Source: Thermoplasmata archaeon
GTDB taxonomy: Archaea; Thermoplasmatota; Thermoplasmata; Lutacidiplasmatales; UBA184
Direction: 5' to 3'
NCBI GenBank assembly: GCA_030038895.1
Contig: JASHQX010000013.1
Coordinates: 1 to 40,683, forward strand
Length of the DNA stretch: 40,683 nt
Shown here: positions 1 through 40,683 of the stretch, piece after piece
Layout: each line of letters opens with the position of its first letter
Numbering within the stretch: position 1 is the stretch's first letter
Notes under the pieces: generated by a model
Told to the model about the DNA's origin: nothing
Database searches by the model: none
Seen by the model: only the letters and a program-made list of their open reading frames with translations
Position numbers and translations under genes: made by a program

Positions 1-30
1 GCACGTGGTTCACGGCGGGTGGGGTTCCTA

Positions 31-38
31 AGTTTTAG
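31..38 (+). promoter_or_regulatory. TATA-like box for the beta-lactamase-fold gene
   Basis: AGTTTTAG is centred about 27 bp before the GTG start at 62. That is the archaeal spacing from TATA box to transcription start, so the mRNA would be leaderless or nearly so. This rests on sequence and spacing only. Confidence 0.45.
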
Positions 39-61
39 GGTGGACGGGGCTCAGGCGGTCC

Positions 62-1549
62 GTGAAGCGAAAGGGGTCGAATTGGGACCCGGTCGAGCTC
101 GAACGATCGACTCTGAGGCTCATGCGACGATCCCGGATCCCGGGTCTCTCCCTGGGCCTCGTGAGACGGGGCCGGCGCCTCCTCGCCCGGGGCTACGGAT
201 ACCGGGACCGAGCCCGGGGCCTGCCCGCGACCGAGCGGACGGTGTACGGGATCGCTTCGATGACGAAGTCGTTCACCGCGCTCGCCATCCTCCGCCTCGC
301 GGAGGACCGGGCGCTGCGCCTGACGGATCCGGTCCGCCGCCATCTCCCGGAGTTCCGGACCCGCGACCCGAGGGGGACCCGAAGGATTCTCCTCCACCAC
401 CTCCTGTCACATTCCTCCGGGCTCCCGCCGCTCCCGTCGATCTACTACACTTCGGCTCGGAGCCTGGCCCGCGATCCTGTCTATGACCCGCGGGTCGCTC
501 GCCGCGTCGGGGTCGATCCGGACCACCCACCGATCGACACGTACGAGGGGGTACTAGAGTACCTGGCGACCGAGCGCTACCGCCTGCTCGGGCCCCCCGG
601 CCGGTACTTCAGCTACTCGAACGAAGGGTTCGGCCTCCTGGGCGCGGTGATCGAACGGGCGAGCGGCCGCACGTACGAATCGTTCCTCGAGGAGACGATA
701 TTCCGGCCCGCCGGGATGCGGTCGACGACCTTCGACAACGGGATTATGTTCCGCTCACCGGAGGTCACGACCCTCTATTCACCGAACTGGCGCCGCGGCA
801 AGGGTCCCCTCGTCGCGTCCGAGGACTGGTGGGACGACACTTGCCTGCGCGCCGCTGGCGCAATACGAACGAACGTTGAGGACCTTCTGCGGTACCTTCA
901 GATCTACCTGAATGCCGGGCGCGTGGACGGCGAGCGGATCGTCTCTCCCGGGAGCCTCGCCGAGATGCTTCGACCCCGCATCGAGGTCCGTCCGGGGCTG
1001 TACTACGGCTACGGGATCGCCGTGCACCCGGACTACCATGGCCACCGGCTCGCGTTCCACGACGGGGGCTTGAAGGGGGTCTCTTCGGAGTTCGCCGTCC
1101 TACCCGACGCCGGCATCGGGGGCGCCGTGCTCGCGAACGCGGACCAGGTCCCGTCGGGACTCGCTCTGCAGACCGGAATCAACCTATTGCTCGGCCTTCA
1201 CCCCCAGACCCGATTCGTCGACCTTCCCCCCGCCGGGCCGCCCCCCCGGGCCCTCGACGAGTACGGGGGTTGGTACTGCTCGGGCGAAGGGATCTGGGCG
1301 AAGGTGACTCCCCACGCCGACCACCTCCGTTTCGATTTTCGAGGTATCGAAATGACCCAGCGTGGCCTTCGGTTCCGGCCGCGCGGGAACGATGGGTTCT
1401 CCCTGCGACGCGCAGGCGAAACCTGGTGGGTGGGGTTCCTCCGGGACCGGCGCGGAAGGGTCGACGCCGTCCATATGGGCTGGCGGGTCGTCCGAAAGCG
1501 CGACCCGCGCACGCTTTACCGGGCCCGTCGCGGGCGGATGACCTGGTGA
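62..1549 (+). CDS. Serine hydrolase, class C beta-lactamase / penicillin-binding-protein fold
   Basis: This 495-residue protein has the three active-site motifs of the beta-lactamase/transpeptidase-like family: S66-M-T-K69 (nucleophile and general base), Y185-S-N187, and H333-D-G-G336 in place of the KTG box. Residues from about 395 to 490 form an extra beta-rich C-terminal domain of the kind often found on these hydrolases. No signal peptide or membrane segment is evident, so it is probably cytoplasmic. The family covers esterases, D-aminopeptidases and peptidases; archaeal members are not usually antibiotic-resistance enzymes, and the substrate cannot be told here. The GTG start at 62 is supported by the TATA-like box 27 bp upstream. 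It converges on the DUF835 gene with a 20-bp gap. Confidence 0.85.
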   Translation: MKRKGSNWDPVELERSTLRLMRRSRIPGLSLGLVRRGRRLLARGYGYRDRARGLPATERTVYGIASMTKSFTALAILRLAEDRALRLTDPVRRHLPEFRTRDPRGTRRILLHHLLSHSSGLPPLPSIYYTSARSLARDPVYDPRVARRVGVDPDHPPIDTYEGVLEYLATERYRLLGPPGRYFSYSNEGFGLLGAVIERASGRTYESFLEETIFRPAGMRSTTFDNGIMFRSPEVTTLYSPNWRRGKGPLVASEDWWDDTCLRAAGAIRTNVEDLLRYLQIYLNAGRVDGERIVSPGSLAEMLRPRIEVRPGLYYGYGIAVHPDYHGHRLAFHDGGLKGVSSEFAVLPDAGIGGAVLANADQVPSGLALQTGINLLLGLHPQTRFVDLPPAGPPPRALDEYGGWYCSGEGIWAKVTPHADHLRFDFRGIEMTQRGLRFRPRGNDGFSLRRAGETWWVGFLRDRRGRVDAVHMGWRVVRKRDPRTLYRARRGRMTW

Positions 1550-1569
1550 GGTCGGCCGCCGCGCGGGCG

Positions 1570-2352
1570 CTAAAGGACGAGCCCGAACGCCCGTTCGAGC
1601 AGGCTCATCTCCTTCAAGTCGAGGGAGCGCCGGTCGAACGAAACGAGCAGGGCCGAGCCGGTCGTCTCGACCTGGGCCACGAGCCAGTGGACGAATTTGA
1701 GCGTCGTATCGAGGGAGTACTCGGTCGCGAGGAATTCGAGGGCGTCGACGTAGACGAGCGCTCCCCCGGGGGATTCCGTTGGTTCCCTCAGACGCCCTCC
1801 AATCTCGCCCGGCGCGAGCCGCCCGCCGGCGAGGTCGGACCCGCCCCCCGCGGCGACGACGAGCTCGAGCCGGCGGCTCGCGGCGAGCCCGGGGACCTCG
1901 GGGGGCCGCTGAGAGACCAGGACGACCCGCGGGAACGAGTTTGCGTTCGCGCGGAGGATCTCAATCGCACGGGACGGGCGTTCCTCGCGGACCAGCACCG
2001 ATCGGCCGGGCGAGAGGATCCGTACGCCCGGCGGCGGACCGGCGACGGGCCCGCTCCACGGTCGCGCGGCCTGGGGGGGCCGCAAGAGCGAGTGCCATGC
2101 CGGCCGCCGCGGGGGAGCGAGCAAGCTCTTCTGCTTCACCTCGACCTCCTCCGCGAGACGCGCGAGGCGGCTCTCGGCGAGCATCCTCAGCTCCTGCGCG
2201 GTGTGGCCGCGCGAGGCGTGGCTCAGGACCTCGCGGAGGGCACTGCGGACTCCCTCCTCGTAGCCAGCGGCATACGTGCGGGCGAACTCCTCGTCCGCCG
2301 GCGGCTCCTCCGACGGCGGGGGCGCCCGGTCGCGGCGCTCCGGGGCGCTCAC
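1570..2352 (-). CDS. DUF835 domain protein, last gene of the mevalonate-entry operon
   Basis: This is a 260-residue protein. The N-terminal ~100 residues are charged, Ala/Glu/Arg-rich and probably helical, followed by a Pro-rich linker. The C-terminal ~130 residues match the archaeal DUF835 pattern: strand-helix alternation with VYVDALEFL, a hydrophobic helix, LLVSFDRRSLD and a final helix. DUF835 has no established biochemical role and resembles a P-loop-like alpha/beta fold without Walker motifs; elsewhere it often occurs with signalling domains. The GTG start overlaps the stop of the DUF35 gene by 4 bp (GTGA), implying translational coupling. Whether it acts in isoprenoid synthesis or is merely co-transcribed is unknown. 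Confidence 0.75.
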   Translation of the reverse strand: MSAPERRDRAPPPSEEPPADEEFARTYAAGYEEGVRSALREVLSHASRGHTAQELRMLAESRLARLAEEVEVKQKSLLAPPRRPAWHSLLRPPQAARPWSGPVAGPPPGVRILSPGRSVLVREERPSRAIEILRANANSFPRVVLVSQRPPEVPGLAASRRLELVVAAGGGSDLAGGRLAPGEIGGRLREPTESPGGALVYVDALEFLATEYSLDTTLKFVHWLVAQVETTGSALLVSFDRRSLDLKEMSLLERAFGLVL

Positions 2353-2840
2353 GCGGGAGCCCGGTCGCGCGCCGGCAGTTCGTCCGTTCGGGCGACCGCC
2401 GCCGGGCCGCGGGGGGCCGGGTGGCTCTCGGGTTCCTCGGTCGGGGCGAACTTGTAGCCGTAATGGATGACCCCGGCCTTCCCCTCCTCCCTAAGCTTGC
2501 GGAATGTCGCGTGGACCTTCAGGCCGATACGGACCTCCTCGGGCGAGATGTCGACGACCTGGCCGGTGAGCACGGGTCCCTCGCGCGTCTGAACGAGCGC
2601 GAGGACGTACGGGACTTGCATCTCGAACCCCTCCGCCGGTTCGTGGACGACCGTGTAGGAGAGGACCTCGCCCTCGCCCGAGAGCTGGAACGGGATCATC
2701 TTCTCGATCGACTGGCGGTGGCTCGTGCACTCCGGGCAGACCGCGCGGGGCGGGAAGTAGACCGTCGCGCAGGTCGAGCACTTCGAACCGCCGAGGTTGT
2801 ACCGCCGTGGGGTCTCGCGCCAGAAACGTGCGATCGACAT
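2349..2840 (-). CDS. DUF35 OB-fold/Zn-ribbon protein of the thiolase-HMG-CoA synthase complex
   Basis: This 163-residue protein has a four-cysteine rubredoxin-like Zn ribbon (C21-x2-C24, C35-x2-C38) followed by an OB fold (about 45-135) and a disordered Pro/Ala-rich tail. In methanogenic archaea the equivalent protein bridges acetoacetyl-CoA thiolase and HMG-CoA synthase and supplies a shared CoA-binding site so that the intermediate is channelled. The open frame extends far upstream inside the thiolase gene, but the protein starts at the ATG at 2840: this start gives the family N-terminus, is preceded by GGAGGG, and lies 8 bp after the thiolase stop. Confidence 0.9.
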   Translation of the reverse strand: MSIARFWRETPRRYNLGGSKCSTCATVYFPPRAVCPECTSHRQSIEKMIPFQLSGEGEVLSYTVVHEPAEGFEMQVPYVLALVQTREGPVLTGQVVDISPEEVRIGLKVHATFRKLREEGKAGVIHYGYKFAPTEEPESHPAPRGPAAVARTDELPARDRAPA

Positions 2841-2848
2841 GGACCCTC

Positions 2849-4018
2849 CTAGTTCGCTCTCTCCAAGAGGTGGACCACGACCGTCGCTCCCGTCCCGCCG
2901 ACGTCGTGGGTGAGGCCGAGCGAGGCGCCCGAGACCTGTCGGTCCTTCGCCTCGCCGCGCAACTGACGGACGATCTCGACCGCCTGCGCGACGCCAACGG
3001 CGCCGAACGGTCTCCCTTGCGCTTTGAGCCCGCCGGATGGGTTCACGGTGAGGGGGCCCCCACCCGAGAACTGGCCATTCGCGAACTCGGGCCCCGCGCG
3101 CCCCTTCTCGACGAACCCGAGGTCCTCGAGCGAGACGAGGGCGCTGATCGTGTAGGCGTCGTGGATCTCCGCCACGCGGACGTCCTGCGGCGTCCGGTGG
3201 GCCTGCTGGAACGCCCGGTGCGCGGCGGCCGAAGTTGCCTCGAGCGTCGTGATCTCCTTGCGGTGCTGGAGCGCCATCGAGTCGCACGCGACCTGGCTCG
3301 CCGCGAGCCGGATCGGGGTGTCGGTGTGGCGACGCGCGGTCTCGAGCGGTCCCAGGACGACCGCGGCCGCGCCGTCGGAGAACGGCGCGCAGTCGAGGAC
3401 GCCGAGCGGCTCGGCGATCGGTCCCGCGCCGAGCACCTGCTCGAGTGAGAGCTTGTTGCGGAAGTGCGCGTTCGGGTTCTTCGATCCCATGAGGTGATCG
3501 TGAACCGCGACCTGCGCGAGCTGTTCGCGCGTCGTGCCGTAGAGGTGCATGTGCCGTCGGGCGACGAGCGCCCAGAGCGCCGGAAGCGTCGCGCCGAAGA
3601 CCGCCTCCCACTCGTGATCCGCGGTCGAGCTCGTGATCTGAGTCGCCTCGGCGTCCGGCACGTCAGTTAGCTTTTCCGCGCCGCCGACGACGACGTAGTC
3701 GTAGAGGCCGCTCGCGACCGCGAGGTATCCCTGGTGGAGCGCGAGCGAACCCGACGCCCCCCCTCCCTCGATCCGCACACTCGATAAGTGGCGGCGGGCG
3801 AGGCCGGCGTAATCGAGGATGAGCGGCGCGATGTGCTCCTGGTTGATCAGCGTGCCCGACGCCATGTTGCCGAGGAAGAGCCCGTCGAGCTCCGCGCTGG
3901 AGAGTTTCGCGTCGACGAGCGCCTGGAGTCCCGCCTCGATCCCGATCTCCCGGAACGAACGGTCCCAGAGCTCGCCGAACTTCGTCTGCCCGACCCCGAG
4001 GACGGCGACCTCGCGCAT
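2849..4018 (-). CDS. Archaeal acetyl-CoA acetyltransferase-like protein lacking catalytic Cys and His
   Basis: This 389-residue protein is a full-length archaeal SCP-x/ACAT-type thiolase, placed as usual between HMG-CoA synthase and DUF35. The nucleophile segment, normally E-A-A-C-A-S-G, reads E84-G-G-G87-A-S-G90, so the nucleophilic Cys is Gly (codon GGG). The second motif, normally G-H-P-x-G-A-T-G, reads G335-R336-P-F-G-A-V-G, so the catalytic His is Arg (codon AGA). The H-D-C-F loop is H-D-A-Y (286-289). Elsewhere the protein is well preserved and there is no frameshift. It therefore looks like a maintained pseudo-thiolase, or an enzyme with altered chemistry, that may keep a structural role in the complex. 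Start ATG 4018 lies 2 bp after the HMG-CoA synthase stop. Confidence 0.88.
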   Translation of the reverse strand: MREVAVLGVGQTKFGELWDRSFREIGIEAGLQALVDAKLSSAELDGLFLGNMASGTLINQEHIAPLILDYAGLARRHLSSVRIEGGGASGSLALHQGYLAVASGLYDYVVVGGAEKLTDVPDAEATQITSSTADHEWEAVFGATLPALWALVARRHMHLYGTTREQLAQVAVHDHLMGSKNPNAHFRNKLSLEQVLGAGPIAEPLGVLDCAPFSDGAAAVVLGPLETARRHTDTPIRLAASQVACDSMALQHRKEITTLEATSAAAHRAFQQAHRTPQDVRVAEIHDAYTISALVSLEDLGFVEKGRAGPEFANGQFSGGGPLTVNPSGGLKAQGRPFGAVGVAQAVEIVRQLRGEAKDRQVSGASLGLTHDVGGTGATVVVHLLERAN

Positions 4019-4020
4019 CG

Positions 4021-5073
4021 TCACGCCTCCCCCATGTGGATCTTGCCGCGGAACTTCGCGTAGACCGCGTAGCTGAGTTCGACCCCGTGGTCGAGATACC
4101 ACTGGACGGGCCGGCCGAACGATCGGTCGTACTGCGCGAGCTCGTCGCTCGTCTCGAGGTCGAACGCGTCCGATCCCGCGCCCGAGCCGTACCCGACGAC
4201 GAGGATCCGCTCGTGCGGGCCGGCGTGGTCGAGGACGTTCGCGAGCCCGAGGAGCGCCGCGCCGGAGTAGGTGTTTCCGATGTACGGTGTCACGAGCCCG
4301 AACTTCATCTGGGTGTCCGAAAAACCGAGCTGCTTGCCGACGCGCTGAGGGAACTTTCCGTTGGGCTGGTGGAAGACGACGTGCTGGTAGTCCTTCGGGG
4401 ACGTCATCGAGGTCTCCATAATCCGGTGCGCACACTCGGTGACATGGCGGAAGTACGCCGGCTCGCCGGTGAATCGCCCCCCATGGCTCGGGTATTTCTG
4501 GCCCTCTCGGCGCCAGAAGTCAGGGGTGTCGGTGGTGTACGAGACCGTGTGGTGGACCTGGCAGATGACGTGGTCGCGCCCGACGACGAACGCAGCTCCC
4601 CCCGCGCTCGCGGAGTACTCGAGCGCGTCGCCCGGCGCGCCCTGGGAGGTGTCCGTCCCGATCGCGACTCCATACCGGATCATCCCGGCGCCGACGAGCC
4701 CAAGGCACGTCTGGATCGCCGCGGTCCCGGCCTTGCAGGCGAATTCGAAGTCCGCCGCGGTGAGGTTCGGGGTCGCTCCGACCGCCTGTGCGACGACGGT
4801 CGCGGTCGGCTTGACGGCGTACGGGTGCGACTCCGAGCCGACGTAGATCGCGCCGATCTGCTGCGGGTCGATCGCTCCGCGGACGAGGGCGGTCCGCAGC
4901 GCCTCCGTTGAGATCGTGATCGTGTCCTCGTCGGGCGAGGGAACGCTCTTGCGATACACGTTCAGGCCCTGGCCCACGGCCTCCCCGTCCGAGCCCCAGA
5001 CCCGGCCGATCTCAGCCGGGGTGATCCGGTACCGGGGGACGTATGCTCCGTAGCTCACGATGCCAGCTTCCAT
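4021..5073 (-). CDS. Hydroxymethylglutaryl-CoA synthase, archaeal type
   Basis: This 350-residue enzyme condenses acetyl-CoA with acetoacetyl-CoA to HMG-CoA, the committed entry to mevalonate and archaeal ether-lipid isoprenoids. The family triad is present: E81 (G-S-E-S-H-P), nucleophile C113 (F-A-C-K-A-G-T) and H235 (V-F-H-Q-P-N-G). Length and N-terminus match archaeal HMG-CoA synthases. Start ATG 5073 is preceded by a strong GGAAGGAG ribosome-binding site. It lies 16 bp downstream of the COG1709 regulator and 2 bp upstream of the thiolase-like gene. Because this enzyme looks intact while the adjacent thiolase does not, its acetoacetyl-CoA may come from another thiolase. Confidence 0.95.
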
Positions 5074-5089
5074 GATCCGGCTCCTTCCC

Positions 5090-5767
5090 TTACAGCTCCT
5101 CCAGACGTTCGAGCACCGCCGGCGCGGCGAGCGCCGTCGTGAGGAGGGGGATGTTCTCCACTTCGGAGAGCCGGACCGCGAGCGGGTCGACCCGCCCGGG
5201 CGCGGCGAAGACGACCGCGGCTGGCTTGAGGGGATGAGCGCGGATCGCCACCATCGGCGACCGGCCGTACTTCACATTGGAGAAGATCAGCGCGCGCTGC
5301 GTCGTCCAACCGTACACCTCTACGAACCGGGAGGCGTCGATCGACAGGATCGCACGCGGCGCGTCGAGGACGGTGAACCCATGGATGTCGCGGTGGAGGT
5401 CGACGTGGCTGACCGACTTCGCTTCGATCTGGTCGGCGAGCGCTCGGAGCGGAATCGCGACCGCGAACTCGCGCATCCCGAGGATTCCATCGGAGTGCGG
5501 GGAAACCCCGAGGCGCTGGCGGACCGGACTTCCGTTGCGGGCATCGAGCGCGAGAAGGCCGTCGACATACTTCCGGATGAACCCGGCTCCAGGGCTCGCA
5601 CGGCGCTCGGCCTCGTAATCACTGATCACGGACGGGACGGTGGCGAGGTGCTTCGCGAGGTCCCGCTGGGATATCCCGAAATCCTCGCGCCACTTGCGGA
5701 GCGTCCGTCCCGGGTGGGGGGAGAGGACGACCTCGCCCGCGATCTTCTCGCGGATTTCGACTTCCAC
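5090..5767 (-). CDS. COG1709-type HTH regulator heading the mevalonate operon
   Basis: This 225-residue protein has an XRE-type helix-turn-helix at about residues 20-65 ([20 protein letters not shown], then [13 protein letters not shown]). A ~140-residue alpha/beta domain with [13 protein letters not shown] and two central strands follows. This architecture is typical of the predicted archaeal regulators encoded next to HMG-CoA synthase. The position suggests control of mevalonate flux, perhaps by sensing a CoA ester or isoprenoid; the ligand is unknown. The GTG start at 5767 lies 28 bp from the centre of a TATAAAG box, so the mRNA is probably leaderless. Confidence 0.85.
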
Positions 5768-5791
5768 GGCCGACCGCCAGGAAACGGGTGG

Positions 5792-5798
5792 TATAAAG
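5792..5798 (-). promoter_or_regulatory. TATA box of the mevalonate-entry operon
   Basis: On the minus strand the sequence is CTTTATA, centred about 28 bp upstream of the GTG start of the regulator gene. The spacing predicts transcription starting at or next to the start codon. It is one of the best TATA boxes in the window. Confidence 0.7.
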
Positions 5799-5863
5799 CC
5801 CTGTTCTTCCTGTCGGTGCTAGCGCTCGACAAGTGACGTAAGGCTCCCCTCCGCCAAAGGGAG

Positions 5864-5968
5864 TGGACCGGGCGAGAATTCCCGGTCGGGAACCCGGGGG
5901 CTCCCGACCTTTTGAACTCGCGACCTCTACCTTGCCAAGGTAGCGATCTTCCGCTGATCTACCGGCCC
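5864..5968 (-). tRNA. tRNA-Ala(GGC) with a T-loop intron
   Basis: Read on the minus strand, the acceptor stem GGGCCGG pairs with CCGGTCC and includes a G3-U70 wobble, the alanine identity element. Then follow T8-A9, D stem GATC/GATC with a 7-nt loop containing GG, anticodon stem CTACC/GGTAG with loop TTGGCAA (anticodon GGC), variable AGGTC, T stem GCGAG/CTCGC and discriminator A73. CCA is not encoded. The T loop is interrupted by 33 nt (5878-5910); removing them gives TTCAAAT and a 72-nt tRNA. A minus-strand TTTAT box lies about 30 bp upstream. Confidence 0.93.
5878..5910 (-). other. 33-nt bulge-helix-bulge intron in the tRNA-Ala T loop
   Basis: The T stem (5917-5921 with 5872-5876) is helix h. 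TTCA/GGGA (5913-5916 with 5880-5883; pairs T-A, T-G, C-G and a weak A-G) forms the 4-bp central helix. AAA (5910-5912) and ATT (5877-5879) are the two 3-nt bulges. GGTCGGGA/TCCCGACC (5902-5909 with 5884-5891) is a perfect 8-bp intron helix. Cutting each bulge after its second base, as archaeal splicing endonuclease does, restores TTCAAAT. Because of the A run, the boundary could shift by a few bases, giving TTCAATT instead. Confidence 0.88.
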
Positions 5969-5996
5969 ACGCCGGCGGTGCGAGTCCCGTTTCCCG

Positions 5997-6001
5997 ATAA
6001 A
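5997..6001 (-). promoter_or_regulatory. TATA-like box of tRNA-Ala
   Basis: TTTAT on the minus strand, within GGTTTATCGGG, is centred about 31 bp upstream of the first base of the tRNA. This is the expected place for an archaeal tRNA promoter with a short 5' leader. Confidence 0.5.
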
Positions 6002-6095
6002 CCCTTCTCCCGAGCGGTCGACCTCGGGTCGGTGCGCGCGGGGTCCCGTCGGAGGCTCGCCAGGCCGTGGACGGGTCGGCGCCTCTGCGGAAACA

Positions 6096-6101
6096 CTTAA
6101 G
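6096..6101 (+). promoter_or_regulatory. TATA-like box for the helical-protein/PAC2 pair
   Basis: CTTAAG within AAACACTTAAGCG is centred about 28 bp before the ATG at 6126. It is the only AT-rich hexamer in a very GC-rich leader and suggests a leaderless transcript. Confidence 0.4.
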
Positions 6102-6125
6102 CGCACCATCCGGCATCGGCGCGCG

Positions 6126-6485
6126 ATGGCGGAGACCCCCTCCTCCGGCGAGCCGATCGACGTGCTCCTGAAGAGCACCCAGGACCTCTTGCGCCCCGAA
6201 GAGCTTGTCCGCGAGGCGACGCGGGACCTTGTGAAGGAGGAAATCCGCCGCCACCTCGAGAAGACGCTCAAGGAAGACCCGAAGCTCCAGCAGGACATGA
6301 AAGACGCCGTCCGGGACCTGCTCGAGGCCCGGGCGATGGAGTACGCGGCGTTGGTCCGGGTCGGAGCGGCGACGGCGCGGCTCGGCCTCTCTGCGCTCCC
6401 GCCGGAGGTTCGGCGCGCGCTGACGCAGGAGCTCGTCAGCCTGCTCTCGAAGGAACTCGGCCAGATCGCGGAACGGTCGTTGTAG
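6126..6485 (+). CDS. Small helical conserved-type protein, function unknown
   Basis: This 119-residue protein is almost entirely predicted helical. Residues about 25-65 (LVREATRDLVKEEIRRHLEK and the following KTLKEDPKLQQDMKDAVRDL) are highly charged with a heptad-like pattern, and residues 70-119 form amphipathic Ala/Leu-rich helices. There is no signal peptide and no recognised motif. It lies 2 bp before the PAC2 gene, so the two are surely co-transcribed. A role beside the proteasome-assembly-like protein is possible but only by association. Codon usage matches its neighbours and the ATG follows a TATA-like hexamer at leaderless distance. Confidence 0.7.
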   Translation: MAETPSSGEPIDVLLKSTQDLLRPEELVREATRDLVKEEIRRHLEKTLKEDPKLQQDMKDAVRDLLEARAMEYAALVRVGAATARLGLSALPPEVRRALTQELVSLLSKELGQIAERSL

Positions 6486-6487
6486 CG

Positions 6488-7303
6488 ATGCCGCTCGCTC
6501 CCGACCAGGTACGCATCTACGAGATCAAGCGCGTGGACGTCGAGGGCGCGATCGTCATCGATGGGTTCCCGTCCGTCGGCCTCGTTAGCTCGATCGTCGC
6601 GAACTATCTCATCGACACGCTCGAGATGGAGCAGATCGGGATCGTTGAGTCGCCGGCCTTCCCGACCGTCTCGCTCGTCCGCAATGGGAACCCTCAGCAC
6701 CCCGTGCGCATCTACGCCGGGCACCCCCCCACCGATCGCGCGGGCCGGGGGGCCGACACGCTGGTTGCGTTCGTGTCGGAGTTCCACCCGGCTCCCACGA
6801 TCATCCACCCCCTTGCGACCGCGATCCTCGACTGGACCCAGGAACAGCGCTGTTCCCTCCTGGTCTCGCCCGAGGGGCTCGTGGTCGAGGCGGCGCCGCA
6901 CCCGGCCCGCGGCGCCCGAACCCCGCGTCTCAACGACGTGAAGGTCTACGGGGTCGCGAGCACGCGCAAGGCGCGCGAGCTCTACATCGAGCCGAACATG
7001 ATCCCGTTCGCCGAGGGAGTCATCACGGGGATCGCCGGCGTCCTCCTCAACGAAGGGCGCCGGCGCGGGTTCGACGTCCTGACGTTCCTTGCCGAGGCCC
7101 AGTCGGACTACCCGGACGCGCGGGCTGCCGCGAAGGTCATCGAGACGATCAACCGGATCTTGCTAAGGAGCCCGCTCGACCCCGTTCCGCTCTACGCGGA
7201 GGCCGAGCGGATCGAGCAACAGCTGCTGTCGATCCAACGGCACGCCTCGGACCGGACCCGTGCGGAGCAGCAGGCGGCCCCGTCGCAGCCGATGTACCGG
7301 TGA
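6488..7303 (+). CDS. PAC2 family protein (proteasome assembly chaperone-like)
   Basis: This 271-residue protein has the archaeal PAC2 fold pattern. Its N-terminus reads VDVEGAIVIDGFPSVGLVSS followed by IVANYLIDTLEMEQIG. A Val/Ala-rich strand (DTLVAFVSEFHP), VKVYGVAS, and the segment FAEGVITGIAGVLLNEGRRR come next. PAC2/PbaB proteins assist 20S proteasome alpha-ring assembly or act as ATP-independent chaperones in archaea; other members have unknown substrates. The C-terminus (about 235-271) is a charged helix and a disordered tail. The 3' 155 bp overlap the convergent cysteine desulfurase-like gene on the other strand. Confidence 0.85.
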   Translation: MPLAPDQVRIYEIKRVDVEGAIVIDGFPSVGLVSSIVANYLIDTLEMEQIGIVESPAFPTVSLVRNGNPQHPVRIYAGHPPTDRAGRGADTLVAFVSEFHPAPTIIHPLATAILDWTQEQRCSLLVSPEGLVVEAAPHPARGARTPRLNDVKVYGVASTRKARELYIEPNMIPFAEGVITGIAGVLLNEGRRRGFDVLTFLAEAQSDYPDARAAAKVIETINRILLRSPLDPVPLYAEAERIEQQLLSIQRHASDRTRAEQQAAPSQPMYR

Positions 7304-8525
7304 CGGTCCCGCTCGGGACCCGCTCGAGTAGCTCCCGGACGGCCCGGAGAAACGTCTCGGCATCCCGTCGGTCGTTGTAGAAGTAGAACGACGCGCGCAC
7401 GTTCCCCGATAGCCCCCGTTGCGCGTAGAAGGAGTGCACGCAATGCATTCCCGAGCGGACCATCACGCGGTACCCTTCGTCGAGAAAGAGAGCGGCATCG
7501 TTGGGATCGACTCCGTCGAGCGTGAACGCGTAAATGCTCGGTCGCCGCGCCGGATCCCGAGGTCCGAGGAGGTGAACCCGCCGCTCTCCCTCGAGCCCGG
7601 AGGTGATCTCGTTGTTTACTCGGAGCTGCTGTTCCCGGATTCGGTCGAAGCCGATATGCGTTAGGAAGTCGAGCGCCGCGTGCGCTCCGATCGCTCCGGC
7701 GTAATTCTGGAGCCCGGCCTCGAACCGGTGCGGAGGTGGACGGAGTTCGTGGTCCTCAAGGGTGCTCCATTCGACGGTCTCCCCTCCGACCGAGAGGGGT
7801 CGGAGGTCCGCGAGGGCTTCGGGGGTCGAGGCGAGTACGCCGGTGCCGGTCGGGCCGAGCATCTTGTGGGCCGAGATCGCGTAGAAGTCGACCTCGAGGC
7901 GGGAGAGGTCGACCCGTTCGTGCGGGGCGGCCTGGCAGCCGTCGATGAGCACCTTCGCGTGATGATCGTGCGCCCGTTCGACAATTTCGCGGACCGGTAA
8001 CGAGGTCCCATCGAGGTTCGACGTGTGGAACAGGCTGACGAGGCGCACCCCCCGTTCGAGGAGGGTTTCGAGGCGGTCCCCATCGAATACCCCCTCCGGC
8101 CCGAGCGAAAGAACCTCGATCCGGATCCCCCGTTCGCGTGCGAGCCGCTGCCAGACGATCAAATTCGAGTTGTGCTCCCGGTCGGAGATCACCACTCGGT
8201 CGCCGGGCGCCCACGAGAGCCCTTGCCCGACGAGGTTGATCGCCTCGGTCGCGTTGCGCAGGAAGACGATCCCGCGCGCGTCGGAACACCCGAGGAACCG
8301 GGCGAACGCCGCGCGCGACTCCTCGTACCTCCGTTCCACCTCCTCGGCGAACCGGTGCAGGCTTCGCCCAGCGCAACCGGGGTAGTCCCGATAGTACGCC
8401 TCCATCGCCTCGAGCACCTGCGTCGGGACGAGCGACATGCACGCGGAGTCGAGGTAGACGGGGGCCGGGTGGTCGCGCGTCTCTCGGAGCGCGGGGAACT
8501 CGCCTCGCCACTTCGCCACCGTCAC
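7149..8525 (-). CDS. PLP-dependent cysteine desulfurase / selenocysteine lyase-like (SufS/Csd family)
   Basis: This 458-residue class-V aminotransferase-fold enzyme shows H118 (D-R-E-H-N-S-N), D195 (V-L-I-D-G-C-Q), PLP lysine K221 (A-I-S-A-H-K-M-L-G-P) and a candidate persulfide cysteine C362 (R-S-G-M-H-C). These fit group-II cysteine desulfurases, which mobilise sulfur for Fe-S clusters or thiolation. The conserved fold ends near residue 405. The last ~50 residues are a low-complexity Pro/Ala/Arg tail encoded antisense to the PAC2 gene and are probably non-functional read-through to the first stop. No scaffold or SufBC gene is adjacent. The GTG start at 8525 overlaps the amidohydrolase stop by 4 bp (GTGA). 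Confidence 0.88.
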   Translation of the reverse strand: MTVAKWRGEFPALRETRDHPAPVYLDSACMSLVPTQVLEAMEAYYRDYPGCAGRSLHRFAEEVERRYEESRAAFARFLGCSDARGIVFLRNATEAINLVGQGLSWAPGDRVVISDREHNSNLIVWQRLARERGIRIEVLSLGPEGVFDGDRLETLLERGVRLVSLFHTSNLDGTSLPVREIVERAHDHHAKVLIDGCQAAPHERVDLSRLEVDFYAISAHKMLGPTGTGVLASTPEALADLRPLSVGGETVEWSTLEDHELRPPPHRFEAGLQNYAGAIGAHAALDFLTHIGFDRIREQQLRVNNEITSGLEGERRVHLLGPRDPARRPSIYAFTLDGVDPNDAALFLDEGYRVMVRSGMHCVHSFYAQRGLSGNVRASFYFYNDRRDAETFLRAVRELLERVPSGTVTGTSAATGPPAAPHGSGPRRAVGSTAAVARSARPPRRAERGRAGSLARSG

Positions 8526-9718
8526 GGGCCGCTCCGCTGAAGGCTCTCCGCGGCGGCGCCCAGCGCCGCGGCACCGATCACGAGTGCCCGCTCGTCCGGC
8601 GCGAACGTGGGGCTGTGAAGGCTCGCCGGCTGCCCAGGGATCCCGACTCCGAGCCGGAGGAACGTCCCCGGAACCCGCTCGAGGTAGCGGGAGAAATCCT
8701 CCGCGCCCATCAGCGGGTGGTCCAGCTCGATCACGGCCCTCCGGCCGAATTCGGACTCGAGCCCGCTCGCGACCGTCCGAGTGGCTCCGGCGTCGTTGAT
8801 GAGAGGAGGATACCCCCGGACGTACTCGATGCGCACGCGCGCCCCTGCGCCGGTAGCGATCGAACGGACCCGGCGCCGCAGGGCATTCTCCATGAGCTCC
8901 CGTGTTTCGGGCTGGAGGGTTCGAACGGTGCCCTCGAGGTCCACCTGCTCCGGGAGAATGTTGTTCCGGGTCCCCCCATGGATCGACCCGACGCTCACCA
9001 CAACGGGATCGACCGGGTTGCGCACCCGGCTCACGAGCGTCTGGAGACCCGTGACGATCTCGCTCGCGACGACCACCGCATCGGGACCCTGGTGCGGGGT
9101 CGCGGCGTGCCCTCCGCGCCCCCGGACCTCAATCCGGAACGAGTCGGCGGCGGCCATGAACGGCCCGGCCCTCCATCCCACCTGTCCCAGCGGCAGACTG
9201 GGATCGACGTGCTGGCCGACCACGAAGTCAACCTTCGGTTGCTCGAGTGCGCCCCGCTCAATGAGCGGAAGGGCCCCACCCCGGTGCCCCTCCTCCTCCG
9301 CCGGTTGGAAGAGCAGTCGGATCGGTCCGCCGTCGGGGCGGGGAGATCGGGCCATCACCGCGGCTACGCCGAGCAGGCATGCCATGTGGACGTCGTGCCC
9401 GCAGGCATGCATTCGGCCCGGACACTTCGACCGGAACGGGAGCGAGGTCTCCTCCGTGACCGGCAGGGCGTCCATGTCCGCGCGCAGGGCGACCACGGGG
9501 CCGGAGCGGTCGGCGCCGATCGTGCCGAGTACCCCGGGAAAATCGGGGAACTCCCGGTGAGGAATTCCGAGCTCGTCGAGCGCCGCCACGATTCGGTCGC
9601 GGGTGTGCTCCTCATGAAGGGAGAGCTCCGGATCCTGATGGAACGCCATCCGCCAGGCGCGCATCGCGGGGAGAACGCGGCGGACCGCGGGAGTCCAGGG
9701 CTCGCTCATCCCGGACAT
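8522..9718 (-). CDS. M20D family amidohydrolase (N-acyl amino acid / peptide hydrolase)
   Basis: This 398-residue metal-dependent hydrolase has an N-terminus W-R-M-A-F-H-Q-D-P-E-L-S with a conserved metal site: C106 and H108 (H-A-C-G-H-D), E141/E142 (Q-P-A-E-E), a His in V-V-G-Q-H-V, and a C-terminal L-H-S-P-T-F His. G-A-E-D-F-S is also present. The family removes acyl groups from amino acids (hippurate, IAA-amino acid, N-acetyl-diaminopimelate) and has the dimerisation domain inserted at about residues 195-305. The exact substrate is not predictable. It is co-transcribed with the downstream desulfurase-like gene. The initiator (residue 1 at 9718) could also be the in-frame Met at residue 4. 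Confidence 0.88.
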   Translation of the reverse strand: MSGMSEPWTPAVRRVLPAMRAWRMAFHQDPELSLHEEHTRDRIVAALDELGIPHREFPDFPGVLGTIGADRSGPVVALRADMDALPVTEETSLPFRSKCPGRMHACGHDVHMACLLGVAAVMARSPRPDGGPIRLLFQPAEEEGHRGGALPLIERGALEQPKVDFVVGQHVDPSLPLGQVGWRAGPFMAAADSFRIEVRGRGGHAATPHQGPDAVVVASEIVTGLQTLVSRVRNPVDPVVVSVGSIHGGTRNNILPEQVDLEGTVRTLQPETRELMENALRRRVRSIATGAGARVRIEYVRGYPPLINDAGATRTVASGLESEFGRRAVIELDHPLMGAEDFSRYLERVPGTFLRLGVGIPGQPASLHSPTFAPDERALVIGAAALGAAAESLQRSGP

Positions 9719-9745
9719 CGAGCCGCGAACCCGGGGCCGCCTATA

Positions 9746-10528
9746 TCACGAACGGTGGGACGGCGCTTTGCGAACCGTACGAAGACCGCTCCGCGGGAAG
9801 GCAAGCGCCCGTTCGACCGACACTGTCGGGCGCAGGGAATGGACCTCGCGGACGTTGTGAGGGTCGGGGTTCGGCAGCCGGAACCGGTTGAACCAGACGG
9901 CCCGGATGCCGGCCGAGCGCGCACCCAGGACGTCGAGGGCCCAAGAATCCCCCAGCATCACGGCATCTTCCGGTGCGGCGTTGGCCCGTTCGAGGGCGAT
10001 CCGGAAGATCTCCGGATCCGGTTTTGCGACCCCGACGCCTTCGGAGACCACCAGGAGATCTACGAGGTCGCGGAGGCCGAATGTGACGAGCTTCTCTTCC
10101 TGCTCGGCGACCTGGTTGTTCGTGACGATGCCGATCACGGCGCGCCCGTGAAGGCGGCGGAGGAGTTCGGGGGCGCCGGGAACTGGTCTACGCAGGGTCC
10201 GGTATCGGGCTCGATAGCGCCGCGATAGGTCCTCTCCTTCCCGCTCCGAGATCTGGCCTCCACAGAACTCGGCCAACCTGCGGAACCGTTCGGACCGGGA
10301 CCGATCGACGGTGATCCTTCCCGCGAGCACGTCGGGGTGGACCGCTTCGAGGAGTCGGCCGTATTCGTGCCATACCTCGGTAAGGGTCCGACGGCGAAGG
10401 ACGGGCTCCGCGAAGCGTAGCTCCCGCAGCGCGGCGCGTGACGTCAGCGAGTGGTCGAAGATCGTATCGTCCATATCGAAGAGGATCGCAGAGGGTAGAA
10501 CGCCGCTCGCCCGGTCCGACGGTCCCAT
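9746..10528 (-). CDS. HAD superfamily hydrolase (phosphatase), YjjG-like subfamily
   Basis: This ~260-residue haloacid dehalogenase-type hydrolase has motif I F-D-M-D-D-T (nucleophile Asp, near residue 18), motif II I-V-T-N-N-Q, motif III Lys in V-A-K-P-D-P-E-I-F, and motif IV G-D-S-W-A-L-D. A helical cap follows motif I, typical of subfamily IA phosphatases acting on small phosphometabolites such as nucleotides or glycolate phosphate. The GTG at 10531 directly precedes the ATG at 10528; the ATG is chosen because AAAGGAAG lies about 10 nt upstream. Its transcription starts in the repeat-rich region shared with the divergent secreted-protein gene. Confidence 0.86.
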   Translation of the reverse strand: MGPSDRASGVLPSAILFDMDDTIFDHSLTSRAALRELRFAEPVLRRRTLTEVWHEYGRLLEAVHPDVLAGRITVDRSRSERFRRLAEFCGGQISEREGEDLSRRYRARYRTLRRPVPGAPELLRRLHGRAVIGIVTNNQVAEQEEKLVTFGLRDLVDLLVVSEGVGVAKPDPEIFRIALERANAAPEDAVMLGDSWALDVLGARSAGIRAVWFNRFRLPNPDPHNVREVHSLRPTVSVERALAFPRSGLRTVRKAPSHRS

Positions 10529-10571
10529 CACGCACGCTTCCTTTCGGGGGCGATTCCTCGACCTTCCGCTG

Positions 10572-10579
10572 GTTATTAA
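10572..10579 (-). promoter_or_regulatory. TATA-like box for the HAD hydrolase gene
   Basis: The minus strand reads CTTAATAA, centred about 48 bp upstream of ATG 10528. This predicts a ~20-nt leader carrying the AAAGGAAG ribosome-binding site. Confidence 0.5.
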
Positions 10580-10750
10580 GGTCGGGCGGGTTGGATCGCG
10601 TTGCCCCCTCCCCTACCGGGGCCATCGCTCGACCCGAAACCAAGGTGGGATGAAATTCGTGGTGTCAGCTCCGCCGAAGCGGATTACGGAAAATCCGGTT
10701 TCGTTCACGACTTTCGGAGACTTCTCTCGCCCCGATTGCGGTACTGTAAC

Positions 10751-10783
10751 CTCTGTACCGCCTCCGTACCGCCTCTGTAGCGA
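10751..10783 (+). repeat. Three tandem 11-bp repeats (CTCYGTASCGM)
   Basis: The units are CTCTGTACCGC (10751-10761), CTCCGTACCGC (10762-10772) and CTCTGTAGCGA (10773-10783), with a looser TGTA copy just before at 10745. The 11-bp period is about one helical turn, so a regulator could bind the same face of the DNA repeatedly. Confidence 0.75.
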
Positions 10784-10798
10784 TCTTTCGTACGGAAT

Positions 10799-10814
10799 GT
10801 TGTTATACCACAAC
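10799..10814 (+). promoter_or_regulatory. Inverted repeat over a TATA-like element
   Basis: GTTGT (10799-10803) and ACAAC (10810-10814) form a perfect 5-bp inverted repeat around TATACC, and TTATAC resembles a TATA box. An operator overlapping a promoter is a reasonable inference. A transcript from here would have a long leader before the 10979 start. Confidence 0.45.
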
Positions 10815-10887
10815 GCAGTGGGGTCAGTAAGCCGCGTCGTTTCGGTCCGGGGGGGGACGACTAAGGTGAGTGGGAGGGCGTAGCGAA

Positions 10888-10907
10888 CCGACACTCTTCG
10901 GTGTCGG
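10888..10907 (+). promoter_or_regulatory. 7-bp hairpin upstream of the secreted-protein gene
   Basis: CCGACAC pairs perfectly with GTGTCGG across a TCTTCG hexaloop. It lies about 70 bp before the preferred ATG at 10979. It could be an operator or, if transcription starts at the 10804 TATA element, a leader-RNA hairpin. Confidence 0.4.
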
Positions 10908-10978
10908 GAGAGATGACGCTCCGCATCTTCGATCACTGCAAGTCAATCCGTCACGCGTCGGCCAACGGAAGTGGATAT

Positions 10979-12085
10979 ATGGAGAGTAGAGAGGAGAGTG
11001 GGTTGCGGATTAGAAATCGAAGACTGACCGCCGGGGTGCTTACCCCACTCGGGGCGATCGGGGTGTTCGTGATCATGTTTCTCAGCGTCGGAACGACGGC
11101 CGCGACACCGTCCCCGACCCAGCCGAACAACGTACTGACTACGATCCCTGGGTTGGATGCGATCGCGGCGAACTCCACGGTGGTCTTCGCGCAGGCAGAG
11201 CAGAACTGCTCGCAAATCTGGGGGATCGCACCATGGGATGCTGTCGGGATTTATGCCCATGTCCCGATTACCAACGCCAACTGCACGCAGGGTTCTCTGG
11301 TCATCGCGCCAGCGAACACGAGCTGCGGGAACCTCAGCCTAGGCATCAACGCCCCCGCCGCTGCGTCCCGATCGGGGCCGGCGGTCTATGGGGCGTGGAC
11401 CTCGAGCTGTCCGCCGTGCCCGTGCGTCGCGGATGACCTCTACGACGTGACAGGCGGATCGTTGTTCCAGATTTCGGACTGGGGTACGATCGTGACGACG
11501 ATGGACACATTCCCCGTTCCCATTGTTCCCCGGGAGAATATGGGGCTGACGTACGACCAGGTTGGGACCTTCGACCACGATCTGATCGTCACGAGCAGCG
11601 ACACCGGGAACATCTGGCTCGTGAACATCACGACCTACGCGGTGACGCCGTTCCTCAAGATGGGCACGTACATCTCGAGCCCCGCGGTCGCGCCTACGAG
11701 CTTCGGGTCCTTGGGCGGCGATCTTCTGGTCGCGGTGAAGCACAACAGCCAGGTCGACGCGATTACCCCCGGTGGGATCATCTCGGTTGTGACCCACTGG
11801 AAGTTTGCCAACTCTGTGGCCTTCTCCACCTCGAACAACACGTTCGGGCCTGACAACGACGTGTTCTTCGTCGCCAACTACACCTCCGGTGCGCTCGAGG
11901 CGTATACGGCCAGCCAGCTCGCCCCCTACGCGGGATTGGGGTTTGTCGCGGGCGGGCATGACGCGGGGATCGCGGCGTTCAACTCGCTCGGAGTGAAGAC
12001 GCTGTTTGGAACGGGGACGGACCGGGTTTCGGCGATCGCCTTCATCACGGCGAACCCGGCCTGTTGCTGCTGCCATACGTGTTGA
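10979..12085 (+). CDS. Secreted or membrane-anchored beta-repeat protein with Cys clusters, function unknown
   Basis: This protein is about 368 residues. After a basic N-region (R-I-R-N-R-R) comes a hydrophobic segment (about 19-40: V-L-T-P-L-G-A-I-G-V-F-V-I-M-F-L-S-V-G), then T-T-A-A-T-P-S, so it is exported by a signal peptide or anchor. The exported part is Ser/Thr/Asn-rich with several N-x-S/T sequons. From about residue 185 it has propeller-like repeats (D-L-I-V-T-S-S-D-T-G-N-I-W-L-V, D-L-L-V-A-V-K-H-N-S-Q-V, D-V-F-F-V-A-N-Y). Two odd Cys motifs stand out: C-P-P-C-P-C mid-protein and the terminal C-C-C-C-H-T-C. The start is uncertain: a GTG at 10901 is in frame, ATG 10979 is preferred, and TTG 11003 would fit the GATATAT box at leaderless distance. 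Confidence 0.72.
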   Translation: MESREESGLRIRNRRLTAGVLTPLGAIGVFVIMFLSVGTTAATPSPTQPNNVLTTIPGLDAIAANSTVVFAQAEQNCSQIWGIAPWDAVGIYAHVPITNANCTQGSLVIAPANTSCGNLSLGINAPAAASRSGPAVYGAWTSSCPPCPCVADDLYDVTGGSLFQISDWGTIVTTMDTFPVPIVPRENMGLTYDQVGTFDHDLIVTSSDTGNIWLVNITTYAVTPFLKMGTYISSPAVAPTSFGSLGGDLLVAVKHNSQVDAITPGGIISVVTHWKFANSVAFSTSNNTFGPDNDVFFVANYTSGALEAYTASQLAPYAGLGFVAGGHDAGIAAFNSLGVKTLFGTGTDRVSAIAFITANPACCCCHTC

Positions 12086-12128
12086 GCCGAGGGAAGGAAC
12101 CCGAGGGTCGGAGTCCCAACCCATTTCC

Positions 12129-12165
12129 GGGAGGCGGCGAACCGCGCCGCCTCCCCTCCGCTTTT
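12129..12165 (+). terminator. Hairpin plus T-rich tail after the secreted-protein gene
   Basis: GGGAGGCGGCG (12129-12139) pairs perfectly with CGCCGCCTCCC (12145-12155) across AACCG, and CTTTTCTT follows shortly after. The 11-bp stem begins 43 bp past the stop codon. Archaeal termination depends mainly on the T tract, so the hairpin may be auxiliary. Confidence 0.65.
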
Positions 12166-12254
12166 CTTATCGACAGTAGGGACGTCGGCAGTCCCTCGAG
12201 AACAATCGGATCCGGCGGGGAAAGGACTAGGCTCGCCGAAGCCTCGTGCACTAC

Positions 12255-12262
12255 TTTTTATA
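12255..12262 (+). promoter_or_regulatory. TATA box of dnaK
   Basis: TTTTTATA within CTACTTTTTATATGAG is centred about 85 bp before ATG 12343, predicting a ~58-nt leader. It is the most AT-rich segment near this gene. Confidence 0.7.
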
Positions 12263-12342
12263 TGAGTGCTGACTTACCAATGCCGCAATAACCGGGTTGT
12301 TTGCGATCGCTGACAGCTCGCGCGCACGGAGAAGGATCACTC

Positions 12343-14247
12343 ATGGCGAAGATCATCGGAATTGACCTAGGAACGAGCAATTCGGCCGCGGCCGTACTCG
12401 AGGCCGGGCGACCGGTCATCATCCCGAGCGCCGAAGGAACGACGGTCGGGGGAGGGAAGGCCTTCCCGTCCTACGTGGCGTTCACCAAGGATGGGCAGCT
12501 CATTGTCGGGGAGCCGGCCCGCCGTCAGGCGATCTCGAACCCGGAAGGAACGGTCACCGCCTTCAAGCGGAAGATGGGGACCGACTACCAGTACCCGATC
12601 TGGGGGAAGAAGTACACCCCGCAGCAGCTCTCGGCGTTCCTCCTGCAGAAGATCAAGCGGGACGCGGAGGCGTTCCTCGGCGAGAAGATCGAGAAGGCCG
12701 TCATCACCGTGCCGGCCTACTTCAACGACAACCAGCGGCAGGCGACGAAGGACGCCGGAGCGATCGCCGGCCTCGAGGTCGTGCGGATCATCAACGAGCC
12801 GACCGCCGCGTCGCTCGCCTACGGACTCGACAAGGCCGGCAAGAACCAGAAGATTCTCGTCTTCGACCTCGGTGGCGGGACGCTCGATGTGACCCTGATG
12901 GAGTTCGGCGACGGGGTCTTCGAGGTCCTCTCCACGAGTGGCGACACCCAGCTCGGCGGGACCGACATGGACAACGCAGTCACCGAATGGATCGCGAGCG
13001 AATTCCAGAAGGAGTCCGGGGTCAACATCCGCTCCGACAAGATGGCGATGCAACGGGTCCGGGACGCCGCCGAGAAGGCGAAGATCGAGCTCTCCTCGAC
13101 GATCGAGACTCAGATCAACCTGCCGTTCCTCACGGCGACGAACGAGGGACCGAAGCATCTCACGCTCCAGCTGACCCGGGCGAAGCTCGAGGAGCTCGTC
13201 CGTCCGATCGTCGAGCGGTGCCGGACGCCGGTCGAGCAGGCGATCCGGGACGCGAAGATCGGGAAGGACCAGATCAGCCGGGTCGTCCTCGTCGGGGGGC
13301 CAACCCGGATGCCGGTCGTCCAGAAGTTCCTCGAGCAGGCGGTGGGACGACCGATCGAACACGGGGTCGACCCCATGGAATGCGTCGCGATGGGCGCCGC
13401 GATCCAAGGAGGCGTCCTCGCCGGAGAGGTCAAGGACGTGGTCCTCCTCGACGTCACTCCCCTCTCCCTCGGGGTCGAGACGCTCGGCGGCGTCTTTACC
13501 CGCCTCATTGAGCGGAACACGACGATCCCGACCCGCAAGAGCCAGATCTTCACGACCGCGGCCGACAACCAGTCGTCGGTCGAGATCCAGGTCTTCCAGG
13601 GGGAACGACCGATCGCGTCCGACAACGTGGCGCTGGGCAGCTTCCTCCTCACCGGGATCCCGCCCGCGCCCCGCGGGGTCCCCCAAGTCGAGGTCAGCTT
13701 CGACATCGACGCGAACGGCATCCTCAACGTCTCAGCGAAGGACCTCGCGAGCGGCCGCAAGCAGGGGATCACGATCACCGCGTCGAATAAGCTCTCGAAG
13801 GACGAGGTCGCGAAGATGGTCCGGCAGGCGGAAGAGTTCGCCGAGAAGGACCGGGAGCGGGCCGAGCTGATCAACGCGAAGAACCAGGCCGAATCGCTCG
13901 CCTACGAGGCGGAGCGCCTCATCACCGAGCAGAAGGAGAAGCTCTCCGATTCGGAACTCGAGGGGATCCGTTCGAAGGTAAAGACGGTCCACGACGTCGT
14001 CGGGCGGAAGGACGCGTCCAAGTCCGAGATCCAATCGGCGACGGACGAACTGACCCGCGCCCTCCACGCGGTCGCTCAGAAGCTCTACCAGTCCGGGGCC
14101 AAACCCCCCGAGGGAGGCACGGCACCGGGGGCTCCTCCCGAGAGCCCTACCGCCTCGGAAGAGCCACCCTCGGGCACGCCCGGAGCCGTCGACGCCGATT
14201 TCAAGGTCGTCGACAACGAAGGGGGCCAAGAGAAGGGCAAGTCGTAG
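12343..14247 (+). CDS. dnaK: Molecular chaperone DnaK (Hsp70)
   Basis: This 634-residue Hsp70 is an ATP-driven chaperone of the cytoplasm. The N-terminal ATPase domain opens with [11 protein letters not shown] and contains [12 protein letters not shown] and [11 protein letters not shown]. The linker and substrate domain follow ([14 protein letters not shown]), then the helical lid and a Pro/Glu-rich tail. In-frame codons run upstream to 12301, but ATG 12343 gives the family N-terminus and has GGAGAAGGAT just upstream. Neither grpE nor dnaJ is adjacent, which is unusual; they may lie elsewhere. Archaeal DnaK is generally regarded as acquired from bacteria, and codon use here fits the host. Confidence 0.97.
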
Positions 14248-14279
14248 ACCCGCGGAAGCGACAGCTACCCCGGGGTCCC

Positions 14280-15422
14280 CTACGCGCCGGGCCGGTGCCC
14301 GGCTAGTGCCCGGGGCCACTTCCGGCCCGGAGCGGGCCCGACGTACTCGATATCGGGTCGGATGAGCCGGTTGTCGGAGGCTTGCTCGAGGGCGTGCGCG
14401 GCCCATCCGGCGGTGCGGGCCACGGCGAACGTGGGGGTGAAGAGCCCCGGCGGTAGCCCGACCGCCTCGAGCACGACCGCGCTGTAGTACTCGACGTTGG
14501 TGTAGAGGCGGGCGTTGGGCTTCGCGCGACGCAACGAATCGAGCGCCACACGCTCGACCTGTTCGGCGAGCTCGAGGCGGGCCGGGTCGGCGACCCGCCG
14601 CGCGATCTCGTGGAGGATTACGGCTCGAGGGTCCTCGGTTTTGTAGGCGCGGTGGCCGAAGCCGTACAATACCTCGCGGCGGGCCAGCCGGTCGGCGATC
14701 CAATCCTCGGCGCGGCTCGGCGTCCCGATCGCATCGAGCATCTCAGAGACTCGGCTCGGCGCGCCCCCGTGGACGGGCCCTTTAAGCGTCCCGAGCGCCC
14801 CGGTCGCGGCGCTGATGAGGTCGGACTGGGTGGAGATCGCGATCCGCAGGACGAACGTGGACGCGTTCATCCCGTGATCGGCGAGGAGATCGAGGTACCC
14901 TTCGAGCGCCGCGACCTTGGCCCGATCGGGGATCTTTCCCGAAAGCATCCACAGGTAGTTGGCGGCGTGGCTCAGCTCGTCGTTCGGCCGAACGGGGGCC
15001 GCCCGGGTCGAGCGGCGGACGTACCGCGCGAGGAGGACGGGGGTCTCGGCGATCAGGCGAAGCCCCTGGTCGATCGTCGGCGGATAGGCAAAGCTCCCGT
15101 CGCCGAGCACCGAGAGGATCGTGCGCAGCGCCTCAAGCGGGGGAAGATCCGGAGGGAGCGAGTCGACCACCTTCTCGATCTCGGGGCGCACGGTCCGGTG
15201 CCGGCGCAGGGCGTCGACGACCTCGGGAGAAGGGTCCGAGCTCGGGGGCTCTCCGAACAGGAGGAGGTGGGCGACGGACTCGTACGGGATGCCGGGCACG
15301 AGTTCCCGGACATCGTACCCCCGATAGACGAGGTCACCGGTCTCGCCCCCGACCCAGGAGATTCGGGACTCCCCGACGGAGACTCCGTCGAGGCCCTTCG
15401 ACACCCGGACCGGCGCCTCCAT
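14280..15422 (-). CDS. Citrate synthase family enzyme
   Basis: This 380-residue enzyme condenses acetyl-CoA with oxaloacetate (or possibly another 2-oxoacid). Conserved features are H183 (D-H-G-M-N-A-S), catalytic H218 (G-P-V-H-G-G-A), H257 (G-F-G-H-R-A-Y-K) and the C-terminal F-T-P-T-F-A-V-A-R-T-A-G-W. The usual catalytic Asp in N-V-D-F-Y-S is Glu (N-V-E311-Y-Y-S), a change I believe also occurs in some actinobacterial-type citrate synthases. The short length fits the archaeal/Gram-positive dimeric type. Methylcitrate synthase activity cannot be excluded. It ends convergently, 32 bp from dnaK. Confidence 0.9.
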   Translation of the reverse strand: MEAPVRVSKGLDGVSVGESRISWVGGETGDLVYRGYDVRELVPGIPYESVAHLLLFGEPPSSDPSPEVVDALRRHRTVRPEIEKVVDSLPPDLPPLEALRTILSVLGDGSFAYPPTIDQGLRLIAETPVLLARYVRRSTRAAPVRPNDELSHAANYLWMLSGKIPDRAKVAALEGYLDLLADHGMNASTFVLRIAISTQSDLISAATGALGTLKGPVHGGAPSRVSEMLDAIGTPSRAEDWIADRLARREVLYGFGHRAYKTEDPRAVILHEIARRVADPARLELAEQVERVALDSLRRAKPNARLYTNVEYYSAVVLEAVGLPPGLFTPTFAVARTAGWAAHALEQASDNRLIRPDIEYVGPAPGRKWPRALAGHRPGA

Positions 15423-15483
15423 GAGGGTCTGATACGGGCGGGAGGGATAGCGTCACCGTCGTAGGCCGGTCGCCGGGAGAAAG

Positions 15484-15490
15484 GCTAAAG
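15484..15490 (+). promoter_or_regulatory. TATA-like box of the Sm-RibK-RaSEA-NadE operon
   Basis: GCTAAAG is centred about 27 bp before the GTG at 15514, again the spacing for a leaderless message. The motif is weak, and spacing is the main support. Confidence 0.4.
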
Positions 15491-15513
15491 GTGCCGCGTC
15501 GGTCGAGCGGGGC

Positions 15514-15753
15514 GTGACGGATGGTCCGACCCACCTCCTCGAACGGCTCATCCAGCAGCGGGTGACGCTCACGCTCAAGGACTCCCGTCACTTGACCGGC
15601 AAGCTCCTCGGAGTGGACGAGCACATGAACCTCGTCCTGGACGACGCCGAAGAGACGACGCCCGACGTCACCCGCCACCTGGGGCGGGTCGTCCTCCGCG
15701 GGTCGAACGTCGTCAGCCTGAACGCCCCGCAGGGCGGCGGCCCGTCCTCGTGA
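15514..15753 (+). CDS. Archaeal Sm-like (Lsm/SmAP) RNA-binding protein
   Basis: This 79-residue Sm fold has the Sm1 motif (V-T-L-T-L-K-D-S-R-H-L-T-G-K-L-L-G-V-D-E-H-M-N-L) and the Sm2 motif (V-V-L-R-G-S-N-V-V-S-L). It would form a heptameric ring that binds U-rich RNA in RNA processing or tRNA metabolism. It opens an operon with RibK, RaSEA and NadE. The GTG start follows a TATA-like box at leaderless distance. Its stop overlaps the RibK start by 4 bp (GTGA). Confidence 0.93.
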   Translation: MTDGPTHLLERLIQQRVTLTLKDSRHLTGKLLGVDEHMNLVLDDAEETTPDVTRHLGRVVLRGSNVVSLNAPQGGGPSS

Positions 15754-16457
15754 CGGCTACCCGGTCCTCGGCACCGTCTGAGACGCACCGTCCACGCGCC
15801 CGGGGGGACACGCTTGCCGTCTTGAAGCTCCTCGCTCTCGCCGGGGCCGACCAAGCCCCGGTCCTGTGGACGTCGCGGGAGCTCGGCGAGAAGCTTGGGG
15901 TGAGCCAACAGGCCGCCGACCGGTATCTCCTCGCCCTCGAGAAGGAGGGATTCGTGACCCGCTCGCTCGCCCAGCGCCGCCAGCGCCTCCTCTTGACCCC
16001 GGTCGCGATGGAGCTCCTGCGCTCGGAGTACCATAGCTACCACCGGATCTTCGAGGGACCCGCGAAGACCTCGTTTTCCGGAACGGTTACGAGCGGTCTG
16101 GGGGAGGGGCGGTACTACCTCAGCCAGCCGGGGTATGTCGTCCAGTTCACGGAGCGATTGGGATACGCTCCGTATCCCGGGACCCTCAACGTCCACGTCG
16201 CACCCGAGGCGCTGCGCAAGATTGCCCTCGTGCGCGAGTGGTCCGGGATCCGCATCGATGGGTTCACGGCCTCCGGCCGCTCGTTCGGCGGGGCGACCTG
16301 CTATCCCGCCCACATGAACGGACACTCCTGCCACCTCATCGATCCCGACCGGTCGCACTACAAGGACGTGGTCGAGTTCGTGGCGCCGGACTGCCTTCGC
16401 GAAGCCCTCCCCGTGAAGGACCAGGACACGGTTCACATCGACGTCGAGGAGTCGTGA
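15750..16457 (+). CDS. ribK: CTP-dependent riboflavin kinase with N-terminal winged helix (RibK/DUF120)
   Basis: This 235-residue protein makes FMN from riboflavin using CTP, the archaeal route. Residues about 20-90 are a winged helix-turn-helix (S-R-E-L-G-E-K-L-G-V-S-Q-Q-A-A-D-R-Y). The kinase domain starts near 100 with the signature G-L-G-E-G-R-Y-Y-L-S, followed by P-G-T-L-N-V-H and the N-G-H-S-C region. The HTH-kinase fusion is common in euryarchaea and suggests autoregulation by flavin. The GTG start overlaps the Sm gene and the stop overlaps RaSEA, both as GTGA. Confidence 0.92.
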   Translation: MTATRSSAPSETHRPRARGDTLAVLKLLALAGADQAPVLWTSRELGEKLGVSQQAADRYLLALEKEGFVTRSLAQRRQRLLLTPVAMELLRSEYHSYHRIFEGPAKTSFSGTVTSGLGEGRYYLSQPGYVVQFTERLGYAPYPGTLNVHVAPEALRKIALVREWSGIRIDGFTASGRSFGGATCYPAHMNGHSCHLIDPDRSHYKDVVEFVAPDCLREALPVKDQDTVHIDVEES

Positions 16458-17476
16458 CGACCGAGTCGCTCGCCCGCGCGGTAGCGCGGGACCGTCGCCC
16501 TCCCCCGGCGGGCCCGGATGCCGCGGGCCGGCTGGTAAACCAGTGGGTCGAGCCCGAGTCGCTCGGCGCGGACCGCATCCGCGCCTTCGTGGCGATTCTG
16601 AAGACGCGCGGGTGCTACTGGGCGGACGTCAAAGGGTGCTCGATGTGCGGCTACTCCAAGGACACTCTCGGCCGCTCGGCCACCCCCGGCGAGCTCGCCC
16701 GTCAGCTTGAACAGATCCTCCGCGCCTACCGCGGAGAGCCGTACGTCAAACTGTACACCTCGGGGAGCTTCCTCGACGACCGGGAGGTCGACCCGGAGAG
16801 CCGCGTCCGAATCGCCCGGTCGTTCTCGGGGCACGCCCGCCGCCTCCTCTTCGAGACGCTGCCCGAGTTCGCGACCGCCGACCGGCTCGTTCCGATCCAG
16901 GAAGCGTTCTCCGGCGAGATCGAGGTCGCGCTGGGGCTCGAGACGACCGATCCCAAGGTCCTCAGCCGGTACATTCACAAGAGTACCGGCCCAGAGGAGT
17001 ACTTCCTCGCTGCTGATCGGGTCCGCGCGATGGGCTTCCGGGTCAAGGCGTACCTCCTCCTCAAGCCGCCGTATCTCACCGAGTCCGAAGCGATCGACGA
17101 CGTCGTCCGCTCGATCGGCGAGGCCGCGCCCCACTTCGACACGCTCTCCGTGAACCCGGTTCACATCCAGAATGGTACGGTCGTGGAGTGGCTCTACCAT
17201 CGGGGCCGGTACCGGCCGCCGTGGCTCTGGAGCGTCGTCGAGGCGCTTCGCGAGGGATCGGGCCGTCGGGGGAACGCGCGGCTCGTATCGTTCCCCACGG
17301 CGGGCGGGCTCCCTCGGGGGCCCCACAACTGTGGCGCGTGCGACCGAATGGTTCTCGCCCGAATCGAGGAGGCATCCCTCTCCCAGGAGTTCTCCGACCT
17401 CTCGACCGACGCCTGCGCCTGCCGGTCCGAATGGAACGAGGTGCGCCGCCTCGAGCCGCTGGGGGTGGAGGCGTGA
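16454..17476 (+). CDS. Radical SAM protein, archaeosine synthase subunit (RaSEA-type)
   Basis: This 340-residue radical SAM enzyme has a Fe-S motif C54-x7-C62-x2-C65 (G-C-Y-W-A-D-V-K-G-C-S-M-C-G-Y), close to the RaSEA family. That family works with ArcS to convert the lysine adduct on preQ0-tRNA to archaeosine at position 15. Further family-like segments are L-G-L-E-T-T-D, K-A-Y-L-L-L-K-P-P and a C-terminal Cys cluster (N-C-G-A-C-D and D-A-C-A-C). The reading frame is open further upstream in the RibK gene, but the GTG at 16454 forms the GTGA overlap seen across this operon. ArcS is not in the window. Confidence 0.85.
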   Translation: MTTESLARAVARDRRPPPAGPDAAGRLVNQWVEPESLGADRIRAFVAILKTRGCYWADVKGCSMCGYSKDTLGRSATPGELARQLEQILRAYRGEPYVKLYTSGSFLDDREVDPESRVRIARSFSGHARRLLFETLPEFATADRLVPIQEAFSGEIEVALGLETTDPKVLSRYIHKSTGPEEYFLAADRVRAMGFRVKAYLLLKPPYLTESEAIDDVVRSIGEAAPHFDTLSVNPVHIQNGTVVEWLYHRGRYRPPWLWSVVEALREGSGRRGNARLVSFPTAGGLPRGPHNCGACDRMVLARIEEASLSQEFSDLSTDACACRSEWNEVRRLEPLGVEA

Positions 17477-18282
17477 GCGCGCTCGAGCCTCGACTGCCTC
17501 CCTACGCGCGTGCGACGATCGAGCAGTTCCTCCGGTCGCACGCGCTCGGCGAAGGCCGGGAAGGTCTCGTAATCGGGCTTTCCGGCGGGATCGACAGCGC
17601 GGTCGTTGCGCGTCTCGCCCGCGACGCCCTCGGGCCGGAGCGCGTCCTGGGGGTCCAGATGCCCGACGACCGGTTCCCCCCGGAGCTCCTCACCGAGACG
17701 GACGAGTACGGACGATCGCTGGGGATCGAGATGCGGACCGTCCATATCGCACCTCTCGAAGCCGCGTTTGTCTCGGCCCTACCGGAGGTCGGCGACCGCG
17801 TGGCCCTCGGGAACGTGAAGGCGCGAATCCGGATGATCCTTCTCTACGCGATTGCCCGGGAACGAAGCCGTCTCGTCGCCGGCACCGGGAACAAGTCGGA
17901 GATCCTGCTCGGGTACTTCACGAAGTACGGCGACGGCGGGTGTGACGTCCTTCCGATCGGGGACCTGTACAAGACCGAGGTCCGCGCGCTCGCGACCGAC
18001 CTCGGCCTCCCAGAGGCGATCCGCTCCCGCGCACCCACGGCGGGACTCTGGGAGGGGCAGACCGACGAAGGGGAGCTCGGCATCGCCTACGCGGAGGTCG
18101 ACCGTGTCCTCCACGGCCTCGAGCAGCTCCGCTCGGAGACCGAGATCTCCGAGGCGACCGGCCTTCCGATTTCCCGGGTCCACGAGGTGGCCGATCGGGT
18201 GCAACGGTACCGGCACAAGCGCCGTCTGCCCCCGATCCCGAAGATCGGACTCCGAACGGTCGGGATCGACTGGCGTGACTGA
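17473..18282 (+). CDS. nadE: NH3-dependent NAD+ synthetase
   Basis: This 269-residue synthetase amidates deamido-NAD with ammonia and ATP as the last step of NAD synthesis. It has the PP-loop S37-G-G-I-D-S42, then G-N-V-K-A-R-I-R-M, A-G-T-G-N-K-S-E and F-T-K-Y-G-D-G. There is no glutaminase domain, so it depends on free ammonia, as usual in archaea. The GTG start at 17473 overlaps the RaSEA stop by 4 bp, although the frame is open upstream. It is the last gene of the operon. Confidence 0.93.
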   Translation: MSALEPRLPPYARATIEQFLRSHALGEGREGLVIGLSGGIDSAVVARLARDALGPERVLGVQMPDDRFPPELLTETDEYGRSLGIEMRTVHIAPLEAAFVSALPEVGDRVALGNVKARIRMILLYAIARERSRLVAGTGNKSEILLGYFTKYGDGGCDVLPIGDLYKTEVRALATDLGLPEAIRSRAPTAGLWEGQTDEGELGIAYAEVDRVLHGLEQLRSETEISEATGLPISRVHEVADRVQRYRHKRRLPPIPKIGLRTVGIDWRD

Positions 18283-18325
18283 GCGCCCTCTTTTCTCCCA
18301 TCGTCCCGCGGCCCCCGCGGAGCAC

Positions 18326-18333
18326 CTTATACG
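18326..18333 (+). promoter_or_regulatory. TATA box of the TPD-nuclease gene
   Basis: CTTATACG is centred about 48 bp before ATG 18378, predicting a ~22-nt leader containing the ribosome-binding site AAGGAG. Confidence 0.55.
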
Positions 18334-18377
18334 CCTCGGGCGCTGGGCCGTGTAACCTTCGCCAAGGAGTCTCGCGC

Positions 18378-19262
18378 ATGGATCGGCCCACCTACCAGCG
18401 ACTCTACGACGCCCTCGCCACCTACGAGGACGTCCACCACATCGCGCACGAGGAGCATCGGGACGAGGAGCTCCTCTTCGTCATCCATACCCACCGAGTA
18501 ACGCGGGACGCGACCCGTCGTTTCTACGTCGTCAAGCGCCAGGTCCCCCGCCTCGTCCATCAGTGGCGACGGGGTCGGTCGATCCTCGACATCGCGCGCG
18601 AGTGGAAGTTCCCCCCGGTGCTGATGGGCCAGCAGATGCTCGGGGAGCTCGGCATCCCCCGCAAGAAGGTCTGGCAGACGTTCCTCCACCCCGAGACCGC
18701 GCCCGACGCACGCCTGCGCAAGGAGGTCGCGGAGCTCCTCGAGTCGGACCTCATTTACTCTCCGCGAGGGATGGAACTCCAGCGCGAAAGGGGCCGACGC
18801 GGCGAGGAGCGCCTCCAGCACTGGCTCGAAAAACACGGGATCGGGTACCGCACCGAGAAGGACCTCCGCGGGAAGTACGCGAAGACTCCGGACGCGCTCC
18901 TGGACGAACCGATCATCTTCTACGGCCAGAAGCTGAAGTGGATCGAGTCGAAGGCGAACTTCGGGGATGACGTCGAGCTCCGCAAGAACCTGAAGCGTCA
19001 GCTCGGGCCCTACACCCAGCTCTTCGGGGAAGGGGCGGTCGTCTACTGGTACGGCTACGTCGACGGCGCGGTCTCCCCCGACGGAATCCTACTGTGGGAC
19101 GGGGACACCTTCGAATCGATCACGCCGATCGTGCCAGCGCATCCCGAGCGAGTTCACGCTGCGCACCCGTCGCGAGATCACGTTCGACAACCGCACCCGG
19201 GGTCGCCTCCTTCAGTCCCACGAGGAGGGCACGACGGCAGCGGCGCCGGGCGGCCTCCTTGA
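18378..19262 (+). CDS. TPD-domain nuclease-fold protein, archaeal homologue of CDIN1 (C15orf41)
   Basis: This 294-residue protein has a helical N-terminal half (about 1-135, with an HTH-like segment R-S-I-L-D-I-A-R-E-W-K-F-P-P). A restriction-endonuclease-like domain follows: R-G-E-E-R-L-Q-H-W-L-E-K-H-G-I, then T170-P-D172, then W-I-E190-S-K192-A-N-F-G-D, which form the PD-(D/E)xK triad. This order matches the TPD family conserved from archaea to animals; its human member binds Codanin-1 and is linked to congenital dyserythropoietic anaemia. The biochemical role in archaea is unknown, with nucleic-acid cleavage or histone-related functions proposed. The fold ends near residue 255. The remaining tail is low-complexity and antisense to hisS. 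Confidence 0.82.
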   Translation: MDRPTYQRLYDALATYEDVHHIAHEEHRDEELLFVIHTHRVTRDATRRFYVVKRQVPRLVHQWRRGRSILDIAREWKFPPVLMGQQMLGELGIPRKKVWQTFLHPETAPDARLRKEVAELLESDLIYSPRGMELQRERGRRGEERLQHWLEKHGIGYRTEKDLRGKYAKTPDALLDEPIIFYGQKLKWIESKANFGDDVELRKNLKRQLGPYTQLFGEGAVVYWYGYVDGAVSPDGILLWDGDTFESITPIVPAHPERVHAAHPSRDHVRQPHPGSPPSVPRGGHDGSGAGRPP

Positions 19263-20427
19263 GCTGGCGGGACATCGAGCGGGCGAGCGGGTCGCAGTCC
19301 GCGCTCACCCCTGCGCGACGGAGCTCCGAGACGATCGCGAACGCCTCGGGTATCTGGGCCGAGTCGACCGCCACCACGTAGGTGTCGAGGGGCGGTTCGC
19401 CCTCGGGCCAGCGGCCGGCTCCGCGGAGCAATAATTCGAGCGTCTGGTCGCCGATCGCAAGACCGGTGACCGGAGTCGGGGGACCCCCGAACAGCTCCAC
19501 GAGATGGTCGTACCGTCCCCCCCCGAATACGGACCGGGAGTCGCCGGTACGGGCGAACGCCTCGAAGACCGTCGATGTGTAGTACGCGAGCCCTCGGACG
19601 ACGGTCGGGTCGAAGCGGACCCGGTCGGCGAGACCCGCGGCGTCGAGCAGCGCGAGGAGGCGGCGCAGACGCTCGACCCCCTTGCGAGCGGCGAGGTCGA
19701 GCCCTCGGTCGACCCAGCGGCCGAGGAACGCCTCGGCGGCTTGGGGCGCGAGCCCGGCCCCGACCTCGGTGAACTGCCCGGCAAGTTCCCGGGCGCCGGT
19801 CGGCCCCACGCCGGCGAGCGCGAGAGCGGAGGCGAAGTCACTGGCGGAGGTCTTGCGGAACCGGTCGACCGCCTGGAAGAACCGGTCGAGGTCGGCCGCG
19901 CCATAGAGCCGCCCTAGTCCCTCGGCGACCGCGCGGTCGTTGATGCGGATGGCGTAGAGCCCGGCGGCGCCGACCTCGTCGAGTACGAGCGAAGCAGCCG
20001 CGAGTAGGTCTGCGTCCGCCTCGACGCCCGTGACACCGAAGATGTCGAGGTTGAACTGCGTGAACTCGCGTGTCCGACCGGCCCCGACCTGAGGTTCCTC
20101 GTACCGCCAAGTCTTTGCGATCGTGAGCCACTTCGCGGGAAGCGGCTCCGACCGGGCCCGATCAACGAAGACCCGAACGACAGACGGCGTCGTCTCCGAC
20201 GCGAGCGCGACCGGGCGTCCCCCCTTGTCGGTGAACGTCCAGGTCTGCTTCGCGATCTCCTCCCCGCTCTTCACCTGATAGAGCTCGAAGCTCTCGACAG
20301 CGGGGGTCTCGAGCTCGGTGAACCCGGCACGGCGCGCGGCGAGGCGTATCCGACGACGGATCTCCGAACGCGCCCCTGCTTCCGGCGGGGGATAGTCGCG
20401 GAATCCGCGTAGGGGAGTGAAGGTCAC
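19120..20427 (-). CDS. hisS: Histidyl-tRNA synthetase
   Basis: This 435-residue class II synthetase charges tRNA-His. It shows motif 2 (K-T-W-R-Y-E-E-P-Q, then G-R-T-R-E-F-T-Q-F-N), the histidine-specific R-G-L-A-Y-Y-T-S-T-V-F-E and motif 3 (G-L-A-I-G-D-Q-T-L-E). The C-terminal alpha/beta anticodon-binding domain runs from about residue 345. The GTG start at 20427 gives the family N-terminus (F-T-P-L-R-G-F-R-D-Y). It lies 32 bp downstream of a Zn-ribbon helical protein and may be co-transcribed, although ACAATTAAGA in the gap could be its own promoter. It overlaps the TPD gene tail to tail by 143 bp. Confidence 0.95.
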   Translation of the reverse strand: MTFTPLRGFRDYPPPEAGARSEIRRRIRLAARRAGFTELETPAVESFELYQVKSGEEIAKQTWTFTDKGGRPVALASETTPSVVRVFVDRARSEPLPAKWLTIAKTWRYEEPQVGAGRTREFTQFNLDIFGVTGVEADADLLAAASLVLDEVGAAGLYAIRINDRAVAEGLGRLYGAADLDRFFQAVDRFRKTSASDFASALALAGVGPTGARELAGQFTEVGAGLAPQAAEAFLGRWVDRGLDLAARKGVERLRRLLALLDAAGLADRVRFDPTVVRGLAYYTSTVFEAFARTGDSRSVFGGGRYDHLVELFGGPPTPVTGLAIGDQTLELLLRGAGRWPEGEPPLDTYVVAVDSAQIPEAFAIVSELRRAGVSADCDPLARSMSRQLKEAARRRCRRALLVGLKEATPGAVVERDLATGAQRELARDALARSA

Positions 20428-20459
20428 GCCCGCGCCACCTAGTGCGAGTTCTTAATTGT

Positions 20460-21575
20460 TCACGCGGAAGGAACGGGACGCCCCGAGGGCACGGCCTCGG
20501 CCGAGGGGGTCGGCTCAGGAAGGTAGACCCGGTCGAGATACCCCTTCAGATTGCGGTAGGCCAGGATCGCTCCTCCGAAGTTGCGCTGGCGCAGCTCGGC
20601 GGCGACCTCGCGCAGGGAGTGCAGCGCGGGGGCGACCTCGCCCCCGGATTGACGGACCTCCAGCATCCGGTCCCGCAACCGTTTGAGCTCGTCGAGGAAC
20701 CGCGGCTCGATCAGCGTCCAGAGCGCGATCGCCGAGTGGGCGAGGAGGCGCTCCGCCTCGGGACGCCGACCTTCCCGGAAGCACTTCCGCCCCTCATCGA
20801 GCGGGCCGAGGGCGGGAGTCGGGTCGCCGCCGAGGTCGCGGAGGGTCTCCGCCAGGAGGTCGCACTCCGTCACGAGGATCCGACCGACCTCCCACTCCTC
20901 CTCCACCCGCATCAATTCATCCCGGACGTGGACCAGTCGACGCTGGGCCCCGGCGAGATCCCCGATCGCGATGGCGCGGCGGATCGCATCGAACTCCACG
21001 TCCGCGCTGCGGGTAGAGATCAGCTGGGCGAGCTCGTTCCGGCGGGCCAGCGCCGACTCGAACTCCTCGGCGAGGACGCTCACCAGGTGAACGAACATCT
21101 CGCGGACGAGGACGTCCAGTGAGGCGAGGTCGTCGCTCAGATTCGCGGCGCCGAATCGCCGCTCGAAGTCGGTGAAATCGAGCCCAAGCCGTCGACCGAG
21201 CAGGAAGTACTCGTCGAGACGCTTGCGCGTTTCGGCGAACGGCGCGCCGGTCGGAAGGACAGGAAGGTCTCGGAACGGCTCGACTGGGGGTGGGGCCCGG
21301 AGGGAAGGGATCGGAGCCAGGGCGGCGGCGCGCAGAGAGGGGAACCGGGCGGCCTGCCCGAGCCGTCCGGCCGTCGGCGCCTCGGCGATGACTGCGGGAG
21401 GCTCGTGCTCGACGGTTGAGAGCAACTCACCGATCGTCCGAAGGTAGGTGGAGGTCGACGGACCGGTCCCGGCCGCGTCGCGGACCGCGCTGAAGAGCGT
21501 GCTCGGTAGATGGCACCGGGGGCACTGTCGGAGGTCGTCCCCCACCTCCTCGCCACAGGCGGGGCAGCTCACCAC
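20460..21575 (-). CDS. Zn-ribbon protein with long helical region, function unknown
   Basis: This protein is about 371 residues. The N-terminus carries a short Zn ribbon (C4-P-A-C7 and C18-P-R-C21), followed by a Pro/Ala-rich linker (about 45-110). From about 115 to 350 it is helical, charged and probably tetratricopeptide- or coiled-coil-like (E-A-E-R-L-L-A-H-S-A-I-A-L-W-T-L). There is no signal peptide and no catalytic motif. A GTG pair at 21575/21572 is preferred over the more upstream ATG at 21617 because GGAGGG lies 6-9 nt upstream and the Zn ribbon then starts at residue 4. It sits between TiaS and HisS, both tRNA genes, but its own function is not evident. Confidence 0.7.
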   Translation of the reverse strand: MVSCPACGEEVGDDLRQCPRCHLPSTLFSAVRDAAGTGPSTSTYLRTIGELLSTVEHEPPAVIAEAPTAGRLGQAARFPSLRAAALAPIPSLRAPPPVEPFRDLPVLPTGAPFAETRKRLDEYFLLGRRLGLDFTDFERRFGAANLSDDLASLDVLVREMFVHLVSVLAEEFESALARRNELAQLISTRSADVEFDAIRRAIAIGDLAGAQRRLVHVRDELMRVEEEWEVGRILVTECDLLAETLRDLGGDPTPALGPLDEGRKCFREGRRPEAERLLAHSAIALWTLIEPRFLDELKRLRDRMLEVRQSGGEVAPALHSLREVAAELRQRNFGGAILAYRNLKGYLDRVYLPEPTPSAEAVPSGRPVPSA

Positions 21576-21716
21576 GGTCTCCCTCCGTCGGTGGTTCGAC
21601 CGGAGACGGCCATGCATGCGAGGTCACGAGCGATTGGGCGACCCTGCGTCATGGGACGACTCCCCGATTGAAGATGCGACGCGGGGGCTCAAAAGCCCTT
21701 GTGCATCAAGGAAGGC

Positions 21717-23024
21717 CTACGGTTCGGGGGCGAGCGGGTGCAGATGCCGCCGGGCGGACGGGGTGGGATGGACCTCTCGGGGCAGGCGGGGCGACGGGAG
21801 CCGAACGCGTACGGCAGCTTCGGGGGGCCACCGCCGGTGGCAGGACTGGCACCGATACCCCCGGCTTTGTCCCATCGACCGCGTCCGCCGGCCACACGCC
21901 GAGCAAAAAGGCGGGTGAGGCACGCCGAACCGGGGGACGAGTCGCCGGATGCGAATAGTCTCGAGCCGGAACGTGGGGTCCTGTGCGCGGCTCCCACCCA
22001 GGAGCAGCCGGTCTCCCGGGACCAACCACCGGGCGAGCCGGGGGAGAGTCTTCGTCGGTTCGAAGGCGATGCAGTCGATCGGATTACCTACGGAGTCGTT
22101 TACGCATAGCTGGACGTGGCCCCCGGGAAGGACCCGGGGCAAACCGCGTACCGTTGCCTCGATCCGGCCCGAAGTGTACGGGCGGAGGTCCGACCATCGC
22201 GCGGGCCGAAGGTGATCCCCGGTGGCCTGGTTGGTCCGGAAGAGCACCCAGCGGTCCACAGGTTCGGAACGGACCTCGTGCCGGGCCGCGAGCGCTTGGA
22301 TGGGATCCGTCGACCGCAATCCGAACAGGATTGGACAGGGGGTGTGCGGGGTCACGAGCAGGCGTCGGGTCCGCGGATCGTGGCAAAGGAACAGACGCGA
22401 GTGACGACGGGCCGCGTCGCGGACGCTCCTAGCGTCGACCAACCTCGGCGTTCCCCACCGGCTGGGCGAGCGGTAGGACGTGAGCTCCCAGGTCCTGTGC
22501 GATCCGGGCCAGGCGATCGATGCCGCCGCGCCGACGAGCCCCCTCGGGTCCTCCCTAACGCGCCACCAGGCGCCTGCCGCTCTCAGCGCCTCCAGGGCCG
22601 CCTCGACGGGAACGACCTCCCGGACTGCTCGCCAGTACAGCAGGGCGGGAAGCGGTCGGGGGCTCGCGACAATCGCCGGGTCGGTCCCCTTCTCGGTTCG
22701 CGCACGATCCTGGACCCGATTCCATGCGGCCAACCGGAACCGCTCCGCCTCGGGGGATGGGACTGGGCGACCTCCCGAGTATGACCAGATCGGTCGACCC
22801 TCGACTGCGCCAATCAGTCGCCGCCGGCCCGTCCCGCGTCCGAACCGCGCGGAGAGGGCCGCGTTACCGCGGGTCTTCCAAGGGATGTTCGGATTCAGGC
22901 GGACGAGACGTGGCTCGCCAATGAGGTCCACGCCGCGATCACGGGCGAGCGCGAGGAGCTCCGTCAGGACCCACGTGGTGCACCCGCCCTGGGGGCTATC
23001 GGTGTCGTCGATGCCGATCCACAT
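21717..23024 (-). CDS. tiaS: tRNA(Ile2) 2-agmatinylcytidine synthetase TiaS
   Basis: This 435-residue enzyme attaches agmatine to C34 of tRNA-Ile(CAU) so that it reads AUA. The N-terminal ATP-binding signature is I-G-I-D-D-T-D-S-P-Q-G-G-C-T-T; the central TiaS-specific domain holds T-P-C-P-I-L-F-G-L-R. An OB-like region (about 300-380: G-R-I-E-A-T-V-R-G) and a C-terminal Zn ribbon (C-S-A-C-G and C-Q-S-C-H) follow. The frame stays open into the upstream korB gene, but ATG 23024 gives the family start. It lies 47 bp downstream of korB. Confidence 0.93.
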   Translation of the reverse strand: MWIGIDDTDSPQGGCTTWVLTELLALARDRGVDLIGEPRLVRLNPNIPWKTRGNAALSARFGRGTGRRRLIGAVEGRPIWSYSGGRPVPSPEAERFRLAAWNRVQDRARTEKGTDPAIVASPRPLPALLYWRAVREVVPVEAALEALRAAGAWWRVREDPRGLVGAAASIAWPGSHRTWELTSYRSPSRWGTPRLVDARSVRDAARRHSRLFLCHDPRTRRLLVTPHTPCPILFGLRSTDPIQALAARHEVRSEPVDRWVLFRTNQATGDHLRPARWSDLRPYTSGRIEATVRGLPRVLPGGHVQLCVNDSVGNPIDCIAFEPTKTLPRLARWLVPGDRLLLGGSRAQDPTFRLETIRIRRLVPRFGVPHPPFCSACGRRTRSMGQSRGYRCQSCHRRWPPEAAVRVRLPSPRLPREVHPTPSARRHLHPLAPEP

Positions 23025-23071
23025 CTCCCCGGATCCCTTGGGGCCGGTAGACGCGGCCGTGGGCCGGCGGG

Positions 23072-23938
23072 CTAGGCCAGGCTGCCGATCAGCTTCTGGT
23101 AAGCGCCAAGGTTTGCCGAGAGCCCGATATCCGCCTGCGCCGGTCCCGGGTGCGCGCCGACGAGCTTCTGCTCGAGACCGTTCGGTCCGGACTCCTTCGG
23201 CCGGTGCATGACGCCGATCGGCACCCGGCCTTGGTCGAGCGCCTCGTAGACCAGTCGGAACATCGTATTGCGGTTCGTCGGATCGTAATCCGGAAGCTTG
23301 GAAACATCGAGGACCTTCTCCCGCCAGAGCTTGTACGTGTCGTTGTACGTGACGCACGGGGAGAGATCCTCCACGAAGGCGAAACCACGGCCCTCGCGGT
23401 TGAACCGGAGCGCTTCCTCGAGGATGGCGGTCATCCCCTTGGGGTCGCCGGAGAACGTCCGCGCGATGAAGTTCGGCGCGGGAATGGAGAGCGCCGCGAG
23501 CACGGCATGGAACGGTGGCTCGACGTTCCCCTCGAAGCCGATCTGGCTCGTCGGGGACGCCTGGCCCTTCGTGAGACCGTAGGTCTCGTTGTTCATCACG
23601 ATGTAGAGGATGGACGCGTTCTTCTTGAACGCGTGCATGAAATGGCCCATCCCGATCGCGTAACCGTCCCCGTCGCCGCCGGCCGCAACCACGGTGAGGG
23701 AGGGGTTCGAGAGCTTCACGCCGACCGCCTGGGCGAGCAGCCGACCGTGGAGGGCATGAAGCCCGTTGACCTCGATGAAGTTGTGGATCGAGCCGGAGCA
23801 CCCGATCCCTCCGACCAGGACGAGCTCGTAGACGGGGATGCCGACGTTCGCCGCCGCACGCTTCACGGCGGCGAGGACGCTGAAGTCCCCGCACCCCGGG
23901 CACCAGATCGGGGCGACCGGTTTCGCGGATTGGGTCAT
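23072..23938 (-). CDS. 2-oxoacid:ferredoxin oxidoreductase beta subunit
   Basis: This 288-residue TPP-binding subunit has C13-P-G-C16-G and C47 in G-I-G-C-S-G-S, plus a Cys in D-L-S-P-C-V-T-Y, as 4Fe-4S ligands. The TPP/Mg motif is G-D-G-D-G-Y-A-I-G. It converts 2-oxoacids to acyl-CoA and CO2 and reduces ferredoxin; the type resembles 2-oxoglutarate or broad-range oxidoreductases of aerobic archaea. ATG 23938 overlaps the alpha-subunit stop by 4 bp (ATGA). The substrate is not decided by sequence inspection. Confidence 0.93.
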   Translation of the reverse strand: MTQSAKPVAPIWCPGCGDFSVLAAVKRAAANVGIPVYELVLVGGIGCSGSIHNFIEVNGLHALHGRLLAQAVGVKLSNPSLTVVAAGGDGDGYAIGMGHFMHAFKKNASILYIVMNNETYGLTKGQASPTSQIGFEGNVEPPFHAVLAALSIPAPNFIARTFSGDPKGMTAILEEALRFNREGRGFAFVEDLSPCVTYNDTYKLWREKVLDVSKLPDYDPTNRNTMFRLVYEALDQGRVPIGVMHRPKESGPNGLEQKLVGAHPGPAQADIGLSANLGAYQKLIGSLA

Positions 23939-25782
23939 CCGTCTACCACCTCCGGACCATCGGGGAGGATCGGTGGGGCGCGGAAGGCGTTCGCGAGTTC
24001 CCGGACTTCCGCGAGGATCTGCGGGGCGCGGAAGGGGTACCCGTCGTACTTGAGCACCGAACGAAGCTTCTCGTAATGCCAGGGAAGAGCCTCGCGGATG
24101 AGGCGGGCGAATTGGCCGGAGTAGTTCTGCTCGACCACGTACGCCACTTCGACCGACTTCAAGAACGGGTCGAGCTCGTGTACCGGGACGGGGTAGAGGG
24201 TCCGCGCCTGGAAGTATCGCGTTGGGATCCCACGCTTCTCCATGAGCCGCATTGCCTCGAGGATCGGGCCGGACGTCCCACCGAATCCGAGGAAGCCGAT
24301 CTTGGCGTCCGACGGGCCGAAGAGACGCGCCGGCGGGAGCTCGTCCCGGGCCTTCACCATCTTCTCCATCCGCTTCTTCATCTGACGGACCCGATTTGCC
24401 GGATTCACCGACACGTGGCCCCACTCGTCGTGTTCGTTGCCGGTGACCTCGGACCACAGCCCCGGGGTGCCCGGCGGCGCGAACGGGCTGACACCGTCGT
24501 CGGTAAACTCGTAGACCTTGTAGTGCGCGAGGGTCGCCGCGGTTTCGGCGGTAATGCGCTTGCCGCGATCGATCTCGACCTTCGAGAGGTCGAACCGGCG
24601 GCTCGTAGCGGTATTCTGACAGAGCGCCTGATCGAGGAGGAGGATCACGGGGACCCGCCAGCGTTCCGCGAGATTGAGCGCCTCAATCGTGAGCTCGAAG
24701 CAATCCTCGGGGGTCGAGGGAGCGACGATGAAACGGGGGAAGTCCCCGTGTCCAAGATGGGCGAGGTGAGCGAGATCGGACTGTTCGTTACGGGTCGGTT
24801 GTCCGGTAGACGGACCTACTCGCTGGCAGTCCGCGACCACGACGGGGACCTCCGCGGTCGCCGCGTGGCCGATCCCCTCGGTCATCAGGCCGAGGCCGGG
24901 GCCGCTCGTCGAAGTGAGTACGCGCGCCCCGGCATAGGAGGCGCCGATGACCATGTTGATCGCCGCGAGTTCGTCTTCCGCCTGGCGCACCACCCCCCCG
25001 AGCGGCGGCAGATACCGCTGCAGGTACTCCATGATCTCCGTGGCCGGAGTGATGGGGTACCCGGCGAAGAACCGCCCTCCGCCGACGACGAAGCCCAGGG
25101 CGACCGCCTGATTGCCGGTTGTCAAGATCTGGTCGTGCGCGTCGCCTGCCGCGACCGAATAGCGATTCGCCATCCCCCCGGCCTCGAGGGCCGCGTTACG
25201 ACCGATCTCGAGCGCCTTCAGGTTCTTCTCGAGCGCTTCGCCGCCCCGCCTACGGAACCGCTCCTGGATAACCTCGCGGGTCATCTCGGCGTCGAAACCG
25301 AGGAGCACCGAGACGGCGCCGTACGCCGCTGTGTTCTTGAAGATCGGCTGGCCCAGCGGGCCCCCGACGAGCGTGGCAAACGGGAACCCTGCCGAGTTCG
25401 GAAGATCGAGATGGAACGTAGTGGAGTCGTATACGATGAACCCGTGGGGCGCGAGTTCGGCGCGGCCCATCTCGGCCGCCTCGCTGTCGAAGGCGACCAG
25501 AAGGTCGACCTGCGATTTCACCGCGGCGATCGGGTCCCGGCTGGCCCTCACGGAGGCGTCGGCGTGTCCGCCGCGGATCCGGGAGAGGACGTTACGAGAG
25601 GTGTAGACGTACAGTCCCCGCCTCAGGAAGTAGCGGCCGAGAAGATCCGAAACCGTGAGCGTACCGTCCCCGCCCTGCCCGCCGATCATGACGCTCAGGT
25701 CAGCGAGCTCCATCGGAGGACGCGATTCGCCGGGACCGGTAGTCTCGACGAGGGGTACGCTGCGGGTAGCGGGCGTGGTCAT
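23935..25782 (-). CDS. 2-oxoacid:ferredoxin oxidoreductase fused gamma-alpha subunit
   Basis: This 615-residue subunit has an N-terminal gamma domain (about 25-200: I-G-G-Q-G-G-D-G, R-G-G-H-A-D-A-S) fused to the alpha domain with the Y242-P-I-T-P246 motif typical of two-subunit 2-oxoacid oxidoreductases. The alpha domain continues to a C-terminal V-V-E-Q-N-Y-S-G-Q-F region. No ferredoxin-like delta domain is present; the Fe-S cluster sits in the beta subunit. It is divergent from the homocitrate/isopropylmalate-type operon, sharing a 162-bp promoter region, which hints that the two act on the same 2-oxoacid pool. GAGG lies about 9 nt before ATG 25782. Confidence 0.94.
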   Translation of the reverse strand: MTTPATRSVPLVETTGPGESRPPMELADLSVMIGGQGGDGTLTVSDLLGRYFLRRGLYVYTSRNVLSRIRGGHADASVRASRDPIAAVKSQVDLLVAFDSEAAEMGRAELAPHGFIVYDSTTFHLDLPNSAGFPFATLVGGPLGQPIFKNTAAYGAVSVLLGFDAEMTREVIQERFRRRGGEALEKNLKALEIGRNAALEAGGMANRYSVAAGDAHDQILTTGNQAVALGFVVGGGRFFAGYPITPATEIMEYLQRYLPPLGGVVRQAEDELAAINMVIGASYAGARVLTSTSGPGLGLMTEGIGHAATAEVPVVVADCQRVGPSTGQPTRNEQSDLAHLAHLGHGDFPRFIVAPSTPEDCFELTIEALNLAERWRVPVILLLDQALCQNTATSRRFDLSKVEIDRGKRITAETAATLAHYKVYEFTDDGVSPFAPPGTPGLWSEVTGNEHDEWGHVSVNPANRVRQMKKRMEKMVKARDELPPARLFGPSDAKIGFLGFGGTSGPILEAMRLMEKRGIPTRYFQARTLYPVPVHELDPFLKSVEVAYVVEQNYSGQFARLIREALPWHYEKLRSVLKYDGYPFRAPQILAEVRELANAFRAPPILPDGPEVVDG

Positions 25783-25836
25783 GGTTGCCTCAGCCGTCGG
25801 TCAATGCCGGTTTGTGATTCGTTTCAGGTCGGGTGG

Positions 25837-25845
25837 CTATTTAAG
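25837..25845 (-). promoter_or_regulatory. TATA box between the divergent oxidoreductase and synthase operons
   Basis: CTATTTAAG on the plus strand, CTTAAATAG on the minus strand. For the oxidoreductase gene it is 60 bp from the ATG, giving a ~34-nt leader. It could also be used on the plus strand. Confidence 0.6.
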
Positions 25846-25894
25846 CGGTCGTTTCGCCGTGCGCCGCCGAGTGACGCAGGCGAGTCGGCGCGCG

Positions 25895-25902
25895 TATTTT
25901 TC
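25895..25902 (+). promoter_or_regulatory. TATA-like box for the homocitrate/isopropylmalate-type operon
   Basis: TATTTTTC within CGCGTATTTTTCGCGCG is centred about 47 bp before ATG 25945, predicting a ~20-nt leader. The flanking CGCG blocks form an inverted repeat around it. Confidence 0.5.
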
Positions 25903-25944
25903 GCGCGCGACAAACGTAAATGGAGCGGCGCGAGTAGAACTTGG

Positions 25945-27192
25945 ATGGTCGAGCCCCGGCTCGTCGAGGACTACCACGGGGAGACCGCTTCTGACCGGCG
26001 AATCCCCCGCTCGCTGGTCATCTGGGACGAGACGCTCCGGGATGGAGAGCAGACGCCGGGGGTCCACTTCACCCCTGAGGAGAAGCTGGAGATCGCCACG
26101 ATGCTTTCGGACGCCGGTGTCGACGTAATCAACGCGGGCATACCGGTCGTCTCGGAAGAGGAGGCGCGCGCGGTTCGCACAGTCGCCGCCGCCGGCCTCA
26201 GCGCGAAGATCTTGGCCGCGGCCCGCACCGTTCCAGCGGACGTGGAGGCCGTGATCGCAAGCGGAGCGACGCATATTGCGATCTTTGTCGCCGCGAGTCA
26301 TGTCCATCTGAAGTTCAAGCTCCGGATGAGCCAGGACGAGGTCCGTGCGGCCGCGATCCGGTCCGTCCGGCGGGCGAAGGAGGCGGGGCTCCACGTGGCG
26401 TTCGTCACCGAGGACACCGTCCGCGCCCCGTTCGATTTTGTCGAGCGGCTCTACCGGGATGTCCAGGCGGCGGGCGCCGACCGGCTCGTGGTCGCCGACA
26501 CAGTCGGGGTCATGACCCCCCTTACCTTCCGGTGGTTCCTGCTCGAGTTCCGTCGGCGCGTCCGCCCGAAGGACCTCTCGGTCCACTGCCACAACGACTT
26601 CGGCCTCGCGACCGCGAACACCCTCACCGCGGTCGAGTGCGGGGCCCGGGCGCCCCAGACCTGCGTGAACGGCCTCGGGGAGCGGTCCGGGAACGCCTCG
26701 TTCGAGGAGGTCGTCCTGACCCTCGAGTCGCTCTACGGGGTTCGCACCGGCGTCCGGACCGAGCGAATCCACGAGATCTCGCGACGCGTCGAGGAACTCT
26801 CGGGCGTCCCGGTCGCCGCGAACAAGGCCTTGGTCGGGTACAATGCCTTCTCCCACGAAGCGGGGATCCATACGCACGGAATCCTCGCCCACACGCTCAC
26901 CTACGAGCCGATACAGCCAGAGGTCGTCGGCCGACGCCGGCAGATGATCCTCGGAAAGCACACAGGCAAGGCGGCCCTCGTGGAGAAGCTAAAAGAGCGA
27001 GGGATCGTCGCGCCCGACACCCTCCTTCTAGAGCTGCTCCGCCGGGTCAAATCGGAAGCCGAGTCGCGTTCCAAGGAAGATCTCCGAATCTTCCTGAGGG
27101 ACTACCGGGCCCTCTTCGAGCATCCGGGGATCTCCGATGAGGTGTTCTGGGCGATGGTCGATGCGGTAGGGATTCGGGCGGTGAGCGCATGA
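25945..27192 (+). CDS. Homocitrate / 2-isopropylmalate synthase family (DRE-TIM metallolyase)
   Basis: This 415-residue enzyme condenses acetyl-CoA with a 2-oxoacid. The TIM barrel shows D28-E-T-L-R-D-G34-E-Q-T-P-G-V, the metal pair H214-C-H216-N-D, and V-N-G-L-G-E-R-S-G-N-A. The subdomain after the barrel is present (F-S-H-E-A-G-I-H-T-H-G, L-G-K-H-T-G-K-A-A). The usual ~100-residue LeuA allosteric dimer domain is missing, which fits homocitrate synthase, AksA or other chain-elongating forms better than feedback-regulated isopropylmalate synthase. S-H-V-H-L-K-F-K-L also resembles homocitrate synthases. The frame runs far upstream antisense to the oxidoreductase gene; ATG 25945 gives the true N-terminus. 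The stop overlaps the next start (ATGA). Confidence 0.9.
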   Translation: MVEPRLVEDYHGETASDRRIPRSLVIWDETLRDGEQTPGVHFTPEEKLEIATMLSDAGVDVINAGIPVVSEEEARAVRTVAAAGLSAKILAAARTVPADVEAVIASGATHIAIFVAASHVHLKFKLRMSQDEVRAAAIRSVRRAKEAGLHVAFVTEDTVRAPFDFVERLYRDVQAAGADRLVVADTVGVMTPLTFRWFLLEFRRRVRPKDLSVHCHNDFGLATANTLTAVECGARAPQTCVNGLGERSGNASFEEVVLTLESLYGVRTGVRTERIHEISRRVEELSGVPVAANKALVGYNAFSHEAGIHTHGILAHTLTYEPIQPEVVGRRRQMILGKHTGKAALVEKLKERGIVAPDTLLLELLRRVKSEAESRSKEDLRIFLRDYRALFEHPGISDEVFWAMVDAVGIRAVSA

Positions 27193-28472
27193 CAGGCGCG
27201 AACGGTCACGGTGCGACGCTCGTCGAAAAGATCCTCGCGCGCGCCTCGGGCCTCGACCGCGTCGTCCCGGGGCAGATCGTCGAGGGCCAGGTCGACCTTG
27301 CCATGATGCACGAACAGGGGGCGCAGACGGTCGCGCCCTTCCATCAGATGGGAGCCGACCGCGTCTGGGACCCGGACCGCGTCGTCATCGCGATCGATCA
27401 CTGGGTTCCGGCGTCGACCGAGGGCGCGGCGGTCCTCCACCGGATCCTACGGAAGTTCGCCGCCGAGACCGGACTCTCGCACTTCTATGACGTGGGTCAG
27501 CACGGGATCTGCCACCAGATCCTGGCCGAGAACGGCTGGGTCGTTCCGGGCGATCTCGCGGTCGGCACCGATTCGCACACCAACATGCTCGGGGCGATGG
27601 GGGCGGTCGCCACCGGCATCGGACCAACCGAGATGGCTGCGGTGCTCGCGCTTGGTCGCCTCTGGCTCAAGGTCCCCACCTCGCTCGAGATCCGGGTTCG
27701 GGGCGAGTTCGGCAAGGGCGTCACCGCGAAGGACCTCGTCCTCCGGGTTCTGGGCGAGATCCGGACGACCGGCGCGACCTATCGGTCGGTCGAGTTCTCG
27801 GGCCCGACGGTCCGCCGCCTATCGATGCCCGAGCGGTTCACGATTTGCAACATGACGACCGAGATGGGCGCCAAGACGGGGATGGTCGCCCCGGACTCGG
27901 CGACCTTCGACTACCTGGCGCCGATCGCGAAGCACGCCATGCACCCACTGGCACCAGACCCGGACGCACAGTACGAGCGGTCGGTCGACGTCGACGTGGA
28001 CGGGATGCCTCCCATGGTCGCGTGCCCGTACTCGCCGGACAATGTCCGCCCGCTTCCGGACGTCGTTCGGGAGCACGTGAAAATCGACCAGGCGTTCCTC
28101 GGCTCGTGCACGAACGCCCGGATTGAGGACCTGCGTGAAGGCGCTGCACTGATGAAGGACCAGAAGGTCGCGCCCGGCGTGCGGTTCATCGTTTCGCCGG
28201 CCTCCACCAAGATCTACGAGCAGTGTTTACGCGAGGGAATTATCGAAACGTTCACCGAAGCCGGCGCAGTCTTCACCAACTCGAGCTGCTCCGCCTGCTT
28301 CGGGGGGAACATGGGGATTCTCGCGCCCGATGAGGTCTGCGCCTCCTCGTCGAACCGGAACTTCCCCGGTCGGATGGGGGCGAAGGAGGCGCGAATCTAC
28401 CTGATGTCGCCGGCGGCGGTCGTCGCGACGGCGATCCGCGGGGAGATCTCCGACCCGCGGGAGATGCTCTAG
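27189..28472 (+). CDS. 3-isopropylmalate dehydratase / homoaconitase large subunit
   Basis: This 427-residue aconitase-superfamily protein has 4Fe-4S ligands C307 (G-S-C-T-N-A-R), C367 and C370 (S-S-C-S-A-C-F-G-G), plus G-T-D-S-H-T-N and the substrate motif S-N-R-N-F-P-G-R-M-G. Length and motifs fit the archaeal separate-subunit type that isomerises hydroxy-tricarboxylate or isopropylmalate intermediates. The oxygen-sensitive cluster would need Fe-S assembly. ATG 27189 overlaps the synthase stop; the small subunit follows after 12 bp. Confidence 0.93.
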   Translation: MTGANGHGATLVEKILARASGLDRVVPGQIVEGQVDLAMMHEQGAQTVAPFHQMGADRVWDPDRVVIAIDHWVPASTEGAAVLHRILRKFAAETGLSHFYDVGQHGICHQILAENGWVVPGDLAVGTDSHTNMLGAMGAVATGIGPTEMAAVLALGRLWLKVPTSLEIRVRGEFGKGVTAKDLVLRVLGEIRTTGATYRSVEFSGPTVRRLSMPERFTICNMTTEMGAKTGMVAPDSATFDYLAPIAKHAMHPLAPDPDAQYERSVDVDVDGMPPMVACPYSPDNVRPLPDVVREHVKIDQAFLGSCTNARIEDLREGAALMKDQKVAPGVRFIVSPASTKIYEQCLREGIIETFTEAGAVFTNSSCSACFGGNMGILAPDEVCASSSNRNFPGRMGAKEARIYLMSPAAVVATAIRGEISDPREML

Positions 28473-28484
28473 GAGGGCTAGGGC

Positions 28485-29012
28485 GTGCACGAGGTCATCG
28501 AGGGCCGGGTCTGGACGCTCGGCAGGGACGTCGACACCGACCAGATCATCTCGGGCAAGTATCTCACGATCATCGATCCGGAAGAGCTGAAAAAGCACGT
28601 CTTCGAGATCGCGCTGCCGGAGTTCGCGAAGGGGGCGAAAGCCGGCGACATCATCGTCGCCGACGAGAATTTCGGATCCGGTTCGAGCCGCGAGCATGCG
28701 CCCCAGGCGATGCGGGCGATCGGCGTTGGAGCGGTTGTCGCCGACTCGTTCGCCCGGATCTTCTTCCGCAACGCAATCAACCTCGGGATTCCCGCGATCG
28801 AAGCGCGCGGGGTCCGAGCAATCTTCGAGATGGGTGACCCGGCCCGAATCGAGATGCGCGCCGGTCGGGTCACGAACGTCCGGACCGGTCGGTTGGTCGA
28901 GTTCCCCCCGCTTCCTCCCCACCTTCTCGAGCTCCTGGACGCGGGCGGCCTCGTCGAGAAGGTTCGCCGGGACCTCGAGGCGCGTCGTCACGCCGCGGGG
29001 GCCCCCTCATGA
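28485..29012 (+). CDS. 3-isopropylmalate dehydratase / homoaconitase small subunit
   Basis: This 175-residue swivel-domain partner of the large subunit has D-T-D-Q-I-I-S-G-K-Y-L and the conserved G-S-G-S-S-R-E-H-A-P-Q-A. The specificity loop after G-K-Y-L is T-I-I-D, and does not clearly match either the isopropylmalate or the homoaconitate type as I know them. AGGAGGGCTAG precedes the GTG start, giving the strongest ribosome-binding site of the operon. The stop overlaps the dehydrogenase start by 4 bp. Confidence 0.92.
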   Translation: MHEVIEGRVWTLGRDVDTDQIISGKYLTIIDPEELKKHVFEIALPEFAKGAKAGDIIVADENFGSGSSREHAPQAMRAIGVGAVVADSFARIFFRNAINLGIPAIEARGVRAIFEMGDPARIEMRAGRVTNVRTGRLVEFPPLPPHLLELLDAGGLVEKVRRDLEARRHAAGAPS

Positions 29013-30142
29013 AGGAGGCCGGGTACCAAGTGGCGGCGTTCCCCGGCGACGGGACCGGACCCGAAGTGGTCCGGGAGGGCGAAAAGATCCTCGCTGCCCT
29101 CGCGGACGGGGGGCCCGCCCCCTGGCACCTCACCACCTATCCCGGGGGCGGGGAGTATTACCTCCGGACAGGCCGCGAGTGGGACCCCGAGGGGGCGCAG
29201 GCCGCGCGAGAGGCGGACGCGGTGCTGGTCGGCGCGGTCGGCTGGCCAGGGGCATCCCTGCCGAACGGCGACCTCGCCGGTCGGGCGCTGGTCCTCGGCT
29301 TGCGCGAAGGACTCGACCTCTACGCCAACGTTCGGCCGTGCAAGCTCTACGCCGGCGTCCGCCACCGGATCAGCGGATCGTACCGGGAGGTCTGGTCCCC
29401 GAAGAACGTCGACCTCGTCATCGTCCGTGAGAATACCGAGGGGCTGTACACGCCGGCGCGCGGACGGCTACGGCGCGCCGACGCCACGGAGGTCGCGATC
29501 GACACTCGGGTCATCACCCGCAAGGGCTCCGAGAGGGTGATCCACTACGCGTTCGAGGTCGCGCGTCGGCGGACTCGAGGCGCACCGGAGGATGGGCACC
29601 GCCGCCTGACGTGCGTCGATAAATCGAACGTCTTGGAAGGGTGTCGATTCTTCCGCGAGACGTTCGACCGGATCGGGTCGGAGTACCCCGAGGTCGAGCG
29701 GGACTACGCCTATGTCGATGCCTTCACCCAGTGGCTCGTCCGCAACCCGGAGCACTACGACGTGGTCGTGGCGACGAACATGATGGGCGACATCATCACC
29801 GACCTCGCCGCCGTCCTTCAGGGTGGGATGGGATTCGCGGCGGGCGGGAACATCGGGACCGACCACGCGATGTTCGAGCCGGTCCACGGCAGCGCCCCAA
29901 AATACGCCGGGAAGAACCAAGTCAACCCGTTCGCGACGTTCCTGGCCATCGAGCAGATGCTCCGCTGGCTCGCCGAGCGTCACCAGGATGGTCGGCTCGT
30001 GTCCCAAGCCGACCGGCTCGAGCGGGCCATCGCGAAAGTCCTGGCCGCCGGAACGGCTCGGACCTACGATCAGGGCGGCACGGTGTCGACGAGCGGGGCG
30101 GGGGACCGGGTCGCCGAAGCGATTCGCTCGGAGCCAACATGA
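29009..30142 (+). CDS. Beta-decarboxylating dehydrogenase (isopropylmalate / homoisocitrate / isocitrate family)
   Basis: This 377-residue NAD(P)-dependent enzyme oxidatively decarboxylates a 2-hydroxy-dicarboxylate or tricarboxylate to a 2-oxoacid. Signatures: G-D-G-T-G-P-E-V, N-V-R-P-C-K-L-Y, R-E-N-T-E-G-L-Y, D-K-S-N-V-L, N-M-M-G-D-I-I-T-D and H-G-S-A-P. The substrate helix, which reads E-x-x-L-L-x-x-R in LeuB, is R-A-L-V-L-G-L-R here, so the Glu that contacts the isopropyl group is Arg. That argues against a plain LeuB, though the register should be confirmed by structure-based alignment. ATG 29009 and the stop both overlap neighbours by 4 bp. Confidence 0.88.
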   Translation: MKEAGYQVAAFPGDGTGPEVVREGEKILAALADGGPAPWHLTTYPGGGEYYLRTGREWDPEGAQAAREADAVLVGAVGWPGASLPNGDLAGRALVLGLREGLDLYANVRPCKLYAGVRHRISGSYREVWSPKNVDLVIVRENTEGLYTPARGRLRRADATEVAIDTRVITRKGSERVIHYAFEVARRRTRGAPEDGHRRLTCVDKSNVLEGCRFFRETFDRIGSEYPEVERDYAYVDAFTQWLVRNPEHYDVVVATNMMGDIITDLAAVLQGGMGFAAGGNIGTDHAMFEPVHGSAPKYAGKNQVNPFATFLAIEQMLRWLAERHQDGRLVSQADRLERAIAKVLAAGTARTYDQGGTVSTSGAGDRVAEAIRSEPT

Positions 30143-31323
30143 CTCCGCGCTCGGTCGCGGTCGTCGGCGGCACCACGGTCCGCTTCGGCGTGCGGGCCGC
30201 GACTTGGTCGGAGCTCGCGCAGGAGATCGGCGCGGCTCTCTTCCGCGCGGTCCCCGAGCTACGGAGCGAGGAGGTCGACTCGCTCTTTGTCGGGGCGGCC
30301 GAGCCCGAACGGTTCGCGTTCCAATCCCATGTCGCCCCACTCGCCGCGGAGCAGATGGGTCTCCGGCCGACTCGGATCCTTCAGCGGACGGAGCTCGCGT
30401 GTGCTTCTGGCCAATCGGCGATCCGCTCGGCGTACGCCGCGATCGCCGCTGGCCTTTCCGACGTTGCGGTCGCCGTGGGAATCGAGAAGATGAACCTCCC
30501 GTCGATGGCCGAGGCGAACTCGGCGATGGGGTGCGTGTTGGACCGCCTGTGGGACGGCCCCCACGGAGCGACAGCCCCTCCGTTCTTCGCGATGGTCGCC
30601 CAGCGCCATATGCTGGAATACGGCACCACCGAGGAGCAGCTCGCCGCGGTCTCCGAGAAGAATCACCGGTTCGCCAACACGAATCCCCACGCCCAGTTCT
30701 ACGAGAAGACGTTCCCGCGCGACAAGCTCCTGCGCCTCCCGCTCGTCGCCCCCCCGCTCCGCCTCGGCGACTGCTCGTCGATGACCGACGGGGCGGCTGC
30801 GGTCGTCCTCGCGGCGGAGGAGTCGGTCCGCCGGTTCACTTCCACGCCCGCGTGGATCCGCGGCTCGGGCCAGTACTCCGACTTCCACAATCTCGCGAAC
30901 GCGGGATCCCTCACCGACTGGGTGGGCCTGAAGCACGCCGCGCGCGAGGCCCTCTCGCGCGCGAAGATCGGGGTCCAAGACCTCGACCTCGCCGAGATCC
31001 ACGATTGCTTCACTATCTCTGAGCTCGTCGAGTACGAGGCCCTCGGTCTCTGTCCGGAGGGTGCGGGGGGGAAGTTCGCCGCCGACGGGCGCGGCGAGGT
31101 CGGAGGCGACCTCGTCGTCAATCCTCGCGGGGGGCTCCTGGGATGCGGTCACCCACTCGGAGCGACCGGTATTGCCCAGGCGGTCGAGGTCTACCAGCAG
31201 TTCGCGCACTCGGTCCCCGCCGCGCGTCAGGCGCCCGACCCCGAATGGGCGCTCGTCCACAACCTCTCAGGGAGTGCCAACGTCCACTCCGTGATGATCT
31301 ACCAGGCCGGGGGGCCGCGATGA
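30139..31323 (+). CDS. Thiolase (acetyl-CoA acetyltransferase / SCP-x type) with intact active site
   Basis: This 394-residue thiolase has nucleophile C88 (E-L-A-C-A-S-G-Q), the H288-D-C-F291 loop and catalytic H338 (G-C-G-H-P-L-G-A-T-G-I-A-Q). It would condense or cleave acyl-CoA. It starts with an ATGA overlap on the dehydrogenase and ends with one on the DUF35 gene, so it is firmly part of this operon. As the only intact thiolase in the window it could supply acetoacetyl-CoA to HMG-CoA synthase, or act on acyl-CoA derived from this operon's 2-oxoacid. Confidence 0.9.
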   Translation: MTPRSVAVVGGTTVRFGVRAATWSELAQEIGAALFRAVPELRSEEVDSLFVGAAEPERFAFQSHVAPLAAEQMGLRPTRILQRTELACASGQSAIRSAYAAIAAGLSDVAVAVGIEKMNLPSMAEANSAMGCVLDRLWDGPHGATAPPFFAMVAQRHMLEYGTTEEQLAAVSEKNHRFANTNPHAQFYEKTFPRDKLLRLPLVAPPLRLGDCSSMTDGAAAVVLAAEESVRRFTSTPAWIRGSGQYSDFHNLANAGSLTDWVGLKHAAREALSRAKIGVQDLDLAEIHDCFTISELVEYEALGLCPEGAGGKFAADGRGEVGGDLVVNPRGGLLGCGHPLGATGIAQAVEVYQQFAHSVPAARQAPDPEWALVHNLSGSANVHSVMIYQAGGPR

Positions 31324-31856
31324 GCGACCGTCCTCGGACCCGACGCTCCTCCGCGGAGATGGCGGCGCCACCGCCGCCGATCCCCGCGCCGGCGCAGCAA
31401 CCCGAAGCGACGCGCCCCCGGCCAGTCGAGAAACGGCCGTTCCTATTGGACTTCTTCCCCCTCGAGGGAGAGAAGGAGACGCGCCTCTCCCGGTTCTACC
31501 AGCGGCTCCGGGAAGGCCGCCTTTCGACCACTCGCTGTCCCCGGGACGGGGCGATCCACTGGCCGCCGCGAACGGCCTGCCCGAAGTGCCACACCGAAGA
31601 GCTCGAGTGGATTGACCTCCCCGAGGAAGGGCGAATCTTCGCCTTCAGCGCCGTACTCGGCGGAGCTCCGCTCGGGATGGAGGAAGAGGTCCCGTTCGCC
31701 GTAGGGCTCGTCGATCTCACCGGCGTTCCCCTACGCCTCTTTGGCCGCATTGAGGGCCGGCCGTGGAACGCCCTGCGTATCGGCGAGAAGGTCCGGGTCG
31801 AACCGTACGATGTGGGCGACGGTCGGGTGTTCTACCGATTCCGGGCCCCGGGCTGA
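31320..31856 (+). CDS. DUF35 OB-fold protein partnering the intact thiolase
   Basis: This 178-residue protein has an ~50-residue Pro-rich, disordered N-terminal extension. The Zn-ribbon/OB-fold region (about 60-175) then contains C73-P-R-D76 and C87-P-K-C90; the second ribbon cysteine is Asp, so zinc binding may be altered or lost. It is clearly paralogous to the DUF35 protein of the mevalonate cluster but diverged. By analogy it would form a complex with the upstream thiolase. Start ATG 31320 overlaps the thiolase stop (ATGA). Confidence 0.85.
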   Translation: MSDRPRTRRSSAEMAAPPPPIPAPAQQPEATRPRPVEKRPFLLDFFPLEGEKETRLSRFYQRLREGRLSTTRCPRDGAIHWPPRTACPKCHTEELEWIDLPEEGRIFAFSAVLGGAPLGMEEEVPFAVGLVDLTGVPLRLFGRIEGRPWNALRIGEKVRVEPYDVGDGRVFYRFRAPG

Positions 31857-31942
31857 ACTCCTCGTTCCGGACCGTCTTGCCGCGCGGACCCGACCCGGTC
31901 CAGGACCGGTCCCGCGCTTCTGACGGAAATCGCGCAGCAGGC

Positions 31943-31950
31943 TATTTATA
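31943..31950 (+). promoter_or_regulatory. TATA box of the giant AglB gene
   Basis: TATTTATA is a near-consensus archaeal TATA box. It is centred about 50 bp before ATG 31996, giving a ~24-nt leader with GGAGAG. It also shows that the in-frame GTG at 31951 is promoter DNA, not the start. Confidence 0.78.
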
Positions 31951-31995
31951 GTGCCCCTCGGTCTCGCGCGCCGCTTTACGGGAGAGCGTCACCGC

Positions 31996-34900
31996 ATGGA
32001 AGGGTCCCAAACCGGGTGGTGGCACCGTCATGGCTGGACCATCGCCATCCTCCTTTCCGCCATCGGGGTTTCCTTCGCGATTCGTACGATCTGGGCGTAC
32101 CCGATCATTGCCCAGTACGGGTCGCTCTACAGCTACGCCGGCGGTTCGGACTCGTACTACCACTCGCGGGTGATGACCTACATCATCCTCAATCACACGA
32201 ACCTCATCCACGACCCGCTGCTCCACTACCCCGTCGGCTCGACGAACCCCCGGGAGCCGCTGTTCGACTGGATGAACGCGATCCTCGGGCTCGTCTTCGC
32301 CCCGTTCTTCGGGGGGAACCCCAATGTTGCGGGATCATGGTTCCTCGACCTCCAGTCGCCCCTCTGGGCGGCGCTCGGGGTCGTGCCGGTCTACCTCATC
32401 GGCCGGGAGGTCGCGAACCGGCGCGTCGGGCTGATCGCGGCCGTCATCTTCCCGTTGCTCAGTGCGAACATCGACTCCTCGACCTTCGGATACGCGGACT
32501 ACCTTTCGTTCTACACGTTCTTCGTTCTGGTCACGATCTACGCCTATCTCCGAACGGTCAAGGCGGTCGGGAGCCGTCGGTGGATCGAGAGCTATCGCCA
32601 TCCCCGGCAGTACTGGCCCGGGCTGCGTGCCTTCCTCAGGACCGAGCGGACGGCGGTGAAGTGGGCAGTCTTCACCGGGGTGTGCCTCGGCGCCCTCGCG
32701 CTCACCTGGCAAGGCTACACGATGGACGTCGTCGTCATCGGCGTCTCCGTGCTCGTCGCGATGTTCGCCGAGCGGATCCGCCATGTCGACTCCTTCGGCC
32801 TCTACGCCTCGACCTGGATCGTCGGGCTCGTCGCGTTCCCGATGGAGATGCCGTACTACCTCACCCAGTACGGTTCGCTCACCGCACCGGGGTTCGAGAC
32901 GTACTTCCTACTCCAGGCGATCGTGTTCTTTGGCGTCCTAGTGATCCTGCTCCCGTTTCTCCTGATGCGGGACCTCCCCTGGGTCGTCTCGATCCCGGTC
33001 CTCGTAGGGATCGTGCTCGCCGGGGTGGGCGCCCTTGCGCTCGTGAACCACGGTCTCTTCACGACCCTGGTCACGGGGCAGGGCTACTTCGTCAAAACGC
33101 TCGTCTACTCGACGGTCGCCGAGGCTCAGGCGCCCTCGATCGATGCGCTGGTCATCGGATACGGGATCGTGACCTTCTTCCTCGCGTTCGTCGGGATCGC
33201 CCTCTTCCTCTACCAGCTCGTCCGCGGACGGTTCAAGCGGTACCACATCGTCTTCGTCGTCTTCTCCATCGTCTCGATCTACCTCCCGATCTCGGCGACG
33301 AAGTTCTTCATGGTCGGCTCGCCGATCTTCGCCCTTCTTCCTGCCGAGGCGATCCGCCGGGCGCTGGATGTCGGGGGCTACCCCGAGCTCCGCCGGACCA
33401 CCGTATCGCTCGCCGACCGCCGGAGCCAGTTCGCCGCCTTCCGTCGTGCGTTCAAGGCGCGCCACGTCCTCGTCATGGCGCTCGTCGTCGGGCTCATCCT
33501 CCCCAACATCTGGATCGCGATCGATGCTGGGATCCCTGGGAACACGAAGAGCACCTTCGCCGAGCAGGTCGCGACAACCCTCCCACCCTGGCTGCAGCTC
33601 AATACCACGAACCCGACCTCCTACTACTTCGGCGCCGCGGGTTCGTCGATCGACACCTCAAACCAGTACGACAGCGCCGGCTACAACTGGCTCGCGACGC
33701 GGGATCCGAATTTACCTCCGGCGCAACGTCCGGCGGTGGTGAGCTGGTGGGATTACGGTTTCCAGACGATCGATCAGGGCAATCATCCCAGCGTCGCGGA
33801 TAATTTCCAGGACGGGATCGATCCGGCCGGGCAGTTCCTCCTCGCGCAGAACGAGTCCCAGGCGATCGGGGTTCTCGCCACGACGCTGCTCACTTCCGAG
33901 CAGCAGGTGTCGCACCAGCCGTACCTCCCTAGGGCCCTGAACCGGATCCTCGCGAGCGACGGGCTGAACGTCACCGAACTGCACAACCTCCTCGTCAACG
34001 TGAGCAACGACTACTCGCTCGTCGTATCGAATCCGCAACTCTACCTTCCCGTGAACCCGAGGACGCTCACGGACGCGAATGCGATGTACATCGCGATGGA
34101 ATACTTCCTCGCGACGTCGCTCCCCCTCTCGGGCGTCGCGAAGGTCTACAACGATCTCCAGGCGTACACGGGATGGTCGATCGGGTACGCCCTCGCCGAC
34201 AGCCGTCTCTTCCCGTTCTCGGGGACGGACACCGGGATCTACTACGCGCCGGTCGATCTCACCGGACACGTCGTCGATTCCGCGGGGGTCCCGACGACGT
34301 TTTTCAATGTCACCGTCACCGGGTCTAACGGGAACACCTACCCCCTCGGCGACGTCCCCTCGAACGTCGCCGCGGTGAATTACAACATCAATTATTTCGC
34401 ACCGTTCTACAACTCGATGATCTACCATACCTACATCGGGTACAACGGGACGGACGCCGGGCTCGGCCCCGGCATCCCGGGTCTGGAGGGAACGACCCAG
34501 GTCCTCAGCGCTCCGTTGATGCCGGCGTGGATGTTGCAGCATTTCGAGGTCGTCTACCGTACGGCGTACTACTGCCCCAGGCCGAACGCCACCAGCGGCG
34601 CGGCGTGCTTCTCCGCCGAGAACCTCCCGACCGCCGTGTCGAACGCGAAGACGGACCACGGAACCGCCGACACCACGGCCGGGGCGTACTTCAGCGGCGG
34701 CGAGACGTTCCTCGAGTACTATCCGGGCCAGACTCTCCTCGGCACCCTCACGCTTCCGAACGGTCGGCCGGTTCCCGGCGTCCAGGTGACCGTTGACGAC
34801 GGCTGGGGGATTCCGCACATGACGACCCACACCGCCGCGGACGGCTCGTTCTCTCTCGTCCTCCCGCCGGGCAATGATACGCTCAACTTCACGACCGGAT

Positions 34901-37900
34901 CGGAGAACGGCCTGATGCAACAGGGGAACAACCTCCTATCAACCGTACACTTCGCCGTCCCGAATTCCCTGGGACTGAGCCTCGACGCCCCGCCGCGGGT
35001 CGAGACGTTCGCCCTCGACCCAGCGACCGTTCAGGGGTTCGTCTACTGGAACTCGAACAACTCGACCGCCTACGAGCCCTCCTCGGACCCGCTCGTGCCG
35101 GGAGCTCAGGTCGTGCTCTGGGGGGCGAACGGAACCGCTCGCCTAACGGCGATCACGGACGCGAGCGGTGCATTTGACCTCACGAACGTGCCCCCCGGGT
35201 CGTACGACTACAGCGTCGTCTACGGAGGACACAACTACACCCAGGCTTCGATCTACGCGGCGCCCGGATCGGTCGCGAACGCGACCGCGGCGCTCTCGCC
35301 GGGTTATCTCCGCGGGACCGTCCTCGACCCGGACGGGACTCCGGTCGCCGGATCAACCGTGACCCTTAGCAACGCTACGGGGACCGTCGCACAGACGCTC
35401 ACGAACGCCTCGGGGGGGTACGTCCTCGCGAGCGCCGGCCCCGGCAACTTCACTCTGACCGCGACCGGGCCCGTCCCGGGGTACCGTTCTCCCGGCGCGC
35501 TCGTCCGCATCCCAACCCCGGGCCGATCGGTCGCCACCAATCTTACGATCGAACCGATGCAGACGGTCACGCTCTCCCTCACCGCGGCGGGCGCGCCGGC
35601 CGGTGGGATCGCCGTCCGGTTCACTCCGATCGCGGCCTACGGCAACGCGAGCTCCCATCCGCTCGAGGCCATCGGGAACACGACGGCCGACGGAACTGTC
35701 GTCACGAGTTCCGCGGCCGGTACCGTGAGCGCGACCCTCCCCGCTGGGAGCTACTCGGTCTACGCGCTCGGGTACGTCGGCTCTTCCGCTTATGCCGGGG
35801 TTATGGACCTCACCGTGGGTGCATTCCCTCCCAGTGCGCCCGCGACGCTCGCGCTCGGTGGGGCCGTCCCGCTCAACGGGACGGTGGTCGGTGGGAGCGC
35901 GGACGGCGCGGAGACCGCGGTGATTGTCTACTCCACGGGCGGAGGGGAGGCCGAGACGTGGGTCTACGGGGCCGGAGCGTTCTCGATGCTCCTTCCGGCC
36001 GGGTCGTACTCGATCCTCACCCTGACCGGTACCTCGAGCGACGTGGCGTCCTCGGTTGCGACCGGTCTCACGACCGTCTCGCTGAGCGCAACGTCCGCCC
36101 CGGTCCGCATCGTTCCCGGATCGACCGCCGTCGGACACTTCGAGGTGGGGTCGGTCACCGGCAAGGGAACCCTCTTCCCGGCGAGCGGGGCGACCGTCAC
36201 CGTTTCAGCCCCCGCCGTCGGGGCCGCGATTCCCGTGACGGGGGGGACCGACGGGGTGGTGACGGTTCTCGCGCCCGCGACCGTCCCCGGTGGCGGGGGG
36301 TACTGCATCACCGCAGGGGCGTTCGGGTTCTCGAACTCGACCCAGTGTAGCGTGAGCCCCACGGCGCTCACGCGTCTCGCCACCTTCCCGCTCTCGCTGC
36401 GCAACGTCTCGGTCGAGCTCACGGTCGTGGGATTGCCGAGCGGAACCCGCGTGACGGTGAACCTGACGGCGGAGAGCTCGACCGCCAGGAACCTTACCTT
36501 CTCGGGCGGCCCGACGTTCTCCTTCGGCGCGCCGCCGGGGCTCTACGGGGTCGGCGCTCGAGCGACGATCGCGAACAGCACGGTGGTCTACCTGCCGCCG
36601 ACGGTCCTCTCCACGACGATCCCCGTCGGGGCGACGCGATCGAATTTGACGCTCATCGTCGTGCCGAAGATCACCGCCAAGGGCGCTCTCTCGCTCTCTC
36701 CGAAGGTCCCGCCGGCCAACGTGACGCTCACGCTCTCCTCCTCGCTCGGGAGCTTCGTCGTCAACGGGTCGGCGTTCACGAAGGGGTTCTACGTCGCGCC
36801 GGGGACCTATTCGGTCACAGCGACGTTCTCGGCGGAGGGCACCAACTACACGAACCTCACCCGGATCACGGTCGCATCGAACGGGACGATCACGCCGACC
36901 CTCGACGTCTCGGTGGGAGGAGTGACCCTCTCGGGCACGTTCCTGAGCGGCTCGACGGTCGTTCCGCTCAATACGACGGTCTCGGTCGTCGGACCAAAGG
37001 GTGCCGTCGCCGCGACGCAATCGTCCTCGGGCAAGTTCTCCCTGACCTTGCCTCCGGGAATCTCGTACTCGATCTTCGCGAATGCGACGCTGCTCGCTTC
37101 CGGCCCGAACGGCTCGGTCTATCGCAACTTCAGCGTGGCTCCCGGAACCGCGTGCACCCCGACCGCCTCGTCGGGCGCCTGTTCGGTACCGACCGTCGGG
37201 GTCAACGTTCCGTGGTGGCTCAACGCGACCGTGACAAGCCCGGGGATCTCGGACCCGATCTCGGGGACCGCGCTCCTCGTCGGGCCGTATCCCAGTCTCT
37301 CGGTGACGACCGTCCCGTTCTCGAACGGGGCGTTCTCCGTCCGCGTCGCTCCCGGGGCGTACTCGGTCTACGCGAACGGTTCAGGGGAGGCAGCCGGCCG
37401 GGCGACGTTCGCGACGGTAGTTGCCCTCCCCTCGGTGACTTCTCCGGCCCCGCTCGCTCTCGCGCCGACCTGGATGGCCACGCTCTCCGTTTCGGGGCCG
37501 GGGGGATTGTCCTCCGGACTCGGACCGGTGACGATCCTCCTCCGGAACGCCGCCGGTGTTCGGATCGTCTTTCCGGATCTCGCTCCCACCGCCCGCATCT
37601 CGCTCCCCGTACCCGTGGGGAACTATCGGGTGACCGCGAACTCCTCGGCTTCGATTTATGGTAACCCGATCAACCTCACGGGATCGGTCCCGATCGCCGT
37701 GGTGGGCGGGAATGTTGCCGTGAGCGTGCCGTTGAGCTACCCGGTTTCGTACGCGGTGGCCGGGACCTTGCTCGGCCCGTCGACGGCGACCGTGGGCTCG
37801 GCCGGCGGGGTCGCCAGCTTCGCCTTCTCCGTGCGCGCGACGGGAACGACCCCGGTGACGGTCTATCCGAAGGGGACCCCTTCGTACTGGACCTTCAACT

Positions 37901-38604
37901 TCAGCTTCGCGAACGTCACCCTAACCCCGGGCCCCACTGGCACGGCCGTCTCGGGCGAGGTGACCGTTCACGTGCCGGCGGGGACCGCGGTCGCGCACCC
38001 TAGGATCACGCTCGAATTCGCGCTCGCGAACGGTACGGTGGTCGGCTCGGTGAGCCCCGCGCCTACGATCTCCGTGATGCCGGCGTTTGGGGTCGGGATC
38101 GGATCGTCGAGCACGCTCGCGAGCCAGGTCGGCGCGACCCACGTCCTGCAACCGTTCTACGTCGTCGACTCGGGGAATACGTACGAGGCCGTAGCGCTGA
38201 GCGTCGTCAACTCGGCGTCCCTCGTGAGCCTGGGATGGTCCGCGCGGATCGTGACGACCTCGGACACCCCTACCTCCTCCGTCAGTCTCTCGGCCGGGCA
38301 GAACGAGACACTCGAGGTTTCGCTTAACGCGACCTCCGCGGTCTTCCTGCCACCGGGCACCGTCTCGCTGGGCGCGTCCGTCGTCAACGCGACCGGTAGC
38401 GCCTTCGCTTCGGCCAGCATCTCCATCCCGTTCGCCACCGTTCATCCGAACACCCCACCGAAAGTGATCGGGCCTGCGATCGGCTCCCCACCCCTGCTTC
38501 CCGACTGGGTCGTGCCGGTCCTCTCGTTCGTACCGGCGATCGCGCTCGCGATCGGACTCGCCACGTACCGGTGGTGGCGGACCCGCCGCTGGAGGCGCCG
38601 ATGA
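31996..38604 (+). CDS. aglB: Giant AglB/STT3 oligosaccharyltransferase with C-terminal beta-repeat ectodomain
   Basis: This 2202-residue membrane protein transfers lipid-linked glycans to Asn-x-Ser/Thr outside the membrane. About 13 hydrophobic segments occupy residues 1-525. Motifs: loop-1 G-G-S-D-S-Y-Y-H-S-R, loop-2 F-G-Y-A-D-Y, T373-V-A-E376 (TIXE position) and W584-W-D-Y-G588 (catalytic). The catalytic ectodomain ends near 900. About 1200 residues of Ser/Thr/Gly-rich beta repeats follow, most like carboxypeptidase-regulatory/CnaB domains (recurring D-G-T-P-V-A-G, A-D-G-S-F-S-L, P-P-G-S-Y), dense in N-x-S/T sequons. A final TM helix (W-V-V-P-V-L-S-F-V-P-A-I-A-L-A-I-G-L) and a basic tail close it. 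Typical AglB is 600-1000 residues. A near-consensus TATA box and GGAGAG support ATG 31996. Confidence 0.92.
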   Translation: MEGSQTGWWHRHGWTIAILLSAIGVSFAIRTIWAYPIIAQYGSLYSYAGGSDSYYHSRVMTYIILNHTNLIHDPLLHYPVGSTNPREPLFDWMNAILGLVFAPFFGGNPNVAGSWFLDLQSPLWAALGVVPVYLIGREVANRRVGLIAAVIFPLLSANIDSSTFGYADYLSFYTFFVLVTIYAYLRTVKAVGSRRWIESYRHPRQYWPGLRAFLRTERTAVKWAVFTGVCLGALALTWQGYTMDVVVIGVSVLVAMFAERIRHVDSFGLYASTWIVGLVAFPMEMPYYLTQYGSLTAPGFETYFLLQAIVFFGVLVILLPFLLMRDLPWVVSIPVLVGIVLAGVGALALVNHGLFTTLVTGQGYFVKTLVYSTVAEAQAPSIDALVIGYGIVTFFLAFVGIALFLYQLVRGRFKRYHIVFVVFSIVSIYLPISATKFFMVGSPIFALLPAEAIRRALDVGGYPELRRTTVSLADRRSQFAAFRRAFKARHVLVMALVVGLILPNIWIAIDAGIPGNTKSTFAEQVATTLPPWLQLNTTNPTSYYFGAAGSSIDTSNQYDSAGYNWLATRDPNLPPAQRPAVVSWWDYGFQTIDQGNHPSVADNFQDGIDPAGQFLLAQNESQAIGVLATTLLTSEQQVSHQPYLPRALNRILASDGLNVTELHNLLVNVSNDYSLVVSNPQLYLPVNPRTLTDANAMYIAMEYFLATSLPLSGVAKVYNDLQAYTGWSIGYALADSRLFPFSGTDTGIYYAPVDLTGHVVDSAGVPTTFFNVTVTGSNGNTYPLGDVPSNVAAVNYNINYFAPFYNSMIYHTYIGYNGTDAGLGPGIPGLEGTTQVLSAPLMPAWMLQHFEVVYRTAYYCPRPNATSGAACFSAENLPTAVSNAKTDHGTADTTAGAYFSGGETFLEYYPGQTLLGTLTLPNGRPVPGVQVTVDDGWGIPHMTTHTAADGSFSLVLPPGNDTLNFTTGSENGLMQQGNNLLSTVHFAVPNSLGLSLDAPPRVETFALDPATVQGFVYWNSNNSTAYEPSSDPLVPGAQVVLWGANGTARLTAITDASGAFDLTNVPPGSYDYSVVYGGHNYTQASIYAAPGSVANATAALSPGYLRGTVLDPDGTPVAGSTVTLSNATGTVAQTLTNASGGYVLASAGPGNFTLTATGPVPGYRSPGALVRIPTPGRSVATNLTIEPMQTVTLSLTAAGAPAGGIAVRFTPIAAYGNASSHPLEAIGNTTADGTVVTSSAAGTVSATLPAGSYSVYALGYVGSSAYAGVMDLTVGAFPPSAPATLALGGAVPLNGTVVGGSADGAETAVIVYSTGGGEAETWVYGAGAFSMLLPAGSYSILTLTGTSSDVASSVATGLTTVSLSATSAPVRIVPGSTAVGHFEVGSVTGKGTLFPASGATVTVSAPAVGAAIPVTGGTDGVVTVLAPATVPGGGGYCITAGAFGFSNSTQCSVSPTALTRLATFPLSLRNVSVELTVVGLPSGTRVTVNLTAESSTARNLTFSGGPTFSFGAPPGLYGVGARATIANSTVVYLPPTVLSTTIPVGATRSNLTLIVVPKITAKGALSLSPKVPPANVTLTLSSSLGSFVVNGSAFTKGFYVAPGTYSVTATFSAEGTNYTNLTRITVASNGTITPTLDVSVGGVTLSGTFLSGSTVVPLNTTVSVVGPKGAVAATQSSSGKFSLTLPPGISYSIFANATLLASGPNGSVYRNFSVAPGTACTPTASSGACSVPTVGVNVPWWLNATVTSPGISDPISGTALLVGPYPSLSVTTVPFSNGAFSVRVAPGAYSVYANGSGEAAGRATFATVVALPSVTSPAPLALAPTWMATLSVSGPGGLSSGLGPVTILLRNAAGVRIVFPDLAPTARISLPVPVGNYRVTANSSASIYGNPINLTGSVPIAVVGGNVAVSVPLSYPVSYAVAGTLLGPSTATVGSAGGVASFAFSVRATGTTPVTVYPKGTPSYWTFNFSFANVTLTPGPTGTAVSGEVTVHVPAGTAVAHPRITLEFALANGTVVGSVSPAPTISVMPAFGVGIGSSSTLASQVGATHVLQPFYVVDSGNTYEAVALSVVNSASLVSLGWSARIVTTSDTPTSSVSLSAGQNETLEVSLNATSAVFLPPGTVSLGASVVNATGSAFASASISIPFATVHPNTPPKVIGPAIGSPPLLPDWVVPVLSFVPAIALAIGLATYRWWRTRRWRRR

Positions 38605-39455
38605 GCGGGCGGAGGTCCCTCGTCGCACCCCTCGTAGGCGTGGTGGTCGTCGTCGCGCTCCTCGCCGGTATCGCGCTCGGTCTCGGGCTCGGCTCAGCGC
38701 CGGTCCCCGCCGGACCCGCGACGATCCGGCCGGCGGCGACCGCGCCCGTCACGGGCAACGTGACCGGGCCATCGATCCTCGCGACCGGCGGGAACGGGAC
38801 GTTCCTCATCAACGCGACCGGCGGCCCCGCGTACGCCGCGAACGGCACGAAGGTCGGCAATCTCTCCTTCTATGCGTCCGTGAGAGCCACGAACCTGACC
38901 GGGATCACGATCACGCCCACCCAGTCGAACTTCACGAGCGCCGAGGCGATCCCCGTCGCGCTTTCGGTCGGATCCAACGCGCTCGAGGTCACGATCAGCG
39001 TGATGATCTCGTCGGTCTATCATAAGGAGAATCAGTCGATCAACCTCACCGACTCGCTCTATGTCGTCGTCCCGTACGTCGTCTCCGTCGAGATCATCAA
39101 CGGCGCGTCCGCGACCGTGCTGACGTTCCCGGTCGTGGTTGACCTCGACAACTCGCCGATCGGGACGGTGAAGGTGCCGACCCTGACGCCCGACCAGGCG
39201 TACAACCTATCGTTCCGCTACCCGACCCTCGGGCTGTCTCCGGGGGAGCACACCTTTTCGATCTCCCTTGCGAACGAGCACGGGCTCGTGCGGTTCGCGA
39301 ACGGCCTCACCACCTACTCGACGTCGTTCTATGTGAGTTCGGCCGCGCCGAACTACACGTTGTGGTACGTCGTGGGTGCGGTCGCGTTCTTCGGGGTACT
39401 CTTTATATTCGCCACCCGGGTGGCCGCGCGCCGGCGAGGCGCGACGCGCCGATGA
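38601..39455 (+). CDS. Bitopic surface protein paired with AglB, function unknown
   Basis: This 284-residue protein has an N-terminal hydrophobic segment (about 7-30: L-V-A-P-L-V-G-V-V-V-V-V-A-L-L-A-G-I-A-L-G-L), a ~220-residue Ser/Thr/Asn-rich beta ectodomain with several N-x-S/T sequons, and a C-terminal TM helix (L-W-Y-V-V-G-A-V-A-F-F-G-V-L-F-I-F) with a basic R-R-R-G-A-T-R-R end. The ectodomain has an NPCBM/NEW3-like feel but no firm family call. It overlaps the aglB stop by 4 bp (ATGA), so the two are coupled. It could be an oligosaccharyltransferase accessory subunit or a glycoprotein target. Confidence 0.75.
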   Translation: MSGRRSLVAPLVGVVVVVALLAGIALGLGLGSAPVPAGPATIRPAATAPVTGNVTGPSILATGGNGTFLINATGGPAYAANGTKVGNLSFYASVRATNLTGITITPTQSNFTSAEAIPVALSVGSNALEVTISVMISSVYHKENQSINLTDSLYVVVPYVVSVEIINGASATVLTFPVVVDLDNSPIGTVKVPTLTPDQAYNLSFRYPTLGLSPGEHTFSISLANEHGLVRFANGLTTYSTSFYVSSAAPNYTLWYVVGAVAFFGVLFIFATRVAARRRGATRR

Positions 39456-39475
39456 GCGCCCCCGCATAGGTTCCG

Positions 39476-39649
39476 ATGCAGGCCCGGATCGAACTGCGAT
39501 GCAGCTCGTGCGGGCGCGCCGTTCCGGCGAAGGGAGCGACTCAATTCCTCTGCCCGAACTGCGGCGAGATCACGATTGGGCGGTGCGCGCGGTGCCGGGA
39601 CCAGAGCGTCCCCTACCACTGTCCGAAGTGCGGTTTCGAGGGTCCGTAG
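39476..39649 (+). CDS. Small Zn-ribbon RNA-binding-type protein (COG2888-like)
   Basis: This 57-residue protein has four CxxC pairs at C9/C12, C26/C29, C37/C40 and C49/C52, giving two zinc ribbons: R-C-S-S-C-G, L-C-P-N-C-G, R-C-A-R-C and H-C-P-K-C-G-F. Archaeal genomes very often carry such a protein directly upstream of aEF-1beta, and the family is thought to act in translation. The ORF is too short to stand out on length alone; Cys pattern and neighbour are the support. It starts 20 bp after the surface-protein stop and ends 8 bp before aEF-1beta. Confidence 0.9.
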
Positions 39650-39657
39650 GGAGTGCG

Positions 39658-39924
39658 ATGGGTCAGGTCGCGGTGCTCATCCGGGTCATGCCGCAGGGGA
39701 CCGACACGGACATGGAGGCACTCGCGAAGGCTGTGCGTTCCTCGGTCCCCGCGGGGGTGACGGTGCGCGGCCTCCAGGTCAAGGATATCGCGTTCGGTCT
39801 GAAGTCGCTCCTCATCTCGGTCGTCATGCCGGACGCGGGTGGGATCCTCGAGTCAACCGAGCACGCGCTCGCCAAGGTTCCCCATGTCGAGTCGATCGAG
39901 GTGATGGAGGAGGGGCTCCTGTAG
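39658..39924 (+). CDS. Translation elongation factor aEF-1beta
   Basis: This 88-residue guanine-nucleotide exchange factor for aEF-1alpha has the family ferredoxin-like fold pattern (V-L-I-R-V-M-P, then L-Q-V-K-D-I-A-F-G-L-K-S-L and S-V-V-M-P-D). The C-terminal V-E-S-I-E-V follows. Length matches archaeal members. GGGAG lies just before ATG 39658. Confidence 0.93.
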   Translation: MGQVAVLIRVMPQGTDTDMEALAKAVRSSVPAGVTVRGLQVKDIAFGLKSLLISVVMPDAGGILESTEHALAKVPHVESIEVMEEGLL

Positions 39925-39946
39925 CCGGCCCCCGCGCTCCCGGCCC

Positions 39947-40683
39947 GTGGATCTCCTCACCCACGTCCTCATCGCATACCTGCTCACGTTCGGGCTGGTC
40001 GGTTTGCACCCCCAGTACCTCGCCGCCGGGGCGCTTGCCGGGGGCCTTCCGGACGCGGACATCCTCCTGTTCCCTCTCGCGCGACGGTACCCCATCTTCC
40101 GCCACCACGGGATCACCCACTCGGTCTTCGGGGTGACGATCGTCGCCGGGGTCGGCTCGCTGATCGCCCCGCTGCTCGCGCCCGGTACGGTCCCGATCTA
40201 CTTCCTCGTGATGGAGGTTGGCGGCTGCTCGCATATCCTCGAGGACGGGTTCACCCAGTTCTCGGTCCCGCCGCTCGCCCCGTTCAGCGATAAGCGCCTC
40301 CAGATGGACGCCGACCGGGCGATCAACTTCGCCACGCTCGCGGTGAGCGCGGTCGCGTTCTATGTCCTCCTCGGCATCGAGCGCAACCACGTCACGCTCT
40401 CAATCTACTACCTGACGCTCTACGTGCTGGTCGCGTTCTTCGTCGCATACTTCGCCGTCCGGCTCGCCGGTCGGCTCACCATCGGCCGCCGCCTGAAGCG
40501 CACGCACGAGTTCCAGCAGATCGTCCCGACCGCGAACCCGTTCAATTGGCTCCTCCTCTCGGAGGTGAACGCCAGCGGGCGCGTGCGGACCTCCTGGGCG
40601 CGGTACGCCTTCGGCCGTGGCATCGTTCAGGGGCCGTACACGGTCGACGGCCCCCTCGAAGCCCCCCCGCACACCGGGGCCCC
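39947..40683 (+). CDS. YdjM/DUF457-type membrane metal-dependent hydrolase, partial at window end
   Basis: This frame is open from GTG 39947 to the last base, so at least 245 residues are seen and the C-terminus is missing. Family marks: D-L-L-T-H-V-L-I-A-Y near the start, G-G-L-P-D-A-D-I, H-H-G-I-T-H-S, and S-H-I-L-E-D-G-F-T, which supply the His/Asp metal site on the membrane surface. Hydrophobic segments lie at about 8-24, 70-95, 140-160 and 165-185. Members have unclear substrates; a phospholipase-like role has been suggested. It follows aEF-1beta by 22 bp. Confidence 0.85.
   Translation, partial: MDLLTHVLIAYLLTFGLVGLHPQYLAAGALAGGLPDADILLFPLARRYPIFRHHGITHSVFGVTIVAGVGSLIAPLLAPGTVPIYFLVMEVGGCSHILEDGFTQFSVPPLAPFSDKRLQMDADRAINFATLAVSAVAFYVLLGIERNHVTLSIYYLTLYVLVAFFVAYFAVRLAGRLTIGRRLKRTHEFQQIVPTANPFNWLLLSEVNASGRVRTSWARYAFGRGIVQGPYTVDGPLEAPPHTGA

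Follow-up and report, generated by a model that had tools for sequence, protein, structure and literature searches.

Reviews of archaeal tRNA splicing tie non-canonical tRNA introns to endonucleases of the αβ or ε2 type and describe euryarchaeal introns as few and canonical (PMC4090602, PMC4033280): fewer than 10% of euryarchaeal tRNA genes contain an intron, and this is a single one at the canonical position (PMC4090602). T-loop introns, the 59/60 site included, are known in archaea, mainly where an αβ EndA occurs (PMC4090602, PMC6379350), and the α'2 EndAs are described as narrow, limited to the canonical BHB (PMC6379350, PMC12397907). The non-canonical introns of the Thermoproteales (Sugahara 2008; Fujishima 2010, as reviewed in PMC4033280 and PMC4090602) resemble those reported here in lying in a BHB outside position 37/38, in occurring many per genome and in being multiple in some tRNAs. 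However, our host, a soil archaeon of the order Lutacidiplasmatales, belongs to the Thermoplasmatota, encodes an α'2 and not an αβ EndA, and has its introns concentrated at one site (59/60). The canonical 37/38 introns of Euryarchaeota with α4 or α'2 EndA represent the same motif class and enzyme type, but the position differs here. ARMAN (Micrarchaeum) is likewise an acidophile outside the Crenarchaeota with non-canonical introns, yet its ε2 EndA is a three-unit enzyme of broad specificity, whereas the EndA described below has two repeats. Methanopyrus kandleri, also a euryarchaeon with non-canonical and multiple tRNA introns, possesses an αβ heterotetramer of constrained broad specificity (PMC6379350), unlike the α'2 enzyme here. 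In the open-access literature we found no report of Thermoplasmatales with non-canonical introns and, again in open-access papers only, none of a euryarchaeal order in which one tRNA gene in three is interrupted at 59/60 under an α'2 EndA; the word "intron" is absent from the published description of Lutacidiplasmatales. The models of tRNAscan-SE 2.0 include euryarchaeal non-canonical introns, so individual cases may already sit in databases. Novelty beyond open-access papers is unproven, as is any benefit of the introns.

The window, that is the whole stretch of 40,683 nucleotides analysed, carries a tRNA-Ala(GGC) gene of 105 nt interrupted by an intron at 5864-5968 on the minus strand (read 5968→5864; Table 1). 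Along that strand the 5' exon GGGCCGGTAGATCAGCGGAAGATCGCTACCTTGGCAAGGTAGAGGTCGCGAGTTCAAA is followed by the intron AGGTCGGGAGCCCCCGGGTTCCCGACCGGGAAT and the 3' exon TCTCGCCCGGTCCA, in which CCA is not encoded. The sequence-only reading held that the alanine tRNA is complete only after removal of 33 nt at 59/60, and the joined exons do fold fully: the acceptor has 7/7 pairs including G3-U70, the D stem 4/4, the anticodon stem 5/5 and the T stem 5/5 (12/12 for T stem and acceptor of the spliced gene), with the anticodon loop TTGGCAA (GGC), the variable loop AGGTC and the T loop TTCAAA/T. The junction is built of the exon helix GCGAG/CTCGC, the bulge ATT, the central helix TTCA/GGGA, the bulge AAA and the inner helix GGTCGGGA/TCCCGACC. 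Thus the 5-bp exon helix, the two 3-nt bulges and the 8-bp intron helix (8/8 pairs) proposed by that reading are all present. Its four-pair central helix with one weak pair stands only in part: three pairs form (T54-A, T55-G and C56-G), but the fourth is an A57.G opposition and not a weak pair. A strict canonical BHB with four standard central pairs is therefore not met by Ala-GGC. RNAfold gives -56.4 kcal/mol (z = -4.65), with both the T stem and the intron hairpin formed.

Table 1. Features of the interrupted tRNA-Ala(GGC) gene in window coordinates, with the loci of D-loop introns observed in other tRNAs
Feature	Position	Strand	Remarks
5' exon, 58 nt	5911..5968	-	acceptor 5' strand, D arm, anticodon arm, variable loop, T stem 5' strand, T-loop 54-59 (TTCAAA)
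Intron, 33 nt	5878..5910	-	splits the T loop at 59/60; site shared by 89/106 genomes of the order
3' exon, 14 nt	5864..5877	-	T60, T stem 3' strand CTCGC, acceptor 3' strand CCGGTCC, discriminator A73
Anticodon GGC	5934..5936	-	
Exon side of BHB central helix (T54 T55 C56 A57)	5913..5916	-	
5' splice-site bulge A58 A59 / A(+1)	5910..5912	-	from sequence geometry; cut after A59 inferred
Intron inner helix, 5' arm GGTCGGGA	5902..5909	-	8/8 pairs
Intron inner helix, 3' arm TCCCGACC	5884..5891	-	8/8 pairs
Intron side of BHB central helix (GGGA)	5880..5883	-	consensus GGRR in family f1
3' splice-site bulge A T / T60	5877..5879	-	from sequence geometry; cut before T60 inferred
TATA-like element TTTATC	5996..6001	-	28-33 nt upstream of the tRNA
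GAAG (BRE-like)	6004-6007	-	accompanies the TATA-like element
D-loop intron loci	L038, L020, G018 C1:460154-460293, C1:389445-389547, C3:189036-189141, C3:209974-210081, C4:11881-12025		

Elsewhere in the window (31951-38604, plus strand) we observed an open frame of 2217 aa, oligosaccharyltransferase-like (STT3/AglB-like) in appearance, with a very long Thr/Ser-rich C-terminal region; the host is a high-GC archaeon.

Most annotation tools had been expected to miss the gene, and indeed neither ARAGORN nor Rfam at the gathering score calls any tRNA in the window. A search of the genome with RF00005 detected Ala-CGC and Ala-TGC, and reached the locus only below threshold (24.8 bits). The earlier reading named a second complete tRNA-Ala(GGC), combined with a lack of spliced reads, as the sign of a pseudogene; no second gene appeared in the assembly, since the RF00005 search found no other Ala-GGC and BLAST with the spliced exons no intact one. 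The genome (G000) is a MAG of 90% completeness, and a second Ala-GGC in a gap is not fully excludable for it. The order-wide survey of 106 Lutacidiplasmatales genomes set an exact-exon pattern with variable insert against an intact Ala-GGC pattern. The interrupted gene was matched in 89 of them, all in the window's family (seven genera); the intact pattern matched none of 103 genomes of this family, and within the order it occurred only in the two genomes of a sister family. Public Thermoplasmata MAGs supplied 47 further syntenic loci anchored by the adjoining HMG-CoA synthase gene, Ca. Lutacidiplasma silvani AcS3-62 (L083) among them, all interrupted at 59/60. The folding z-score, the reversed-sequence control given below and the presence in 89 of 106 genomes imply that the gene is not a product of chance. 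The 53 distinct Ala copies carry 53 distinct introns (mean similarity 0.60) versus only six distinct exon sequences (0.99). Most orthologues keep a TTAT/TTTAT core near -33 to -28, while the flanking sequence diverges. As a separate observation, one MAG (G049) harbors two Ala-GGC genes with different T-loop introns (C140:1984-2049 and C223:8410-8477), one of them identical in its matched sequence to the gene of another genus (G043, G045); contamination is the probable cause. Two public records titled "bacterium" (L051, L090) belong to Thermoplasmata by their Ala-GGC locus.

Compensatory changes of the intron helix are present among relatives. Across 48 aligned Ala orthologues, two-sided changes are found in 7 of the 8 inner-helix pairs, with 94 two-sided cells versus 35.1 +/- 3.9 in shuffles, and 97.7% of the inner-helix cells are paired versus 32-56% when the helix is slid. 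This alignment (A5) was fitted to the structure of the model R1 and so leans towards it. R1 was built from the seed alignment A3, one row of which was made up (Ala exons with the Asp intron), and it was used for searching and for aligning A5, not as evidence; the seed alignments A1, A2 and A4 were dropped since the T arms in them were out of register (variable loops of 4 nt, displaced 3' ends). Because A5 leans towards the R1 structure, an alignment-free test of position 57 was run. In a set of 98 different T-loop introns, base -3 of the intron is paired with T54 in 96 cases, base -4 with T55 in 97 and base -5 with C56 in 96, and at least three central pairs exist in 97 of the 98. Intron base -6 tracks exon base 57: C stands opposite G57 in 22 of 24 introns and opposite A57 in 0 of 74 (Fisher p 6e-20, a nominal value, as the intron sequences are related). 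With this G57-C pair the G57 introns, unlike Ala-GGC, fulfil the strict criterion of four standard central pairs. In Asn tRNAs alone both G57:C and A57:T are found, i.e., base 57 and its partner change jointly. The 74 A57 introns have G at this place in 65 cases, T in 8 and A in 1, so the fourth central pair is mostly A57.G in the family and the motif falls short of full strictness. Other families often have a standard fourth pair, as with A57-T in the Ala-CGC introns of f2 and the Ala-TGC introns of G022; judged from these sequences, A57.G seems to be characteristic of the window's family. The BHB geometry claimed for T-loop position 59/60 is thus backed by synteny, covariation and fixation across the family.

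The sequence-only reading considered a T-loop intron unexpected in a euryarchaeal-type genome. The intron is real, but it is no lone oddity: the same genome contains a 59/60 intron in at least 13 tRNAs (Ala-GGC, Asn-GTT, Arg-TCT, Arg-TCG, Asp-GTC, Gln-CTG, Glu-CTC, Gly-TCC, His-GTG, Leu-TAG, Lys-TTT, Ser-CGA and Ser-GGA; that of Gly-TCC was identified by eye), and the trait is class-wide. The near-complete congener G018 (5 contigs, tiled whole) has 43 tRNAs, 14 of them with T-loop introns, a set equal to the former plus Ser-GCT; it also has five tRNAs with D-loop introns and four with canonical ones. A strict finder recovered 39 tRNAs in G018, 13 with T-loop introns, and gave no match on the reversed G018 sequence. 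Outside the family most other Thermoplasmata families sampled possess one to six T-loop introns each: three in G019, G021 and G023, six in G020 and two in G022, the Lys-TTT intron in G024, G025, G027, G030 and two Methanomassiliicoccales genomes, Lys-CTT in G029, and Lys-TTT with Arg-TCT in G035 (all lower bounds); none was seen in G026 and G028. From this spread, not from a tree, we infer a small class-wide stock, most often in Lys-UUU, which was expanded in the window's family and not merely lost in the others. Canonical 37/38 introns are found here too (Tyr, Trp, Met, Leu-TAA). Beside these, D-loop introns of about 29-35 nt were observed in Lys-TTT, a Met-CAT tRNA, Pro-TGG, Arg-GCG and Leu-TAG; two of these tRNAs, Lys-TTT and Leu-TAG, are interrupted in both the D loop and the T loop, and the Lys double intron was found again in Methanomassiliicoccales (L248, L249). 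In G020, which represents the sister family f3, five of the six T-loop introns measure only 13-14 nt; such introns at loci L315, L316, L319 and L320 are agtNNNctgaaaa-like. Their central helix is perfect or near-perfect and the inner helix almost absent (bulge-helix-loop-like), though the EndA is α'2; some of these tRNAs also have canonical or D-loop introns.

The link of the T-loop intron to a heterotetrameric endonuclease, suggested by the earlier reading, does not hold. EndA in G000 is encoded by one gene with two PF01974 repeats (C100:711-1508), of which the second and not the first keeps Y/H/K; these residues (Y292/H300/K331 of the 354-aa frame), which we take to be the catalytic triad, align with the A. 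fulgidus enzyme. The best PDB matches are the enzymes of M. kandleri (5x89, top), A. fulgidus and M. jannaschii. The fused two-repeat form is the only EndA-like stretch in G018 and the sole form in all 13 good genomes sampled, outgroup families included, where neither a separate beta subunit nor a third EndA unit was found. The criteria of the α'2 type (a single gene, two PF01974 repeats, the second with Y/H/K, no separate beta) are therefore met, and that of the αβ heterotetramer (separate genes for catalytic and structural subunits) is not. RtcB is present. The reported narrowness of α'2 EndA fits the introns here, which are free in position and keep the BHB form; A57.G and the mini-introns of G020 may be the places where this narrowness fails.

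We conclude, with a probability of roughly 93%, that the locus is a functional single-copy tRNA-Ala(GGC) whose BHB intron at the non-canonical site 59/60 is spliced by proteins and belongs to a family-wide set. Cleavage, ligation, the order of processing and the mode of spread are inferred, and splicing itself is unproven, with no RNA or biochemical data behind it. In the proposed course, exon bases 54-57 of the T loop would bind the intron's 3' end by base pairing, leaving two 3-nt bulges beside the intron hairpin, and the homodimeric α'2 EndA would cut both of them. RtcB would then join the exons to TTCAAAT, with TTCAAA/TCTCGCCCGG (TTCAAA/TCTCGC) as the proposed junction, after which the normal T loop would form. 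With the T loop opened by the intron, the D-loop/T-loop elbow and the T-loop modification presumably wait for splicing. The 59/60 introns, now in a third of the tRNA genes here, may have grown from the small class-wide stock.

One would argue that the insertion simply disabled Ala-GGC and that another tRNA decodes GCC/GCU, as the silence of ARAGORN and Rfam could suggest. A dead gene, however, does not explain near-invariant exons in 53 copies while the introns turn over, compensatory intron changes and a conserved promoter-like element, and no other Ala-GGC was found in the G000 assembly, nor an intact one in the other genomes of the family; this possibility is very nearly untenable. It is also highly improbable that the tRNA stays unspliced and keeps the hairpin as an extra arm in an enlarged T loop of the mature molecule. 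The hairpin is stable and processing data are lacking, but selection maintains the pairing of exon bases 54-57 with the intron together with the BHB bulges, which would have no evident use in the absence of EndA; besides, excising the intron gives back the universal T loop without exception, and sister families have the same tRNA intact.

The intron may also be just as we describe it, with its splicing dependent on a broadened EndA or on a second nuclease of unknown identity. This is proposed because α'2 is narrow, and A57.G and the 13-14 nt mini-introns are not strict BHB: the former is the rule in the window's family and the latter leave little space for an inner helix. Against it, nearly every intron retains the two bulges along with three central pairs, the genomes sampled showed neither a beta subunit nor a third EndA unit, and the active site, when aligned with A. 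fulgidus EndA, has no evident insertion. We thus consider it unlikely, and retain splicing by the α'2 EndA as the preferred reading.

Concerning the origin of the introns, similar introns were reported in the Thermoproteales, whereas here introns of different tRNAs are no more alike within than between genomes: mean core similarity is 0.108 within G018, 0.111 within G000 and 0.098 for non-orthologous introns between genomes. Copying among tRNAs, or large-scale transposition of the Thermoproteales kind, therefore left no signal; the G020 mini-introns look alike, yet are too short to judge copying. Some tRNA genes serve spindle-shaped viruses as integration sites, at the anticodon loop and the T arm, and it was proposed that introns block this (PMC4090602); intron gain via element integration was proposed from Caldiarchaeum (PMC3293823). 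A T-loop intron would break a T-arm attachment site, but our data show no support for such a role: one small test in G018 revealed no clear attachment-site pairs, and partial-tRNA matches were mostly other tRNA genes. It remains a doubtful conjecture that introns invaded one tRNA gene in three, specifically at the T loop, under a quietly broadened α'2 EndA, tolerant of the conserved A57.G and of the 13-14 nt introns of the sister family, and were kept because they destroy the T-arm attachment sites of integrating elements. Independently of this, two loci of G000 (L012 and L027; C153:1820-1894 and C128:3052-3126) share the upstream region and first 60 bases of tRNA-Arg(CCT) and diverge inside the T arm; this tRNA is intronless, and the divergence marks either a strain-level junction or a truncated copy.

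For annotation the consequence is that, in this acidic-soil order, roughly one tRNA gene in three can escape ARAGORN or Rfam. The introns offer a ready substrate set for testing α'2 specificity, and the genomes form a natural series (absent, one to six, 14 per genome) for how tRNA introns spread and why they stay. Finally, 14 of 43 tRNA genes share one non-canonical site under an α'2 enzyme; thus the type of enzyme seems to constrain what form the junction takes, not where it lies.
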